Positions 1 through 64,000 of a stretch of 64,000 nucleotides of DNA are shown here, piece by piece (position 1 is the first letter of the stretch; each line of letters starts with the position of its first letter). Where the stretch lies: the NCBI GenBank assembly GCA_902599315.1, contig CACKEY010000001.1, positions 299,328-363,327 on the forward strand, given 5' to 3'. A program made the translations under genes and the position numbers. The notes under the pieces were generated by a model that saw nothing but the letters and a program-made list of their open reading frames with translations, ran no database searches and had not been told where the DNA came from. This DNA is from an uncultured SAR86 cluster bacterium. Its GTDB lineage: Bacteria > Pseudomonadota > Gammaproteobacteria > Magnimaribacterales > D2472.

Positions 1-1477
1 GGTTTTCAGACTCTTCGATTAAAGGGCATATCCAATATATTTTGCTGCCTTGTTTTGTTGCAGCTAGTATTCTTTCAATAAGCTTATCTTTTCCGCTTAA
101 AGGTAAACATGATGTTTGAATTGGCTTTCTACCTGGAGGCAGCTCATCGATTACAGACACATCCATGTTTGCATATACACTCATAGAAAGCGTTCTTGGA
201 ATGGGGGTTGCTGTTAATGTCAGCTGATGAGGCGCTGATGTTTCAGAGTCATTTTTTTTTCTTAAGGCTAGTCGCTGATTCACTCCAAACCTATGCTGCT
301 CATCGATAATAATGAGAGCAAGACTAGAATACTCGACACTTTTTTGAAATAAAGCATGGGTTCCAACTAGTAATTTGATCTTACTATCTTTGAGGTCCTC
401 TAAGATTTTCTTTCTTTGGCTTGAAGTAGTGCTGCCAGTAAGAAGAGCCACTTTTCCTGCTTGTTTATTAAAAAATGATTTCAAACTAAGAAAATGTTGT
501 TCTGCTAGCAGTGTGGTTGGGGCCATAAAAGCAACCTGAAATGATGAATCAAGGGCTAAGGCAGCAGCCAAAGCACCCACCACTGTTTTTCCTGATCCAA
601 CATCTCCTTGAACCAATCTCATCATGGGAACTTGCTGCGATAAATCCTTTTTAATTTCATTGACAACTCTTGCTTGGGCTCCAGTTAACTCAAATGGAAA
701 ATTCAATTTAACTTCTTTTGTCCATTCACCTTCTTCGGTTAGCGAAAATGCATGATGTCTTTTTTGCTTGCTTTTTAAGAAAGCCATACCAGCCTGAAAA
801 GCAATCATTTCCTCCTTCAATAGTCTCACTCTAGCTGGATGCGAACCTCCAGGAAGCATTTCTTCGATGTTTATGCCTGCATCAGGATTATGAATCGTTG
901 CTAGGGCATCAATAATTTTCATGTTTAAAGATGAGTCATATTTTTCTACATCGAGAAAGTCTTCAGCAAAATTTAGCTTTGAAATAGCAGCATTAATAAA
1001 TCCCCTTATTTTTTTTTGGCCTATGCCTTTTGGAACCCTATATACAGGAGTAAGTTTTTCATCTTTTAAAATATGATCACTCAATATTACTTCGTATTCT
1101 GGATGAATCATCTCTAATCCATATCTACTGAGGCTCACTTTCCCGTAACACAAAAGCTCAGTTCCAGCTTTGAGTTGTCTTGTTTGAGCAGGATGGAAAT
1201 AAAAAAAGCGAATATTAATATTAGAATATGAATCAGCAGCCTTAAGCACCATCATCTTTCGTGGTCTATAAATGGATTGAGCAGAAACAATCTTTACTTT
1301 AATTAATTTCTCATCTCCGGGTTGAAGGTCACTTATATTTGAAATCTTTGTTCTATCTTGATATCCAAATGGAAGATGAAAGCACAAATCTCTTAAGTTA
1401 AAAATTCCTATGAGATTTAGTTTTTCAACTATGGAGGGTCCGATACCTTTTAATTGTTTTAGTTCAATATTAGCCAC
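1..1477 (-). CDS. recG: ATP-dependent DNA helicase RecG (3' part cut by window edge)
   Basis: RecG remodels stalled replication forks and branch-migrates Holliday junctions. About 492 N-terminal residues are visible; the rest lies left of base 1, so the gene is partial only because of the window edge (E. coli RecG is about 693 residues). The start is a GTG at 1477, giving (M)ANIELKQLKGIGPSIVEKL, a helix-hairpin-helix-like beginning. Then come the wedge/OB region, the Walker A motif GDVGSGKT near residue 291, the Walker B DEQH box near residue 392 and the TATPIPRTL motif III near residue 415, all typical of RecG. It is divergent from the epimerase gene, whose start is only about 40 bases away, so both promoters must fit in that gap. 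Identification is secure from the motifs. Confidence 0.95.
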   Translation of the reverse strand, partial: MANIELKQLKGIGPSIVEKLNLIGIFNLRDLCFHLPFGYQDRTKISNISDLQPGDEKLIKVKIVSAQSIYRPRKMMVLKAADSYSNINIRFFYFHPAQTRQLKAGTELLCYGKVSLSRYGLEMIHPEYEVILSDHILKDEKLTPVYRVPKGIGQKKIRGFINAAISKLNFAEDFLDVEKYDSSLNMKIIDALATIHNPDAGINIEEMLPGGSHPARVRLLKEEMIAFQAGMAFLKSKQKRHHAFSLTEEGEWTKEVKLNFPFELTGAQARVVNEIKKDLSQQVPMMRLVQGDVGSGKTVVGALAAALALDSSFQVAFMAPTTLLAEQHFLSLKSFFNKQAGKVALLTGSTTSSQRKKILEDLKDSKIKLLVGTHALFQKSVEYSSLALIIIDEQHRFGVNQRLALRKKNDSETSAPHQLTLTATPIPRTLSMSVYANMDVSVIDELPPGRKPIQTSCLPLSGKDKLIERILAATKQGSKIYWICPLIEESEN

Positions 1478-1520
1478 TTACCGATAATACTTTTAATATA
1501 TGAACTTTAAAAACATATAT

Positions 1521-2300
1521 ATGAAAAAAGTTTTAATTATAGGCTATGGAGATATTGGTAGACGCTTAGCTTTAATGTGTCCACAGCATAAGTTTATAGG
1601 CGTTTCCAGAAGCATACCCCAGCAACAAGATAATGTTGAATTTATTCAATTAGATTGGATCAAAGACTCCATTCATAATCTTCCTAAAGAACAAATTTCA
1701 ACAGTGGTTTTAATATTTAAACCAACGTCATCAGATATCAGTGGATATCAAACAGGTTTTCTTGAGGCATCTCATAAAATCATTGATTTTTTAAATCACA
1801 ACATTATTTTTGAAAAATTAATTATTGTGAGTTCAACCAGAGTTTATGGCTTGAGCAATGGAAGAAACATAACTGAATCAGTCATGCCAGCACCTGATGA
1901 TGATCAAGGAAAAATAATCTTAGATTTTGAAAATTTTGTATTAAGTGAATCTAAAGTTGAGCCTTTAATACTTAGACCCTCAGGACTATATGATGAACAA
2001 AAACATTGGATGAAAAGCTATGTTGAGGCTTTTGATGGAAAAAAATATCCTCTTCGTTTTAATGAAGCAAATATGTTTAGCAGAGATAGCCTTGCTTTAA
2101 TTATGACAAACTACATTTCTAATCAAGAGTCAACAAAGATATATGGACCATTAATCTGCAGTGAGAAAGCTCAAAGATATAGTGAAATTTTTTTTCGCAT
2201 ATGTCCCGAATATTCCTTTGAAGATTTTTTTATTAGTTCAACTGCTATTGGTAAATCATTCGATTCACAAAAGTTATTAGACAGTGGTTTAATGGGATAA
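1521..2300 (+). CDS. NAD(P)-binding epimerase-like protein, YeeZ type (atypical SDR)
   Basis: This 259-residue protein opens with MKKVLIIGYGDIGRRLA, a GxGxxG Rossmann nucleotide-binding loop at residues 8-13. Further in it has a SSTRVYG segment typical of extended or atypical short-chain dehydrogenases of the sugar epimerase superfamily. The overall layout resembles E. coli YeeZ; the substrate is not known. An in-frame ATG lies 21 bases upstream at 1500, but it would add seven residues before the beta strand that normally starts this fold, so I prefer 1521. It is divergent from recG and lies 25 bases upstream of yicC, so it may be the first gene of the yicC-gmk-rpoZ-spoT transcript. Family assignment is good; role is open. 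Confidence 0.75.
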   Translation: MKKVLIIGYGDIGRRLALMCPQHKFIGVSRSIPQQQDNVEFIQLDWIKDSIHNLPKEQISTVVLIFKPTSSDISGYQTGFLEASHKIIDFLNHNIIFEKLIIVSSTRVYGLSNGRNITESVMPAPDDDQGKIILDFENFVLSESKVEPLILRPSGLYDEQKHWMKSYVEAFDGKKYPLRFNEANMFSRDSLALIMTNYISNQESTKIYGPLICSEKAQRYSEIFFRICPEYSFEDFFISSTAIGKSFDSQKLLDSGLMG

Positions 2301-2325
2301 TTATTAAGACTTATTTAGGAGTTAT

Positions 2326-3177
2326 ATGTTTTTCAGCATGACAGGATACGGATCTGGGCAAGCCACATCAAAAAAGATGGAAGTTTTATGTGAAATTAAG
2401 TCTGTTAATAACAGATTTATAGATATTTCTTTTAAAGGTTACAGCCCTCCCAATGATCTAGAAGAGTATATAAAAAATCAAATAAAGAAAAAATTCTTAA
2501 GAGGGTCATTTGAAGTCAAAATTTTTGATAATTTCCAATCAGATCATTCTTACGAGCTGAATGAAGAAAGCATTAGAAACCTGAAGAAATCATTGAAATC
2601 CAGCAAAGATTTTAAACATATCAATCTAAAATTAAGTGACCTTAAGGATATTCCTGGCTTATTAGTAGTTAAGACTTCAAAAAAAGATATTGCTATGTTG
2701 GGAAAGAAGGCATTAAACATCGCAATAAAGAAATTAGTTGAATCGAGGGCTAGAGAGGGCCAAAAGATAGAAAAAATCATATTAGCAAAGACGCTTTTTT
2801 TAAAAAATGCACATCACAAATTATTTAAATCAGCGCCCTCGTTATTGAGACATAGGGAAAAAGCTATTAGGAATAAGTTTATTCAAAAAAAGATTGATAT
2901 CAGCAAGGATGAGATCGCAAATGAAGTTTCTAATTTAGCTATTAAGCATGATATAGCTGAAGAGCTTGAAAGAATTAGCTTTCATATTGAATCTTTAAAT
3001 AAATTATTTAAGCTTAAAAATGCTCATGGAAAAAAAATGGACTTTATCCTTCAGGAGCTGTTCAGGGAAGTGAATACACTTTCTGTAAAGATTGAAAAAT
3101 CAGATTTAAAAGATTTAGCTCTTACAATGAAATTGAAAGTTGAGGAATTGCGTGAACAAGCGCTCAATTTAGAATAA
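2326..3177 (+). CDS. yicC: YicC family endoribonuclease
   Basis: The protein is 283 residues, close to the 287 of E. coli YicC. It starts with the family signature MxxSMTGYG and ends with the conserved block FILQELFREVNTLSVK followed by a helical DUF1732 tail. YicC proteins are hexameric RNA endonucleases linked to small-RNA decay. A short SD-like GGAG lies about 6 bases before the ATG. The stop overlaps the gmk start in a TAATG junction, indicating translational coupling. Adjacency of yicC to gmk-rpoZ-spoT is a recurrent gammaproteobacterial order. Confidence 0.93.
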   Translation: MFFSMTGYGSGQATSKKMEVLCEIKSVNNRFIDISFKGYSPPNDLEEYIKNQIKKKFLRGSFEVKIFDNFQSDHSYELNEESIRNLKKSLKSSKDFKHINLKLSDLKDIPGLLVVKTSKKDIAMLGKKALNIAIKKLVESRAREGQKIEKIILAKTLFLKNAHHKLFKSAPSLLRHREKAIRNKFIQKKIDISKDEIANEVSNLAIKHDIAEELERISFHIESLNKLFKLKNAHGKKMDFILQELFREVNTLSVKIEKSDLKDLALTMKLKVEELREQALNLE

Positions 3178-3806
3178 TGAAAGATGCTAAACTTTTTTTA
3201 GTTTCTGCTCCATCTGGTGCAGGCAAGTCTTCTTTAATAGATGCCGCTTTAGTCAAAGCAAATAAATCTAATTTACCCTTAGAGTTATCCATTTCTTATA
3301 CAACAAGAACACCCAGAAAAGGAGAATCTAATGCCAATGAGTATTTTTTCATATCAAATGAAGACTTTTTAGGTAAAAAAGACTCTAATTTTTTTCTTGA
3401 GTGTGCTGAAGTTCACGGCAATTTATATGGTACTTCTGTTGATTTTGTAGAATCAAAACTGTCTTTGGGAGTAAATTTAATACTTGAAATTGATGTGCAG
3501 GGATTTCGACAAATTGATGATTTATCAATAAATTATGAGTCTATTTTTATCCTCCCTCCCTCGATGCATTCCTTAGAAGAACGAATAAGAAATAGGGGAG
3601 ATGAAGATCTCAAGGCAATTGAGCTTAGATTAAAAAATGCAAAAGATGAATTGATGCGTGCTAGTGAATATAAACATATTATTGTGAATGATTCTTTTGA
3701 TAAGGCGGCTGATGAATTATTTAATATTATTTCTCAAAACGAGTCCCTAAATCAATCAAATGAAGAAGAAGTACAACAGTTTTTAGCTCAGCTATTGTCT
3801 TATTAG
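3177..3806 (+). CDS. gmk: Guanylate kinase
   Basis: Phosphorylates GMP to GDP with ATP in guanine nucleotide synthesis. The P-loop SAPSGAGKSSL is at residues 10-20, followed by the GMP-binding segment SYTTRTPRKGE and the conserved LILEIDVQG strand. At 209 residues it matches the family length (E. coli 207). It overlaps yicC by one base. Placement next to rpoZ and spoT is meaningful because the product feeds the pppGpp pool and ppGpp in turn inhibits Gmk in many bacteria; that regulatory point is family knowledge, not visible here. Confidence 0.97.
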   Translation: MKDAKLFLVSAPSGAGKSSLIDAALVKANKSNLPLELSISYTTRTPRKGESNANEYFFISNEDFLGKKDSNFFLECAEVHGNLYGTSVDFVESKLSLGVNLILEIDVQGFRQIDDLSINYESIFILPPSMHSLEERIRNRGDEDLKAIELRLKNAKDELMRASEYKHIIVNDSFDKAADELFNIISQNESLNQSNEEEVQQFLAQLLSY

Positions 3807-3844
3807 GTAAATAAACACTAAAATACGCGCTCGAGGAAAAAATT

Positions 3845-4117
3845 ATGGCAAGAATTACAGTAGAAGGTTGCTTAGATAAGGTTCATAGTAGATTTGAATT
3901 AATATTGCTGGCCTCTGGAAGAGCAAGACAGCTTTCAAAAACAAGCAGAGAGCCCATGGTTGAGTGGGAGGACGATAAACCAACCATTGTTGCTTTGAGG
4001 GAGATTGAGGAGGGCTTAATAACAAGAGAAATTCTTGACAAGACCCTTGAAGAAGACCTTTTATTGGATGAATTCTCTATCGAAAGAGATCAGCCAAAAG
4101 ACGATGTTATAGGCTAA
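3845..4117 (+). CDS. rpoZ: RNA polymerase omega subunit
   Basis: A 90-residue protein beginning [19 protein letters not shown], a near-perfect match to the omega family start, followed by the [11 protein letters not shown] helix. Omega helps assemble beta-prime into the polymerase and forms part of ppGpp site 1. A GAGG SD lies about 10 bases before the ATG. It sits between gmk and spoT as in E. coli. The acidic C-terminal tail ([13 protein letters not shown]) is normal for the family. Confidence 0.97.
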
Positions 4118-4138
4118 TGAAAATCCAGGAGTTACTAA

Positions 4139-6361
4139 TTGAGTGAACGGGCCCTTCCCAGTCAAGTACTCTTAGACTTCTCAAACAGAAAACTTCTTTC
4201 ACCAGTTCCAAGAAAGCTATTTAAATCAGCAAAATTATATTTTACTAACAGGGAATTAGATCTTCTTAAAACTGCATACAATGTTGCCTTTCAGGCTCAC
4301 AAAGAACAAACAAGAAAAGATGGCTCAGCATATATAACTCATCCTGTTGCAGTAGCATCAATTTTAATAGAACTTAATCTAGATATTGAAACAGTTTGCG
4401 CAGGGCTTATGCATGACGTCCTTGAGGATAGCTTTATTCAAAAACCTTATCTAGAAAAACTTTTTGGTAAAGACATTGTTGCAATTGTTGATGGAGTAAG
4501 CAACTTAAATAAACTTGATTTTGAGAGTATAGAGGATCGTAATGCGAATAATTTACAAAAAATGGCTTTAGCAATGTCAAAAGATATAAGAGTGATTATT
4601 GTAAAGTTATGTGATCGGTTGCATAACATGCGTACCATCGAGTTTTTGCCAAGAGAAAAGCAAATTACTAAATCTAGAGAAACTTTAGACTTATATGGAC
4701 CAATTGCAATTAGAATTGGCATGCAAAATATTCGCGTGGAGCTTGAAGATTTAGCTTTTCAATGCATGCATCCTATGCGAGCCAGAATGCTTAATTCTGC
4801 AATTAAAGAAGCCGTGGGGGGTAGGCAGAAAATTATCTCTAAGCTCAGAAAGCAGTTTAAGTATTATTTGAAAAATAATGAGATTTCAGCGATCGTTCAG
4901 GGCAGGCAAAAATCTCTTTATAGTATCTATAGGAAGATAAAAATTAAGAAAAAGCCATTTTCTGAAATATTAGATGTCTACGCATTTAGGGTCATTGTTG
5001 ATTCGGTTGACGATGCTTATAGGGCATTAGGAGTTATTCATAATTTGCATAAGCCCATTGGTAAAAAGTTTAAAGATTATATTGCTATTCCAAAGTCAAA
5101 TGGCTACCAAGCCATTCATACTGCACTTATTGCTTTAGATGGAGTGCCAATTGAAGTTCAAATACAAACCAAGAGCATGGAAATAATAGCTGAGAATGGA
5201 ATTTCTGCTCACTGGTCATATAAGACAAAAGACAATGTTAAGTCTGATGCAATTGGGGCAAGAAAATGGATTGAAAGCTTTAGTGACCTAGATGAAGCAA
5301 CTATTAATTCTCATGAATTTGTTGAAGCAATTAAAACGGATTTAATCTATGACGAAGTATATGTTTTTACTCCCAAGGGAAAGATAGTGAATCTAAAATC
5401 TGGCTCGACTCCAATTGATTTTGCATATGAGCTGCACACAGAGCTTGGTAATAAAGCAGTTGCATGTCGAGTTAATAGAAAGTATGCACCACTTAATATA
5501 AGCCTTGAAAATGGTCAATCAATTGAAATTATTACTTCGGATAGCCAAGAGATTAGTCCAGACTGGTTAAACTTTGTAGTAACAAGCAAGGCTAGGTCAT
5601 CCATTAGGCTTGCACTAAGAAACCAAAAGATTTCAAAATCAAGAAAAGCTGGCAAATTAATGTTAGAAAATGAATTGAGAAGAGGTGGAGTGACTTTAGA
5701 TCAATATCGCGGAAGTAAAATGTCCAGGATCTTAGAAATGATAGGAGTTAAATCTTTAAATGAGCTTTTAATTGACTTGGGTTCTGGAAAAAAGACAGGA
5801 GCGTTAATTGCAGAGAGATTTTTTTCAGGGCTAAGAATTAAAAAAAATAAAAAACCAAAATTCAAATCAATGGTTTTATCCGATCATCAAATTGAAGGAG
5901 TTCCTGTTACATATGCAAAGTGCTGTATGCCGGTCCATGGCGATCCAATCACAGCTCATTCAGATACAGATAGGGGGATTGTGATTCATCACTCAAGATG
6001 TAGACAAGTTAGCATATCAAGAAGCGATAAATTATCACCAAGATACTTTCCTGCAATGTGGGGCAGTGACAGTAAAGAGCTGCATTACAAAGGTCATGTA
6101 AAAATTCATGCAGAAGACAGGCCGGGAATATTGGCAGACATTGCATCTATTGTTACAAAATCTAATCTTAATATAGTAAACATTCACAGCAGAGATATTG
6201 ATTCTATGATTATTGAATTTGTCATGGAGGTGGAAGTTCTGAATACCGATTCAATTAATCGACTAATGATAAAATTACGCTCTTTAAGATATGTAACAAG
6301 TTGCACAAGAATAGTTAACGATAAAAGATCAAAAAATGAAAAAACAAATTTTTACAAATAA
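4139..6361 (+). CDS. spoT: Bifunctional (p)ppGpp synthase/hydrolase SpoT
   Basis: A long RelA/SpoT homologue of 740 residues that controls the stringent response. The HD hydrolase domain is intact: H54, H68 and the H92-D93 pair in AGLMHDVLEDS. The synthetase domain includes the KKFKDYIAIPKSNGYQAIHT stretch near residue 310, corresponding to the RxKD-type substrate loop of bifunctional enzymes but with lysine in the first position. A TGS domain starts near residue 405 (EVYVFTPKGKIVNLKSG) and an ACT domain occupies roughly residues 665-740. The start is TTG at 4139, supported by a CAGGAG SD about 7 bases upstream and by the family N-terminus. It is the only RSH gene in the window; ridA begins inside its last 26 bases. 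Confidence 0.95.
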   Translation: MSERALPSQVLLDFSNRKLLSPVPRKLFKSAKLYFTNRELDLLKTAYNVAFQAHKEQTRKDGSAYITHPVAVASILIELNLDIETVCAGLMHDVLEDSFIQKPYLEKLFGKDIVAIVDGVSNLNKLDFESIEDRNANNLQKMALAMSKDIRVIIVKLCDRLHNMRTIEFLPREKQITKSRETLDLYGPIAIRIGMQNIRVELEDLAFQCMHPMRARMLNSAIKEAVGGRQKIISKLRKQFKYYLKNNEISAIVQGRQKSLYSIYRKIKIKKKPFSEILDVYAFRVIVDSVDDAYRALGVIHNLHKPIGKKFKDYIAIPKSNGYQAIHTALIALDGVPIEVQIQTKSMEIIAENGISAHWSYKTKDNVKSDAIGARKWIESFSDLDEATINSHEFVEAIKTDLIYDEVYVFTPKGKIVNLKSGSTPIDFAYELHTELGNKAVACRVNRKYAPLNISLENGQSIEIITSDSQEISPDWLNFVVTSKARSSIRLALRNQKISKSRKAGKLMLENELRRGGVTLDQYRGSKMSRILEMIGVKSLNELLIDLGSGKKTGALIAERFFSGLRIKKNKKPKFKSMVLSDHQIEGVPVTYAKCCMPVHGDPITAHSDTDRGIVIHHSRCRQVSISRSDKLSPRYFPAMWGSDSKELHYKGHVKIHAEDRPGILADIASIVTKSNLNIVNIHSRDIDSMIIEFVMEVEVLNTDSINRLMIKLRSLRYVTSCTRIVNDKRSKNEKTNFYK

Positions 6362-6719
6362 AGCACCTGCGGCTATTGGCCCATATTCACAGGCAATTCA
6401 ATGGGGAGATGTGGTTTTTATCTCTGGACAAATACCACTGATAGCCAGCTCAGGAGAGCTTAATAACGAAACTTTTTACGATCAAGCCTCTCAGGTGATA
6501 GATAATCTTGAGGCAATTTGCATAGAGGCTGGCGGTCGACTTGATAATATTCTTAAGCTGACAATTTTCCTAACTGATCTTAAAAAATTTGATGAAGTTA
6601 ATGAGATCATGAGTAAAAGGTTCTCTAAGCCTTTCCCGGCAAGAGCAACCATAGAAGTCTCCAAACTTCCTAAAGGAGTTGATATTGAAATTGATGCTAT
6701 TTTATCTATTGAAGTTTAA
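6336..6719 (+). CDS. ridA: RidA family enamine/imine deaminase
   Basis: This 127-residue protein hydrolyses reactive 2-aminoacrylate-type enamines released by PLP enzymes. The family start APAAIGPYSQAI is present, as are the catalytic arginine R103 in PARATIEV and the acidic partner E118, at spacing equal to R105/E120 of the E. coli protein. It overlaps spoT by 26 bases and joins pyrB through a TAATG junction, so it is very probably co-transcribed with both. The spoT-ridA order is common in gammaproteobacteria. Confidence 0.95.
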   Translation: MKKQIFTNKAPAAIGPYSQAIQWGDVVFISGQIPLIASSGELNNETFYDQASQVIDNLEAICIEAGGRLDNILKLTIFLTDLKKFDEVNEIMSKRFSKPFPARATIEVSKLPKGVDIEIDAILSIEV

Positions 6720-7633
6720 TGTCTAAGAACTTAATCAACTTTTCAGATCTAACCAAGAAAGATATTTTTGATTTAATTGAACTAGCAAATAATTTTAAGT
6801 CCGAGGACTCATTAGACTATCGGAGTGAAAATCTATTTCCTGATAAAAAGATTGTTTCGATCTTCTGCGAACCAAGCACTAGAACAAAATTATCTTTTGA
6901 AATAGCAGCCCACAATTTAGGAGCAAAGTTTATTGATTTTGATTTATCTAATTCATCAATGAATAAAGGAGAGACGCTTGAAGATACCATGAATGCTGTA
7001 GAGATGATGGGAGTAGATTTATGTATTCTGCGTCACACTGAGTCAGTCATCCATGACTTTGTGAAAGATTTTTCTAACATGCAATTTATTAACGCCGGAG
7101 AAGGCTCTATTTCTCATCCAACACAAACATTAATTGATCTTATGACCATAAATGAATCAAAAGCAAAATTCCAGGATCTCAATATTACGATTGTTGGCGA
7201 TCTTGATCACTCTAGAGTTGTGAATTCTTTTATCGAGGCGATTAAAATTGTGGGATATAAAAGTTTAACTTTTTGCGGCCATCCTGATCTATGTAAAAAT
7301 TTTATAGATACCTCAATTGGTAATTTTGAAGCTGAATTAGATGCCGCATTACAAAATGCAGATGTTGTGATGGGGCTTAGAATTCAAAATGAGAGACTGT
7401 CTGAAAAACTAACTATCGGAGCTAAAGATTATATTGAGAGGTATCAAATTAATGTTGATTCACTTCAAGTAGCAGATCCAGCAATGATTTTATTACACCC
7501 AGGACCTGTAAACTTCGGTATTGAATTGAGTAAAGAGGCAAGTGAGCTAGAAAACTGTAAGATTCGAGATCAAATTTTTAATGGTGTAGGGATGAGAATG
7601 GCAGTTTTAACTAGGCTTTTCTCTCAAGCATAA
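6719..7633 (+). CDS. pyrB: Aspartate carbamoyltransferase catalytic subunit
   Basis: Condenses carbamoyl phosphate with aspartate, the committed step of pyrimidine synthesis. The carbamoyl-phosphate motif STRT is at residues 53-56 (EPSTRTKLSFE) and the C-terminal HPGPVNFGIEL block is typical of PyrB rather than ArgF. Length is 304 residues, like other bacterial catalytic chains. No pyrI and no pyrC-like inactive partner follows. The 3' end overlaps the convergent ribE gene by 23 bases. The start overlaps the ridA stop by one base. Confidence 0.95.
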   Translation: MSKNLINFSDLTKKDIFDLIELANNFKSEDSLDYRSENLFPDKKIVSIFCEPSTRTKLSFEIAAHNLGAKFIDFDLSNSSMNKGETLEDTMNAVEMMGVDLCILRHTESVIHDFVKDFSNMQFINAGEGSISHPTQTLIDLMTINESKAKFQDLNITIVGDLDHSRVVNSFIEAIKIVGYKSLTFCGHPDLCKNFIDTSIGNFEAELDAALQNADVVMGLRIQNERLSEKLTIGAKDYIERYQINVDSLQVADPAMILLHPGPVNFGIELSKEASELENCKIRDQIFNGVGMRMAVLTRLFSQA

Positions 7634-8222
7634 CTCTCTTTACGGTCTCAACAGTATTTATTGTTGTTTGTTCAACTTCAATATTGATAAGGTCTCCTTT
7701 TTTGATCTCTTTAAAATTAGTTATTGAGACAGTTTCAGGGATGAGATGTATATAAAATGAAGACTTAAGTACTTTTCCTATGGTCAGACTACATCCATTT
7801 AAAGCTACGTAACCCTTGTAAAAAAAATATTCCCTTAATTGTGAAGGAATTTTTATCAGCAAGTCTTTCGTTTCTTTTCTATTAATTACTTTCAAGACTT
7901 CTCCTGTTCCATGGATGTGACCAGAGACAAGATGCCCGCCTATTTCAGTATTAGCTGTCATAGAGCGCTCCAAATTAAGCTTAGATAATCTGCTTATATT
8001 CTTTAAATTTGTTTTCTTGAGAGTCTCTTCAATTACATCAAATTCTAAAAGATCTGTTCTACCTTTTTTTACTGTTAGACAGACTCCATTAACAGATACG
8101 CTTGCTCCTTTGGATAAATTTTTAGCAAAGCCTTTTGGTGCCTGAATAATCAAGGAGATGTAATCCTCACATTTGACTATTTTTTTAAGATTACCCTTGC
8201 CGCTAACAATTCCAGTAAACAT
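7611..8222 (-). CDS. ribE: Riboflavin synthase alpha chain
   Basis: Dismutates two 6,7-dimethyl-8-ribityllumazine molecules to riboflavin. The 203-residue protein has the hallmark MFTGIVSG N-terminus and two tandem lumazine-binding barrels (about residues 1-97 and 98-195): SVNGVCLTV in the first and ALNGCSLTIG in the second, with MTANTEIGGHLVSGHIHGTG between them. It is the last gene of a leftward rph-pyrE-ribE set, starting one base from the pyrE stop. No FMN riboswitch is seen upstream, as expected for an internal gene. Also called ribC in some nomenclatures. Confidence 0.95.
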   Translation of the reverse strand: MFTGIVSGKGNLKKIVKCEDYISLIIQAPKGFAKNLSKGASVSVNGVCLTVKKGRTDLLEFDVIEETLKKTNLKNISRLSKLNLERSMTANTEIGGHLVSGHIHGTGEVLKVINRKETKDLLIKIPSQLREYFFYKGYVALNGCSLTIGKVLKSSFYIHLIPETVSITNFKEIKKGDLINIEVEQTTINTVETVKRVMLERKA

Positions 8223-8869
8223 TATGCACCCCAGCTCTTTCTATATTCTTCAAGTTCTAATATATAGGTATTAAAGTTTTGATTATTTTGCGAGTATTCT
8301 ATTAGCGCATCTAAATTTATGATGGATGAGACCTGAATACCAAAATCTTTTTCAAGCTCTGATTTTGCAGATAGATCACTTTCCCCTTTTTCTTGTCTAT
8401 CTAGACCAACAAGAAAGATTTGAGGAGTTGCATTAAAATTGTCTAAAATTTTTATAGACTCTCTTGCAGCAGTTCCAGCAGATAAGACATCATCGATAAT
8501 CAATACATTTCCAGTTGGATCAGGCCCAATAATATTGCCACCCTCTCCATGATCCTTGATTTCTTTTCTATTGAAGGAAAGAGAGCATGGGGTTCCTCCC
8601 TGACTCAATACCGTTGCAACAATTGACCCCAAAAAAATTCCCTTGTATGCAGGGCCATAAAGGCAGTCAAATTCCAGATTAATATCTTTTATTGCCTCTA
8701 TATAACATTTAGCAAGTTCATAAAGATTGCAGCCATTAAGCATTTTTGCAGCATTGAAAAAATACGGACTGACTCTTCCAGATTTAAGTGTAAATTTTCC
8801 AAACTCTAATGCATTTGATTGAAGAGCTAATTCAATAAATATTTTCTGATGCTCTTTTAGGCCAGACAT
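8222..8869 (-). CDS. pyrE: Orotate phosphoribosyltransferase
   Basis: Transfers ribose-5-phosphate from PRPP to orotate to form OMP. The 215-residue protein has the PRPP-binding motif [13 protein letters not shown] at residues 122-134 and the [12 protein letters not shown] segment conserved in PyrE. It overlaps the rph end by 13 bases and abuts ribE, so the three genes form one leftward unit. Rph next to pyrE is a long-conserved arrangement in proteobacteria. Confidence 0.96.
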
Positions 8870-9561
8870 GATTTTTGGAGGGCTATTATATTTGAAATGC
8901 CATCTGAGGCGGATTCAATCATTTCGTCAAGTTGTTCCTTGGTAAAAGGATATTTTTCGGCTGTACCTTGAATTTCTATGATGCCACCACTTTCGGTCAT
9001 AACAACATTTAAATCTGTCTCTGCAGAGCTATCCTCATCATAATCTAAATCCAAAAGAGGAGAGCCATCTTTTAATCCAATAGAAATTGCTGCAACATGC
9101 TCTTTGATTGCCCTTTGATCATCATGTGAGTTTTTGATGGCAGCAAATAATGCAACGCAAGCACCAGATATGGACGCAGTTCTTGTTCCTCCATCTGCCT
9201 GTATTACATCGCAATCTATATTAATTGTTTTTTCTTTTAAATATTTTAAATCAACAGCCTGCCTTAATGATCTGCCTATTAGTCTTTGAATTTCCATTGT
9301 TCTGCCACTTTGTTTTCCTCTAGCAGCCTCTCGATTCATTCTTTCATGAGTCGAGCGTGGCAGCATGCCATACTCTGCAGTGATCCAGCCCTCATTAGAT
9401 CCTCGCATCCATCTAGGAACATGGTTCTCAATACTTGCGGTACAGATAACATGTGTATCTCCAAATTTTATTAGGGCAGATCCTTCAGCATGTTTATTAA
9501 CTCCAACCTTAATTTCTAGAGGCCTCATTTCAACATTTGACCTATTATTTTTTCTTGTCAT
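8857..9561 (-). CDS. rph: Ribonuclease PH
   Basis: Phosphorolytic 3'-5' exoribonuclease that trims tRNA 3' ends. The 234-residue sequence carries the family blocks [43 protein letters not shown] and [14 protein letters not shown], which are diagnostic. The initiating ATG at 9561 faces the amidohydrolase gene across 59 bases. First gene of the rph-pyrE-ribE unit. No frameshift of the kind found in some E. coli K-12 rph alleles is present. Confidence 0.97.
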
Positions 9562-9589
9562 TTAAATATTATATCTCTATAAATGGTCC

Positions 9590-9595
9590 TATAAT
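9590..9595 (+). promoter_or_regulatory. Candidate -10 element upstream of the lipoprotein amidohydrolase
   Basis: A perfect TATAAT lies 26 bases before the amidohydrolase ATG, followed by an AGAGG ribosome-binding site. No good -35 hexamer is found at 16-18 bases upstream, so this is a weakly supported promoter call. It is the only plausible rightward promoter in the short divergent gap with rph. Confidence 0.4.
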
Positions 9596-9620
9596 CTTTT
9601 TATGAAGAGGAAAATCTACT

Positions 9621-11024
9621 ATGACATATAAATTATTTTTATCTTTATTACTTATCATCTTAGTAGGTTGCTCTGAAAGTTTTGATATCGATGTTTCATT
9701 TGGATCATCAGACTATGCACATCAAGGAATTGATAACGCATTTGAGTCAACATATGTGCCGATGTACTCTCAACCAATTCTTTTTAGGTCAGCTAATATA
9801 TATGATGGTCTTGGCGGTGAATTTTTAAATTATGATTTATTGCTTTCAGATGGATCCATTAAGGAGATTAGCAAATCTATCTCCGCTCCTGGAGTCATGG
9901 TTGTGGATGCAGTAGACAAGTGGATAACCCCAGGAATTATTGACATTCATTCGCATATGGGAGTTTATTCTGCACCAGGAGTATCTACTAGTTCTGATGG
10001 AAATGAAGCAACTTCTCCTGTGACAGCTGAGGTTTGGGCTGAGCATTCACTGTGGACTCAGGATCCTCAATTTGCTTTAGCACTTAAAGGAGGAGTTACT
10101 ACATTTCATGTTTTACCTGGATCTGCAAATTTATTTGGAGGCAGAGGTGCAACTTTTAAAAATATTTCTCAAAATACCATTCAGGCGATGAAATTTCCTG
10201 GAGCACCGCATTCGTTAAAAATGGCTTGTGGCGAAAATCCAAAAAGAGTTTATGGTAGCCGTAGGCAATCTCCTGCAACAAGAATGGGTAACATGGCAGG
10301 TTATAGAAGCGCATGGATAGATGCAGTTGAATACACTGACGGCATGAGTGAAACTAATGAAGATCGCCACCCAAAAAGAGACCTAGCTTTGGATACTTTG
10401 ATGGGTGTCTTAAATGGTGAAATTCTAGTACAGAATCATTGTTATCGTGCTGATGAAATGGCAATGATGATTGAACTATCAAAAGAATTTGATTATAAAA
10501 TTACTGCTTTTCATCATGCAGTTGAAGCTTATAAAATTGCAGATTTATTAGCTGACGAGGGAATTTGTGCAGCATTATGGGCAGATTGGTGGGGCTTCAA
10601 GCACGAGGCATATGATATGGTTCAAGCGAATGTTGCGATTGTTGACCAAGCTCGTAATGGAACTGGATGCGCCATTGTGCACTCTGATGATCCAGTTGGA
10701 ATTCAGCACCTCAATGAAGAAGCGGCAAAGGCTATGGCTGCAGGTAATAGGGCAGGCTTCAATATATCCAAAGCTCATGCAATGCGTTGGATTACGAGTA
10801 ATCCTGCAAAAGCTGCTGGGATACTTGACCAAACCGGAAGTATAGAGGTTGGAAAAGATGCTGACATAGTTCTTTGGTCAGGCAATCCTTTTAGCGTTTA
10901 CTCAAGAGCAGAAAAAGTTTTGATAGATGGTGCTTTGGCATTTGATATCAACGATCCCAAAATTCAACCAATTACTGACTTTGATTTAGGAATTATCCAG
11001 CCAGAGGAAAACAGGGTCCAATAA
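9621..11024 (+). CDS. Lipoprotein amidohydrolase, imidazolonepropionase-like (COG1228)
   Basis: A 467-residue metal-dependent hydrolase of the amidohydrolase superfamily. The first 17 residues form a lipoprotein signal ending in the lipobox LVGC, with C17 as the lipidated residue, so the enzyme is expected to be membrane anchored outside the cytoplasm. Metal ligands are recognisable: the HSH pair H110/H112 in DIHSHMG, histidines in QNHCYRAD (about 273) and AFHHAVEAY (about 298), and the aspartate of HSDDP (about 356). The C-terminal GSIEVGKDADIVLWSGNPF block is typical. It is followed after one base by a paralogue that lacks these ligands, suggesting a paired complex. The substrate is unknown; peptidase or N-acyl amino acid hydrolase activities occur in the family. 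Confidence 0.85.
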   Translation: MTYKLFLSLLLIILVGCSESFDIDVSFGSSDYAHQGIDNAFESTYVPMYSQPILFRSANIYDGLGGEFLNYDLLLSDGSIKEISKSISAPGVMVVDAVDKWITPGIIDIHSHMGVYSAPGVSTSSDGNEATSPVTAEVWAEHSLWTQDPQFALALKGGVTTFHVLPGSANLFGGRGATFKNISQNTIQAMKFPGAPHSLKMACGENPKRVYGSRRQSPATRMGNMAGYRSAWIDAVEYTDGMSETNEDRHPKRDLALDTLMGVLNGEILVQNHCYRADEMAMMIELSKEFDYKITAFHHAVEAYKIADLLADEGICAALWADWWGFKHEAYDMVQANVAIVDQARNGTGCAIVHSDDPVGIQHLNEEAAKAMAAGNRAGFNISKAHAMRWITSNPAKAAGILDQTGSIEVGKDADIVLWSGNPFSVYSRAEKVLIDGALAFDINDPKIQPITDFDLGIIQPEENRVQ

Positions 11025-11025
11025 C

Positions 11026-12270
11026 ATGAAAAGATTCACAATTAATATATTGTTAATTCTGTTTACATCAAATGTCTTATCAGAAACAATTCTGCTTAAA
11101 GGTGGTTTAGTTCATCAAGGTAACGGAGAGGTTGCAATAACTACAGATATTTTAATTGCTGATAATAGAATTGTTGATGTAGGTAAAAACTTAATTATTG
11201 ACGGCAATACAAGGGTTATTGAAGTTAATGGGCTGCATGTAACACCTGGATTGATTTCCCCGATGAGTAATTTAGGGATAGTTGAAATTAACTCCCTTGA
11301 CGTAACTCGTGATGACGAGTCAAATATTTTAAATGCAGGATTTAGTATTTTTAATGCGTTCAATCCAAATTCTACTGGCATACCTTGGAATAGAAGCAAT
11401 GGAGTGACTAGTGCGATTAGTACTCCAAGCCCATCATCTTTTCCAATTTTTGGCTTAGGCTCTTATTTTGTTCTTGACGGAAGTCTTCAGGTAAAAGGTA
11501 CAAAAGATATTGCCATGTATGGAAGATTAGGGCCCTCCGATGGATCACGAGCTGAAACTCTTGCAATTCTTGAATCATTGCTAGAGGCAGGAAGCATGTT
11601 AAAAAATTCAACCGTTGATGAAATATTGGAAATGACTTTAGCTGATAAACTTGAACTTCAGCCTGAAGACATTATTGCCTTAGGAAAAGTTGTCAATGAT
11701 TACATGCCATTTGTTTTGGAGACAAATAGAGCAGTAGATATCTTGCAAGCAATATCCATGAAAGAAAAGTATTCCTTGAATCTAGTTCTAGCAAGTGTCG
11801 AGGAAGCTCCGATGGTTTTAGATCAACTTAAAAACAGTAATACTCCTGTGATAATAGATCCAATGGATAACATACCCAACTCATTTGATGAGCTGGGTTC
11901 AAACTTAAATCTTGGCAAGATTCTAGATGAGGCCGGCATTCCAATTATGTTCAGCACTCAAAGAAGTCATAACTATCACCTTATGAGACAGGGATCAGGA
12001 AATGCCGTTGCTTATGGAATGTCTTATGAAACTGCGATAGAAGGCATGACAAATACAGTAGCAAGAACCTTCCAACTCAGTAACAGAGGATCAATCGAAT
12101 CTGGTAAATTTGCAGACATTATTGTCTGGGACGGAGACCCATTAGAGCCATCATCATTTCCTAAAATTGTAATGATTGAGGGAAAATTGCATGATTTGGC
12201 CTCACGATCATCTAAATTAACTGAAAGGTATACCAACACTGAGGACAAACCCTCTTCCTACAAGCATTAG
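11026..12270 (+). CDS. Amidohydrolase-like secreted protein lacking metal ligands
   Basis: A 414-residue partner of the preceding gene. It has a signal peptide (MKRFTINILLILFTSNVLSE) and the amidohydrolase outer sheet (ILLKGGLVHQGNGE, and RGSIESGKFADIIVWDGDP near the C-terminus). Where the catalytic HxH should stand, after VTPGL, it reads ISPMSNLG, and no HSDDP-like aspartate motif is found, so the binuclear metal site appears lost. The fold is probably kept while catalysis is not; a structural or regulatory partner of the intact upstream enzyme is a reasonable inference. It starts one base after that gene ends, so the two are translated together. No frameshift or stop is seen, so I treat it as a functional gene and not a pseudogene. 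Confidence 0.8.
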   Translation: MKRFTINILLILFTSNVLSETILLKGGLVHQGNGEVAITTDILIADNRIVDVGKNLIIDGNTRVIEVNGLHVTPGLISPMSNLGIVEINSLDVTRDDESNILNAGFSIFNAFNPNSTGIPWNRSNGVTSAISTPSPSSFPIFGLGSYFVLDGSLQVKGTKDIAMYGRLGPSDGSRAETLAILESLLEAGSMLKNSTVDEILEMTLADKLELQPEDIIALGKVVNDYMPFVLETNRAVDILQAISMKEKYSLNLVLASVEEAPMVLDQLKNSNTPVIIDPMDNIPNSFDELGSNLNLGKILDEAGIPIMFSTQRSHNYHLMRQGSGNAVAYGMSYETAIEGMTNTVARTFQLSNRGSIESGKFADIIVWDGDPLEPSSFPKIVMIEGKLHDLASRSSKLTERYTNTEDKPSSYKH

Positions 12271-12277
12271 CTGGCGT

Positions 12278-12721
12278 TTAACTTAGAAGTTCTTTTACCA
12301 ATTTGCTGACAATCGACATGTCGGCTTTTCCTTCAAAAATTGGTTTCAGATGACCCATAAGCTTGCCCATATCTTTCATGCTTTCAGCTGAAACAGCAGC
12401 AATTCCATCTTGAACCAGTTCTTGTATTTCCTTTTCTGATAACTGCTCTGGTAAATATTTTAAAATTACGTTGAGCTGCTCTTCTTCAGTCGCAACTAAA
12501 TCTTCTCTTCCGCCACTCTTAAATTGAGCTATAGAATCCCTTCGTTGCTTAACATTTTTATTTATCAAATCAGATACTTTTGTATCATCAGCCTCAACTC
12601 TCTCATCGATCTCAAATCTTTTAATATCTGCAATCAACATTCGCAAGGTATCACGCACTATTACGTCTTTGCTGAGCATTGCAGCTTTTAAATCTTGATT
12701 AATTGTATCTAGAAGGGACAA
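12278..12721 (-). CDS. yqeY: GatB/YqeY domain protein
   Basis: A small helical protein related to the tRNA-binding C-terminal domain of GatB. I place the start at the TTG at 12721, two bases past the rpsU stop, giving (M)SLLDTINQDLKAAMLSKD, which matches the usual YqeY beginning, and a family-typical length of 147 residues. An upstream in-frame ATG at 12778 would extend the protein by 19 residues inside rpsU and lacks family support. Motifs include RRDSIAQFKSGGREDL and the C-terminal MGKLMGHLKP. It follows rpsU, as in many gammaproteobacteria where yqeY lies between rpsU and dnaG. Biochemical role is unsettled. Confidence 0.88.
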   Translation of the reverse strand: MSLLDTINQDLKAAMLSKDVIVRDTLRMLIADIKRFEIDERVEADDTKVSDLINKNVKQRRDSIAQFKSGGREDLVATEEEQLNVILKYLPEQLSEKEIQELVQDGIAAVSAESMKDMGKLMGHLKPIFEGKADMSIVSKLVKELLS

Positions 12722-12722
12722 A

Positions 12723-12941
12723 TCAGCGATATGATCTTTGCCTTGAGAAACTAAATTTTCTATTGGTCTTATGAGCACGCTTGATTGCAGCAGCCATTTT
12801 TCTCTTTCTTACAGCTGTAGGCTTTTCATAAAATTCTCTTGCACGAATTTCAGGAACAATTGCAGCTTTTTCACAAGCACGCTTAAATTTTCTAAGACCA
12901 ACGTCGAAGTATTCTGTTTCTTTTATTATTATAGAAGGCAT
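12723..12941 (-). CDS. rpsU: 30S ribosomal protein S21
   Basis: A 72-residue basic protein with the S21 signature [15 protein letters not shown] and [14 protein letters not shown], nearly the same length as the 71-residue E. coli protein. S21 assists initiation near the anti-SD end of 16S rRNA. It is divergent from tsaD, the usual gammaproteobacterial neighbour, and overlaps the start region of yqeY. The dnaG and rpoD genes that normally complete this operon are not here but about 26 kb away at 39-43 kb. Confidence 0.97.
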
Positions 12942-12991
12942 AATTGCGTTGTAGTTTATTCTTTTTATTGAGGGAATGCAAAAAACTTTTT

Positions 12992-13990
12992 ATGATTACA
13001 TTAGGTATTGAAACGTCATGTGATGAGACTGCAATTGCTTTGTTTGATTCCGACAAAGGCTTAATTGGAGAAGCAGTTTTTTCTCAAATAGATATTCATG
13101 CTGAATATGGTGGAGTTATTCCTGAGCTAGCTTCCCGAGATCATTGTCAAAAGATAATTTATATTTTCAGACAAGCATTAGGAGATATTTCTCTTAGCTC
13201 AATTGATCAAATTGCTTACACAGCAGGACCAGGTTTACTAGGCACATTGCTTATTGGAGAAAATTTTGCTCAGGGCCTTGCTCTTTCCTTAAAAAAACCA
13301 TTAATACCTGTTAACCATCTAGAGGGCCATTTAGTTGCACCATTTTTAGGTGGCGATAAATTAGATTTTCCTTTTTTAACACTTCTAGTCTCTGGAGGGC
13401 ACTCATTAATTGTTGATGTACGAAATCTAGATGATTACAAAATCCTTGGCCAATCCAGAGATGATGCGGTTGGTGAGGCATTTGATAAAGTTGCTAAGCT
13501 TCTTGGCTTAGGTTATCCAGGTGGACCAGAAATAGAGAAGATGTCATATAAAGGAGATCCAAAGAAATTTTCTTTTCCCCAACCAATGTTAAATAGTAAC
13601 GATTATGATTTTAGTTTTAGTGGTTTGAAAACCGCAGTGCTATATGCTGTTCAAGATTTAGATAAAATGACTGATCAAATAAAAGCAGATATATGTGCAT
13701 CATTTCAGCATGCAGCTACTGAAGTATTAACAAAAAAGATATCTAAAGCGCTTGAGGATACTGGAAGAGAGGGAATTATCTTAGCAGGAGGTGTTGCAGC
13801 GAATAAACTTTTAAGAGAAAAGATGACTAACCTACAAGAATCATTAAAAATTAAGGTTTTATATCCACCAATAGCACATTGCACAGATAATGCCGCAATG
13901 ATTGCATACTTAGGCAGTCTTAAAGCTAAGGAAGCAACTTATAAACTAAACTCTCATGCTAGGCCGCGTTGGCCATTAGAAACAAAATAA
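12992..13990 (+). CDS. tsaD: tRNA N6-adenosine threonylcarbamoyltransferase
   Basis: Transfers the threonylcarbamoyl group to A37 of ANN-decoding tRNAs, with TsaB and TsaE as partners. The ATG at 12992 gives MITLGIETSCDETAIAL, the exact family start; an upstream in-frame ATG at 12944 would add a non-conserved 16-residue extension. The metal-binding histidines are H109 and H113 in NHLEGHL. The ASGGHS-like segment appears as LVSGGHSLIV, and LAGGVAANKLLR is conserved near the C-terminus. Length 332 residues is close to 337 in E. coli. Leads a tsaD-folB-folK set; the plsY gene often found between tsaD and folB is missing. Confidence 0.96.
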   Translation: MITLGIETSCDETAIALFDSDKGLIGEAVFSQIDIHAEYGGVIPELASRDHCQKIIYIFRQALGDISLSSIDQIAYTAGPGLLGTLLIGENFAQGLALSLKKPLIPVNHLEGHLVAPFLGGDKLDFPFLTLLVSGGHSLIVDVRNLDDYKILGQSRDDAVGEAFDKVAKLLGLGYPGGPEIEKMSYKGDPKKFSFPQPMLNSNDYDFSFSGLKTAVLYAVQDLDKMTDQIKADICASFQHAATEVLTKKISKALEDTGREGIILAGGVAANKLLREKMTNLQESLKIKVLYPPIAHCTDNAAMIAYLGSLKAKEATYKLNSHARPRWPLETK

Positions 13991-13991
13991 A

Positions 13992-14339
13992 ATGAAAGAC
14001 ATTATCTATATAAAAGATTTAAGAGTTCAAACGATTATTGGGATCTTTGGATGGGAGAGGGAGGTAAGACAAGAAGTAAGTATTGATTTAGAAATTTCTT
14101 TTGATTGCAAAAAAGCTGCAAAAACTGACTCTATAGAAGATACCATTGATTATAAAAAGATTACAAAAAATATTATCAAGTTTGTTGAGGGATCTTCATT
14201 TCAGCTTCAAGAATCTTTAGCAGAGGGAATTGCTAAACTAGTGAAGAATGAATACAAAAGTTCATCTATAAAGCTGAGGGTCTCAAAACCAGGCGCGTTA
14301 CGATATGCAGAAGACGTTGGAGTTATAATTTATAGATAA
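13992..14339 (+). CDS. folB: Dihydroneopterin aldolase
   Basis: Cleaves 7,8-dihydroneopterin to 6-hydroxymethyl-dihydropterin and glycolaldehyde in folate synthesis. The 115-residue protein shows IKDLRVQTIIGIFGWERE at its start, with the conserved glutamate after the tryptophan, and DTIDYKKI in the middle; these are standard FolB features. It begins two bases after tsaD stops and its stop overlaps the folK start, so folB and folK are coupled. FolX-type epimerases share the fold, but adjacency to folK favours FolB. Confidence 0.93.
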   Translation: MKDIIYIKDLRVQTIIGIFGWEREVRQEVSIDLEISFDCKKAAKTDSIEDTIDYKKITKNIIKFVEGSSFQLQESLAEGIAKLVKNEYKSSSIKLRVSKPGALRYAEDVGVIIYR

Positions 14340-14716
14340 TGAAGTATTTTCTCTCCCTTGGAAGCAATATTGAACCTAGAAAAAATTTAGATTTAGCCAT
14401 AAGTGCACTTGGTGCGCTACTCAATGAAATGAATTGCTCTTCAACGCATCAGACAATAGCAGAGGGCTTTGAGGGTGAAGACTTCTTAAATCTTGTTATT
14501 TCCGGAAATTCTCCTTTATCTTTTGAATCTCTTAATAAAAAGCTTAAATCTATTGAAGATAAAGCCGGCCGTGATAGAGAGGCTCCCAAATTTTCTGCAA
14601 GAACTCTTGATATAGATATAGTTTTACAAATAAATGATGAAGAGGAGATACTCTTTGAGAGCGATGAAATAGCTAAATATAGTTTTGTTTCTGAGCCTTT
14701 AAAGGAACTGCTATAG
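14339..14716 (+). CDS. folK: 6-hydroxymethyl-dihydropterin pyrophosphokinase, short form
   Basis: Transfers pyrophosphate from ATP to 6-hydroxymethyl-dihydropterin. Diagnostic pieces are FLSLGSNIEPRKNL at the N-terminus and GRDREAPKFSARTLDIDIVLQ, the pterin/ATP loop with the DxD metal site. At 125 residues it is clearly shorter than the roughly 159 of E. coli HPPK; the C-terminal part after KYSFVSEPLKELL, where the usual HPR-type segment continues, is trimmed. It overlaps folB by one base and nearly meets the convergent kinase gene. Truncated C-termini occur in other HPPKs, so it is likely functional. Confidence 0.9.
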   Translation: MKYFLSLGSNIEPRKNLDLAISALGALLNEMNCSSTHQTIAEGFEGEDFLNLVISGNSPLSFESLNKKLKSIEDKAGRDREAPKFSARTLDIDIVLQINDEEEILFESDEIAKYSFVSEPLKELL

Positions 14717-14718
14717 AT

Positions 14719-15792
14719 TTATTTGTAGTGCTTTTCAACTAAATCCCATGCAGCTTCTGCTAATGGAGCAACTTGATTACCCCGTTCCTCTGCATGTTTG
14801 CTTGCTGCCGTTCCATCTCTCACCCTACCCATAATGCCTTGAAGAATTCCTGCAAGTTTGAAAATATTAAATATAGTATAGAACTCCCAGTTCTCATCTA
14901 GCTTTTTACCGGTGTATCTTGAATACATGTTTCTATATTCCTCTTCAGTGGGTATACCATTTTCATTACAAAACTTTTGATCAGCTAATTGGGGTATGTT
15001 TTTCCAACTAATGCAATGATAATTAAAATCAGCAATAGGATGTCCAAGTGTTGACAGCTCCCAATCAAGCACACCCATAACATTATTGTTTGAACAAAAG
15101 ACCATGTTATCAAGCCTGTAGTCACCATGAACGATCGATGTTTCATCTTCATCAGGAATATTTGGTGGCAACCAATCGATTAGATTATTCATAGCCGGAA
15201 TGTTCTCAGTTTCAGATGCTAAATATTGCTTTGTCCATCTTGAAACCTGTCTAGCGATGTAATTTCCAGGTTTACCATAATCAGATAGCCCAACACTCTC
15301 ATAATCAACATTATGCAATTCAGCAATAACCTTGTTTTTGTTTGCATAAATCTCCATTCTTTCTTGTGGAGATTTTTCTGATAATAATAGATCCCAATAA
15401 ACAGTGCCGTCTAGGAAATCCATGACAAAAAAAGGAGTTCCAATAATATCTGCGTCTTCACATAAACCATAAGTTTTAGGAACAGGCACCTCAGTATTTT
15501 GAAGAGCTGTTATAACTTTATATTCTCTATCAACTGCGTGAGCAGATGGAAGCAAAATTCCCGGAGGTTTCCTGCGCAGAACAAACACCTGATTTGTTGA
15601 GGAGATCTTATAGGTTGGATTTGATTGTCCACCTTTAAACTGAACCACTTTATCTATCTTTCCTGCAGATGGAATATTGTCTCCAAACCATTCTTGAAGC
15701 TTTAATTCATCAAACTTAAGGTTTTCAGCAACTTCCTTAGTGCCCGAAAAAATTAAAGTATTGTCAGCATTCTCTAAATCAATATCACTCAT
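14719..15792 (-). CDS. APH-family phosphotransferase, ACAD10/11-like
   Basis: A 357-residue kinase-like protein. Aminoglycoside-phosphotransferase-type motifs are HGDYRLDN (catalytic loop aspartate) and GVLDWELSTLGHPIADF (metal-binding loop), with an N-lobe GGQSNPTYKI segment replacing a glycine-rich loop. This combination is typical of the bacterial relatives of the kinase domain of ACAD10/ACAD11, which phosphorylates hydroxyacyl-CoAs during 4-hydroxy acid catabolism in animals. Whether this enzyme acts on acyl-CoAs is inference. It ends the leftward lptD-to-here gene train and starts one base from the SDR stop. Confidence 0.78.
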   Translation of the reverse strand: MSDIDLENADNTLIFSGTKEVAENLKFDELKLQEWFGDNIPSAGKIDKVVQFKGGQSNPTYKISSTNQVFVLRRKPPGILLPSAHAVDREYKVITALQNTEVPVPKTYGLCEDADIIGTPFFVMDFLDGTVYWDLLLSEKSPQERMEIYANKNKVIAELHNVDYESVGLSDYGKPGNYIARQVSRWTKQYLASETENIPAMNNLIDWLPPNIPDEDETSIVHGDYRLDNMVFCSNNNVMGVLDWELSTLGHPIADFNYHCISWKNIPQLADQKFCNENGIPTEEEYRNMYSRYTGKKLDENWEFYTIFNIFKLAGILQGIMGRVRDGTAASKHAEERGNQVAPLAEAAWDLVEKHYK

Positions 15793-16517
15793 TAAAGAGA
15801 TTTACCTCCATCTACATTTAATATTTGTCCAGTTACGTACTCAGCTTCAGATAAATATATTGCAGCATCTGCAATATCTTTTTCGTTCCCCATCCTAGAC
15901 ATTGGTATTAATTTAATAATGTTATCTTTTTGTTCTTTTGTCCAAGTAACATCTGGTGGCTCAAGAATAGCTCCGGGAGCAATTGCATTGACTCTGATAT
16001 CTGGAGCTAACTCTTTGGCTAATGATTGTGTGATTGTTTGAAGCCCTGATTTTGCTGCAAGATAAATCGAATGGTTTATTAAGGCTCTATTAACATTAAT
16101 ATCAGTAATATTAATAATAAAACCCTTATTCTTTCTCAGTGAGTCACACAAGGACTGGATCAAGAAAAGAGGAGCCTTCAAATTGCTTCCCATTAAAGCG
16201 TCCCAGTGTTCTTGAGATAAAGATCCCATTGGGGTTGGATAAAATGTTGACGCATTATTTATTAATCCATCAATACTCCCACTCACTGAAAGTGATGTTT
16301 CTGCGATTCTTAAAACATCATCTGCGTTATCAAGATTTCCTTGAATTAGAAAAGCGCTATTCTTTCTTTTCACATTCATCTCATCAGCTAAAGATTGAGC
16401 ATCTTTGATTGAGCTATTGTAATGAATAAGAATATTCCAACCTTTTTTAAAAAATGATAGGGCCATTTCTTTTCCAACTCGCTTTGCAGCACCAGTAATT
16501 AGAATAGTTTTACTCAT
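15792..16517 (-). CDS. folM: Pteridine reductase-like SDR (FolM type)
   Basis: A 241-residue short-chain dehydrogenase. The nucleotide-binding loop reads TGAAKRVG (residues 8-15), the TGxxxRxG variant characteristic of pteridine reductases and FolM, instead of the ordinary TGxxxGIG. The NNAS loop and the YLAAK active-site pair are present. FolM reduces dihydromonapterin or dihydrofolate, and the nearby folB-folK genes fit a pterin role. Overlaps cca by four bases (ATGA). The gene symbol is a family-level assignment. Confidence 0.78.
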   Translation of the reverse strand: MSKTILITGAAKRVGKEMALSFFKKGWNILIHYNSSIKDAQSLADEMNVKRKNSAFLIQGNLDNADDVLRIAETSLSVSGSIDGLINNASTFYPTPMGSLSQEHWDALMGSNLKAPLFLIQSLCDSLRKNKGFIINITDINVNRALINHSIYLAAKSGLQTITQSLAKELAPDIRVNAIAPGAILEPPDVTWTKEQKDNIIKLIPMSRMGNEKDIADAAIYLSEAEYVTGQILNVDGGKSL

Positions 16518-17530
16518 AAGATTCCCTTCAAAGTTTCATGATAAAGGAATTGTTTTTTTTGGGAAACTTCTGAAGCAGGAATATTAGCAAGACAAGAAAA
16601 ATCAATGTCCAATACAGACTTGAATATTTCTTCTAAATAATTTTTATTATTTTGCAAACACTTATAATTTTTAATTTCCTCTAAGATTTCAATATTTCTG
16701 TGAATATTCATTTTTTCTATAAGCTCAAGCCTCTCTTGTATTTTCTTACTTCGAAAAAAATCTAATACCTGTCTTAAAAGGTCTTGAGTTTTCTGAAATG
16801 AATTTGGGATGGGGAGTAAATCAGATAGTTGAAAATCATTAATTCTTTGAATATCTGCCCATTTTAGTTCCGGTGAGCTACCATCACATGAAACGTGATT
16901 TAATTTTTTAAACCATGGATCAATTAATTGATATTTAATTATTGCATCAAAGAACCTATCTGAATGTTTGTTTTCAAGTGCTTTTTTTGTTTCTATCCAA
17001 ACCCTTTGAGGCGAGAGTTCCTTGAGTTCTCCAGCATTTACAACTTTCTTAAAACAATCAATGGTTTCACTGCATAGCTCAAAGTCACAAAGCTGATTGT
17101 ATGATTTAAACCTAGCAAATCTAATTACCCTAAGTGGATCTTCTATAAAAGCCGAGGAAGTATGTCTAAAAATCTTTTTTTCTATATCTAATTGCCCATA
17201 GAAGGGATCAATAATATTACCATTCTTATCTTTTGCAATTGAGTTAATAGTAAAGTCTCTTCGCTTAAGATCCTGTTCAAGAGTCACATTTGAATCAAAA
17301 TAAAATTCAAAGCCCTTATATCCAACACCAGATTTTTTTTCAGTTCTTGCAAGAGCGTATTCTTCATTTGTATTTGGATGCAAAAATACTGGGAAATCTC
17401 TTCCAATCGGTTTAAATCCATTTTTTTCCATTTCTTCTGGACTGGAGTTAATAACAACCCAATCACGATCCTTTGGTTGAACACCCATTAATTCATCTCT
17501 AACTGATCCACCTACTTGAAATATTTCCAT
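16514..17530 (-). CDS. cca: CCA-adding tRNA nucleotidyltransferase without HD domain
   Basis: Adds or repairs the 3' CCA of tRNAs. N-terminal class II nucleotidyltransferase motifs are clear: VGGSVRDELMG at residues 6-16, the catalytic DxD in KDRDWVV (D21/D23), RRDFTINSIA, and the EDPLRVIRFARF neck. At 338 residues it is much shorter than the 412-residue E. coli enzyme and ends after the helical body, so the C-terminal HD phosphohydrolase domain is absent. Starts two bases from the apaH stop. The conserved pseudomonad-like position near ksgA-apaH supports the call. Confidence 0.93.
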   Translation of the reverse strand: MEIFQVGGSVRDELMGVQPKDRDWVVINSSPEEMEKNGFKPIGRDFPVFLHPNTNEEYALARTEKKSGVGYKGFEFYFDSNVTLEQDLKRRDFTINSIAKDKNGNIIDPFYGQLDIEKKIFRHTSSAFIEDPLRVIRFARFKSYNQLCDFELCSETIDCFKKVVNAGELKELSPQRVWIETKKALENKHSDRFFDAIIKYQLIDPWFKKLNHVSCDGSSPELKWADIQRINDFQLSDLLPIPNSFQKTQDLLRQVLDFFRSKKIQERLELIEKMNIHRNIEILEEIKNYKCLQNNKNYLEEIFKSVLDIDFSCLANIPASEVSQKKQFLYHETLKGIL

Positions 17531-17531
17531 G

Positions 17532-18335
17532 TTAGAAGTCCACCGATATTTTTTTTAGGTCGTTTAACCTTAAAGCGGTAAGTTTGCCTTTCCAGACACA
17601 ACCAGTATCGAGTCCAATGAAATGAGGATCATCTGTTTGGCCATTTAATGCTGCCCAATGACCAAATACATAATATTGTTTCTTCTCTTCATGAACTTTA
17701 GAGCTATATTTGAACCATGGTTTGAAGCCGGCAGAAGCTTTAACAGTATTATTTTTTAGATCTAACTTGCAATTTTTATCTACAAATCTCATTCTTGTTA
17801 GATAATTAATAATAATTCTGCATCTTTCATCATAAACCAATTCTTCATTCCATTGATTGGGATTATCTCCCCACATTGACTGCAGAACTTTCAAAGGGTT
17901 CTTTTGAAGCAATGAAGTCACTTCAGAGGCAAGTTCCTTAGTTTTTTCAGGCGACCAAATTTCAGGAATGCCGGCATGAGCAATAAGAAAGGAATTTCCA
18001 GTAAACTCATCAACAATCTCTAACATAAGAGGCATTTTTAGGAGCCATTTAAAAATTTGTTTATTGCTGTCAGCCTCAACAACTTCTTTCAAGCTTCCTG
18101 TAGCCTTGTCTATGCTCAATAAATAAAGCAAATATAAATCATGATTGCCCAACACTGTGATAATGTTCGAATCAGCCATACAATGATTAATAACTGAAAG
18201 GGAGTCTGGCCCTCTGTTTACCAAGTCGCCTAATAAAATGAGTTTATCTTCATCTTTTTTATAATTAATCTTTTTCAGCAACTTTGTAAACTGATCAAAA
18301 CAACCATGTATATCACCAATAACGTATGTACTCAT
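17532..18335 (-). CDS. apaH: Diadenosine tetraphosphatase (symmetrical)
   Basis: Hydrolyses Ap4A, and NpnN caps on RNA, to nucleoside diphosphates. The metallophosphatase motifs GDIHGCFDQF, GDLVNRGPDS and GNHDLYLL are in order in the first 70 residues, and FGHWAALNG stands near the C-terminus. Length is 267 residues, close to the 280 of E. coli. Its ATG directly abuts the ksgA stop. The apaG gene that usually separates ksgA and apaH is absent. Confidence 0.96.
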   Translation of the reverse strand: MSTYVIGDIHGCFDQFTKLLKKINYKKDEDKLILLGDLVNRGPDSLSVINHCMADSNIITVLGNHDLYLLYLLSIDKATGSLKEVVEADSNKQIFKWLLKMPLMLEIVDEFTGNSFLIAHAGIPEIWSPEKTKELASEVTSLLQKNPLKVLQSMWGDNPNQWNEELVYDERCRIIINYLTRMRFVDKNCKLDLKNNTVKASAGFKPWFKYSSKVHEEKKQYYVFGHWAALNGQTDDPHFIGLDTGCVWKGKLTALRLNDLKKISVDF

Positions 18336-19103
18336 TCAAATGTCAATAACTCTAAAAATTGAAATAAATTCCTCAATTGATAGTTCTTGTGCTCTTGAAA
18401 GTGGGTTGATAGCAAGTTGTTGAAAATCAATATCAAATTTCTTTAGGTTATTCTTAATGCTTTTCCTTTTATTTGCAAAAGATTGATCTATTAAAGTAGA
18501 GAATTTTATATATTCGTTTTTTGAAATGTATGGCGCTGATCGAGGTATTAATCTAACAAAAGAAGACTTAACTTTAGGTTTGATATCGAAGGATTCTGGC
18601 GGAACATCAAATAGTATATCGGTTTGGAAAAAAGCAGAAATCTTTACTCCTAGTCTGCCCCAGTCGCCTGAAAGGTGTGAGGCGCAAATTCTATTAGCAA
18701 CTTCTTTTTGTACCAAAAAATGTATATCTTCAATCGCATTAAAATATTTTAATAACTTCAAAATTATCTGAGTAGAAATATTGTATGGAAGATTCCCCAC
18801 GATCCTATGCTTTTTTGTACTTAAAAAATTTAAAGATTCTTTTAGTACATCACCATGTATAAATTGATATTTAGAAGTACTATATTTCTGCTTAAGCATA
18901 TCTATATTTTTTTGATCAATATCCATTGCAATAATTTTTATACTTTGACTCATTAATTTCTCGGTGAGAGCCCCTTTACCAGGACCAATTTCAAAAAACA
19001 AATTATTTTTTTGGGGATTTATAGCTTGCTCAATCTCAAATAAAATTACAGGATCGATAAGGTAGTTTTGACCTAATTTTCGTCTTTGAGACCTATCACT
19101 CAT
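18336..19103 (-). CDS. rsmA: 16S rRNA (adenine1518/1519-N6) dimethyltransferase
   Basis: KsgA/RsmA dimethylates two adjacent adenosines in helix 45 of 16S rRNA. The protein is 255 residues with RRKLGQNYLIDP at the start, the SAM-binding loop EIGPGKGALTEKL, and the catalytic NLPYNIS motif. It overlaps pdxA by four bases and abuts apaH, giving the conserved surA-pdxA-ksgA-apaH order. Synonym: ksgA. Confidence 0.96.
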   Translation of the reverse strand: MSDRSQRRKLGQNYLIDPVILFEIEQAINPQKNNLFFEIGPGKGALTEKLMSQSIKIIAMDIDQKNIDMLKQKYSTSKYQFIHGDVLKESLNFLSTKKHRIVGNLPYNISTQIILKLLKYFNAIEDIHFLVQKEVANRICASHLSGDWGRLGVKISAFFQTDILFDVPPESFDIKPKVKSSFVRLIPRSAPYISKNEYIKFSTLIDQSFANKRKSIKNNLKKFDIDFQQLAINPLSRAQELSIEEFISIFRVIDI

Positions 19104-20086
19104 TGAAGCTGCATCTCAGCAAGCATAATAGCTTCTTTAATTGATCCTAGGTTTGGTTTAATTTTGCCAGCAATATCCAGGGCTGTGCCATGATCAACAG
19201 AAGTTCTTACTAAAGGCGTACCAAGTGTAATATTAACTGCCTTTCCAAAGCTTAAAGCTTTTAATACTGGCAAAGCTTGATCGTGGTACATGGCAAGATA
19301 CGCATCAGTTTCTTTTAACTGATTGCTATTAAAAGCTGTATCTGCTGATATAGCATAGGAAACCTTAATTCCCATTTTCCTGCATATTTTTACTGCAGGA
19401 TCGATTTTTAATAACTCCTCCTCACCGATTTTACCATTTTCTCCAGCATGTGGATTTAAACCAAGAACTTTTATACGAGGATGCTTTATCTTGAAATTAT
19501 TTTTAAGACCAAAATTTAATATTTTAATTATTTCTACAAGCTTTGATTTTTGAATATTTTTTGAAACTTCTGCAAGTGGTATGTGAGTTGTGGCAAGGGC
19601 TACTTTTATATTTTTAGCTGCAAGGAGCATTACCACTTCTTTTGATTTAGTTTGCTTTTTAATCCACTCAGTATGACCTTGAAAATCTTTAAATCCACCC
19701 TCGATGATATTGCTTTTTTGTATGGGACCAGTAACCAAGCCTATTTTTTTATTTTTTAAAGCTTGATCGATTCCAAAATTTAAATTTTTAATAATATATT
19801 GGGCATTTTCAGAATTTAATTGGCCAGGAGTGAAATCTTTGCATTCAGCCACTTGTACGAATTGAACAATGCCCTTTTTATTTTGCTTAGCCGTATTTAA
19901 TGATTTAAGTTCTTTAAACTTAATGTTCAAATTTAGCGCTTTTGTTCTTGATTGAAGTAAATCTAAATCAGCAATACATATTAAATTTACATTCATTTCC
20001 TCCCAAAACTTTAGTTTAGATATGTACAGAATTGAATCCACTCCAATACCTGCAGGTTCACCGGGAGAGTAAAGTAATTGTTTCAA
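19100..20086 (-). CDS. pdxA: 4-hydroxythreonine-4-phosphate dehydrogenase
   Basis: Oxidises 4-phosphohydroxy-L-threonine in the DXP-independent branch of pyridoxal phosphate synthesis. The 328-residue sequence has the N-terminal SPGEPAGIG, the GHTEWI histidine, GLNPHAGE, and MYHDQALPVLKAL with metal/substrate ligands, all typical. It overlaps surA and ksgA by four bases on each side, so it is translationally coupled in the middle of the operon. Confidence 0.96.
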   Translation of the reverse strand: MKQLLYSPGEPAGIGVDSILYISKLKFWEEMNVNLICIADLDLLQSRTKALNLNIKFKELKSLNTAKQNKKGIVQFVQVAECKDFTPGQLNSENAQYIIKNLNFGIDQALKNKKIGLVTGPIQKSNIIEGGFKDFQGHTEWIKKQTKSKEVVMLLAAKNIKVALATTHIPLAEVSKNIQKSKLVEIIKILNFGLKNNFKIKHPRIKVLGLNPHAGENGKIGEEELLKIDPAVKICRKMGIKVSYAISADTAFNSNQLKETDAYLAMYHDQALPVLKALSFGKAVNITLGTPLVRTSVDHGTALDIAGKIKPNLGSIKEAIMLAEMQLQ

Positions 20087-21330
20087 TCTAATTCTTTAAA
20101 TTCTACAAATGCTTCAGAGCGAATAGTTCTGAGAGTATTTTCAAGCTCTTCATCAAATTTTCTGGAAAATAAAATTCCATAGGCTCTATCTTTTATCACT
20201 TCTTCAGTTAGATCCTCTGTCCGCTTATTAAGCACTTGAAGAAAATGAAAACCGAATTCTGATTCAAAAACAGGAGAAATTTCGTCAATAGGAGATGCTA
20301 GCATCATTTTCTCAAATGCAGGAGCTGTCGTACCAAGACTTAACCAATCAAGATCACCGCCTCGTGATGCTGAGCCAGGATCTTCGGAGAACTCTTTAGC
20401 AAGCAAACTAAAATCTTCTCCCGCCAGCACTCTATTTCTAACATCTTCTAGTTCTTTTTTTGTAAACATCTTATCTCTTAGCTTGGTTTCCATCATTAGT
20501 ATGTGTCGCACATTCCATTGCTCTTCAAATTTAACCAAATCACCTCTTTTATCTTCAAGCTTTAAAATATAAAAACCAGAACCAGCTTTCAAAGGTTCGG
20601 AAATAAAACCTTTCTTTTTATTTTTGAGTGCACCAGCAAATAATGAAGGCATATCGGCTAAATTTCTCCAACCCATTTCTCCACCTTTGGAAGCATTATT
20701 GCTCTTAGAGTTTGACCTTGCTAGTTCAGCAAAGTCTGAACCATCATGGATTTTTTGAATTAATTCCAAAGCTTGATTTTCAGTAGATACAAGTATTTGT
20801 CTCACAAATAACTCGGGTGATAATTGATTGATCACTCCTTCAGTTGCTAGAAAGCCATTAAGTTCTTGTTCAGTGATATCAACTTCTCTTCCAACCCTTC
20901 CTCTTTGTACTCTTTGAATAATCATTTCCTCTCTTACCTGTTCTCTTAAATCTTTATAAGACTCACCCTCAGACTCTATAGTCTCAATGAATTCTTCTAA
21001 GCTTAATTGATTATTTTGTGCAATATTTTGGAATGATGCATTGAGCTCGGTATCACTGACTCTAATACCAGCTCTGTCAGCCATTTGGAGCTGTAACTCT
21101 TGAATAATTAAGCGTTCATGCACTTGTTCCAATAGCACCTCATCCGGTGGTAAAGCAGCACCTTGTTCAGAGTACCTTTTCTTAATATTTTGCATCATGC
21201 CTTCAACTTGAGATTCAAGCACAACACCTTCCCCGACAATAATTGCAACTCTATCTAGGATTTCAATTTTTGCCATCATTAAAGGCGCCATCATAAAAAA
21301 TGGTAGCAAGATAAATATTTTTAATTTCAT
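20083..21330 (-). CDS. surA: Periplasmic chaperone/peptidyl-prolyl isomerase SurA
   Basis: Escorts outer membrane proteins across the periplasm. A signal peptide (residues 1 to about 20, ending MMA) precedes the N-terminal SurA core (VAIIVGEGVVLESQVE). Two parvulin domains follow, about residues 170-270 (FVRQILVST, GGEMGWR) and 275-385 (NVRHILMME, GGDLDWLS, FGFHFLQVL). Length 415 residues is close to the 428 of E. coli. Located between lptD and pdxA; SurA is needed for LptD folding, so the neighbourhood is functional as well as ancestral. Confidence 0.95.
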   Translation of the reverse strand: MKLKIFILLPFFMMAPLMMAKIEILDRVAIIVGEGVVLESQVEGMMQNIKKRYSEQGAALPPDEVLLEQVHERLIIQELQLQMADRAGIRVSDTELNASFQNIAQNNQLSLEEFIETIESEGESYKDLREQVREEMIIQRVQRGRVGREVDITEQELNGFLATEGVINQLSPELFVRQILVSTENQALELIQKIHDGSDFAELARSNSKSNNASKGGEMGWRNLADMPSLFAGALKNKKKGFISEPLKAGSGFYILKLEDKRGDLVKFEEQWNVRHILMMETKLRDKMFTKKELEDVRNRVLAGEDFSLLAKEFSEDPGSASRGGDLDWLSLGTTAPAFEKMMLASPIDEISPVFESEFGFHFLQVLNKRTEDLTEEVIKDRAYGILFSRKFDEELENTLRTIRSEAFVEFKELD

Positions 21331-21357
21331 TATTTTTATTTTATTCGAGTTAATTCA

Positions 21358-23676
21358 CTAAAGATCTAAAAAAGCATTAGAGAAAAACCTATTAATTCTT
21401 TTGTTTGCTCCAGTAAGACCTTTAAGTTCAAATTCAAAGTTAATTCTACTTTTGTTTTCAATTGAAATCATTTTTTCCCAATAAATTTGATTAAATTCTT
21501 GAGACTGAATATTCAAAAAATTATATTTCGAAAGTCTTTTATCAGACGCGTATATTTTAAAAGCAAGACAACAGTTTTCAAAACCGAAGCCAAAATAAGT
21601 TTCTAAATTTTTCTTCGATACTAAGTCTTTACTTATTCCACCGATAATTTTGTAACCCTTTGGCATAAGACGCTCCAGGGAAAACTCGGCATAATCTAAT
21701 TCATTTTCTATGTCTAATAGAGGAATATTTCTCTGGAAATTTCTTGATATTCTCATGTTCATGTTTGAGTATTTAACCTCTAATCCGGTTTCTCCATAAT
21801 TGAGTAAATTTCTTTTTTGAGAATAATTCGCAGCAACGTATGTTTTTAGACCATTGTTTTCAAAAGATAGCTTTGAACCAATTTGACTATCTTTTCCTAA
21901 CGGACTTCTCAACATAGCATTGATTACCCTGCTTGTTTCCAGCTCATTCTTCTTTAATAATTGAAAAGCAAATTTTTGGTTTTTATACATCTTTTTTTGC
22001 CAGCTCAATTTTGCAGCTAGAAATTCTGTGTCCGGAACCCTATCTCTCCCAAAAAAGTATTCATTTTTTAGTGCATTTAGATTACCCGAGTTACGCTGAT
22101 GAAGATCAAAAATAGGATTTAAGCTTTGATCTTTGTAATTGGTTTTCTGATAAACAAATTCAGGCATTATTAGCGAGATCCCCGAGGTCGTTGATTTTTT
22201 TAACAATGATGAAAGATTTATTTTAAAAGATGGTATTGAGGATGAAAAAGACTGCGAGTTTTTTTTATCTAGATTATATTTTTTATGTAATGTTGAACCG
22301 CTGATTGCGATGTTTAAATATTTAAAATCATAGAGAATTTCGGCTCCAATTTCAGCAATCGATCTTTTTCCAGTCTCGGAAATAGAATTATTGCTTAAAA
22401 ATTGATTTGTACTTTTATCATTATCAAAACTTGCATAATCAATCTTAGTAAAATAAGAAATTTTCGGGGTGTTTTTTAAATATTCAATATGAATGCCGGG
22501 ATTTTTAATGTACCCATTATTTATAAATGGATTTAAGCTTTGATATCCCTCTCGACTTAAGCTTACGTAAAAATTCTTTGATATGAAATTCATTGAAAAG
22601 GTTTGATTAAGATAATGATCTCTTTGATTTGCAATATTTGTAATGCTTGATGGCAAATCAAGCAATACCATAGAGTCTGATGATTTAGACCAGTCAATGT
22701 ATGTTGAAAATTTTGATAATTGCCTATTCTCTTTGAATCGAAATGCCCACCTTTGATCTTTGTTATTTCCAAAGTCTTTTTTAAATTCTTTATCTTCAGG
22801 AAAAAATATTAGATCTAAATAATTCTCAGACTCAGCGTTAGTAAGATAGCGAAAATTTCCTTCAATGCCAGCACCTCTATCATTTAGTATTCTTGGCGCA
22901 ATGGTTACATCAGATTTGTTAGATAATACCCAAAAGTAAGGCAAGAATAGGTCTAAGCCATCTGATGTGAGGTTCAACTCCGGCTCTAAAAAACCGCTTA
23001 ATCTTTTAGTTGTTGCAGGGAAGGGTAGGTACGGAAGCATAAGAACCTTTTTGTTAAAAATTTTAAGCTTCATATCTTTAATGAATCCCCGACTAGTATT
23101 TTCATCAATATTTATACTTGCAGCTTCAATTTCCCAGCCCTGGTTATTATTACTGCAAGTGGTCAGAGTGGCATTCTTAAATTTTAAAAATTCTCCTAAG
23201 TTCCCACCTAATGACTCGTAACTAATTAATAGGTTTCTTTCGCTCAGGAAAGTTATCCCATTATCAAGCTTAAGTTGTCCAGATTTTTTCTCTAAAGAAC
23301 CAGTCAAAAAATTAAAATAATTATTTGAGTGATAGATGCTCCCATTTTTTATATCTTTAACAGAATTTTGTTTTTGTATAAAAGTTGCACTATCTGCATT
23401 TATTTTGCCTTCATTCAGTCCAATGAAAACATTTCCATTTAGGTACATTTCTCCATTTGATTTAATATCCATCGAACTAGCATTTAGCACATCAGATTTA
23501 TCTTCGTTAATTAATAATGGATATTGAGGGTAACTACAATTCTGAACACGATCTTGAAAATTTAAAAAGTTGCTATCATCAGTAGCAAACATATTTCCGG
23601 ATGCAGCACAAAGAAGTATAAAAAGATATTTATATATATGCTTTATGAGGCTAAATTGTCTTTTACGGAATTTCAA
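21358..23676 (-). CDS. lptD: LPS-assembly protein LptD
   Basis: Outer membrane beta-barrel that inserts lipopolysaccharide into the outer leaflet together with LptE. The 772-residue protein has an N-terminal signal/hydrophobic stretch (about residues 14-30), an OstA-like jellyroll (DIKSNGEMYLNGNVFIG at about 70-86) and a large barrel. Four cysteines, C47, C174 and the adjacent C702-C703, fall close to the four that form the two interdomain disulfides in E. coli LptD, so redox maturation is likely the same. The LPFPATTKRLSG segment is the conserved lock near the barrel start. First gene of the leftward lptD-surA-pdxA-rsmA-apaH set. Confidence 0.94.
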   Translation of the reverse strand: MKFRKRQFSLIKHIYKYLFILLCAASGNMFATDDSNFLNFQDRVQNCSYPQYPLLINEDKSDVLNASSMDIKSNGEMYLNGNVFIGLNEGKINADSATFIQKQNSVKDIKNGSIYHSNNYFNFLTGSLEKKSGQLKLDNGITFLSERNLLISYESLGGNLGEFLKFKNATLTTCSNNNQGWEIEAASINIDENTSRGFIKDMKLKIFNKKVLMLPYLPFPATTKRLSGFLEPELNLTSDGLDLFLPYFWVLSNKSDVTIAPRILNDRGAGIEGNFRYLTNAESENYLDLIFFPEDKEFKKDFGNNKDQRWAFRFKENRQLSKFSTYIDWSKSSDSMVLLDLPSSITNIANQRDHYLNQTFSMNFISKNFYVSLSREGYQSLNPFINNGYIKNPGIHIEYLKNTPKISYFTKIDYASFDNDKSTNQFLSNNSISETGKRSIAEIGAEILYDFKYLNIAISGSTLHKKYNLDKKNSQSFSSSIPSFKINLSSLLKKSTTSGISLIMPEFVYQKTNYKDQSLNPIFDLHQRNSGNLNALKNEYFFGRDRVPDTEFLAAKLSWQKKMYKNQKFAFQLLKKNELETSRVINAMLRSPLGKDSQIGSKLSFENNGLKTYVAANYSQKRNLLNYGETGLEVKYSNMNMRISRNFQRNIPLLDIENELDYAEFSLERLMPKGYKIIGGISKDLVSKKNLETYFGFGFENCCLAFKIYASDKRLSKYNFLNIQSQEFNQIYWEKMISIENKSRINFEFELKGLTGANKRINRFFSNAFLDL

Positions 23677-23681
23677 AAATT

Positions 23682-24284
23682 TTAGGCTGAAGATGCCATT
23701 TCTTTAAGTTCTCTTAAAGTATCCTTGCCGTAAAACATTTCTTCCTCAACAAAAAATGTAGGAATTCCAAAAGCACCTTTTTCAGCAGCTTCACTGGTAT
23801 TTTTGATTAATTCTTGTTTAGTTTCATCTTTAGCAATTTCTTCTATGACAAGATCAGCATTACAGTTGTGCTTTGTTAAAAGATCATGCAGGGCTTCTGG
23901 AGTATCTAACTTCAGTGATTGTTCCCATAGCCCACTTAAGACTATTTCAAGGTAAGTTTCAAAAAATCCATGCTTTTGAGCCACTATTGCTCCCCTTATA
24001 AGAGAAATAGTATTAACAGGAAAGTGCGCATTCATTTTAAATTTTGTAATGTTATGTTCTTTCATGAACCGATTAAAAGCAGTTTCAAATTCATATTTCA
24101 TCTTATTGGGGATTTCAGCCAAGGAAACCATTGGAGGTTGGTTATTAGTCAACTTCATGATGCCGCCAAGTAGGCACGGTACGTAATTAAATTTTATGTC
24201 ATGGGTTTGTTCAATATTCTGAATTGCCTTATGACACAGATATGCATTTGGACTGGCAAAGTCAAAAATAAAATCTACATTCAT
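23682..24284 (-). CDS. DsbA-family 2-hydroxychromene-2-carboxylate isomerase-like protein
   Basis: A 200-residue thioredoxin-fold protein of the HCCA isomerase/kappa-class GST group. FDFASPNAYLCHKAI near the N-terminus carries the S/P active-site region that binds glutathione, and the C-terminal KGAFGIPTFFVEEEMFYGKD with its cis-proline is characteristic. In naphthalene degraders this family isomerises 2-hydroxychromene-2-carboxylate, but no aromatic degradation genes are nearby, so the substrate is unknown. I start at the ATG 24284, preceded by GAGG at a good distance; a GTG at 24296 is the alternative. It ends only five bases before the lptD start. Confidence 0.8.
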   Translation of the reverse strand: MNVDFIFDFASPNAYLCHKAIQNIEQTHDIKFNYVPCLLGGIMKLTNNQPPMVSLAEIPNKMKYEFETAFNRFMKEHNITKFKMNAHFPVNTISLIRGAIVAQKHGFFETYLEIVLSGLWEQSLKLDTPEALHDLLTKHNCNADLVIEEIAKDETKQELIKNTSEAAEKGAFGIPTFFVEEEMFYGKDTLRELKEMASSA

Positions 24285-24387
24285 AGTCGTCCTCACTTCT
24301 AAAGCTTATAATAACCCTTTAACTTGCATCAACCAGTTTAAAAATGCAACATCAAGCAACAATTATTGTTAACACAGGAGATACGAA

Positions 24388-25245
24388 ATGAGTTTAAAAG
24401 GAAGAGTATTATTTATTACTGGAGGCAGTAGGGGAATTGGTCTCGCAATAGGGAAGAGAGCTGCAAAAGATGGAGCTAAAGTAGTTTTAGCTGCAAAAAC
24501 TGCTGAACCCCATCCAAAACTACCAGGAACTATTTTTACTGCTGCAGACGAAATTGTTGAGGCGGGTGGTGAAGCGCTACCCATAGTTTTGGATGTTCGA
24601 GATGAAAATAATGTTATTGATGCTGTGGAACAAACAATTAGTCATTTCGGGGGTATTGATATTTGTGTAAACAATGCTTCAGCTATTTCTTTAACAACTA
24701 CGCCGGATACGGATATGAAAAGATACGATTTGATGCATCAAATTAATGGAAGGGGTACATATTTGGTAAGTAAATATTGCATTCCTCACCTTAAGCAATC
24801 TAATGGTGCTCATATATTGAACTTGGCTCCTCCTCTGGATATGAAGCCTAAGTGGTTTGGACCTCATCTTGCATATACCATGGCAAAATACACCATGAGT
24901 ATGTGTGTATTAGGAATGGCCGAGGAACTTAAGTCTGATGGTATAGCTGTAAATGGATTATGGCCGAGAACAGCTATTGCAACAGCTGCGGTTAAAAATG
25001 TTTTAGGTGGAGAGGAGCTAATGAATATCTCCAGAACTCCTGAGATTATGGCTGATGCAGCATATGAAATTTTTATTAAGGATCCAGTGAGTTTTACGGG
25101 TAATTTTTGTATTGACGATTTAGTCTTGTATGAAGCAGGCGTTAGAGATTTTAAAAAGTATGCTGATTTACCATTTGCTCAATTAGCTCTTGATTTCTTT
25201 TTACCTGAAGATACTCCTTTGCCATCGGAGATTAAAAATAGCTGA
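24388..25245 (+). CDS. Short-chain dehydrogenase, HSDL2-like
   Basis: A 285-residue SDR. The cofactor loop GGSRGIG is at residues 12-18, the NNAS loop follows LDVRDENNV and GGIDICVN, and the active site has YTMAK. The AAKTAEPHPKLPGTIFTAADEI segment is characteristic of the hydroxysteroid dehydrogenase-like 2 (HSDL2) group, associated with fatty acid metabolism; the substrate is unknown. A CAGGAG SD lies 8-9 bases before the ATG. Its end overlaps the 5' end of the next reading frame. Upstream is the divergent HCCA isomerase-like gene, with about 100 bases for both promoters. Confidence 0.85.
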   Translation: MSLKGRVLFITGGSRGIGLAIGKRAAKDGAKVVLAAKTAEPHPKLPGTIFTAADEIVEAGGEALPIVLDVRDENNVIDAVEQTISHFGGIDICVNNASAISLTTTPDTDMKRYDLMHQINGRGTYLVSKYCIPHLKQSNGAHILNLAPPLDMKPKWFGPHLAYTMAKYTMSMCVLGMAEELKSDGIAVNGLWPRTAIATAAVKNVLGGEELMNISRTPEIMADAAYEIFIKDPVSFTGNFCIDDLVLYEAGVRDFKKYADLPFAQLALDFFLPEDTPLPSEIKNS

Positions 25246-26206
25246 AGCATTAGAAAATAAGATTCTTGAATACGCTCAAGAATTCAATCAAGAATTAGCA
25301 TCCATAGAGCCTTTGAAAATTGAGGCAAGCGGAAGGAAATACTTTAGAGTTAATTCTAAAAATCTTTCCTACGTCATTTCCTTTGATGATAGACCAATTA
25401 ATGGACAGAATGTCTTTATTAATAGGGCGAATGAGCTTGCTGCTTCAAACGTAAGAGTTCCAAAGATTTTTAAACACGATACAGCAAACTTCTTAACTAT
25501 ATTAGAAGATTTAGGAGACCATTCATTAATAAATGAAAAGGATTTTTATCAAAATGAAGAACTTGTTATTTCTGCTTTAGAGTTGCTCAATAAAATGCAT
25601 CAATCCAGTCATGTTGATCTGCATTCAACATTTTGGATGGGTTTAGAATCTCATACAAAGAAATTTTCTAAAATTTTTTGCCAAGAATTTTTAAAAATTG
25701 AGATGTTTGATGAATATGAAGATATTTTTCCTGATCTTCGAACTGAAATTATGGATCAGCAATGGACAAATTGTCACTTTGATTTTGAAAGAAGAAATAT
25801 ACAATTGATAAACAACTCTGAGCTAGCACTCTTGGATTTTCAAGATTTGTGTCACGGCCCAATTGGAATTGATTTGGCTGGGATTCTCATTGATCATTAC
25901 ATTCCTTTAAACCTAGATATATTGAAGAAATATTGCAAAATCTTTGCAGAAATTTCCATTTACGAAATTTCTGCAGAAGATATTTTTAAAGCTACATTAT
26001 GGGGCGGTCTCCAGAGAAATCTTAGGATCATGGGCACCCTTACAGAACTTTATATTTTTTCTAAACGCGCATTTAGGATGAAGGATTTACCTCAAATTGT
26101 TTCTAATACTGCTTTATTATCAAAAGAATTAAATCAAGTTAAGCTTGCTAATTTCCTTCTTGATGATGTATCACAAACTTTAGATAAGGAATTATTAAAA
26201 ATATGA
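25190..26206 (+). CDS. amgK: Cell wall sugar kinase AmgK-like (MurNAc/GlcNAc 1-kinase)
   Basis: An APH-fold kinase that in pseudomonads phosphorylates the anomeric carbon of MurNAc and GlcNAc for peptidoglycan recycling. Motifs are the catalytic loop NCHFDFERRNIQL and the metal loop LLDFQDLCHGPIGIDLAG. The gene overlaps murU by four bases, the conserved amgK-murU pair, and lies downstream of lptD as in Pseudomonas. The start is uncertain: the ATG at 25190 lies 56 bases inside the SDR gene and gives a non-conserved leader of about 16 residues; a GGAG at 25227 sits before a frame region (IAEALENKIL) with no standard start codon. Total length as listed is 338 residues. Confidence 0.85.
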   Translation: MISFYLKILLCHRRLKIAEALENKILEYAQEFNQELASIEPLKIEASGRKYFRVNSKNLSYVISFDDRPINGQNVFINRANELAASNVRVPKIFKHDTANFLTILEDLGDHSLINEKDFYQNEELVISALELLNKMHQSSHVDLHSTFWMGLESHTKKFSKIFCQEFLKIEMFDEYEDIFPDLRTEIMDQQWTNCHFDFERRNIQLINNSELALLDFQDLCHGPIGIDLAGILIDHYIPLNLDILKKYCKIFAEISIYEISAEDIFKATLWGGLQRNLRIMGTLTELYIFSKRAFRMKDLPQIVSNTALLSKELNQVKLANFLLDDVSQTLDKELLKI

Positions 26207-26874
26207 AGGCTATGATTTTAGCTGCAGGCCTTGGCTCAAGAATGAAACCCCTAACTAGGGAGATTCCTAAACCTTTGCTTGATGTAAATGGATTATCCTT
26301 AATTGAATACACAATAAATAATTTAACAAATTACGGTATCAATGAATTCATCATTAATGTTTCGTATCTTGGAGAAAAAATTAAACTTGCCCTAAAATCC
26401 ATTGAGAATGCATCCAATATAATTTTTTTAGATGAACCATTTCCTTATGGAACTGGGGGCGCTTTATTGAATGCTAAGGATTATCTTGGATCTGCCCCAT
26501 TCATTTTAAGCACTTCAGATATCTTGTTTAGTCCAGATCTAACAAAAATTCCTGATAGGGTAGATACCGTTCATTTAATAGCTACCAAAAATCCTGACCA
26601 TAACAATGGAGGAGATTTTTCACTGAATGACGAATCAGTTTTTATAAATGAAGGATTCAATGATTATACTTATTCGGGAGTGTGTGTTATCAATCCTAGA
26701 GTTTTAGAAAAGCACGCTTCTAAAGATTATCCTTTCGATCTTTGGAGCACTATATTGATACCGTTAATAAAAACTTCTAAAGTTACCGGTCATTTAGATG
26801 ATTCATTTTGGATAGATGTCGGCACCCCAAATAGATTAAAGCTTGCAAGGACAGTTCTAAAAGATCAAAATTAA
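26203..26874 (+). CDS. murU: N-acetylmuramate-1-phosphate uridylyltransferase-like nucleotidyltransferase
   Basis: A 223-residue sugar-phosphate nucleotidyltransferase with the signature MILAAGLGSRMKPLT followed by PKPLLDVNG, and FPYGTGGALLNAKDYLG in the middle. Databases often label this group mannose-1-phosphate guanylyltransferase, but coupling to amgK (four-base overlap) indicates MurU, which makes UDP-MurNAc and bypasses de novo synthesis. The pair would let the cell reuse peptidoglycan sugars. Confidence 0.88.
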   Translation: MKAMILAAGLGSRMKPLTREIPKPLLDVNGLSLIEYTINNLTNYGINEFIINVSYLGEKIKLALKSIENASNIIFLDEPFPYGTGGALLNAKDYLGSAPFILSTSDILFSPDLTKIPDRVDTVHLIATKNPDHNNGGDFSLNDESVFINEGFNDYTYSGVCVINPRVLEKHASKDYPFDLWSTILIPLIKTSKVTGHLDDSFWIDVGTPNRLKLARTVLKDQN

Positions 26875-26879
26875 CAACA

Positions 26880-27545
26880 ATGAAATCTAAGTCTTTAATC
26901 GCTCCGTCTATTTTATCTGCTAATTTTGCTAGGTTAGGTGAAGAGATCAACTCAGTTATGTCTGCTGGCGCGGACTGGATACATTTTGATGTTATGGACA
27001 ATCACTATGTACCAAATCTTACAGTTGGCCCAATGGTTTGTAAGTCATTAAGAGACGATGGAATCAAGGATTTTATTGATGTGCATTTAATGATTGAGCC
27101 TGTAAACGAACTAGCAAAAAGCTTTGCAAGTGCAGGAGCAGATCTGATTAGCTTTCATCCTGAAGCAGTAGAAAGTACAAAGGATACAATAGAAATAATT
27201 AAAGAATGTTCATGCAAGGTTGGCATTGCAATAAATCCTGACACTTCTTTGTCTGTTTTGGATGATGTTGTTGATGAGATTGATTTAATTTTATTAATGA
27301 GTGTTTATCCAGGATTTGGTGGACAAGAGTTTATTGAAGATACAATTGAAAAAATTCAGGCTGCTAGAGAGCTAATAGACAAACAAGAACATAAAATTTA
27401 CTTAGAGGTTGATGGAGGTATCAACACTGAAACTATTTCAAGAGTTTCAATGGCTGGAGCAGATGTTTTTGTTGCGGGGTCTGCTATTTTTGGATCATCA
27501 GATTATGAGCAAACTATTGAAAGCTTTCGACAAAAAATTTCTTAG
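26880..27545 (+). CDS. rpe: Ribulose-phosphate 3-epimerase
   Basis: Interconverts ribulose-5-phosphate and xylulose-5-phosphate. The TIM-barrel landmarks are IAPSILSANFARLGEE, HFDVMDNHYVPNLTVGP with the metal-binding His/Asp, MSVYPGFGGQEF and LEVDGGIN. Length 221 residues is standard. It lies five bases after murU, and the DUF192 gene starts inside its last 41 bases. The rpe-trpE proximity resembles pseudomonads, where gph sits between them. Confidence 0.96.
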   Translation: MKSKSLIAPSILSANFARLGEEINSVMSAGADWIHFDVMDNHYVPNLTVGPMVCKSLRDDGIKDFIDVHLMIEPVNELAKSFASAGADLISFHPEAVESTKDTIEIIKECSCKVGIAINPDTSLSVLDDVVDEIDLILLMSVYPGFGGQEFIEDTIEKIQAARELIDKQEHKIYLEVDGGINTETISRVSMAGADVFVAGSAIFGSSDYEQTIESFRQKIS

Positions 27546-27933
27546 CCTTTTATTAATAATATTTTCTCTTTCATCGATCGCTCAGATTGATGCAACCTTT
27601 ATAAATAAAAACGTTTCTCTAACTTTAATAGTATCCAATACAGATGCTACAAGGCGTAAAGGCTTGATGAATAAAAAAATATTAGAAAAAAATACTGGTA
27701 TGATTTTTATTTGGCCATCGAGTAAAAGACAATGTATGTGGATGAAAGATACTCCACTTCCATTGAGCGTTGCATTCATTTCTAGTAATGGGAGAATTTT
27801 AGAAATTTATGATATGGTCCCTTTTTCTGAAGAATCTATCTGTTCAATTCAAAGAGCTCGAATGGCAGTTGAAGTTAATCAGGGATGGTTTAAAAAGAAT
27901 AATATTATTGTTGGAGACACAATAAATTTCTAA
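27505..27933 (+). CDS. DUF192 secreted protein
   Basis: A 142-residue protein of the DUF192 family, function unknown. From the ATG at 27505 it has a basic start and hydrophobic signal peptide (about residues 10-27, ending SSIAQ), then the DUF192 core: RRKGLMNKKILEKNTGMIF, QCMWMKDTPLPLSVAFI, and NGRILEIYDMVPF, with two cysteines flanking the core (CMWMK and SIC). Upstream starts would run further into rpe and would spoil the signal peptide. It overlaps rpe by 41 bases and precedes trpE by 8 bases, so it is probably carried in the same transcript. Confidence 0.82.
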   Translation: MSKLLKAFDKKFLSLLLIIFSLSSIAQIDATFINKNVSLTLIVSNTDATRRKGLMNKKILEKNTGMIFIWPSSKRQCMWMKDTPLPLSVAFISSNGRILEIYDMVPFSEESICSIQRARMAVEVNQGWFKKNNIIVGDTINF

Positions 27934-27941
27934 AAAACAAA

Positions 27942-29408
27942 ATGATCACAAAAGAAAAATTTGAAGATTTCAAAAATAATGACTTTTCTATGCTGCCTAT
28001 GGTGAGAGAACTTGTTTCACCCGATGATAACCCGTTATCTTTATTCGAAAAAATTTCTGATAAAAAAAATAATTTCTTACTTGAATCCGTTGAAGGTGGA
28101 GACAAGTGGGCTCAATACTCAATTATTGGTTTTGGTTGCTTGGATACTATCAAGGCATATGGGAACGTAATTGAGACATCAATCAATGGGATGAATGAAA
28201 GATTTGTTTCTGATCACCCTCTTCAAGATATTGAAAAATTAACTTCTAAAGATAAATCACCCAATTTAGATGACTTACCACGTTTTTATGGAGGATACGT
28301 AGGTTTTTTTGCATACGAAAGCGCCCAATATGCTGAAAAAAAAATATCTCGCTTGCCTCAAAAAAACTCAAAATTCTCAGATCATATGCCTGATGTCCTT
28401 TTGGTTAAAGCAGATCAATTAATCATTTTTGATAACTTAACAAACTCAATAAGAATAATTTTTAATGCAAATTTAAGAAACATGTCCTATTCATTTGCAC
28501 AAGCAAGATTAGATGAAATTGAAAACTTAATTTTAAACTCAACAGTAAACCAGGTTGAGAAATTTAGTGAAATAACAAATACATCTGGGTTTGAGTCAAA
28601 TTTTTCAAAAGAAGAATATCTTCAGGCTGTCAAAAAGGTTAAGCATTATATTGAAGAGGGTGACGTAATGCAGGTTGTATTAGCGCAGGATTTTTCAGCA
28701 AATTTTGATAAAGATCCATTTGAATTATATAAAGCAATTAGAAAACTGAATCCCTCGCCATACATGTACTTTTTAAATCTTGGAGAGTTTCAAATAGTTG
28801 GCGCTTCACCTGAAATTTTAGTTAGATTAGAAAATGAAGAAGTAACCTTGAGACCAATAGCAGGAACAAGAGTTCGCGGAAACAATCTTGAGGAAGATAA
28901 ATTTAATGAAGAGGAACTATTAAATGATCCCAAAGAAATTGCGGAACACTTAATGTTAATCGATCTTGGTAGAAATGATGTTGGAAGGGTTTCAGAGATT
29001 GGTACAGTGAATGTTACAGAAAAAATGATTATTGAAAAATATTCTCATGTGATGCATATAGTCTCTAATATTGTTGGAAGACTTCAAACAGGACTTACCT
29101 CTTTTGATGTTCTCAAGGCAGCATTACCTGCAGGTACGTTATCTGGTGCTCCAAAAATAAGAGCCATGGAAGTTATTAATGAACTAGAACCAAGCTCAAG
29201 AGGTATATATGGCGGTGCAATAGGATACGTTGGTTGGAATGGCAACATGGATACAGCAATTGCCATTAGAACTGCAGTTATCAAAGATAACAAAATACAT
29301 GTTGGCGCTGGTGCTGGAGTTGTAGCAGACTCAGTTCCAGAGAATGAATGGGAAGAGTGCAAACAAAAATCTAAGGTATTTGTTGATGCCATGGAGATGA
29401 TTACATGA
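27942..29408 (+). CDS. trpE: Anthranilate synthase component I
   Basis: Converts chorismate plus ammonia to anthranilate, with TrpG supplying ammonia. The tryptophan feedback site LLES is at residues 46-49. The chorismate-binding C-terminal domain is intact: [41 protein letters not shown], and [18 protein letters not shown]. Length 488 residues. Its stop overlaps trpG by four bases. No tryptophan-rich leader peptide or attenuator hairpin is visible in the short gap after the DUF192 gene, so attenuation control is not evident. Confidence 0.97.
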
Positions 29409-29968
29409 TCCTAGTAATTGATAACTATGATTCGTTTACATATAACTTGGTTCATTATATTGGAGAGTATGGTCATGAAGTTTTAGTTAAAAGAAATGAT
29501 GAAGTAACTCTTTCAGAAATTGCTCAAATGAATCCAGATAAGATTGTTATTTCGCCTGGTCCTTGCACTCCAAAAGAAGCTGGGATTTCGGTTGAGATTG
29601 TTAAAGATTCTCGCGTCCCATTATTAGGTGTATGTCTAGGTCATCAGTCGATTGGCGCAGCCTTTGGAGCAAACATTATTAAAGCTCCACATGTTTTTCA
29701 TGGAAAGAAATCAGAAATTCAGCATTCTAGTTCAGTCTTATACAAAGGCATTCCTAATCCATATTCGGTTGTCAGATATCATAGTCTTGTGATCGATAGC
29801 TCATCACTCCCCATGAACTTAAAAGTTACAAGTTCACTGGTTGATGATGCTGATATCATAATGGGCATTGAACATACTTCAAGACCAATATACGGTGTTC
29901 AGTTCCATCCCGAATCAATTGATACTGATTATGGTATGAAATTAATTTCAAACTTTTTAAATCTATGA
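29405..29968 (+). CDS. trpG: Anthranilate synthase glutamine amidotransferase subunit
   Basis: A 187-residue class I glutamine amidotransferase. Catalytic triad pieces are visible: the nucleophile cysteine in LLGVCLGHQSIGAAFG, and His-Glu in GVQFHPESIDTDYG. The N-terminal [20 protein letters not shown] is diagnostic of TrpG/PabA. Such subunits can also serve aminodeoxychorismate synthase; no pabB is present in the window. Overlaps both neighbours by four bases. Confidence 0.96.
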   Translation: MILVIDNYDSFTYNLVHYIGEYGHEVLVKRNDEVTLSEIAQMNPDKIVISPGPCTPKEAGISVEIVKDSRVPLLGVCLGHQSIGAAFGANIIKAPHVFHGKKSEIQHSSSVLYKGIPNPYSVVRYHSLVIDSSSLPMNLKVTSSLVDDADIIMGIEHTSRPIYGVQFHPESIDTDYGMKLISNFLNL

Positions 29969-30975
29969 TTAAAGAATTTATTGATCAACTGGAAAAAAAA
30001 GAGGATCTTGATTTTCATTCAATGCAATCTGCAATCGAATTCATTATGACTGGAGAAGTTGATGACCTCTCGATCGAAAAGTTTTTATTAGCGTTAAATG
30101 AAAAAGGCATCAGTGAAAAGGAGATAACAGCAGCTGCAATAGTCATGAAGGATAAATCTCTAACTTTTAATATTGGCAATGGTGATCATATTGATACTTG
30201 CGGAACTGGTGGCTCAGGACTTAACACCTTTAATTGTTCTACAGCATCTTCATTTGTTGCGGCAGCTGGCGGAGCTTTAGTTGCTAAACATGGCAATAAA
30301 GCTGTCTCCAGTAAATCAGGAAGCGCAGATTTATTGATAGCTGCTGGAGCTGATATTACTCATGACAGAGAGAAGATAGAAACTATATTTGATCGAGTTG
30401 GATTTGTTTTTCTTTTCGCTCCCTTGCATCACCAGTCTATGAAATACGTAATGCCTGCCAGACAAAAGATCGGCAAAAAAACCTTATTTAATTTACTTGG
30501 ACCTCATACCAATCCCTGTGGTGCAAAAAAACAAATTTTAGGTGTCTATGATAAAGATTTAGTTAAATCTTTTGCTGCTGTTGCCAAAAACCTATCTATG
30601 GAGCATGTTCTCATAGTCCATGGATTTGATGGTTTAGATGAAATTACAATTACAAATAAAACCTACGTTGCAGAACTTAAAGACAATTCTATAAATGAAT
30701 ACGAAATTTCACCAAAAGACTTTGGCTTAAATTTTGGTCAGCTTTCAGAAATAATCGCTCAATCATCTGATGACAGCTTACAATTAATAAGAGAGGCATT
30801 TTCAGGAGAAAAATCTGCAGTTCAAGATATGATTGCTCTCAATTCAGGAGCAGCTTTATATCTAGCAAATGTAGTTCATTCAATTGCTGATGGTGTAGAA
30901 CTCTCTTTTGAGCTTATGAACAATGGCATGGCAGCAGACAAGTTAGCTTCATATGTGAGAGTATCAAATAGTTAA
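29965..30975 (+). CDS. trpD: Anthranilate phosphoribosyltransferase
   Basis: Adds phosphoribose to anthranilate. The 336-residue protein contains the PRPP loop DTCGTGGSGLNTFN, KHGNKAVSSKSGSADLL, and the metal-binding HGFDGLDEIT. It is a stand-alone enzyme, not fused to trpG as in enterobacteria. Overlaps trpG by four bases and trpC by one base. Confidence 0.97.
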   Translation: MIKEFIDQLEKKEDLDFHSMQSAIEFIMTGEVDDLSIEKFLLALNEKGISEKEITAAAIVMKDKSLTFNIGNGDHIDTCGTGGSGLNTFNCSTASSFVAAAGGALVAKHGNKAVSSKSGSADLLIAAGADITHDREKIETIFDRVGFVFLFAPLHHQSMKYVMPARQKIGKKTLFNLLGPHTNPCGAKKQILGVYDKDLVKSFAAVAKNLSMEHVLIVHGFDGLDEITITNKTYVAELKDNSINEYEISPKDFGLNFGQLSEIIAQSSDDSLQLIREAFSGEKSAVQDMIALNSGAALYLANVVHSIADGVELSFELMNNGMAADKLASYVRVSNS

Positions 30976-31730
30976 TGAGTATTCTTAAAAAAATCGTTGA
31001 AAATACAAGAGAGAACTTGAAGGCGAAGAAAGCAAAATTATCTTTAGAGGACGTCAAATCTTCTTTAAAAAAGCTAGATCTTCCAAAAAGTAATTTCAAA
31101 AGTAGCATCTCTAATAAAGATGAGGCCATCATTGCGGAAATAAAAAAAGCTTCTCCAAGTGCTGGAGTTATTTCGGAAAATTTTAACCCAGTTGAAAAAG
31201 CAAAAGAATACGAATCTGTTGGAGCTGCAGCTCTATCGATTTTAACTGAAGAGGATTTCTTCTTAGGAAGCATTGATTATTTAAAAGCAGTCAAAAGGAC
31301 AACTTCTCTTCCAATATTAAGAAAAGATTTCATCATTGATGAATATCAAATATATGAGTCAAAGCTAATTGGAGCAGATTGCATTTTATTAATTGCGTCA
31401 ATTCTTTCTGATTTACAAATAGAAGAATTTGTGAAAATTGCAAAAAAACTAGAATTAGATTATCTCATTGAGATTCATGATGAAAAAGAACTTAAGAGAG
31501 TAGTGCTTTATAAAGATGCATTAATTGGAGTCAACAACAGAAATTTAAATACTTTTGAAGTTGATTTAGATAATTCGATTCGAATAAAAAATTTATTTAA
31601 AGAAAAAAATATATTTATTGCTGAGTCAGGAATAAAATCTATAGATGATATTAATTATTTAAAACTTCATAATATCAACGTTTTCTTAATTGGCGAGAGT
31701 CTTATGAGAGGGGACTTTTTTAAGAAATAG
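30975..31730 (+). CDS. trpC: Indole-3-glycerol phosphate synthase
   Basis: Closes the indole ring. Single-domain form of 251 residues, without a fused TrpF. Motifs: IAEIKKASPSAGVI, the active-site lysine in LRKDFIIDEYQIYE, DYLIEIHDEKEL, IGVNNRNLNTFEVD and IAESGIKS. Last gene of trpEGDC; trpF, trpB and trpA are not in the window. It meets a leftward gene after 28 bases. Confidence 0.96.
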   Translation: MSILKKIVENTRENLKAKKAKLSLEDVKSSLKKLDLPKSNFKSSISNKDEAIIAEIKKASPSAGVISENFNPVEKAKEYESVGAAALSILTEEDFFLGSIDYLKAVKRTTSLPILRKDFIIDEYQIYESKLIGADCILLIASILSDLQIEEFVKIAKKLELDYLIEIHDEKELKRVVLYKDALIGVNNRNLNTFEVDLDNSIRIKNLFKEKNIFIAESGIKSIDDINYLKLHNINVFLIGESLMRGDFFKK

Positions 31731-31758
31731 ACAATTATCTTTTGTATTCCAATAATGT

Positions 31759-32241
31759 TTAATCCATTGGATAGGCAATAATATCCATAGGTTTTAGCTC
31801 TTTCTTAAGCTTATTAAAGTTTTTATAGTAGAGCTTAAAGCCACCATTTTCATACAACCAAATATTAGATACTCTTGCTTGATACTCATTATTAATTTTC
31901 CCATTAGAGTATGTGTAGCTTCCAGAAAGGTAATACAAAGTTAAATATACCTTTTCAGCAAGTTGGATTATTCTGATGTTAGATGGAGTAACATCTGATT
32001 CAACTCTTGAGTAGTAATTTATAACGGATTCGAAGTCAGGAGGCGGATCTTCATAAAAATGATTTTCAGATGATGAGCCAGTAATTGCTCCTATCTTACT
32101 TTCATAAAAATAAATAGTTTCAAAGTCTCGGGTATTCCTTGCTTCCCAAAATTTTAATAGGCTATCTTTAAGCGCCTTTTCATTATTTTCTGCAAATAAA
32201 TTAATACTTAGAAAACAAATAAAAAAAAACAACCTCGTCAT
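31759..32241 (-). CDS. Secreted NTF2/SnoaL-like protein of unknown function
   Basis: A 160-residue protein with a clear signal peptide (MTRLFFFICFLSINLFAENN). The mature part begins LKDSLLKFWEARNTRDFETIYFY, the helix pattern seen at the start of NTF2/SnoaL-like domains, and then several strands (VYLTLYYLSGSYTY, ARVSNIWLYENGGFKLYY). I recognise only this fold-level similarity. It overlaps coq7 by four bases at its 5' end and is therefore the last gene of the fis-purH-purD-coq7 train. It is probably periplasmic; no catalytic residues can be named. Confidence 0.65.
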   Translation of the reverse strand: MTRLFFFICFLSINLFAENNEKALKDSLLKFWEARNTRDFETIYFYESKIGAITGSSSENHFYEDPPPDFESVINYYSRVESDVTPSNIRIIQLAEKVYLTLYYLSGSYTYSNGKINNEYQARVSNIWLYENGGFKLYYKNFNKLKKELKPMDIIAYPMD

Positions 32242-32873
32242 ATATATTTACTTGTAGAGGTCATCATTTTTGCGGTAAATTGCATGATTTTTTTTACTGG
32301 AATTTTTAGTTCTTCGCTGCCTTTATCTACTGCTTGACGAGCATGAAGATCTTCATCCTCTTTCATCGTCTTTAATATTTCTATGGTTTCTTTGTCTTTA
32401 GGCGATATTTTATCAAGGTGACGATCAAGATGAGCAACAACTTGTTTCTCAGTTTCTTCAACAAAGCCTAAGCTAACTTTTTCTCCAAACCTTCCAAAGA
32501 TTGCTCCAATAGCAAAGGAACCGGCATACCAAATTGGATTAAGAATGGAGCTCTTTCCCTCCAATTCATCTAAGCGTTTTTTACACCATACTAAATGATC
32601 GGTTTCTTCGTCTCCAGCTTCAATAAGATGCTGTTTAATATCCACATCTTTACATACTAGCGACTGCCCACGATAAAGGGCTTGAGCTGCTACTTCACCA
32701 GCAAGATTTACTCGCATCATTTGGATAGAAATTTTTTTTTCTTCAGCCGTCAATTTCTCAATATTTTTTTCACCAGGTTCTGGAGGATATGTTCTACCTG
32801 TTCCAGATTTTTTATTTGAAAGCGTTTTTAATGCAATATCACACTCATTTATAAAGTTGTCTATCAGATTCAT
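32238..32873 (-). CDS. coq7: Demethoxyubiquinol hydroxylase Coq7
   Basis: Di-iron hydroxylase for the late ring hydroxylation in ubiquinone synthesis, used instead of UbiF. The 211-residue protein has the paired carboxylate/His motifs: MRVNLAGEVAAQALYRGQ, AGDEETDHLVWC, FVEETEKQVVAHLDRHL and KEDEDLHARQA. Hydrophobic patch NPIWYAGSFAIGAIFG likely touches the membrane. Overlaps purD by four bases. Indicates aerobic respiration with ubiquinone. Confidence 0.95.
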   Translation of the reverse strand: MNLIDNFINECDIALKTLSNKKSGTGRTYPPEPGEKNIEKLTAEEKKISIQMMRVNLAGEVAAQALYRGQSLVCKDVDIKQHLIEAGDEETDHLVWCKKRLDELEGKSSILNPIWYAGSFAIGAIFGRFGEKVSLGFVEETEKQVVAHLDRHLDKISPKDKETIEILKTMKEDEDLHARQAVDKGSEELKIPVKKIMQFTAKMMTSTSKYI

Positions 32874-34138
32874 CTAATTCCTTTATCTCCAATATCTTTT
32901 CTACAGAAAGCACCATTAAATGCAACGGATTCTACCAAACTATATGCTTTTTGTTGAGCCTCTCTGAGATTATTACCTAGGGCGGTGGCACAAAATACTC
33001 TTCCGCCTGATGTAAAAATTTTATTTTGATCAAGCTTTGTACCGGCATGAAAAAGTTTTACTCCATCTAAATCTGTGGCTTGAATTTTGACCTCATTATT
33101 TTTTGTATAGTTTTCGGGATAACCTTCGCTAGCAATTACTACACCACAGGCATGTTGTTTGGTCCATTCAATCTCATGATTATCTAAATCATCATCAATT
33201 GCAGCAATGCATAATTCAACCAAACTTGATTTTAATCTTAACAATATAGGTTGAGTTTCAGGATCGCCAAATCTGCAATTGAATTCAAGCACCTTCAACT
33301 CACCATCTTTGATCATCAGTCCAGCATATAAAAATCCTAGATATGGTGAACCTTCTTTAATTAAGCCATGCATAGTAGGCTGCATTACCTCATCAAGAAT
33401 TTTTTTATGCAGTCTTTCATCGACTATTGGTGCCGGTGAATATGCGCCCATTCCACCAGTATTAAGTCCCACATCGCCATCACCAACCGCTTTATGATCT
33501 TGACTTGTTGCCAATGGAATAATTTTATCTTTGCTTACGACAGCAATAAAACTTGCCTCTTCACCACTAAGAAATTCTTCAATGACTACACTTGCTCCAG
33601 CAATACCAAACGTATTATCTTTAAAAATACTTACCAAAGCTTGCAACGCTTCAGCTTTAGTTTGACAAATAATTACTCCTTTTCCTGCAGCTAAGCCGTC
33701 TGCTTTTACTACAGTTGGATAGGGAATTTTATCTAAGTGATCTTTTGCACTCTCAAAATTGCTAAATGCAGCATAATTAGCAGTTGGAATCCCATATTTT
33801 ACAAAAAAATCTTTTGAAAATGTTTTTGATCCTTCTAATTGAGCTGCTGCACTGGAAGGCCCAAAAGTTTTAATATTACTTTTTTGCAAATAATCTACTA
33901 GTCCATTTACAAGGGGTTGCTCGGGACCAACAATAACCAAGGCAATATCTTTTTCAATACAAAAATTTTTTACAGCTTCAAATTCATTTATATCGATAGA
34001 AATATTAGACAGTTTATTTTCTAACGTTGTGCCTGCATTTCCTGGGCAAACAAATACCTCTAAAACAAATTGGTCTTGCGCGGCTTTCCATGCCAAAGCA
34101 TGTTCTCTTCCGCCGGATCCAATAACTAGAATATTCAT
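32870..34138 (-). CDS. purD: Phosphoribosylamine-glycine ligase
   Basis: ATP-grasp enzyme that joins glycine to phosphoribosylamine in purine synthesis. The 422-residue protein begins MNILVIGSGGREHALAWKA, has PTVVKADGLAAGKGVI in the ATP-grasp domain, the GLNTGGMGAYSPAP loop and FNCRFGDPETQ. It starts one base after purH stops. The fis-purH-purD order is the one found in pseudomonads. Confidence 0.97.
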   Translation of the reverse strand: MNILVIGSGGREHALAWKAAQDQFVLEVFVCPGNAGTTLENKLSNISIDINEFEAVKNFCIEKDIALVIVGPEQPLVNGLVDYLQKSNIKTFGPSSAAAQLEGSKTFSKDFFVKYGIPTANYAAFSNFESAKDHLDKIPYPTVVKADGLAAGKGVIICQTKAEALQALVSIFKDNTFGIAGASVVIEEFLSGEEASFIAVVSKDKIIPLATSQDHKAVGDGDVGLNTGGMGAYSPAPIVDERLHKKILDEVMQPTMHGLIKEGSPYLGFLYAGLMIKDGELKVLEFNCRFGDPETQPILLRLKSSLVELCIAAIDDDLDNHEIEWTKQHACGVVIASEGYPENYTKNNEVKIQATDLDGVKLFHAGTKLDQNKIFTSGGRVFCATALGNNLREAQQKAYSLVESVAFNGAFCRKDIGDKGIR

Positions 34139-34139
34139 C

Positions 34140-35678
34140 TTAGTGTCTGAAGTGGCGATTTGAAGTAAACATCATAGCTATATTATTTTCATCAGCAGCC
34201 GATATAACCTCTTCATCTCTGATTGACCCACCTGGCTGAATAATAGCTGCGATTCCGCTTGAGGCTGCTTTGTCTATCCCATCTCTGAATGGAAAAAAGG
34301 CGTCTGATGCCATTACGGCTCCTTTCACCTCTAACCCTTCCTCTTTTGCCTTAAGGTTAGCAATTTCAGCGCTAATTACTCTACTCATTTGTCCAGCACC
34401 AATTCCAATGGTTTGTTTATTTTTTGCATAAATAATTGCATTAGATTTAACAAATTTTGCAACTCTCCACGCAAACATAAGATCATTGATTTCGTCTTTC
34501 GAAGGTTGTCTTTTTGTTACGCATTTTAGGTTTGCCTCGGGAACAATTAAAGTATCATCGCTTTGTATTAATATTCCGCCAGAGACTTTTTTTATGACTC
34601 CTGGGTAAGGATTATCTTGCTCAAGGTCTACACATAGCACCCTGATATTCTTTTTTTTAGCAAGCTCATTTAATGCAGCATTTTCAAAACCAGTTGCCAA
34701 GACCACCTCGACAAATTGACGAGTATTAATTTCTTCAGCAGTTGCTTTATCTAGATCTCTATTAAAGGCAATTATTCCACCAAATGCTGAAGTTGGATCA
34801 GTTTTAAAGGCTAAGTCATAAGCATCATAAATACTCTTAGCTTCAGAAACTCCACAGGGATTAGCATGTTTAACAATTACACATGCTGGTTCATCAAATG
34901 CCCTAACACACTCCCATGCAGCGTCAGCGTCAACAATATTATTATAGGAAAGCTCTTTGCCCTGAAGCACATCCGCATTTGCAATATTTTTATGCTTTAA
35001 ATTAGAGAATGTTAATAAATCCGCAGTTTGATGAGGGTTTTCTCCATATCTTAATGATTCACTTTTTTCAAAGTTATATTGATGAGCATTTGAAGAAATA
35101 TCTTTTAAGTAATATGCAATAGAAGCATTATATTCAGTCATAAGCTGAAATACTTTTTGTGAAAGCTCTTTTCTAAATGTATACGAAATGCCGCCTTGGG
35201 TTTCCCACTCTTGTATTAATCGACTGTAATCATTTGGATCAGTTACTACTGCAACATCCTTAAAGTTTTTTGCTGCAGCTCTAATCATGGTTGGCCCACC
35301 GATATCAATTTTTTCAATGGCTTCCTCGAATGAGCAATTTGAGGCAATTGTTTCTTGAAATGGATATAGGTTAACAATAACTATATCAATGACCTCAAAG
35401 CCTTTATCGGCTAAAACCTCTTTATCGGTCTCTCTTCTTGCTAGAATCCCAGCATGAATTTTTGGATGCAAGGTTTTCACTCGACCATCCATCATTTCAT
35501 CAAAGCCAGTAAATTCAGAAACTTCTAATACCTCATCAGTGATTTCTTTAATGGCATTGTAAGTTCCCCCAGTTGAAATAATTTTCACTTCTTGATTTAC
35601 TAAGAATTCTATTAATTGATCTAAATTAGATTTATCTGAAAGACTAACTAGTGCAGTTTTTGGAGAAATTAGACTCAT
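34140..35678 (-). CDS. purH: Bifunctional AICAR transformylase/IMP cyclohydrolase
   Basis: Catalyses the last two steps to IMP, the first using 10-formyl-THF. The N-terminal cyclohydrolase (ALVSLSDKSNL, ISTGGTYNAI, GGPTMIRAAAKN) and C-terminal transformylase (SLRYGENPHQTA, ELSYNNIVDADAA, VIVKHANPCG, DAFFPFRDGID, RHFRH end) are complete in 512 residues. Its formyl-THF need links it to the Fhs enzyme at 54 kb. Overlaps fis by four bases. Confidence 0.97.
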   Translation of the reverse strand: MSLISPKTALVSLSDKSNLDQLIEFLVNQEVKIISTGGTYNAIKEITDEVLEVSEFTGFDEMMDGRVKTLHPKIHAGILARRETDKEVLADKGFEVIDIVIVNLYPFQETIASNCSFEEAIEKIDIGGPTMIRAAAKNFKDVAVVTDPNDYSRLIQEWETQGGISYTFRKELSQKVFQLMTEYNASIAYYLKDISSNAHQYNFEKSESLRYGENPHQTADLLTFSNLKHKNIANADVLQGKELSYNNIVDADAAWECVRAFDEPACVIVKHANPCGVSEAKSIYDAYDLAFKTDPTSAFGGIIAFNRDLDKATAEEINTRQFVEVVLATGFENAALNELAKKKNIRVLCVDLEQDNPYPGVIKKVSGGILIQSDDTLIVPEANLKCVTKRQPSKDEINDLMFAWRVAKFVKSNAIIYAKNKQTIGIGAGQMSRVISAEIANLKAKEEGLEVKGAVMASDAFFPFRDGIDKAASSGIAAIIQPGGSIRDEEVISAADENNIAMMFTSNRHFRH

Positions 35679-35941
35679 GATTTTTCTAGAATGTTGTATT
35701 TATGTAATTTTTTTCTAAGGGTGGCTCTATTTAATCCCAATACATTTGCAGCCTTTGACTGATTATTGTTTGTATATCTCATTACTGCTTTCAAAAGCTC
35801 AGGTTCAACTTCAGCCATCACCAATTCATAGACATTTTTAGGATTGGTATCACCAAGGGTGGCAAAATATTTTTTCATAGCTTTCTTAACCTGTTCGCTA
35901 AGGGGCTTTTTTTTTATTTTCTGTGAAACTGATTTGGCCAT
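35675..35941 (-). CDS. fis: Fis-family nucleoid/transcription factor
   Basis: An 88-residue DNA-binding protein. The C-terminal helix-turn-helix NNNQSKAANVLGLNRATLRKKL is the Fis/NtrC-type domain and the short N-terminal part fits a stand-alone Fis. It heads the purH-purD-coq7 train; in enterobacteria fis follows dusB, whereas the purH association is pseudomonad-like. Fis bends DNA and activates rRNA and tRNA promoters. The N-terminus is very basic and low in similarity. Confidence 0.92.
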   Translation of the reverse strand: MAKSVSQKIKKKPLSEQVKKAMKKYFATLGDTNPKNVYELVMAEVEPELLKAVMRYTNNNQSKAANVLGLNRATLRKKLHKYNILEKS

Positions 35942-36003
35942 TAATTAGAAATTTTTATGCAAAATATAGAGTTTACAGTTGATTAAAAATTGCTCAACTA
36001 ATT

Positions 36004-36564
36004 TTAGAGATTTATAGTGGTTTTTTTATCATCTCCCAAAATTAATTGCACCAACTCTCCATTTTTTATAAATATTTCTGTTCGAGAGGCATAATCGGGA
36101 TGAAAATATGAGATTACATTATTACCTAAGATGTAAGAGATCAATGCATTGATCACCATAAAGTGTGAAGTGATAATATAATTGCCCTCAACATTTTGAA
36201 GCCAGTTTACTAAATTATTCCGCCACTTTTTTACTGAATTAGGTAGTTCATCAGTTGGACAGGTAAAAATATAACCTAACCAGTCATTTTTCTTATTTTT
36301 GTCAATATTGTCAGAAGGAATCTCAATAAAACGAGAATTAACTTCTACAGGATATCTATTTTCATGATTAATAATTTCCATGGTTTCAAGAGCTCTTTTT
36401 TTAGGACTAGAGCAAAGCTTATAGCTAGAAACTTTATCAATTAAATCATTCCCAGTAATTTTAGCTTGCAGTCGACCTTCTTTACTTAAACCAGGATCAG
36501 GATGTGTTGCCCAGCCAGCAGATGCCTCTCCGTGTCTGACAAGAATGATGTGACTTTGACTCAT
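36004..36564 (-). CDS. Histidine phosphatase (SixA/PGM-like)
   Basis: A 186-residue member of the phosphoglycerate mutase-like superfamily. The phosphohistidine motif ILVRHGEASAG is at the N-terminus, with the second arginine in CSSPKKRALET and the late histidine in IITSHFMVINALI. Substrate unknown; proteins of this size range from SixA phosphohistidine phosphatases to nucleotide or sugar phosphatases. It is divergent from rsmE and lies 62 bases upstream of fis on the same strand. Confidence 0.82.
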   Translation of the reverse strand: MSQSHIILVRHGEASAGWATHPDPGLSKEGRLQAKITGNDLIDKVSSYKLCSSPKKRALETMEIINHENRYPVEVNSRFIEIPSDNIDKNKKNDWLGYIFTCPTDELPNSVKKWRNNLVNWLQNVEGNYIITSHFMVINALISYILGNNVISYFHPDYASRTEIFIKNGELVQLILGDDKKTTINL

Positions 36565-36580
36565 TTTTAAAAATTTTAAT

Positions 36581-36586
36581 TATAAT
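36581..36586 (+). promoter_or_regulatory. Candidate -10 element giving a leaderless rsmE transcript
   Basis: A perfect TATAAT ends only three bases before the first of two consecutive in-frame ATG codons of rsmE (36590 and 36593). A TTGACT at 36556-36561 could be the -35, with a long 19-base spacer. Standard initiation 6-8 bases after the -10 would begin the RNA at or near the second ATG. No SD sequence is seen, consistent with a leaderless message. Confidence 0.4.
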
Positions 36587-36589
36587 CAT

Positions 36590-37333
36590 ATGATGAGAAA
36601 GCCAAGAATTTTTTGCCCTGAACTATCTTCACCAACTTACAAGTGCACCAACATAAAACAAATACATCATCTTGCCAAGGTTCTTAGGCTGAAACCAAAT
36701 GATCCTGTAGAACTATTTGATGGTAAGGGTTCTTTAGCAAATGGAGCTATTCAGGAGATTGCTAAAGCTCATATAAAATTCGAAGTTGATGACATTTCAT
36801 TAATGCAAAATCCACATCTAAAATTTTATCAAGCAATCATTCCATACATTAAAAAAGAGAATCTAATTTATTCATTACAAAAGCTTGTTGAGATTGGTAT
36901 CAATTCACTATTGATATACAAACCCGAACTTCTAGATCAATCATTGGCTAAGAAAGACCTATCAAAATTAAATGATCGCCTTATGGAAGCTGTGATCCTT
37001 GCATGTGAACAATCTGGCTGCAATCATCTCCCCAAAATAAAATTTTTTAATGACCTCAAACAATGCCTTCAAAGCGTTGAGGGAAACACAAATTTCGATG
37101 GGTTATTCGTTCTTGATACAATTGCTAATCAATTTTTTAAAGACAATGAAAGCGTGGAGTTAAATGAAATTAGTATTATCTCAGGACCTGAATCGGGTTA
37201 CTCAGAAAAAGAACGCGAAACTATGAATGCATTAGGATTAAAGTCTCTAAAAATTGGACATTATGTGTTACGTGCAGAAACTGCGCCTATTATTGGAATT
37301 TCTAAATTTCATACCTTGCTTGGAGAACATTAA
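36590..37333 (+). CDS. rsmE: 16S rRNA (uracil1498-N3)-methyltransferase
   Basis: SPOUT-class methyltransferase acting on 16S rRNA U1498. The 247-residue protein has an N-terminal PUA-like part (IKQIHHLAKVLRLKPNDPVELFDGKG) and the C-terminal knot motifs ISGPESGYSEKERE and LKIGHYVLRAETAP that bind SAM. The second codon ATG at 36593 is an alternative start (see the promoter entry). Its stop overlaps gshB by one base. First gene of rsmE-gshB-tonB-ruvX-dnaG. Confidence 0.95.
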   Translation: MMRKPRIFCPELSSPTYKCTNIKQIHHLAKVLRLKPNDPVELFDGKGSLANGAIQEIAKAHIKFEVDDISLMQNPHLKFYQAIIPYIKKENLIYSLQKLVEIGINSLLIYKPELLDQSLAKKDLSKLNDRLMEAVILACEQSGCNHLPKIKFFNDLKQCLQSVEGNTNFDGLFVLDTIANQFFKDNESVELNEISIISGPESGYSEKERETMNALGLKSLKIGHYVLRAETAPIIGISKFHTLLGEH

Positions 37334-38265
37334 TGCAAGGTACTTACTCACTATTTATTACTGATCCCTTAAAAAGCTTAGATCCAAAAAAAGATACAAC
37401 TGTTTTATGGATGCAAGAGGTCTTTAGTATGGGCGGACAAATCCTTCAATGCGAAATGAAAGACCTCCTTTATAAGGAGCATCAAACTTTTACAGAATTT
37501 TCTATAATCAAAGATCCATTGAAGCATCCGCAAGTTGGTGAGATAGTTAATGAAGTTAAACCGCTTAAAGATTTTGATTATATATTTATGAGAAAAGACC
37601 CACCGGTCGATGAGGACTATATGAATGCATTGCATATCTTATCTCAGGCCGAATCTGAAGGTGCCAATATATTAAATCGACCTTCAGCTTTAATGAAATT
37701 TAATGAAAAGATTTTTGCTCTTCAATTTGCTAACTGGATGACTGATACAAGCGTTATATGCAAAGAAGAGGACTTCAAGTTATTTAAAGAAAAATACTCT
37801 AACGTTATCCTTAAACCCCTTAATGGGATGGGTGGAGATTCAATCTATAAGTTTGATGAGACTTCAGAAGACCACCTAAAAATTTTTAAATTGCTTACTA
37901 ATAATTATCAAACAATGGTTATGGTTCAAAATTTTTTACCTGAAATTTATGATGGAGATTACCGAATACTTATAATTCATGGTGAGCCTTTTCCTATAGC
38001 ATTGGCAAGAATTCCTCAAAAAGGAAGCTTCAAGGGCAATCTTGCAGCTGGTGGCAGAGGCGAAGCCCGAGAATTATCCAATGATCAAATTAAAGCAAGC
38101 AAGGAAATTGGCAAGTTACTAGTTCAAGAGGGTATTCTGTTTGCTGGGATTGATATGATCGGTAATTATTTAACTGAAATTAATATAACAAGCCCAACAG
38201 GTGCAAGAGAAATTCTCTCCCAAACTGGTCAAAATCCGATAAAGGCTTTGCTTCAATCCATTTAA
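37333..38265 (+). CDS. gshB: Glutathione synthetase
   Basis: ATP-grasp ligase that adds glycine to gamma-glutamylcysteine. The 310-residue protein has family blocks DYIFMRKDPPVDEDYM, ILNRPSALMKFNEKIFALQF, VILKPLNGMGGDSIYKF, DGDYRILIIHGEP and AGGRGEARELS. Length matches E. coli (316). Coupled to rsmE by one base and followed after one base by the TonB-like gene. Confidence 0.96.
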   Translation: MQGTYSLFITDPLKSLDPKKDTTVLWMQEVFSMGGQILQCEMKDLLYKEHQTFTEFSIIKDPLKHPQVGEIVNEVKPLKDFDYIFMRKDPPVDEDYMNALHILSQAESEGANILNRPSALMKFNEKIFALQFANWMTDTSVICKEEDFKLFKEKYSNVILKPLNGMGGDSIYKFDETSEDHLKIFKLLTNNYQTMVMVQNFLPEIYDGDYRILIIHGEPFPIALARIPQKGSFKGNLAAGGRGEARELSNDQIKASKEIGKLLVQEGILFAGIDMIGNYLTEINITSPTGAREILSQTGQNPIKALLQSI

Positions 38266-38266
38266 A

Positions 38267-38884
38267 ATGCAACCGTTGATTTATAAAGAAAGAATTCAAA
38301 GATGGGGATTTAAACAGTCAATGTTTGTTTCTTTAATATTTCATGGAGTAGTTATTTTTGGAGTTAGTTTTGTTGTAATTCAGCAACCATGGAAATTCAA
38401 TGAGGAAGTTATTGTCAATATTAGATTTGCTAATGGGGAGTTTGACATGCGAGGCAGCTCTAATAATGGTCTTGATTTACTTCAAAAAAATAATCAACAA
38501 GTTGCAATGGTTTCAAAAGATTCTAGCTCTCAAGATCAATCTCAGTTAAGTGTTAGACGCTTAGAGTCTAACTCGACCTTAGAGAGTTATGAAACAATTT
38601 ATTTAAATGCATGGCAAAGAAAGGTTGAAACAGCAGGGTATTATGAAATTTCTCGAAAAGACATAACCCAAGGCAATTTTAAAGTACAAATCAGATCAAT
38701 TATCGACTCCATGGGGAATTTAATTGGTGCAGATATTTTAAAATCATCCGGTAATTCATCAATGGATGCTTTAGCTTTGAAAATTTTGCAACAATCAGCA
38801 CCGTTTCAACCATTTCCTCAAGATATGGCAGTCAATTATCAGCAGCTTGAGATTATTCGAGATTGGAATTTTACAAATTCTTAG
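38267..38884 (+). CDS. TonB-like energy transducer protein
   Basis: A 205-residue inner-membrane protein with one N-terminal transmembrane segment (SMFVSLIFHGVVIFGVSFVVI, about residues 18-38), a serine/glutamine-rich linker and a C-terminal TonB/TolA-type domain (NAWQRKVETAGYYEI, IIDSMGNLIGADILKSSGNSSMDALALKIL). The typical proline-rich spacer is missing, so reach across the periplasm would be short. A TonB homologue at this position, after gshB, is also found in pseudomonads. ExbB/ExbD are not in the window. Whether it energises a receptor is inference. Confidence 0.8.
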   Translation: MQPLIYKERIQRWGFKQSMFVSLIFHGVVIFGVSFVVIQQPWKFNEEVIVNIRFANGEFDMRGSSNNGLDLLQKNNQQVAMVSKDSSSQDQSQLSVRRLESNSTLESYETIYLNAWQRKVETAGYYEISRKDITQGNFKVQIRSIIDSMGNLIGADILKSSGNSSMDALALKILQQSAPFQPFPQDMAVNYQQLEIIRDWNFTNS

Positions 38885-38886
38885 AA

Positions 38887-39294
38887 ATGCAAATACTAGC
38901 TTTTGATTTTGGTACCCAATACATCGGTGTTGCGGTTGGACAAACAGTAACCAACACATCCTCCCCATTAGTTGTACTAAAAGTCGATCGTGAGGAAAAA
39001 GAAATATGGGACTCAATTTCTAATCTCATCGAAGAGTGGGAACCTGATCAAATATTGATTGGCAAACCTTTGAACATGGACGGAAGCCCAAGCGCTATGA
39101 TGAAGAAAATCGATACATTCTTTAAAAAAATTAAAAAGATAACTAGTATTCCTTGTGAATTGGTTGATGAAAGATTAACCTCATTTGAGGCAAAAGAGTT
39201 GGCGAAAATTGATTCTAAATCTGATCGAATAGATCATTTGGCTGCCAAAATATTTTTAGATAACTGGATAGAGCATAATGTCAATTCCGACTAG
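38887..39294 (+). CDS. ruvX: Putative pre-16S rRNA nuclease / Holliday junction resolvase YqgF
   Basis: A 135-residue RNase H-fold protein. ATG at 38887, two bases after the TonB-like stop, gives MQILAFDFGTQYIGVAVG, the conserved DFG(T)xxIGVAVG start; further motifs are ILIGKPLNMDGSPSAM and VDERLTSFEA, then DHLAAKIFLDNW. In pseudomonads algH lies between tonB and this gene; it is missing here. dnaG starts within its last 17 bases. Confidence 0.94.
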   Translation: MQILAFDFGTQYIGVAVGQTVTNTSSPLVVLKVDREEKEIWDSISNLIEEWEPDQILIGKPLNMDGSPSAMMKKIDTFFKKIKKITSIPCELVDERLTSFEAKELAKIDSKSDRIDHLAAKIFLDNWIEHNVNSD

Positions 39295-41035
39295 TTTTAT
39301 TGATCAATTGTTAGATCAAACTGATATTGTCGATGTTGTAGGGCGTCGCATACCCCTCAATAAAAAGGGATCAAATTTTTGGTGTCAATGTCCATTCCAT
39401 GATGATTCAAATCCCTCCATGGCTGTTAATCAAGATAAACAGTTTTTTTATTGTTTCGTATGTCAAGAATCTGGAAATGCTATCCACTTTATTAGACGCT
39501 ATGAAAATTTAGATTTTGTCGATGCAATCGAAACTCTAGCCAGTTCAGCTGGGATAACAGTTCCTTATGAAACAAATAAGCACGAGAAATCAAAACCAAG
39601 TGGTCTAGTTGAAAAGGCTGTGAACTACTACAAAGGAAATTTAAATGAAAAGATTGCACCTCAAGCTATTAAATATCTCAAAGATAGAAAGATTTCTGGA
39701 GTTACTGCCAAGAAATTTAATATAGGATATGCACAAGATAAATGGGATGGACTTTTAAATCATTTTGGGTCGGCTGCCTCATCTAAAGAGCTCAGTAATT
39801 CAGGTTTATTTAGTCAAAAAGATGATCGATTTTATGATCGATTTAGAGGCAGGATTATCTTTCCAATAAGAAACATAAAAGGTGATTTCATCGCAATGGG
39901 TGGAAGAATTATTGATGAGGGAGAGCCTAAATATCTCAATTCTCCGGAAACTTCTTTTTTTAATAAATCAAATGAGTTGTTTGGCTTGTTCGAAGTTAAA
40001 GATTCACAAAAAAATATTGATTCTTTAATTGTAGTAGAGGGTTACATGGATGTAATAGGTCTGTATGAGCATGGTATTAAAAATGCAGTTGCAACTCTCG
40101 GTACAGCTGTAACACCAAATCATATTTCAAAAATTATGCGATATACCAATAAGATATTTTTTGCATTCGATGGAGATTTAGCTGGTGGAAAAGCCGCCTG
40201 GAAAGCAGTTGAAAACACTTTTCCAATCATCAGAGAAGACATAAACATTCATTTTGTTTTCTTTGAGCAAGGTCATGACCCAGATTCATACATCGCTGAA
40301 CATGGGCTAAAAGCTTTCCAAAAACTTCTAGATGAGTCAATTTCACTTTCATCATATTTTTTATCGAAAATAAAAGAATTTAATTTAGAAACGTTGGAGG
40401 GTCGAGCACAAGCAGCAGCATTTGCAATACCTATCGTAAATAAAATTAATAATTCAGTAATAAAAGAGGTATATGCACATGAAGTCTCAAACTTATGTGG
40501 CATGGATATCAAAACCATGGATGCGCCCCCCAGTTCTCCAAAAAGACAAGAAACTAGTAATGCAATTAAAGCAAGCTCAAATACTCCTATCAGAGTAAAA
40601 GCTGTCATTAATATCTTTAGTTCTATTTTAGCTTTTCCTTCGATTGCCAAAGAAAAATTATTCGACGAATTAAAAGTTGATCCTAATTTTAACTTTTTAT
40701 TTTTAATCTTAGATTTATATAAACAAACACCAGACATAAAACCTTCAAGGATTATCGAAAATATTGAATCTGATCAGATTAAAGGATATTTTTCGGAAGC
40801 CGTGGTGGCAGGATTAGAATTATCAGAAAAAAATGCATTAAAGCTTGCAAATGACTGTGTAAAGATTTTGATAAAAAATCAGAAAGATAGAGAGCAAATA
40901 CTCAAAGATAAGTATAATGTCGGATCGATTTCGGCAATAGAAAGAAGAGATTTACAACAAATCATCTTAAAAAAGCAAGAAATCACTGATAATGACCGAG
41001 ATTTATTAAGGAAATTAAGTTCAAAACAAGATTGA
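39278..41035 (+). CDS. dnaG: DNA primase
   Basis: Synthesises RNA primers at the replication fork. The CHC2 zinc finger is at residues 38-65 (CPFHDDSNP ... [12 protein letters not shown]). The TOPRIM core contains [50 protein letters not shown] and [15 protein letters not shown] helicase-binding C-terminal domain follows. Length 585 residues is near the E. coli 581. It overlaps ruvX and is followed after 52 bases by rpoD. The rpsU gene that normally begins this operon is elsewhere. Confidence 0.97.
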
Positions 41036-41087
41036 AAAAATAAAAATTGGCATCACATATAGATATGAACTTAAAAAGAGGGGCTCA

Positions 41088-42893
41088 GTGGATAAGTTAA
41101 AAAAACAAGGTTCAAGAATTGCGGAGTTAATTGATAAAGGCCGAGAGCAAGGTTATTTAACATACGCAGATGTAAATGATCATCTTCCAGAGGATATTTC
41201 CGATCCAGATCAAGTTGATGAAATAATCGGCATGATTAATGACTTAGGTCTTCAGGTTCATGAGACAGCTCCTGATGCAGATACACTAATGCTATCTGAA
41301 TCTTCCGATGATCAAGATGATATTGCCCTAGAGCAAGCTGCTGAAGCATTGGCTGCTGTAGAAAATGAAACAGGCAGAACAACTGATCCAGTAAGAATGT
41401 ACATGCGAGAAATGGGTACGGTTGATCTTTTAACTAGAGAAGGTGAAATTGAAATCGCAAAGCGGATCGAAGAAGGTATGCGTGACCTTTTGGATGCAAG
41501 CGTGCATTATCCAGGAATTGTTGAGCACATAATTTCTTTTTACGAGCAAGTTAAAAGTGAAGATAAAAAACTAAGTGAGCTGCTAACAGGGTTTCTTGAG
41601 GAGATGGAAGAAGTGCCTTCTGCAGGACCCGGAAGTGAAAAAGCAAAACAATTAGAAGAAAGCGATGAAGAAGTTGATAATGGACCAGATTTAGCTGAAG
41701 TCCAAAGACGTATGACAAATCTCAAGCGTCAGTTCAATAAAACAAATAAAGTGGTTGAATCCAAAGGTAGGCATTCTAAAGAAGCCAAAGCAGAATTCAT
41801 CAAATTAGGTCTAATTTTTCAATTTCTTAAATTTTCACCCAAAATGTTTGAAGACCTAGCGTTTTTTGCTAGAAGTGATTTAGCTGAAATACGCCTTCAT
41901 GAAAAAAGAATTCAATTTTTATTTGTCAAATCAGCAAGGGTTCCAAGAAAAGATTTTATTGCCATGTATAAAGACAATATCACCAAAGTGAAGTGGGTTG
42001 ATTCATTAATGAGCAACAAAAAGTATTCAAAAAAATCTTTGGAGCACATTAAGTCAGATGTTGTAATTGCTCAAAAAGCCATAAAAGCAATTGAAGAGAG
42101 AGTAGGACTTAATGTAAAAGACATAAAAGATATCAATCGTGCCATGTCTATGGGCGAAACAAAAATGAGACGTGCAAAAAAAGATATGGTTGAAGCTAAC
42201 CTCAGACTTGTTATTTCGATTGCTAAAAAATACACAAATAGAGGTCTACAGTTTTTAGATTTAATTCAGGAAGGCAACATAGGACTTATGAAAGCTGTAG
42301 ATAAGTTTGAATATAGAAGGGGCTATAAATTTTCTACTTATGCAACTTGGTGGATTAGACAGGCAATAACAAGGTCCATCGCTGATCAGGCTAGAACAAT
42401 AAGAATTCCAGTGCACATGATTGAGACCATAAATAAACTCAACAGAGTTTCCCGTCAAATGATGCAAGACATGGGCAGAGAGCCAACACCAGAAGAATTG
42501 AGTAAAGAGCTTGATATGCCTGAGGATAAGGTAAGAAAAGTTCTCAAAATTGCAAAAGAGCCAATTTCGATGGAGACACCAATTGGTGACGACGAAGATT
42601 CGAACTTAGGAGATTTTATTGAGGACACCGTTATTCATTCACCGCTAAAAAATGCTACTGAGGGCAGCCTTCACTTCGCGACAGATGATGTGCTTTCATC
42701 ATTGACCGCAAGAGAGGCTAAGGTACTAAGAATGAGGTTTGGTATTGGCATGAATACAGACCATACATTAGAAGAGGTTGGTAAACAGTTTGATGTAACC
42801 AGAGAAAGAATTCGTCAAATAGAAGCCAAGGCCTTGAGAAAGTTAAGGCATCCTTCAAGGTCAAGTCACCTGAAAAATTTCTTAGACGAATAA
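41088..42893 (+). CDS. rpoD: RNA polymerase primary sigma factor sigma-70
   Basis: The housekeeping sigma factor, 601 residues (E. coli 613). Start is a GTG at 41088 with a strong AGAGGGG SD about 5 bases upstream. Region 1.1 is at the N-terminus, region 1.2 near [21 protein letters not shown], an acidic non-conserved insert follows, then regions 2-3 ([39 protein letters not shown] is the region 2 core, quoted in parts here as [12 protein letters not shown]), and region 4 with [20 protein letters not shown] tRNA gene follows within six bases of the stop. Confidence 0.98.
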
Positions 42894-42898
42894 TTTTC

Positions 42899-42975
42899 GG
42901 GCCTGTAGCTCAGTTGGTTAGAGCAGTGGACTCATAATCCATTGGTCGGAGGTTCGAGTCCTCCCGGGCCCACCA
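42899..42975 (+). tRNA. tRNA with CAU anticodon (elongator Met or Ile2)
   Basis: A 77-base cloverleaf with encoded CCA. The acceptor GGGCCTG pairs with CGGGCCC (one G-T pair), the D arm contains AGCTCAGTTGGTTAGAGC, the anticodon stem GTGGA/TCCAT holds the loop CTCATAA, and the T arm GGAGG-TTCGAGT-CCTCC is perfect. The anticodon is CAU. It lacks the three consecutive G-C pairs in the anticodon stem of initiator tRNA, so it is either elongator Met or the lysidine-modified Ile2 that reads AUA; sequence alone read by eye does not settle this. It lies directly downstream of rpoD and may be co-transcribed with it. Confidence 0.95.
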
Positions 42976-42999
42976 CTAAAATAGCTTAACAGCTGATTC

Positions 43000-44214
43000 T
43001 CATTCAATTTCTGTCCATGGTGGAAAAGGGTCGCTTAAAGATTCCCAAAAATCCTCTCCTTTATCAAGATCCTCCTCAGATACTAGGCAATCATTTAAAG
43101 CATCAATCATTGCAGTTTTATCAAGACCCTGGCCAATAAAAACTAATTCTTGTCGCATATCACCAAATGGTTCAGCCCATGATTCTTCTATAGACTCTAG
43201 ATATTCTTTTTCTGTTGGCCAGTGTTCTTTTGGGACTGATTTCCAAAACTTCCCAGCAAATCCGTATCGAGCAATTCCACCAGCTTGACTCCATTGTCCA
43301 GCATATTCGAGACGAGATCCTAACCAAAAGAATCCCTTCGATCGAATTAATTTTCCATAATGCTCAGTGCTGTGAAGGAATTCATAAAACTTTTGTGGAT
43401 AAAATGGTCGACGTGCAAGATAACTAAAACTGCTGATACCATATTCTTCTGTTTCAGGAATATGATCTCCACGCATTTCTTTTAGCCACCCTGGAGCCTG
43501 ACTTGCGTGCTCAAAATCGAAGAGTTCAGTATTAAGAACATCATCAATATTAACTCGGCCTCTAGTGATTGGAATGATCTTTGCGTGAGTATTGAGACTT
43601 TTAAGAATAGCATTTAGTTTTTCAATATCTTCAGAATCAACTAAATCTATTTTGCTTATCAAAATAACATCAGCAAATTCTATCTGATCAACAAGAAGAT
43701 CAGCTACACTTCGCTCATCATCATCTCCCAATGATTCTCCCATATCTTGAAGATATTTTGCTTCCTCGTAATCTCTTAAAAAGTTTACGGCATCTACTAC
43801 GGTCACCATAGTATCAAGTCTCGCAACGTCTGATAGAGAGACGCCATCCTCATCTGCAAAAGTAAAAGTTTCTGCAACGGGTAATGGCTCTGAAATTCCA
43901 GTTGATTCAATCACCAAATAATCAAATTTATTATCTTTTGCTAGCTTGTTAACTTCTAGGAGCAGATCTTCCCGCAGTGTGCAACAAATACAACCATTGC
44001 TCATTTCAACTAATTTTTCTTCACTATGATTAAGTGATACATCATTTTTTATCATGGATGCATCAATATTAATCTCACTCATATCATTAACAATAACAGC
44101 AACTTTTTTATCTTCACGATTATTTAATATATGACTTAGAACAGTAGTTTTCCCAGCTCCTAAAAAACCAGAGAGCACTGTTACAGGAAGTCTTTTAGGG
44201 AGAGTATCTTGCAT
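43000..44214 (-). CDS. COG0523 GTPase, ZigA/YciC-type zinc metallochaperone
   Basis: A 404-residue G3E-family GTPase. The P-loop [11 protein letters not shown] is near residue 16, the metal-binding CxCC motif sits in [14 protein letters not shown], followed by the NKxD-type motif in ISKIDLVD. The C-terminal CobW domain has [21 protein letters not shown] and [12 protein letters not shown], the pattern seen in COG0523 members of zinc-starvation regulons such as ZigA and YciC/ZagA. These proteins deliver zinc to client enzymes when zinc is scarce. It follows the WD40 gene after 62 bases, and the gap contains a perfect copy of the 21-base repeat also found upstream of the znu operon, so it probably has its own zinc-responsive promoter. 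Confidence 0.88.
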
Positions 44215-44244
44215 GATGGAATCCTTATATTTATCGATTTTTTT

Positions 44245-44265
44245 AGACTAGCACACTTGTCAAGC
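44245..44265 (-). promoter_or_regulatory. Candidate zinc-responsive operator, copy 1
   Basis: A 21-base sequence with core GACTAGCACACTTGTC, an imperfect dyad GAC(T/A)AG-N4-CTTGTC with one mismatch. It lies about 30-50 bases upstream of the second COG0523 GTPase start and is repeated without a mismatch at 49336-49356 upstream of the znu operon. Read leftward it includes TTGACA, a perfect -35 hexamer, so a repressor here would block polymerase; no convincing -10 is at the right distance. Function as a Zur-type operator is inferred from context only. Confidence 0.6.
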
Positions 44266-44276
44266 GCATTTAATAA

Positions 44277-45320
44277 TTATGTTTTTACTTTCCATGTGAC
44301 GACTAAACCTCTTGCATCTCCAGCTGCTAAAGCTCTTGAATCTTTTCTCCAGGCAATAGAGCTAACTTGAGCACTCATCTGTGAAGTGCCTATGGACCCA
44401 CCATGACCATCATTCTTTAATCCCCAAACAGCTAGCGAACCATCTCTTGCACCTGATGCAAGTCGCTTTCCTTGGGGAGCAAATGAAAAGTCAGAAACAA
44501 ATGATTGATGGTGACAGAGTTGTCCTGGAGTTGTTCCCTCTGGACCATCATTTTCAAAACTCCAAACCGTTATAATTTCAGATCCACCTGTTGCAAGAAG
44601 TTTTCCAGTAGAATCAAAAGCAATACTGCTTGGTTTTCCTCGATATCCCGACATCATCGAGTCTTGTCCAGTTGATCGACGCCAAAAGTGAACTGTATTA
44701 TCTTGACTCCCACAAGCAACAATATCTCCATCAGCGCTAAGTTTCATTGAAATAAGTGATCCTTTCCATTGAAGCGTTTGCTTTGTTTTATTTTCAATAA
44801 CATCGTAGAAAGCTACTTTGCTATAACACGCTGTTGCAAGCTCATCATTTCTTGACCACGCAATTGCACTCACAGTACTAGAATGCTGTTCTGATTTCCA
44901 TTTTTCTTTACCTTTACAGTCAAAAATATATACATTCTTAGAGATTGATGCTGCTAAAGACATGCCATCTTTTGACCATTCTAGATGCTCAACCCAACCT
45001 TGACCAAGTTCTATTGTTTCAATTACTGAACCTTCAGTAGTTTCACCGATTAAAATGCATCCATCCTGTCCTGAAGTCGCAAATAATTTACCATTGGGAC
45101 TCACTCTCATTGCAAGTAAATTTCCTTCATGAATGCTACTTTTTTGCCACAACGTCTTTCCAGTTTTGCCATCTAAAGCGTTAACTCCTCCTGCAACATC
45201 TCCAACTAGGAGTATATTTCCGCCTTCAGCCCACTCACATGCAATAACGTAGTCATCAACTTCTATGTTCCAGTTGTTGCGCAAAACACCTTTTGATTCT
45301 ATTAAATTTACACTAGACAT
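44277..45320 (-). CDS. WD40-repeat beta-propeller protein in zinc cluster
   Basis: A 347-residue protein made almost wholly of WD40-like repeats; I count about eight, with units such as [40 protein letters not shown] and [20 protein letters not shown]. No signal peptide or membrane segment is seen, so it is cytoplasmic. No enzyme motif is present; a scaffold role is likely. It overlaps the end of the first COG0523 GTPase by 13 bases and is followed by the second, so it is embedded in the zinc operon and may bring the two GTPases or their zinc client together; that is inference. Confidence 0.85.
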
Positions 45321-46666
45321 TTATCGAAATCATCTTGCATGGCTTCTTCGTCGAGGTTACGACCAATAAATACTATTTGGTTTCGACGCTCACCCTCAGC
45401 CCATTCTCTTTCAGGCTGAGAATCAAATAGCATATGCACTCCCTGAAAAACAAAACGTCTAGGATCATCAGCTATACTGATAAATCCTTTCATTCGAAAT
45501 ATATCTACACCTTTTTCAGCAAGAAGTTTACTAAGCCAAGCATTCATTTTCTCAATATCAACATCTCCTTCTCTTTCGATTGCAAATGACCCAACTTCAT
45601 CGTCATGTTCATGCTGAGCTACCCAAGTTCGCTCAAACGTAACAGGCACCTCCATATTTTTATCCTCGGAATCCCTTGATAACAATTTAATATCAAATTC
45701 CTCAGCAGTATGTTGAGTAAATAGCCCAAGATTACAATTTTTATTAATTTCAAGAAAAAATGATTTTTGTCCATCAGACATTAACTGCAAATCAATATGT
45801 TTTTCAAAAGCTATTACTTCACCAGGAGATAATGCATTGGCATCATCTGCATAGAGCCTCACACATTTCTCGGCACTACTATTGAGATCTTCCTCACTAT
45901 ATTCTTGATCAATTAATGCAACTAGTGACATATTTGGATCAGGACCTTCCTCAAGGGTAAGCTCGTATTGACCTTGTTCAACTTTGTAAACTCCAGTCCA
46001 CTCGAAAGGGTATTCAGGTTCAAGGAAAGTTGGACGATTTTGCAGAACTTGATCGAGATCAAATGCATTTAGGTTAAGCACAGTATCTACAGGAACATTT
46101 GCATTTTCACTTCTTAATATCCTAGCCATGCTGTTCATTCCTCTTAGTCTAGATTCGAGATTATCAACGGACTCATCATTCACCAGGTCTGTTTTGTTAA
46201 GGACTAAAACATCTGCAAATGCTACTTGCTCAGTGCTTTCATCACTTCTTCCAAGTTGTTGATCAATATGCGCAGCATCTACAAGAGTAACAATTCCATC
46301 AAGGGTAAATTCATTTTGAATTTCATCATCCATAAAAAAAGTTTGTGCTACAGGACCAGGATCAGCTAAACCAGTAGTTTCAACTAAAACATAATCAAAT
46401 TTATCACGCCTTTTCATGAGATTTCCAAGTACTCTAATTAGATCCCCACGAACTGTGCAGCAAATACATCCGTTTGACATCTCAAAGACTTCTTCATCAG
46501 CATTAATTACTAATCCTTGATCAATGCCAACCTCACCAAACTCATTTTCAATAACCGCGATTCGTCTCCCATGTTCTTCGGTTAGAATTCGGTTAAGTAA
46601 TGTTGTTTTACCAGAGCCCAAAAAACCTGTGAGGATTGTTACAGGCACTTTGTTAAAATTATTCAT
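45308..46666 (-). CDS. COG0523 GTPase with inserted domain
   Basis: A 452-residue G3E-family GTPase and likely zinc chaperone. P-loop [11 protein letters not shown] near residue 14, [10 protein letters not shown], CxCC in [25 protein letters not shown] and LNKTDLV are all present. The C-terminal CobW domain ([37 protein letters not shown]) is complete. Between the two, about residues 215-345, lies an extra beta-rich acidic stretch ([20 protein letters not shown] and onward), which with the metal-ligand-rich [10 protein letters not shown] segment makes it about 100 residues longer than simple YjiA-type proteins. It follows znuA after 38 bases and overlaps the WD40 gene, so it is part of the znu transcript. 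Confidence 0.88.
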
Positions 46667-46704
46667 GAAATTTCTCCCAATTTTTTACCATTATTCAGAA
46701 TTTT

Positions 46705-47583
46705 TTAAGAATTAAAAGCTTCTATTAAAGACTTAACATTATGACGCATCATATCAATGTAAGTTCCTGCTGGACCACCAATCTCACTTAATGCATCTGA
46801 ATAAAGTTTTCCGCCAACTGGTACCCCTGATTCTTTAGAAATCGCTTTAAGTAATTTGGGATTATTAATATTCTCCATAAATAATGCTGTAACTTTTTTT
46901 TCTTTAATTTGATTAATTATTTTAGCCACATCTTCTGCAGAAGCTTCTGCATCTAAACTTAAACCTAGGGGTGCTAAAAATTCAATATTGAATTCGCGTC
47001 CCAGGTAACCAAATGCGTCATGGCTAGTTATTACAATTCTTTTTTTGATCGGAATGTTACTAAGTTGATTGCTAAGATTCATTTCTAATTCAAATAGTTT
47101 TTTTAGATAATTATTCCTTCTAAGAGCAAAATATTGTTCATGTTCAGGCATCAAATTGATTAATTCCCCAGAAATGTTATCTATGTATATGCGAATATTT
47201 TTAAAGCTTTGCCAGGCATGTGGGTCTATTTCGTTAAATCGATTTAGCGAATTAATACCATCACTTGAAATTAAATAATTTTTCTCTTTATCTGAATCTT
47301 TAATTAATCGAAATATCCAACCTTCAAAACCCAGTCCATTAAAAATAATTAGATCTGCATTTGAAATGGCAACTGCATCAGATGGTTTAGGCGAATAAAT
47401 ATGAGCATCGCTATTTCTTGGAACCAGGTTAGTGACACTTACACGATCTCCTCCCAGCTCTAATACTAGGTCCTCCAATATAGTAAAACTTGTAACTATC
47501 TTAAACTGGCCATCTTTAGCAAAAATTGGAAATCCATTTAAAAGTAATAATATTGCTAATTGAAGCAGCCTTAATTTAAACAT
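46705..47583 (-). CDS. znuA: Zinc ABC transporter substrate-binding protein
   Basis: A 292-residue cluster A-I solute-binding protein with a signal peptide (residues 1-22, ending FPIFA). Candidate metal ligands are the histidine in NSDAHIYSPKPSD, the one in EIDPHAW, the one in ITSHDAFGYLG and the aspartate in KLYSDALS. A histidine in the third position fits zinc binders better than manganese binders of the PsaA type, which use glutamate there. The long His-rich loop of E. coli ZnuA is absent. Together with two COG0523 genes this favours zinc. Starts five bases after the znuB stop. Confidence 0.88.
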   Translation of the reverse strand: MFKLRLLQLAILLLLNGFPIFAKDGQFKIVTSFTILEDLVLELGGDRVSVTNLVPRNSDAHIYSPKPSDAVAISNADLIIFNGLGFEGWIFRLIKDSDKEKNYLISSDGINSLNRFNEIDPHAWQSFKNIRIYIDNISGELINLMPEHEQYFALRRNNYLKKLFELEMNLSNQLSNIPIKKRIVITSHDAFGYLGREFNIEFLAPLGLSLDAEASAEDVAKIINQIKEKKVTALFMENINNPKLLKAISKESGVPVGGKLYSDALSEIGGPAGTYIDMMRHNVKSLIEAFNS

Positions 47584-47588
47584 CAGAT

Positions 47589-48455
47589 CTAATTTTTAAG
47601 GTGTCGTAATGGTAAAAGGCTTCTTAGAAATCCACCATTTGAACCAAAAAGCATTGAGAGAATGCACATTGCGCCAACCGAAACAATTATTGCTGGGCCA
47701 GATGGCATATCAAAATAAAATGAGAGCATTAAACCAATGTAGCAACCTGAGATGCCAACAATTATTGAAATAATAATTAAATTATCAAGTGAGTTTACCC
47801 AAAACCGAGCGGCTGTAGCTGGAAGAACCATCATACCAATTGACATTAAGGTACCTAAGGCCAGAAAACCCGCAACTAAATTTATAACCATTAGAAATAA
47901 AAAACCATAATGTGCAGCTTCACTGGCAATGCCTGAAGATTTCAAAAACATGGAGTCCACGCATTCAATTATAAGGGGACGATATAAAATAGCTAAAATG
48001 AAAACACTTAAAGAGCTAATTATTGCAAGTAGCCATAAAGTATCATTGTCTAAAGCAAGAATATTTCCAAATAGAATATGGAATAAATCTACATTAGCTT
48101 CTTTCATTGAAATAATAAGAACACCTAATGCAAGAGAAATTAAGTAGAAAGCAGCAAAACTAGTATCTTCTTTAAGTTGCGATACGCGAGAAACCCATCC
48201 TGCTAAAGCAGCAACAATTAGACCTGCTGTTACACCACCAATTGCGAGGCCTAAAAGTGAGAGTCCGGAAATGAGGTATGCAATTGCAGCACCGGGAAGA
48301 ATAGCATGTGCCATTGCATCACCTGTTAAGCTCATTCTTCTGAGTGTCATAAAAATACCAACTGGAATGGCGCCAAAGCAAATTACAAAACTCCCTATAA
48401 ATGCTCGCCTCATAAAAGCATAATCTATGAAAGGGCTTATAAGAAAATCTATCAT
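47589..48455 (-). CDS. znuB: Zinc ABC transporter permease
   Basis: A 288-residue ABC-3 family membrane protein with about eight hydrophobic segments. Motifs include MRRAFIGSFVICFGAIPVGIF, GDAMAHAILPGAAIAYL and a late SIGMMVLPATAARFW. I start at the ATG 48455, which joins znuC by a TAA-A-ATG junction; a start at 48512 inside znuC would add 19 unneeded residues before the first membrane segment. Forms the channel with ZnuC. Confidence 0.92.
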   Translation of the reverse strand: MIDFLISPFIDYAFMRRAFIGSFVICFGAIPVGIFMTLRRMSLTGDAMAHAILPGAAIAYLISGLSLLGLAIGGVTAGLIVAALAGWVSRVSQLKEDTSFAAFYLISLALGVLIISMKEANVDLFHILFGNILALDNDTLWLLAIISSLSVFILAILYRPLIIECVDSMFLKSSGIASEAAHYGFLFLMVINLVAGFLALGTLMSIGMMVLPATAARFWVNSLDNLIIISIIVGISGCYIGLMLSFYFDMPSGPAIIVSVGAMCILSMLFGSNGGFLRSLLPLRHLKN

Positions 48456-48456
48456 T

Positions 48457-49179
48457 TTAGCTGATGCACCAAGCCGAATTTTCATCAAATGCCTCAGAAA
48501 CTTTTTTGGCATTGTCTAAATTTTCTTTTGTCAAAACCGATTTTGTTGAGCCCAAATCTATACATTCTTTTGCAAGAAGCATAGAGGTAGGACAATTATC
48601 TTTTACATATTCGAGATCATGAGTAACCATAATTATGGTTCTATTTTTATTTTGCCATTCCTTTATTACCAACGTTAAATCAGTCAGTGTTTTTGTATCG
48701 ATTGCGTTAAATGGTTCGTCTAAAAGAATAACTTGCTGATCCTGCATAAGAACTCTTGCAAATAAACTTCTCTGAAGTTGTCCTCCAGAAAGGGTATTTA
48801 TTTGTCGGTTTTCAAAACCATCTAATCCAACAGCCTCCAGAGCATTCATACATCTTTCTATTTGAGTATCAGAGAGACCACCCGAGAAACCTATCTCTTG
48901 CCAAAGTCCTGTTGAGATAAGTTCAAGTACTGTAATTGGAAAATCTTTATCCAATTTAGTTTGCTGAGGTAGGTATGCAACATTATTTGGATTTATTCCT
49001 TTAATGGAGCCTTCATATTCAGTAATAATTCCTGCAAGAACATTAAGTAGGGTCGATTTTCCAGCACCATTTGGACCAACAATAGCTAACCACTGACCTT
49101 GATTAATTGTTGCACTTAAATGATGAACTGCTGGGTGAAAATTATATGAAACAGTAAGATTTTGAATTTTAATACTCAT
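48457..49179 (-). CDS. znuC: Zinc ABC transporter ATP-binding protein
   Basis: A 240-residue ABC ATPase: Walker A GPNGAGKSTLL, Q-loop YLPQQTKLDKDFP, signature LSGGQLQRSLFARVL, Walker B QQVILLDEPFNAID and the switch histidine in MVTHDLEYV. The ABC-3 class is confirmed by the adjoining permease and binding protein. Its ATG is one base after the stop of a 39-residue membrane peptide gene, a TAA-A-ATG junction identical in form to that between znuC and znuB. Confidence 0.93.
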   Translation of the reverse strand: MSIKIQNLTVSYNFHPAVHHLSATINQGQWLAIVGPNGAGKSTLLNVLAGIITEYEGSIKGINPNNVAYLPQQTKLDKDFPITVLELISTGLWQEIGFSGGLSDTQIERCMNALEAVGLDGFENRQINTLSGGQLQRSLFARVLMQDQQVILLDEPFNAIDTKTLTDLTLVIKEWQNKNRTIIMVTHDLEYVKDNCPTSMLLAKECIDLGSTKSVLTKENLDNAKKVSEAFDENSAWCIS

Positions 49180-49180
49180 T

Positions 49181-49300
49181 TTAGGTTACCAAAAATACTA
49201 ATGTATTCATCATTATAATTATTACCAATATTAAAAATATTCGACTTGAAGTACTCCAATGCAATAAAGATTTATTCATTAGTTTTTTATCTTTTTTCAT
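49181..49300 (-). CDS. Predicted 39-residue single-span membrane peptide upstream of znuC
   Basis: A short frame, too small for ordinary gene calls, encoding a basic N-terminus (MKKDKKLMNKSLLHW) followed by one strongly hydrophobic segment from about residue 20 to 38 (RIFLILVIIIMMNTLVFLV). Positive-inside reasoning would place the N-terminus in the cytoplasm. The stop TAA is separated from the znuC ATG by a single base, exactly as znuC is from znuB, which supports real translation and coupling. It lies between the candidate zinc operator and znuC. No strong SD is visible and I recognise no family. It could be a small accessory subunit of the transporter or a coupling leader. Confidence 0.5.
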   Translation of the reverse strand: MKKDKKLMNKSLLHWSTSSRIFLILVIIIMMNTLVFLVT

Positions 49301-49489
49301 TAAAAATTAAATCATTAAGTTTATATAGATTCTTCAGACTAGCACACTTGTCAAGCATTTATACTTTTGAAGAAAGACTGTTTTATATGCATCCATGAGA
49401 TAAGTTTCCAAAAGAATTTCACTAATTTATATTACATACCTTAAACTTAATTATTTGATTTACAGATCTTTACTGAGAGGAATTCTAAA
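49301..49489. other. Divergent control region between the znu operon and the OYE gene
   Basis: A 189-base AT-rich stretch that must hold the leftward znu promoter and the rightward promoter of the OYE-family gene. The only clear element is the 21-base repeat at 49336-49356. A GAGAGGAATTC sequence just before 49490 supplies the ribosome-binding site of the OYE gene. No tRNA, hairpin terminator or further peptide is seen. Confidence 0.5.
49336..49356 (-). promoter_or_regulatory. Candidate zinc-responsive operator, copy 2
   Basis: Second perfect copy of the 21-base repeat (core GACTAGCACACTTGTC), 36 bases upstream of the small peptide gene that precedes znuC. Flanking bases differ from copy 1, so conservation is limited to the motif, as expected of a protein-binding site. 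It also contains TTGACA in the leftward direction. The dyad does not resemble the AT-rich Zur box of E. coli, so the regulator may recognise a lineage-specific site. Confidence 0.6.
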
Positions 49490-50794
49490 ATGTCTTTAAT
49501 TATGAACAGCCCATTCACCTTGCCTTGTGGCCAAGTTATTAAAAATCGAATTTGCAAAGCTGCAATGACTGAAAGAATTGCAAAAGGAAATAATTTAGCG
49601 CATCAAGGCCATATTAATCTCTATCGCAAATGGGCTGAGGGCAATATTGGTCTTTTGTTAACAGGCAACGTTATGGTTGATCGCAAAAACATGGAAGGTC
49701 CAGCGAATGTTGTGATTGATAGCCAAAATTATAAAGATCACATAGACGAATTAAAAAACTGGTCCTCTGCAGGAACAGAGGACAATACTCAATTGTGGAT
49801 GCAAATATCTCATGCAGGAAGACAAACTCCTGGAGAAATAAATTCATCTCCATCAGCACCATCAGACGTCCAATTAAAAATTCCTGGTCGTAGTTATGGT
49901 TTGCCAATTCCTATGAGCGAGGAAGAGATACTAAGTGTTATTGATAAGTTTGTTTTCACAGCAAAGATTGCTCGGGAGACTGGATTTACTGGAGTTCAAT
50001 TTCATTCAGCTCATGGATACTTGTTATCTGAATTTCTTTCACCAGATATTAATACACGAAATGATGCATGGGGCGGTAGCTTAGAAAATAGAGCAAGAAT
50101 GCATTTAGAAATCATCAAAAAATGCAGGGCAGAGGTTGGGGAAGATTTTCCAATCTCAATGAAGTTAAACTCAGCAGATTTTCAAAAAGGTGGATTCACT
50201 GAAAATGAAAGCATTGAGGTTGCAAAAAAGCTAGAGGAAGCAGGATTAGATCTTTTAGAAATTTCAGGTGGAACCTATGAGCAGCCAAAACTAATAGGTG
50301 CGGATCACATTAGCATCAATCCAGACAGAAGCGAAACAAGACGAGAAAGCACTATTGCAAGAGAAGCATATTTTCTTGAGTATGCTGACAACATTAGAAA
50401 AGCTGTAACGATGCCTTTGATGGTAACAGGTGGTTTTAGAACAAAAGATGGCATAGAAAACGCTTTACAAAGTAATATTTGTCAAATTGTAGGAGTGGGT
50501 AGACCCTTATGTGCAGATCCTTACTGCATAAAGAAAATGATGGATGAAGAGTTAGAGATGCTGCCAAGTGTTGAAAAAACTTTATCCTTAGGGCCTTGGA
50601 TTTTTTCTGCTAAAAGCCCAATTAAATTAATTCAAGTTATTAATGCGTTTGGTGCCATGGCATGGTGTTACCAGCAAATTAAAAGAATGGCAGAAGATTT
50701 GATGCCTGATAACAATCAAAAGTTATTTAACGCTTTACGAAAAGATACCAAAGCTGATAAGCAAGCGTTCAAAGATTATTTAGAAAATAATTAA
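49490..50794 (+). CDS. Old Yellow Enzyme family NADH:flavin oxidoreductase
   Basis: A 434-residue FMN-binding TIM-barrel protein. Features are SPFTLPCGQVIKNRICKAAM at the N-terminus, WMQISHAGRQTPG, the active-site region GVQFHSAHGYLLSEFLSPDINTR, GGSLENRARM and TGGFRT. The iron-sulphur and C-terminal domains of trimethylamine dehydrogenase are absent, so it is a simple OYE-like enoate reductase type. Substrate unknown. A GAGAGG SD lies about 9 bases before the ATG. The 3' end overlaps the convergent DUF411 gene by four bases. Confidence 0.85.
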   Translation: MSLIMNSPFTLPCGQVIKNRICKAAMTERIAKGNNLAHQGHINLYRKWAEGNIGLLLTGNVMVDRKNMEGPANVVIDSQNYKDHIDELKNWSSAGTEDNTQLWMQISHAGRQTPGEINSSPSAPSDVQLKIPGRSYGLPIPMSEEEILSVIDKFVFTAKIARETGFTGVQFHSAHGYLLSEFLSPDINTRNDAWGGSLENRARMHLEIIKKCRAEVGEDFPISMKLNSADFQKGGFTENESIEVAKKLEEAGLDLLEISGGTYEQPKLIGADHISINPDRSETRRESTIAREAYFLEYADNIRKAVTMPLMVTGGFRTKDGIENALQSNICQIVGVGRPLCADPYCIKKMMDEELEMLPSVEKTLSLGPWIFSAKSPIKLIQVINAFGAMAWCYQQIKRMAEDLMPDNNQKLFNALRKDTKADKQAFKDYLENN

Positions 50795-51261
50795 TTTTTT
50801 CTTACTTCTGCAAACACCCGACTGGTACCATCTTTATAAAGAATTAAAACATCATAAGGCATAAAACGATTGCCAATTTCCATACCAGGAGAGCCAACAG
50901 GCATTCCCGGGACTGATAGACCGATAGCATTGGGATGATCCTCTGAGAGAAATTGAGTTATGTATTGGCTTGGTATATGACCTTCAAAAATATAACCGTC
51001 CACTGAAACGCCTGTATGACATGATCTATATTCAGGCTTGATATTATAAGTTGCTTTTATTTCTTCAAGACTTTCATGATTTTTAGTTGTAGTGTTCATG
51101 CCGCTCATTTCTAAATGTTTAATCCATTTCTTACAACAACCACAAGTTGGAGTCTTGTGAACCAACAGCATAGTTTGAGCATTAGTGTTTGGCATTTCAG
51201 ACTCAGAAGAAAATACAGATATTGTCAGTGCAAATGTGAATGCTAAAAGGTAGATTTTCAT
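50791..51261 (-). CDS. DUF411 secreted metal-binding protein
   Basis: A 156-residue DUF411 protein with a signal peptide (residues 1-18). The family motif TPTCGCCKKWIKHL provides three cysteines, and CHTGVSVDGYIFEGHIP and GLSVPGMPVGSPGME are typical. DUF411 proteins are associated with copper handling; methionine and cysteine content fits copper binding, but no copper genes are adjacent. It is the last gene of the leftward malonyl-CoA decarboxylase-aldehyde dehydrogenase-DUF411 row. Confidence 0.85.
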   Translation of the reverse strand: MKIYLLAFTFALTISVFSSESEMPNTNAQTMLLVHKTPTCGCCKKWIKHLEMSGMNTTTKNHESLEEIKATYNIKPEYRSCHTGVSVDGYIFEGHIPSQYITQFLSEDHPNAIGLSVPGMPVGSPGMEIGNRFMPYDVLILYKDGTSRVFAEVRKN

Positions 51262-51315
51262 ATGATTAATTTAAAAATTTGTATTTGCATATTTTTTATT
51301 ATTTTTGCATATACA

Positions 51316-52734
51316 TTAAGGCATTATAACGGCTTTAGTTTCTAAGCATTCTTCTAAACCATGTATGCCGTGTTCCCTTCCGTTGCCGGAGGATTTATAA
51401 CCACCAAAAGGTGCACCAGTACCTCGTGCGCCCCCATTAATTATAACTTGTCCGGCTCTAATTTTTCTTGCAACTTTGTTAGCATGCTCTGGCTCTCCCT
51501 GAACATATCCAGCCAAGCCATATTCAGTGTCATTTGCAATCTCAATTGCTTCTTCCTCTGAATCATATTTGATAATTGATAAGACAGGACCAAAAATTTC
51601 TTCTCTGGCAATAGTCATGTCATTAGTTACGTTTGCAAACACTGTTGGTTTAACATAATAACCTTTGTCATATCCCTCCGGCTTTTCAAGACCTCCAGCA
51701 ACTAAAGTTGCGCCCTCATTAATCCCAATTTCTATCATTTTTAAGATCTTTTCATATTGAGGTTTGTTAGCAATAGGTCCAATCCTAAATTCTCCTTGAG
51801 GATCTCCAACAGAAGTACTATTTGCGGTCTGGATTGCAACCTCAACAGCTTTGTCGTAATTTTTTTTAGAAACAAGCATTTTTGTTGGTGCATTGCATGA
51901 TTGTCCTGAATTTAAAAAACAATGCCCGGCACCTCCTTTTACAGATTTTTCTAGATCTGCAACATCATCTAAAATGATATTTGAGGATTTACCGCCAAGC
52001 TCTTGATGTACTCTTTTAACAGATACTGCAGAGGCTTGAGCGACAGCTATACCAGCCTCAGTCGATCCTGTAAAAGACATCATCGCAACATCAGGATGAT
52101 CTGATAAGGCAGCACCGACTATCGGACCATATCCATTTACTACATTGAATACACCGGCAGGAACACCTGCTTTATGAAATATTTCTGCAAGCAGTAATGC
52201 GCAATATGGAGAAATCTCACTGGGTTTTAATACCATTGAACATCCTGCTGCAAGAGCAGCAGAGGCCTTGGTCGTAATTTGATTCATGGGCCAATTCCAC
52301 GGAGTAATCATTCCTACTACTCCAATAGGTTCTCTTACTAATGTGTAATCTCCTTCTTTTTTTTCAAATTCATAATCTTTTAAAGCATCTAAAGTCTCAT
52401 GTAAATTTTTGATTCCTGTGGATGCTTGAGCTTTTTGAGAAAGCCAAACCGGAGCACCCATCTCTTCTGTAATGGTTTGCACAAGATCATCATATCTATT
52501 TTCATATTCAGAAATAATATTATTTAAAAGCTCAATACGATCTTCCTTTGAAGTTAATTGATAAGTCTTAAAGGCATTTGATGCTGCCAACACTGCTTTA
52601 TTAATATCATCTTTTGTTCCGGATGAAATATGACCTATAAGCTCTTCATTTGCAGGATTAATCACTGCAATTTTTTCTTTTGATTCTGACTTAACCCACG
52701 AGCCATCTATATAAAAATTTAATTTATCTTTCAT
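51316..52734 (-). CDS. NAD(P)-dependent aldehyde dehydrogenase
   Basis: A 472-residue aldehyde dehydrogenase superfamily enzyme. The catalytic glutamate is in HQELGGKSSNI, the nucleophile cysteine in FLNSGQSCNAPTK, and the cofactor loop TPWNWPMNQI and FTGSTEAGI are conserved. The sequence does not tell the substrate. It is followed by DUF411 and preceded by malonyl-CoA decarboxylase with a 42-base gap, so a link to short dicarboxylic acid or semialdehyde metabolism is possible but unproven. Confidence 0.9.
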   Translation of the reverse strand: MKDKLNFYIDGSWVKSESKEKIAVINPANEELIGHISSGTKDDINKAVLAASNAFKTYQLTSKEDRIELLNNIISEYENRYDDLVQTITEEMGAPVWLSQKAQASTGIKNLHETLDALKDYEFEKKEGDYTLVREPIGVVGMITPWNWPMNQITTKASAALAAGCSMVLKPSEISPYCALLLAEIFHKAGVPAGVFNVVNGYGPIVGAALSDHPDVAMMSFTGSTEAGIAVAQASAVSVKRVHQELGGKSSNIILDDVADLEKSVKGGAGHCFLNSGQSCNAPTKMLVSKKNYDKAVEVAIQTANSTSVGDPQGEFRIGPIANKPQYEKILKMIEIGINEGATLVAGGLEKPEGYDKGYYVKPTVFANVTNDMTIAREEIFGPVLSIIKYDSEEEAIEIANDTEYGLAGYVQGEPEHANKVARKIRAGQVIINGGARGTGAPFGGYKSSGNGREHGIHGLEECLETKAVIMP

Positions 52735-52776
52735 GATGAAATCCTATTGGTTTGACGTTGCAAATATTTAACTATT

Positions 52777-54048
52777 TTAATGAATTTGTAGTTTCCTTTT
52801 TAGGTTTTTTATACCGTCTGATAGCTTTACTTCTTTTGATTTAAAAAATAACTCATGATTCTCTTCTAATGTGTCCAAATCATATAGGTAGTTAATCATG
52901 ATCCCTTTTGATTGATTTATTCCCTTTAAAGATAGATCAGAATTTAAATTTATTCTCTCTAAAACAGCTCCATTGCCAAGATGAAATTTAGCCACCGGAT
53001 CGTTGGGTAATCCATCTTCTCTGTCTGATTCAAGAAGATAAACTAATACTTGCTTAATCAAAGTATCCTCATCTTGATATTCATCTATAGATTTTTTTTC
53101 AAGCCACTTAGAAAAGCCAGGCATAGGTGAAAGAGTTACAAATTTATCTAAACCATCAATCTCTTTTTTAAGTTTATGAGCAACATTCCTAATCAAAAAA
53201 TTACCAAAAGAGATTCCTGATAGTCCTTCCTGACAATTTGATATTGAGTAAAAAACAGCTGTATTTATATCTTGCTCTTTTGTAATAGGCCTATCAATTT
53301 TGATAACTTCACTTATTGAATCTGGTATATTATTTGTCAGAGCAACTTCAACAAATATAAGAGGCTCATCAGGCATAAGAGGATGAAAAAAAGCAAAGCA
53401 TTTTCTATCCGCTGGAGCTAGTCTAGCCCTTAAGTCATCCCATGAATTAATCTCATGAACCGCCTCATAAGCAATTATTTTTTCTAGGATATTAGCTGGC
53501 GTTGTCCAATCTATACTTTCTAAAACTAAAAAGGATGGATTGAACCAATACTTAAATAGAATTAGAAGACTTCTATCAAAAAATTGAAGATTTGGGCTAT
53601 CTTTCTTGAGAGATCTAATTCGTTCTCTCATTCTAACAAGTTTTAGGGTCCCCTCAGAAATAGTGTTTAGTCTTCTAAAAAGCTCTCTCCATCCCGGTTC
53701 TGAAAGTTGAGAAATGATCTCAAGGTTACTTTGAGTTTTATTTTTTGTATATTCATTAGTAGCCTTCAATAAAGCTTTTTCATCAATGTCATATTTTTCT
53801 AAAACTGTATCAAAAAAATTAATAAATTCTTTATCATCAGATTCTTCAATTAAATTGGAAAGATGTTCTGCAAAAACTAGAGACGATACTTCGCCACTTT
53901 TAGACATAACTGATTCTAGAGCTTTATTTATATTTTTATGGAGAACCCCAAAACTATTTGAACGAAAATAACCTCCCTTGCGAGATCGGCTCATTAATGA
54001 TGATAATAAATTTTGAAAAAAGTTCATTTGAGATGCTGAATTTATCAT
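52777..54048 (-). CDS. Malonyl-CoA decarboxylase
   Basis: Converts malonyl-CoA to acetyl-CoA and CO2. The 423-residue protein has the helical N-terminal domain and the GNAT-like C-terminal domain with CFAFFHPLMPDEPLIFVEVAL, INTAVFYSISNCQEGLSGISFGNFLI (conserved serine/asparagine region), FVTLSPMPGFSKWL and FHLGNGAVLERIN, all hallmarks of MCD. No malonate transporter or malonyl-CoA synthetase is nearby. The long spacer upstream separates it from the divergent fhs gene. Confidence 0.9.
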   Translation of the reverse strand: MINSASQMNFFQNLLSSLMSRSRKGGYFRSNSFGVLHKNINKALESVMSKSGEVSSLVFAEHLSNLIEESDDKEFINFFDTVLEKYDIDEKALLKATNEYTKNKTQSNLEIISQLSEPGWRELFRRLNTISEGTLKLVRMRERIRSLKKDSPNLQFFDRSLLILFKYWFNPSFLVLESIDWTTPANILEKIIAYEAVHEINSWDDLRARLAPADRKCFAFFHPLMPDEPLIFVEVALTNNIPDSISEVIKIDRPITKEQDINTAVFYSISNCQEGLSGISFGNFLIRNVAHKLKKEIDGLDKFVTLSPMPGFSKWLEKKSIDEYQDEDTLIKQVLVYLLESDREDGLPNDPVAKFHLGNGAVLERINLNSDLSLKGINQSKGIMINYLYDLDTLEENHELFFKSKEVKLSDGIKNLKRKLQIH

Positions 54049-54245
54049 ATTCTGATCAATTTATACATTTTGTTCTCATTCAAAAGCTCTTAGATATAAT
54101 GATTTGAAGCATTTACTTACAGTTTTCTAGTGACTAGCAGGAGTAAAAATCAGTGCATGAAAATGTTTTTTATGTAACCATTGCTGTATTAAATATCTGA
54201 TACGGATATAAGTACATTTTTTTAAAGAAATCATAGGGGACTTTA
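54049..54245. other. Divergent intergenic region upstream of fhs
   Basis: A 197-base AT-rich gap between malonyl-CoA decarboxylase and formate-THF ligase, both transcribed outward. It ends in the AGGGGA SD of fhs. I looked for riboswitch-like paired elements and found none I could defend; an eight-base match to half of the zinc motif (GACTAGCA at 54132) is likely chance. Confidence 0.4.
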
Positions 54246-55919
54246 TTGAAAACAGACATTGAAATAGCTAGAGAAGCTAAACCAAAAAGAATTGAAGAAA
54301 TTGCTAGCTGTATTGGTATTAGCGGCGAATATCTTGAGCATTATGGTAAATTTAAAGGCAAAGTTAACCTTTCAATTAATGATGAAAAATTAAAAGATCA
54401 AGATAATGGCAAACTGATTTTAGTTACGGCAATATCTCCTACTCCCGCTGGGGAGGGTAAGACCACTACAAGTGTTGGTTTGGTTGATGGGCTTTGTCAT
54501 ATTGGCAAGAAAGCAATGATTTGCCTGAGAGAGCCAAGCCTTGGTCCATGTTTTGGAATGAAAGGTGGTGCTGCAGGTGGAGGCCATGCTCAAGTTATAC
54601 CCATGGCAGATATTAATCTTCATTTTACAGGCGATTTTCATGCTATTAGCGCGGCTCACAATTTGCTTTCTGCGCTAGTAGATAATCATATTCATTGGAG
54701 CAATGATCTTGATATTGATCCAAGAAGAATTACTTGGAAAAGAGTAGTTGATATGAATGATAGATCATTGCGTGAAGTTACATGTGGGCTAGGCGGGACA
54801 GGAAATGGAATACCCAGACAAAGTGGATTTGACATAACTGTTGCTTCTGAAATTATGGCTGTATTTTGTCTTGCAACTGATGCTGATGATCTGAAGAAAA
54901 GAATAGGAAATATAGTTATAGGTTATTCAAGATCTAATGAACCCATAAGAGCAAAACAATTAAAGGCTGATGGTGCCTTAAGTGTTTTGCTTCAAGACGC
55001 ATTTCAACCAAATTTGGTTCAAACTCTCGAGAATAATCCAGCATTTATTCATGGAGGTCCTTTTGCAAACATTGCACACGGATGTAATTCTGTCGTTGCA
55101 ACTAAAACTGCTCTTAAACTTGCTGATTATGTTGTAACAGAAGCAGGATTTGGTGCAGATTTGGGGGCTGAGAAGTTTTTTGACATTAAATGTAGAAAAT
55201 CTGACCTAAAACCTGATGCTGTAGTTTTAGTTGCAACAACTAAAGCGTTAAAAATGCATGGTGGTGTTAAAAAAGAGGATCTTGCTTCAGAGAATGTTGA
55301 CGCAGTAATAGGTGGTTGTAAGAATCTTGAGAGACATGTAAAAAATATTAGAAAATTTGGGGTTCCCGTTATAGTTGGGATAAATGATTATGTAACTGAT
55401 ACAGAAAATGAGCATGCTGCCATCATTGATTTTTGTAAAAATATGGGAGTGGCTTGCAAAATTTCTTCCCATTGGGAAAAGGGCGGCGAAGGAGCATCAG
55501 ATCTTGCGAAAGAGGTTGCAAAATTGGCCGACTCAGGAACTTCTGAATTTAAGACTTTGTATGATAATGAGATGTCTCTATGGGATAAAACTGAATATAT
55601 TGCCCAGAATATATATGGAGCCTCTGAGATAATTGCAGATAAAAAGGTGAGAAATCAATTCAAAAAGTTAGAAGATGATGGTTTTGGTAATTACCCAATA
55701 TGTATGGCAAAGACTCAATATAGCTTTTCAACTGATCCACTGCTAATGGGGGCTCCCTCAGGGCATGATGTTCCTATAAAAGAGGTGAGATTATCAGCAG
55801 GGGCAGAATTTATTGTTGTTGTTTGTGGAGACATTATGACTATGCCAGGTCTTCCAAGAATACCTGCTGCTGAAAATATAGATGTTGATGAAAATGGATT
55901 AATTCAGGGATTATTTTAA
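54246..55919 (+). CDS. fhs: Formate-tetrahydrofolate ligase
   Basis: Interconverts formate + THF + ATP with 10-formyl-THF. Start is TTG at 54246 with an AGGGGA SD about 5 bases upstream. The P-loop [15 protein letters not shown] is near residues 65-79, followed by [32 protein letters not shown], and [13 protein letters not shown]; the 557-residue length is standard. Adjacent to formate dehydrogenase and a MetF-like gene, so it probably runs in the direction of formate release during oxidation of methyl groups, while also serving purine synthesis. Confidence 0.96.
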
Positions 55920-55949
55920 TTATAATTAAAAGTTTAAGAGGAGAGAAAA

Positions 55950-57146
55950 ATGAAAATATTATGCGTTTTATACGATGACCCCAAAGAGGGTATGCCTTCA
56001 AGCTATCCGCTAAAGGAATTGCCTAAACTTGAGAAATACCCCGATGGCATGACATTGCCTAGTCCAAAAGGAAGAGATTTTAATGCAGGTGAGCTTCTTG
56101 GATGTGTGTCTGGTGAACTTGGACTCAGAAAGTTTTTAGAAGATAGGGGACATACATTGGTTGTTACGTCTGATAAAGATGCTGATGGATGTATAGCAGA
56201 CAAAGAATTAGTTGATGCAGATGTTGTTATCTCTCAGCCATTTTGGCCATATTATCTAACAAGAAAAAGAATTGAAAGTGCGCCAAATTTAAAGATGGCC
56301 ATTACAGCAGGCATTGGCTCAGATCATGTGGATTTACAAGCCGCTATGGATAACAAAGTTGATGTAGTTGAAGTAACCTACTGTAATTCAAGGTCAGTTG
56401 CAGAACATATCGTTATGATGATACTTGCATTGGTTAGGGATTATCACAACCAGCACAGGATAGTGAATGAAGGTGGATGGCATATCGCAGACGCTGTTAA
56501 GAGATCTTATGATGTAGAAGGAATGCACATAGGTACAATTGCAGCAGGACGCATTGGCTATGATATGTTAAGAAAAATGCATCCATTTGATGTGCATCTT
56601 CATTATTTTGATAAACACAGATTGAGCTCAGATCAAGAAGAGGCACTGAATCTGACTTATCATGAATCTGTTGAATCTTTAGTTGCAGCTTGTGATGTCA
56701 TAAACATCAGTTGTCCTCTTCATCCTGAAACTGAGCATTTATTTAATGATGATTTGATTAGTAAATGTAAACCTGGAGCTTATATTATCAATACTGCGCG
56801 CGGGAAAATATGTGATAAAGATGCAATTGTAAGAGCATTAGAGTCCGGTCAACTTAGTGGATATGCAGGTGATGTATGGTTTCCTCAACCTGCACCAAAT
56901 GATCACGTTTGGAGAACCATGCCGCATCATGGCATGACTCCCCATACATCTGGTACCTCACTATCGGCGCAAACAAGGTATGCAGACGGCGTAAGAGAAA
57001 TATTAGAGTGTTTTTTTGATGGAGAAGAAATCAGGAATCAGTATTTAATTGTTCAAGATGGAGATCTTGCAGGGATGGGAGCTCATTCATATACCAAAGG
57101 AACAGCAACGGGTGGATCAGAAGAGGCAGCTAAGTTTAAGAAATAA
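55950..57146 (+). CDS. fdh: NAD-dependent formate dehydrogenase
   Basis: A 398-residue metal-free D-2-hydroxyacid dehydrogenase-type enzyme that oxidises formate to CO2 with NAD. It matches the methylotroph enzyme of Pseudomonas sp. 101 along its length: KILCVLYDDPKEGMP, VISQPFWPYYLT, GIGSDHVDLQAAMD, the cofactor loop GTIAAGRIGYDML, INTARGKICDKDAI with the catalytic arginine, and QPAPNDHVWRTMPHHGMTPH carrying the Gln and His of the active site. An AGGAGAG SD precedes the ATG. It follows fhs after 30 bases, a direct formate-producing and formate-consuming pair. Confidence 0.95.
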   Translation: MKILCVLYDDPKEGMPSSYPLKELPKLEKYPDGMTLPSPKGRDFNAGELLGCVSGELGLRKFLEDRGHTLVVTSDKDADGCIADKELVDADVVISQPFWPYYLTRKRIESAPNLKMAITAGIGSDHVDLQAAMDNKVDVVEVTYCNSRSVAEHIVMMILALVRDYHNQHRIVNEGGWHIADAVKRSYDVEGMHIGTIAAGRIGYDMLRKMHPFDVHLHYFDKHRLSSDQEEALNLTYHESVESLVAACDVINISCPLHPETEHLFNDDLISKCKPGAYIINTARGKICDKDAIVRALESGQLSGYAGDVWFPQPAPNDHVWRTMPHHGMTPHTSGTSLSAQTRYADGVREILECFFDGEEIRNQYLIVQDGDLAGMGAHSYTKGTATGGSEEAAKFKK

Positions 57147-57206
57147 CTTCATATTACCAAGGCAAAAAAACAAATGAAATTGGTTGATGTGAATTTACTT
57201 TTTTAG

Positions 57207-57668
57207 ATGAAAAACAATCTAATTGCTGGTTTTGGAGGATTTTTATGCATTGCAGTGCTTTCATACCTCAACTCGTTAGATGAGACCAACCTATGGTTGA
57301 TACCTCCATTTGGTGCAAGCATGGTCTTAGTCATGGCAGTTAATGAGAGCCCTTTAGCTCATCCAAAAAATGTTTTCTTTGGTCATCTCATATCAGCTTT
57401 TGCAGGAGTATTGGTATTTTGGATCTTAGGATATTCAGCTATAAGTTTGGGACTAGGCGTTGGATTAGCAATATTTTTAATGATGGTAACTGACACCATT
57501 CACCCTCCAGCAGGAGCAAATCCTATTATTGCGATTCTTGGTGCAAAAGGCATGAGTTTTATTATAATGCCAGTAGCAATTGGAGCATTTTTTATAGTGC
57601 TATTTGCAGTTATTTATAATAAATTGTTGCATAGGAAATATTTTTCTCTAGAAGATTTTAGAAATTGA
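57207..57668 (+). CDS. HPP family integral membrane protein
   Basis: A 153-residue protein with about four hydrophobic segments and the family motif DTIHPPAGANPIIAILG. The first part contains LIPPFGASMVLVMAVNESPLAHPKN. HPP proteins have been linked to nitrite transport in plants and cyanobacteria; in this context a role in moving a small anion such as formate would be attractive but there is no evidence. It sits between fdh and the MetF-like gene on the same strand. Confidence 0.82.
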   Translation: MKNNLIAGFGGFLCIAVLSYLNSLDETNLWLIPPFGASMVLVMAVNESPLAHPKNVFFGHLISAFAGVLVFWILGYSAISLGLGVGLAIFLMMVTDTIHPPAGANPIIAILGAKGMSFIIMPVAIGAFFIVLFAVIYNKLLHRKYFSLEDFRN

Positions 57669-57714
57669 GAAAGCTTTGTCATTTTCATAGGCTATTATTT
57701 CCAACCTTATAATC

Positions 57715-58581
57715 ATGGAGCAAAAGATAAATACATTTTCTCAAAAACTCGTAGAGAGTTATTCAATTGAAGTGACTCCAAGGTCCGCAGCAAATATTGA
57801 ATCTTTCAAAGAGGTCTTGCCTCAAAATACGAGAGTCTATATTGCTCATATTGAAGATGAAGATATTCAATCAATGGTCAATACTGCAAAAAGACTTAAT
57901 GATGAGGGCTTTCACGCTATGCCCCATTTTCCTGCAAGAGCTATCCAAAATGAGGCTGTATTAAATCATTGGATCTCGATGTATAAGAATGAGGCTGGAG
58001 TTGATGAAGCGCTTTTATTAGCTGGCGGACGATCAAAACCATTGGGAGATTTTGAATCCTCGATTGAATTAATTGAATCAGGCAAATTTGATCAAGCTGG
58101 GTTTAAAAGATTGCATATTGCTGGTCATCCAGAAGGTAACAAAGATATAGATCCAGATGGAGGCGAAACTAATGTTTCACAAGCTCTCTCTTGGAAACAG
58201 GAATTTTCAAATAGAACAGATGCTTCTATGGCCATAACTACTCAGTTTTGTTTTGATGCAGCTGTTGTTAAAAAGTGGGCGGATAACATTAAAAGCAATG
58301 GAATTGATATACCCATCCATATTGGTATTGCAGGACCTGCAAAACTCCAAACATTAATTAAATTTTCAATTGAGTGTGGAGTAGGGGCATCAATGAAAGT
58401 TCTTACAAAACGTGCAAGAGACATTACAAAGCTTTTGCTGCCTTACAAACCAACTCAAATATTAAATGATTTAGGAGAGTATAAATCTCAAGATCCTTCT
58501 TTTAACATCGAACAAGTTCATTTTTTTCCTTTGGGTGGAATCAAAAAAGCTGCTGAGTGGGCAAAGGAATATAGTAACTAA
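57715..58581 (+). CDS. Methylenetetrahydrofolate reductase-like protein
   Basis: A 288-residue TIM-barrel protein of the MetF superfamily: SIEVTPRSAANIESF, FHAMPHFPARAI, ALLLAGGRSKP, FKRLHIAGHPEGN, TQFCFDAAVVKKW and HIGIAGPA. It is divergent from E. coli MetF and resembles the forms found beside DmdA-like and dimethylglycine dehydrogenase genes in marine bacteria, where it is thought to oxidise 5-methyl-THF to methylene-THF. Start at ATG 57715; a TATAAT ends only one base before it. The gene is followed by an AT-rich hairpin and then a DmdA-like gene. Confidence 0.85.
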   Translation: MEQKINTFSQKLVESYSIEVTPRSAANIESFKEVLPQNTRVYIAHIEDEDIQSMVNTAKRLNDEGFHAMPHFPARAIQNEAVLNHWISMYKNEAGVDEALLLAGGRSKPLGDFESSIELIESGKFDQAGFKRLHIAGHPEGNKDIDPDGGETNVSQALSWKQEFSNRTDASMAITTQFCFDAAVVKKWADNIKSNGIDIPIHIGIAGPAKLQTLIKFSIECGVGASMKVLTKRARDITKLLLPYKPTQILNDLGEYKSQDPSFNIEQVHFFPLGGIKKAAEWAKEYSN

Positions 58582-58591
58582 AATCTTTAAA

Positions 58592-58629
58592 AAAATAGCT
58601 GTTTTTTCATTGAAAAAAGTGACTATTTT
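58592..58629 (+). terminator. AT-rich hairpin after the MetF-like gene
   Basis: Outer arms AAAATAG and CTATTTT pair perfectly, with an inner TTTTTTC-ATT-GAAAAAA stem and a small internal loop. It begins 10 bases after the MetF-like stop. It could end the fhs-fdh transcript or act on the RNA before the DmdA-like gene. The low GC content makes it a weak terminator, so the call is tentative. Confidence 0.35.
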
Positions 58630-58658
58630 ATCTAAAAAAACCGTGATAGCATGCTCGT

Positions 58659-59792
58659 ATGTTTAAGACTTCACAACTAGTTTTTAATCCAAGAGTAAGA
58701 AAGTCACCATTCTTTCTTTCAACAATAAAGCATGGTGCTAGTGCCTTCACTATATATAACCACATGTATTTGCCAATTAGCTATGAAGGGGTTATTGAAG
58801 ATTACAACAATGTGCTAAATGGTGTTCAATTGTGGGATGTTGGAGTTGAGAGACAAATCCAGATTAAAGGTCCTGATGCGGAGGCACTGTCACAATTTTT
58901 GACTCCTAGAGATATTAAAAAATGTGCTGTTGGTCAAGCAATGTATGCCCCATTTTTAGATTTCAATGGAGGATTTTTGAATGATCCAGTTATGCTAAAG
59001 ATAAGTGAGGATTGCTACTGGTTTTCAATTGCTGATGGAGACTCACTATTATGGGCCCAAGCTTTAGCTGCGGGATATAAATTTGAAGTAGTGGTTGATG
59101 AGCCAGATGTTTCTCCATTGCAAGTTCAAGGACCAAATTCAGCAAAATTAATGTCTAAAGTATTTGGAGATTGGATTGATGATCTTGGCTTCTATAAATT
59201 TAAAGAAGTGAATCATAAGGGCATTCCTATGGTAATTGCTAGAATGGGATATAGCAGAGAACTCTGTTATGAACTCTTTCTTCAGGATCATTCCAAGGGT
59301 GACGAGTTATGGTCGATTTTATGGGAGGCAGGCAAGGATCTAAATATTTCACCTGGAGGCCCAAACATTATTCTTCGACTGGAAGGAGGTATATTGAGCT
59401 ATGGAGGTGATTTTGATAGATCAAATAATCCTTTTGAGGTTGGTTTAGAGTGGATGATCGATCTTAATCAAGAAGATGATTTTATTGGCAAAGAGGCACT
59501 TCGAGAAATTAAATTCAAGGGCCCATCAAGAAAATTAATGGGAGCTGAAATTGAGGGCGATCCAATAAATTATTCAAATCAGGAACATTTCCCTGTTTTA
59601 GTTGATGGAGAGATTATTGGTTCTATGAATACCATGACGTATTCACCAAGGCTAGAGAAAAATCTTTCCTATGTATTTTTAGATATCAAGTATGCAAAAG
59701 TCGGCCAAGAAATAGTAATTTCTGCGCCCGATGAAGATCTTAAAGCAAAAGTAGTAGATATTCCTTGGTTAAAGAGAGCAAGAAAAAATTAA
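58659..59792 (+). CDS. DmdA/GcvT-fold THF-dependent methyltransferase, paralogue 1
   Basis: A 377-residue protein with the aminomethyltransferase (T-protein) fold. It has RVRKSPFFLSTIKHGASAFT, VQLWDVGVERQIQIKGPDAE, LTPRDIKKCAVG, GGFLNDPVMLK with the conserved aspartate, and the THF-site stretch YSRELCYELF. WDVGVERQ and LTPRD are features shared with DMSP demethylase DmdA more than with glycine cleavage GcvT. It would transfer a methyl group from an unknown substrate to THF; whether the substrate is DMSP cannot be told here. No glycine cleavage H or P genes are nearby, which also argues against GcvT. Confidence 0.8.
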   Translation: MFKTSQLVFNPRVRKSPFFLSTIKHGASAFTIYNHMYLPISYEGVIEDYNNVLNGVQLWDVGVERQIQIKGPDAEALSQFLTPRDIKKCAVGQAMYAPFLDFNGGFLNDPVMLKISEDCYWFSIADGDSLLWAQALAAGYKFEVVVDEPDVSPLQVQGPNSAKLMSKVFGDWIDDLGFYKFKEVNHKGIPMVIARMGYSRELCYELFLQDHSKGDELWSILWEAGKDLNISPGGPNIILRLEGGILSYGGDFDRSNNPFEVGLEWMIDLNQEDDFIGKEALREIKFKGPSRKLMGAEIEGDPINYSNQEHFPVLVDGEIIGSMNTMTYSPRLEKNLSYVFLDIKYAKVGQEIVISAPDEDLKAKVVDIPWLKRARKN

Positions 59793-59797
59793 TTAAG

Positions 59798-59950
59798 CTA
59801 CCAATTTTTTATAATATTTCCCATTATAAAAAACGCGCACATCACATTAATTAAGACAATCACAGTTCTTATTAATGCAATTTTATTATCATGATCCTTG
59901 GTCTTTTCATCACTAAAAGAACCAAGTGCCATTTTCCACAACTCCCACAT
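59798..59950 (-). CDS. Predicted 50-residue membrane peptide of the flavoprotein operon
   Basis: A short frame 12 bases after the stop of the second DmdA-like gene, same strand. It begins MWELWKMALGSFSDEKTKDH, tryptophan-rich then charged, followed by one hydrophobic segment (LIRTVIVLINVMCAFFIMGN) and ends IIKNW. An internal ATG at 59932 preceded by GGGAG at good spacing is an alternative start giving 44 residues. The amphipathic N-terminus, single span and position at the end of the dehydrogenase-methyltransferase row suggest a small membrane anchor or accessory subunit; I know no function. It converges on the DmdA-like paralogue 1, with five bases between the two stops. Confidence 0.55.
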   Translation of the reverse strand: MWELWKMALGSFSDEKTKDHDNKIALIRTVIVLINVMCAFFIMGNIIKNW

Positions 59951-59962
59951 TAATGATAGTCT

Positions 59963-61267
59963 CTAATCAGCGTAATCTAACCCCTTAGATTTTTGAACTT
60001 CCCTTTTATTAGGATTGACAGACTCTCTGAACGGCACATCAACAATTTCACCTTGAGCCGCGACACCAGACTCTTCAGAATATTCATCAGGCAGTCTAAC
60101 CTGTAATTTTGTACCAATTTCTGATGAGTTCCACGGTACCCATCCAAGTGCAACATTAGTTTCTAATTCTGGCGACCACCATGGAGATGTAACATAACCC
60201 ATATCATTTCCGTCTTGATCAGCTACGATCCAGAAGTCCGGAGCATAGTCTGTGATATTTTTCCCGCCAAAAATCATCCCAACCATTCTCATCTTAAATG
60301 GAAAATCTCCGGCATCAATTACATCACGTTGGCGTTCAAGTTCTTTTTTACCAATATAGTCAGCTTTTTTATTTCTAGGCACCTGATAGCTGAGATTAAC
60401 TTGGAATGGAGATGTTTCATGATCTAAGTCTTGGCCCCAGGACAAAATACCTGCCTGAATTCGTCGATGATGAGCTGGTGCAATTACCATTAAACCAAAT
60501 TCTTCTCCAGCTTCAAGAACTCCATTCCAGACAGTTTCTGCATTTTCATGGGAATCTCGAACATATATTTCATATCCTTTCTCTCCAGTAAAACCAGTTT
60601 GACTTATTACAACATCCGCACCTCCTATTTTGGTTTCCATTAAGCCATAATAAGGAACATCTCTAAGTTCTTCTCCTGCTAGTTTTGCCATAAGGTCTTC
60701 AGAAAGAGGACCTTGAATTTGAAGAGGACAGACATCAATTTCATCAATCTCAACATCATATTTCTTAGTTACATTTACGCCCTGTAACCAAAATAATAAG
60801 TCGCTGTCTGAAAGAGAAAACCAAAATTCGTCTTCAGATAATCTTAGTAAGACTGGATCATTTAAAATCCCACCTTTTTCATTGCACAAAATTGCATATT
60901 TTCCATTACCAGGAACTATTTTTGTGGCATCTCTAGTTATCACATAGTCTGTGAAGGCTTCTGCATCTGGACCTTTTACTCTTATTTGCCTTTCAACCGC
61001 AACATTCCACATAGTAACTCTATTTACTAGCGCATCATACTCAACCATTGCTCCACCATCCTCAGGCCTCACATATCCTCGAGGATGATAAATACGATTA
61101 TAAACAGTTGCTCTCCAGCATCCAGCCTCATGAGATAAATGCCAAAAGGGTGATTTTCTTACACGAGTAGAAATCAATAGTTCAGTAGGCGTTCTTCCAC
61201 TCTGCCTTAGATTTATTGGTACTACTCGATCGCTTTGATCAACGCTTGGATGGTTTGGATGTTTCAT
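59963..61267 (-). CDS. DmdA/GcvT-fold THF-dependent methyltransferase, paralogue 2
   Basis: A 434-residue T-protein-fold enzyme related to paralogue 1 but longer at both ends. Shared landmarks: RVRKSPFWHLSHEAGCWRAT, VTMWNVAVERQIRVKGPDAE, VITRDATKIVPG, GGILNDPVLLRLS and FTGEKGYEIYV. The extra N-terminal 30 residues (NLRQSGRTPTELL) and C-terminal tail are not typical of GcvT. A strong AGGGGG SD precedes its ATG. It follows the 864-residue flavoprotein after 40 bases on the same strand and probably acts with it in demethylation. Substrate unknown. Confidence 0.82.
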   Translation of the reverse strand: MKHPNHPSVDQSDRVVPINLRQSGRTPTELLISTRVRKSPFWHLSHEAGCWRATVYNRIYHPRGYVRPEDGGAMVEYDALVNRVTMWNVAVERQIRVKGPDAEAFTDYVITRDATKIVPGNGKYAILCNEKGGILNDPVLLRLSEDEFWFSLSDSDLLFWLQGVNVTKKYDVEIDEIDVCPLQIQGPLSEDLMAKLAGEELRDVPYYGLMETKIGGADVVISQTGFTGEKGYEIYVRDSHENAETVWNGVLEAGEEFGLMVIAPAHHRRIQAGILSWGQDLDHETSPFQVNLSYQVPRNKKADYIGKKELERQRDVIDAGDFPFKMRMVGMIFGGKNITDYAPDFWIVADQDGNDMGYVTSPWWSPELETNVALGWVPWNSSEIGTKLQVRLPDEYSEESGVAAQGEIVDVPFRESVNPNKREVQKSKGLDYAD

Positions 61268-61307
61268 TTTGTTTCCCCCTATAAATGAATATTATATTGT
61301 AAATTAT

Positions 61308-63902
61308 TTATGCACGAACTCTCTGATTTTTTGGATCATATAGAGAACCCTTGCCAACTATTTGCACCGTCATTGGATATATTCCATCGCCGTTTTCATT
61401 AAAATATTCCAATAACAGTGATTTACCAACTTCGGCAATGTTATTAGGTAAATACCCCATGACAACAAATTTTTTAATCGATGGACAATAAGACATTCCA
61501 GTTGTATAAGACCTTCTTCCTTTACTATCGATGGGAACTTCTCCTGTCGCGGGATCAATAATTGGAGAGATGCCAACAGGATATCTTGGAACACCTGAAA
61601 CGTTTAAATCATCTAATGTCATGGTGCAAAGAATAGCGCATGGTTTATTTTCTCGATGAGACAAGTGAGCAGCCTTACCGTGAAAATCTGCTTCTTTTAC
61701 AAGGGGTCTTTGGATTGCTGCTTCGATGGCAGTATATTCTGTTTCAAGATCTGCACCTTGAAGTCTAAAGCTTTTTTCAAGACGTCTGCTATTTGCATAT
61801 GTTTCTATTCCGACTGGAACTACTCCGACTTCAAGAAGTGAATCATATAATGCCAAACCATCATCTTTATCATTGTTAAAGTATATTTCCCATCCACTTT
61901 CACCAACGTATGAAATTCTAGCTGCCCAAACATCAACTTTTTTACCACTAGACAAATTGAGAGTTAAATTTTTTGAGGTGACGAAAGGAAAATTTTTAAT
62001 ATCAATTTCATTCGGATCTACAAAATTGCTTAATGCGCTTACTGCTTTTGGCCCCCATAAACCAAGGGTTGTAATATCATGAGTTCTAATATTTATGTCT
62101 GCGTTTAATCCATTATCATCTCTGTAGTTACGCAGCATTACCCAATCACGATTTCCATCAGCACCACCAGTTACAACTCTATAACTATCATTTCCTAAAC
62201 GAGAAATGGTTAGGTCAGCATGCACTCCACCGTCTTCATCAAGAAAGTTTGTATAGATAACCTTACCTTCGGGAGTATTGCCCCCAACTTTTGCTACTGA
62301 CAGGTATTCCAACATGCGCTCAGCATCAGGACCTTTTATATCCATAATGGGGAAGTGAGATAAGTTAATCATGCCCACAGAATCACTCATAGCAAGATGC
62401 TCAGCATTAGCAACATCATAGGGCACATGACGAGTATCCCATTCATTTTCTCTTATTGGTACATCATTTATAAATTGTTCAAGTTTTTCCCTGTTGGTTG
62501 TATAAGCAAGAGCTCTTTCCCAACCTGCAACCTCATTTTCAAAATGACCACCAAGCTCTTTTTCTCTTTCATAGAATGGGCTTACAAACATTTCTCTTTG
62601 CGTAATATATGGTTCTCTCGGGTGAACAGCAGGCGTATAGATAGTTTGAGAGTTCTCAAATGCTCTTGTTTTGACAAATTCTTTCTCTTTTTGATGCGGA
62701 TAGAATCTTGATATATCGAAAGAATGCATGTCTACTTGAGTTTTTCCATTGATCATGGCTTCAGCACATAGTCTGGCGCAACCCGGCCCGTCTTTAACCC
62801 AAACAGCTTCACACAACCAAAATCCTCTTACCTCAGGACTTTCACCAATTAAAGAGCCTGCATCAGCTGTCACAGATAGAAGTCCATTAAATGAACTTTT
62901 TTCATCCCAACCTAATTCACTAAGTATTGGAGTTGTTTCAAAAGCTTTTTCAAGAGGCTCCGCGATTTCTTCAAGTTCTAAATATCTCATAGAATCAGAC
63001 AACATAGTTTTGTCAGGATTTCCTATATCTGCGGGATCAACTAACCGAGGATTTTTGTCCTCATAAAATCCCCATTCGAGCATGCCACCATGAAATTTTC
63101 CAGTATCTCTAACATAAGCTGAATTACCTTGATCTCTGAGAAGTGGATAAACAAGCATTTCTTCCGTATCTTGAATCTCTTCATACGGTCCAAAAAATAA
63201 CAGTGGATGTTCCAGAGGCATTAATGGAACTCCCACTCCAGCCATCTCACCCATTAATGGTCCCCAGATTCCTGAGGCAATAACAACCTTATTAGTTTTG
63301 ATAATCCCTCTATCGGTTTTGACAGCAACAATTTTTCCATTTTCTATTTCAAAGCCTGTGGCTGGTGTATTTGTAAATGTTTTAAGTGCACCTTTTTCTT
63401 TAGCAGTTTCTACAGCAAAGTTGACCACTTCTTGTGATCGAGGAACTACCAAACCTGCATCTGGATCCCACATAGCGCCAATCATAGAGTCTTCTTCGAG
63501 TAAGGGAAACTTTTCAACTGCTTCAGCTGCTGATATTAATCTAACATTTGTACCAAATGCTTTTCCTGATGCAACTTTTCGTTTAAGTTCTTCCCATCTT
63601 GCTACATCACCTTTTCGGCAGATTTCAAGACCACCCTTTTTTAAAAAAAAGCCATTGTCTTCGTAAAACTTTCTACTAAAGTTTGTTGTCCAACAACCCA
63701 ATTTATCGTGGGTAGTGTTGTATACAAAATCTGACGCATGTGCAGTGGAAGCAATATCAGAAGGAATGATTGTTGATTTTTCTAATCCAACAATATTTTT
63801 TTGACCTAATTCTGTCAGCCAATATGCCAACATAGATCCGACTATGCCACCAACTCCTACGATTACTACTTCAGCATCTGTGGGAAATTTAGAAGATTCC
63901 AT
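61308..63902 (-). CDS. FAD-dependent dimethylglycine/sarcosine dehydrogenase-like protein with THF domain
   Basis: An 864-residue two-part enzyme. The N-terminal part is a DAO-type flavoprotein with the dinucleotide loop GVGGIVGSMLAYWL and a histidine in ASTAHASDFV at the place of the covalent-FAD histidine of dimethylglycine dehydrogenase; the FAO middle domain follows to about residue 420. The C-terminal part is a GcvT-type folate domain (SHFPIMDIKGPDAERML, SYVGESGWEIYF) and a GCV_T C-domain. Such enzymes oxidise an N-methyl group and hand the one-carbon unit to THF as methylene-THF. The exact amine is unknown. First gene of the leftward row with paralogue 2 and the small peptide. Confidence 0.85.
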   Translation of the reverse strand: MESSKFPTDAEVVIVGVGGIVGSMLAYWLTELGQKNIVGLEKSTIIPSDIASTAHASDFVYNTTHDKLGCWTTNFSRKFYEDNGFFLKKGGLEICRKGDVARWEELKRKVASGKAFGTNVRLISAAEAVEKFPLLEEDSMIGAMWDPDAGLVVPRSQEVVNFAVETAKEKGALKTFTNTPATGFEIENGKIVAVKTDRGIIKTNKVVIASGIWGPLMGEMAGVGVPLMPLEHPLLFFGPYEEIQDTEEMLVYPLLRDQGNSAYVRDTGKFHGGMLEWGFYEDKNPRLVDPADIGNPDKTMLSDSMRYLELEEIAEPLEKAFETTPILSELGWDEKSSFNGLLSVTADAGSLIGESPEVRGFWLCEAVWVKDGPGCARLCAEAMINGKTQVDMHSFDISRFYPHQKEKEFVKTRAFENSQTIYTPAVHPREPYITQREMFVSPFYEREKELGGHFENEVAGWERALAYTTNREKLEQFINDVPIRENEWDTRHVPYDVANAEHLAMSDSVGMINLSHFPIMDIKGPDAERMLEYLSVAKVGGNTPEGKVIYTNFLDEDGGVHADLTISRLGNDSYRVVTGGADGNRDWVMLRNYRDDNGLNADINIRTHDITTLGLWGPKAVSALSNFVDPNEIDIKNFPFVTSKNLTLNLSSGKKVDVWAARISYVGESGWEIYFNNDKDDGLALYDSLLEVGVVPVGIETYANSRRLEKSFRLQGADLETEYTAIEAAIQRPLVKEADFHGKAAHLSHRENKPCAILCTMTLDDLNVSGVPRYPVGISPIIDPATGEVPIDSKGRRSYTTGMSYCPSIKKFVVMGYLPNNIAEVGKSLLLEYFNENGDGIYPMTVQIVGKGSLYDPKNQRVRA

Positions 63903-64000
63903 AATACCTCGTTATAAATTTTCGTAATCTAGAATATAGCTACAATATAAACCCTGCATATATGTCTGTCTATCGAAAAATTTCTCAATTTATGTATAAA
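63903..64000. other. AT-rich upstream region of the flavoprotein gene
   Basis: The last 98 bases of the window. They should contain the promoter of the leftward flavoprotein operon; a CGAGGTATT sequence next to the ATG offers a GAGG ribosome-binding site. No gene start or repeat can be recognised before the window ends. Confidence 0.4.

Follow-up and report, generated by a model that had tools for sequence, protein, structure and literature searches.

The ZniCBA zinc importers of K. pneumoniae (PMC10797113) and R. leguminosarum (PMC12183173) are described as three-gene operons, with no small protein listed in the available portions of the two papers; in the same portions, the word "hypothetical" was not found. 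The available text on Rhizobium places a Zur box 153 bp upstream of zniC (PMC12183173), a distance which leaves room for a small frame. Two further systems are related to the locus described here: AztABCD of Paracoccus denitrificans, whose ATPase, permease and binding protein are relatives of those found in SAR86, and canonical ZnuABC, which, like the SAR86 system, is a zinc ABC importer of the cluster A-I class.

The locus lies in a stretch of 64,000 nucleotides from an uncultured SAR86 cluster bacterium (contig CACKEY010000001.1), indicated below as the window. Its features are the following:

49301..49380, minus strand: leader/promoter region, with TTGACA at 49354-49349 and no Zur-like box
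49181..49300, minus strand: gene for a small single-span membrane protein, 39 codons and a stop, first gene of the operon
48457..49179, minus strand: ATPase gene, zniC/aztA type (znuC in the earlier note); AztA is its top NCBIfam model, at 211 bits (cut-off 220)
47589..48455, minus strand: permease gene, zniB/aztB type (znuB in the earlier note), typed by AztB (254 bits against 280) and by the permease tree
46705..47583, minus strand: substrate-binding protein gene, zniA/aztC type; best solved relative 8SVC

The operon order is thus small protein, ATPase, permease and binding protein, and the transporter genes share the C-B-A order of ZniCBA. Among solved structures, K. pneumoniae ZniA (8SVC, E 9e-65) comes nearest to the binding protein, followed by AztC-like proteins, while E. 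coli ZnuA is distant (about E 1e-14). In the NCBIfam ranking, AztA, AztB and AztC come first for the three transporter proteins, each under its cut-off; the binding protein (250 bits against 350 for AztC) is further below than the other two. No aztD is seen among the listed ORFs around the operon, and the system is not placed within AztABCD, just as comparison of binding protein, permease and ATPase with E. coli Znu does not support canonical ZnuABC orthology. The earlier assignment to Znu needs correction: the type is Zni/Azt, as indicated by 8SVC as closest structure and by AztA/B/C scores just under cut-off. Near the operon, on the same strand, 50791-51261 encodes a 156-aa protein whose start resembles a signal sequence and which contains a CGCCKKW motif; by eye, it looks DUF411-like.

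The small frame and its upstream region in SAR86

The product of 49181-49300 is MKKDKKLMNKSLLHWSTSSRIFLILVIIIMMNTLVFLVT; codon 8 (M8) is an alternative in-frame start. Its start is lysine-rich, and it contains one hydrophobic span, whose best Kyte-Doolittle 19-mer scores 2.88; AlphaFold2, run without an alignment, predicts one helix for residues 3-38, with pLDDT about 93-94 in the span. The frame is joined to the ATPase gene by TAA-A-ATG: stop codon, one base, ATG. Coordinates, strand, length, lysine-rich start, span and junction had all been correctly described in the earlier note; its further statement, that ATPase and permease genes are joined in the same way, holds if the permease starts at 48455, its probable start, which follows TAA-A-ATG, and not at the earlier in-frame ATG (48512) where the ORF list begins.

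A chance ORF in the AT-rich leader is one rival reading, AT-rich DNA often encoding hydrophobic stretches. Among dinucleotide shuffles, 16 of 5000 (0.3%) produce a similar hydrophobic frame that stops where the ATPase begins, and 2 of 5000 do so when a Kyte-Doolittle value of at least 2.5 is imposed. For the reality of the frame, conservation is stronger evidence than the shuffle test.

The zinc operon (46705-49300) is patchy in SAR86. The search covered 107 genomes of the family: ATPase, permease and small gene occur together in three; a fourth locus, from another genus, is partial, its contig stopping inside the ATPase gene. The SAR86 permease nests in a Porticoccaceae/Pseudomonadales group, which, together with the patchy presence, suggests horizontal transfer.

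In the two other SAR86 species, the small gene is in the same position, its stop codon again one base from the ATPase ATG, and its product is 100% identical in all three. At the DNA level, 0-1 changes per 120 bases are found, against 9-35 per 723 in the ATPase gene; in the comparison with G031, the figures are 0 of 120 and 35 of 723 (Fisher P 0.006). Close relatives had been proposed as a check on the frame: they show no frameshifts or stops, and with 0-1 changes per 120 bases a synonymous excess is not measurable among them. At other SAR86 genomic sites, the 39-mer finds scattered weak matches (E 0.004-3), several of them inside long unrelated frames.

The TTGACA hexamer (49349-49354) lies within a block, AAGTATAARTGCTTGACAAGTGTGCTAGTCT, nearly invariant in the three SAR86 species, likely to be a promoter or an operator. 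A candidate zinc operator had been placed beside the frame by the earlier note. This was not borne out for Zur-type boxes, to which the search was confined: the 160 nt that precede the small gene contain no Zur-like palindrome beyond chance. In this genome, which is 89.8% complete and may therefore encode a Zur as well, a single FUR-family gene was found, and by eye it looks like Fur. In relatives, Zur boxes with 0-2 mismatches lie no more than 160 nt ahead of the small gene at 47 of 97 loci, the perfect ones in Klebsiella and Enterobacter; at these loci, the near-consensus boxes upstream place the small gene inside a zinc-starvation operon.

Homologues in other bacteria

The wider search started from ZnuB-like permeases of other bacteria, the region before the ATPase gene being inspected for each. 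In one permease clade, which includes alpha-, beta- and gammaproteobacteria and Gemmatimonadota, 107 loci are readable, and 97 of them have a homologue of the small frame. The frame ends between 82 nt before and 7 nt past the ATPase start; many homologues overlap it as ATGA, and several end 20-80 nt short of it. Examples are MKKGSNKSFLHWSLSSRMWLALSLSFSIWLLLFLMV from Porticoccaceae and MAHSHGHSHAHDHSHG...WSILRMTLAARLAAAAAISAVLWAVVLTAMR from Afipia. Outside the clade, none of the ten readable loci has such a frame.

Two profiles were evaluated for their ability to recognize the family. The Porticoccaceae-type profile, built from six sequences with SAR86 left out, was compared with the 1632 six-frame fragments of the window: the SAR86 frame is the sole significant match (E 2.2e-9), the next scoring 0.53. 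The other profile, mainly alphaproteobacterial, recovers all 25 positive loci held out from it at E<0.005, with K. pneumoniae zni at 2e-7, and no locus devoid of the small frame falls below E 0.25. Since this profile alone scores the SAR86 frame weakly (E 0.054 and 0.77 in two tests), SAR86 membership rests on the Porticoccaceae intermediates. A family profile gives E 3.9e-12 on the SAR86 frame. In 369 class-level genomes, it scores E<=1e-5 in 13 of the 14 with a clade permease and in none of the 355 others (Fisher P 5e-23), a result which describes its specificity and not its sensitivity, because the profile includes members from the same set.

The small proteins have no Pfam, NCBIfam or PDB match, apart from scattered matches of single members, the best at E 0.009, and viral contigs contain no relatives. 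Of seven plasmid-collection records bearing the frame, annotation of it is present in two, each time as "hypothetical protein", the gene table of the collection being incomplete. These proteins make up a single family, hitherto undescribed, which goes with zinc ABC importers of the Zni type.

A K. pneumoniae record contains the frame MFTSIFMASGAVRAAIAGVLLAALWLATWWAVTLP (L145:2203-2310), unannotated, whose stop overlaps the zniC start as ATGA, and a relative is also found before the ATPase gene at the Enterobacter zni locus; an importer already under study probably has an overlooked part. In this record (CP125156.1, 5.4 Mb, labelled as a plasmid but evidently a chromosome), the zniC frame is split (L145:2052-2983), which points to a broken gene or to misassembly. 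As for other rhizobia, the main text of a small-proteome paper on S. meliloti (PMC10117765) does not mention znu, and troCBA is absent in the S. fredii study (PMC7029138).

The family core, contained in the single span, is S/P-L-L...R-x11-W. In the alignment of 97 members, the basic residue (R/K) is present in all, W at R+12 in 93, and an SLL...S/G segment is conserved. The SAR86 member has the Arg before the span, and Asn where the near-invariant Trp stands. For 18 disjoint family pairs, dN/dS is 0.21 in the small gene and 0.11 in the ATPase gene, against 1.58 for a +1-frame control; the synonymous bias, sought by the earlier note as a test of the frame, is thus found at the level of the family, and indicates purifying selection on the small protein. 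Maintenance across several proteobacterial classes, this selection and near-perfect co-occurrence with the permease all speak against a chance ORF, which the held-out profiles and dN/dS rule out and to which we attach a scarcely noticeable probability. Taken together, these comparisons identify the 49181-49300 frame as a genuine gene of a solid family, and its initial description, as an unannotated, coupled, single-span protein of a transporter, is backed by independent profiles, gene order, co-occurrence and dN/dS.

The same data bear on a leader or coupling device, where translation of the frame delivers ribosomes to the overlapping ATPase start, perhaps bringing them to the membrane in SRP fashion, and the peptide itself has no partner. 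A very short gap to the ATPase start, or an overlap with it, at nearly all loci would suit such a device, as would the near-invariance of the SAR86 DNA, and not of the protein only. Coupling has no need, however, of R-x11-W, of the SLL...S/G segment or of a dN/dS of 0.21, and it is not strict, as shown by the several members which end well before the ATPase gene. We consider this explanation unlikely.

Permease tree and histidine-rich tails

In a permease tree, built by a quick method, the 97 rows with the small frame and ten without it fall in one clade, and the ten readable rows outside lack it. Presence of the frame is clustered on the tree: it needs 4 changes, and shuffled labels need 18.8. 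The clade leaves out permeases of less than about 33% identity, those of canonical ZnuABC among them.

Eight of the ten clade rows without the frame form one nested group, which holds the AztABCD systems (aztD is annotated in several). The small protein thus marks the branch of Zni type, and its absence from AztABCD is probably a loss. As AztABCD systems function in its absence, the core chemistry of import does not depend on it. A complete aztABCD zinc-import cluster is also found on a conjugative K. pneumoniae plasmid, pBio30 (L178).

At least three histidines precede the span in 41 of the 97 small proteins (about 40%); the SAR86 member is without such a His-rich N-terminal tail. The AztABCD-type loci examined are devoid of the small protein, and several carry a His-rich tail on AztA instead. 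A His-rich stretch at the C-terminus of AztA is found in 4 of the 10 relatives devoid of the small protein: in L089, L095, L110 and L180 (Phyllobacterium-type AztA), the tails are long, with up to 15 His. In one lineage bearing the frame (L079/L150), the small protein has no histidines, and the His-rich stretch is on the C-terminus of the ATPase. The comparison is small and phylogenetically dependent, with few independent cases, and L076 was judged by eye to be a readthrough artefact in the count of His tails. The alternative location of the histidines, on the N-terminus of the small protein or on the C-terminus of the cytosolic ATPase, fits one shared compartment, and a cytoplasmic zinc-binding role near the importer.

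Proposed role of the small protein

In 76 of the 97 members, the N-side of the span has a higher net charge than the C-side, which indicates that topology is probably N-in. The reading that we favour, and consider rather probable, is that of a helix oriented N-in and accessory to the ZniBC complex, to which some members add a cytoplasmic zinc-binding tail. According to it, the small protein would be the first product of the operon, its translation coupled to that of the ATPase, and would be inserted N-terminus-in as one helix; the conserved Arg would lie at the cytoplasmic face, followed, in most members, by the Trp 12 residues further on. As an accessory subunit, the helix would be packed onto the permease/ATPase dimer, and may assemble, stabilise or tune the importer under zinc starvation. 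Where present (about 40% of members), the His-rich tail would add a cytoplasmic zinc-binding site beside the ATPase, acting as an exit-side buffer or as a feedback sensor; the SAR86 member would have kept the helix, with no tail.

KdpF is one of the small proteins acting as transporter accessories. Others are AcrZ, MgtS/MgtU/MgtR, MntS, and LucB of a mycobacterial lipid ABC importer (PMC10710835). Most members of this group are under about 50 residues, usually form one helix and act on a transporter; in the libraries searched, they have no sequence relation with the Zni small family, which differs from them also by its R-x11-W core, its position as first gene of the operon and its optional His-rich tail.

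Among these proteins, MgtR/MgtU/MgtS, acting on Mg2+ transporters (reviewed in PMC10710835), provide the precedent for a turnover adaptor: the small protein would bind the permease and control its degradation by an FtsH-type protease, without being a stoichiometric subunit. In size, in its single span and in being co-regulated with the transporter, the small protein is like them, but nothing points to a protease here, and the strict operon linkage suits a subunit at least equally; such an adaptor is a quite improbable explanation, more so than a coupling device. Fusions of the small protein to ATPase or permease, which would be evidence of contact, were looked for unsystematically and not seen.

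The accessory helix may be taken one step further, as a tentative reading that we regard as somewhat improbable as a whole: Zni-type importers would possess a fourth membrane subunit, a permease-docked helix bearing, in many lineages, a His-rich zinc trap beside the ATPase; AztABCD systems would have lost it, several of them having moved the His tail onto AztA.

Zni-class importers aid virulence or symbiosis, and the accepted picture of them has had three components. With a fourth one, conserved, encoded alongside and for the most part lacking annotation in the records inspected, these systems are to be cloned, reconstituted and modelled differently, and post-translational control of bacterial zinc import becomes directly testable. 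If the proposal is true, the fourth subunit would give the importer exit-side zinc binding or feedback.
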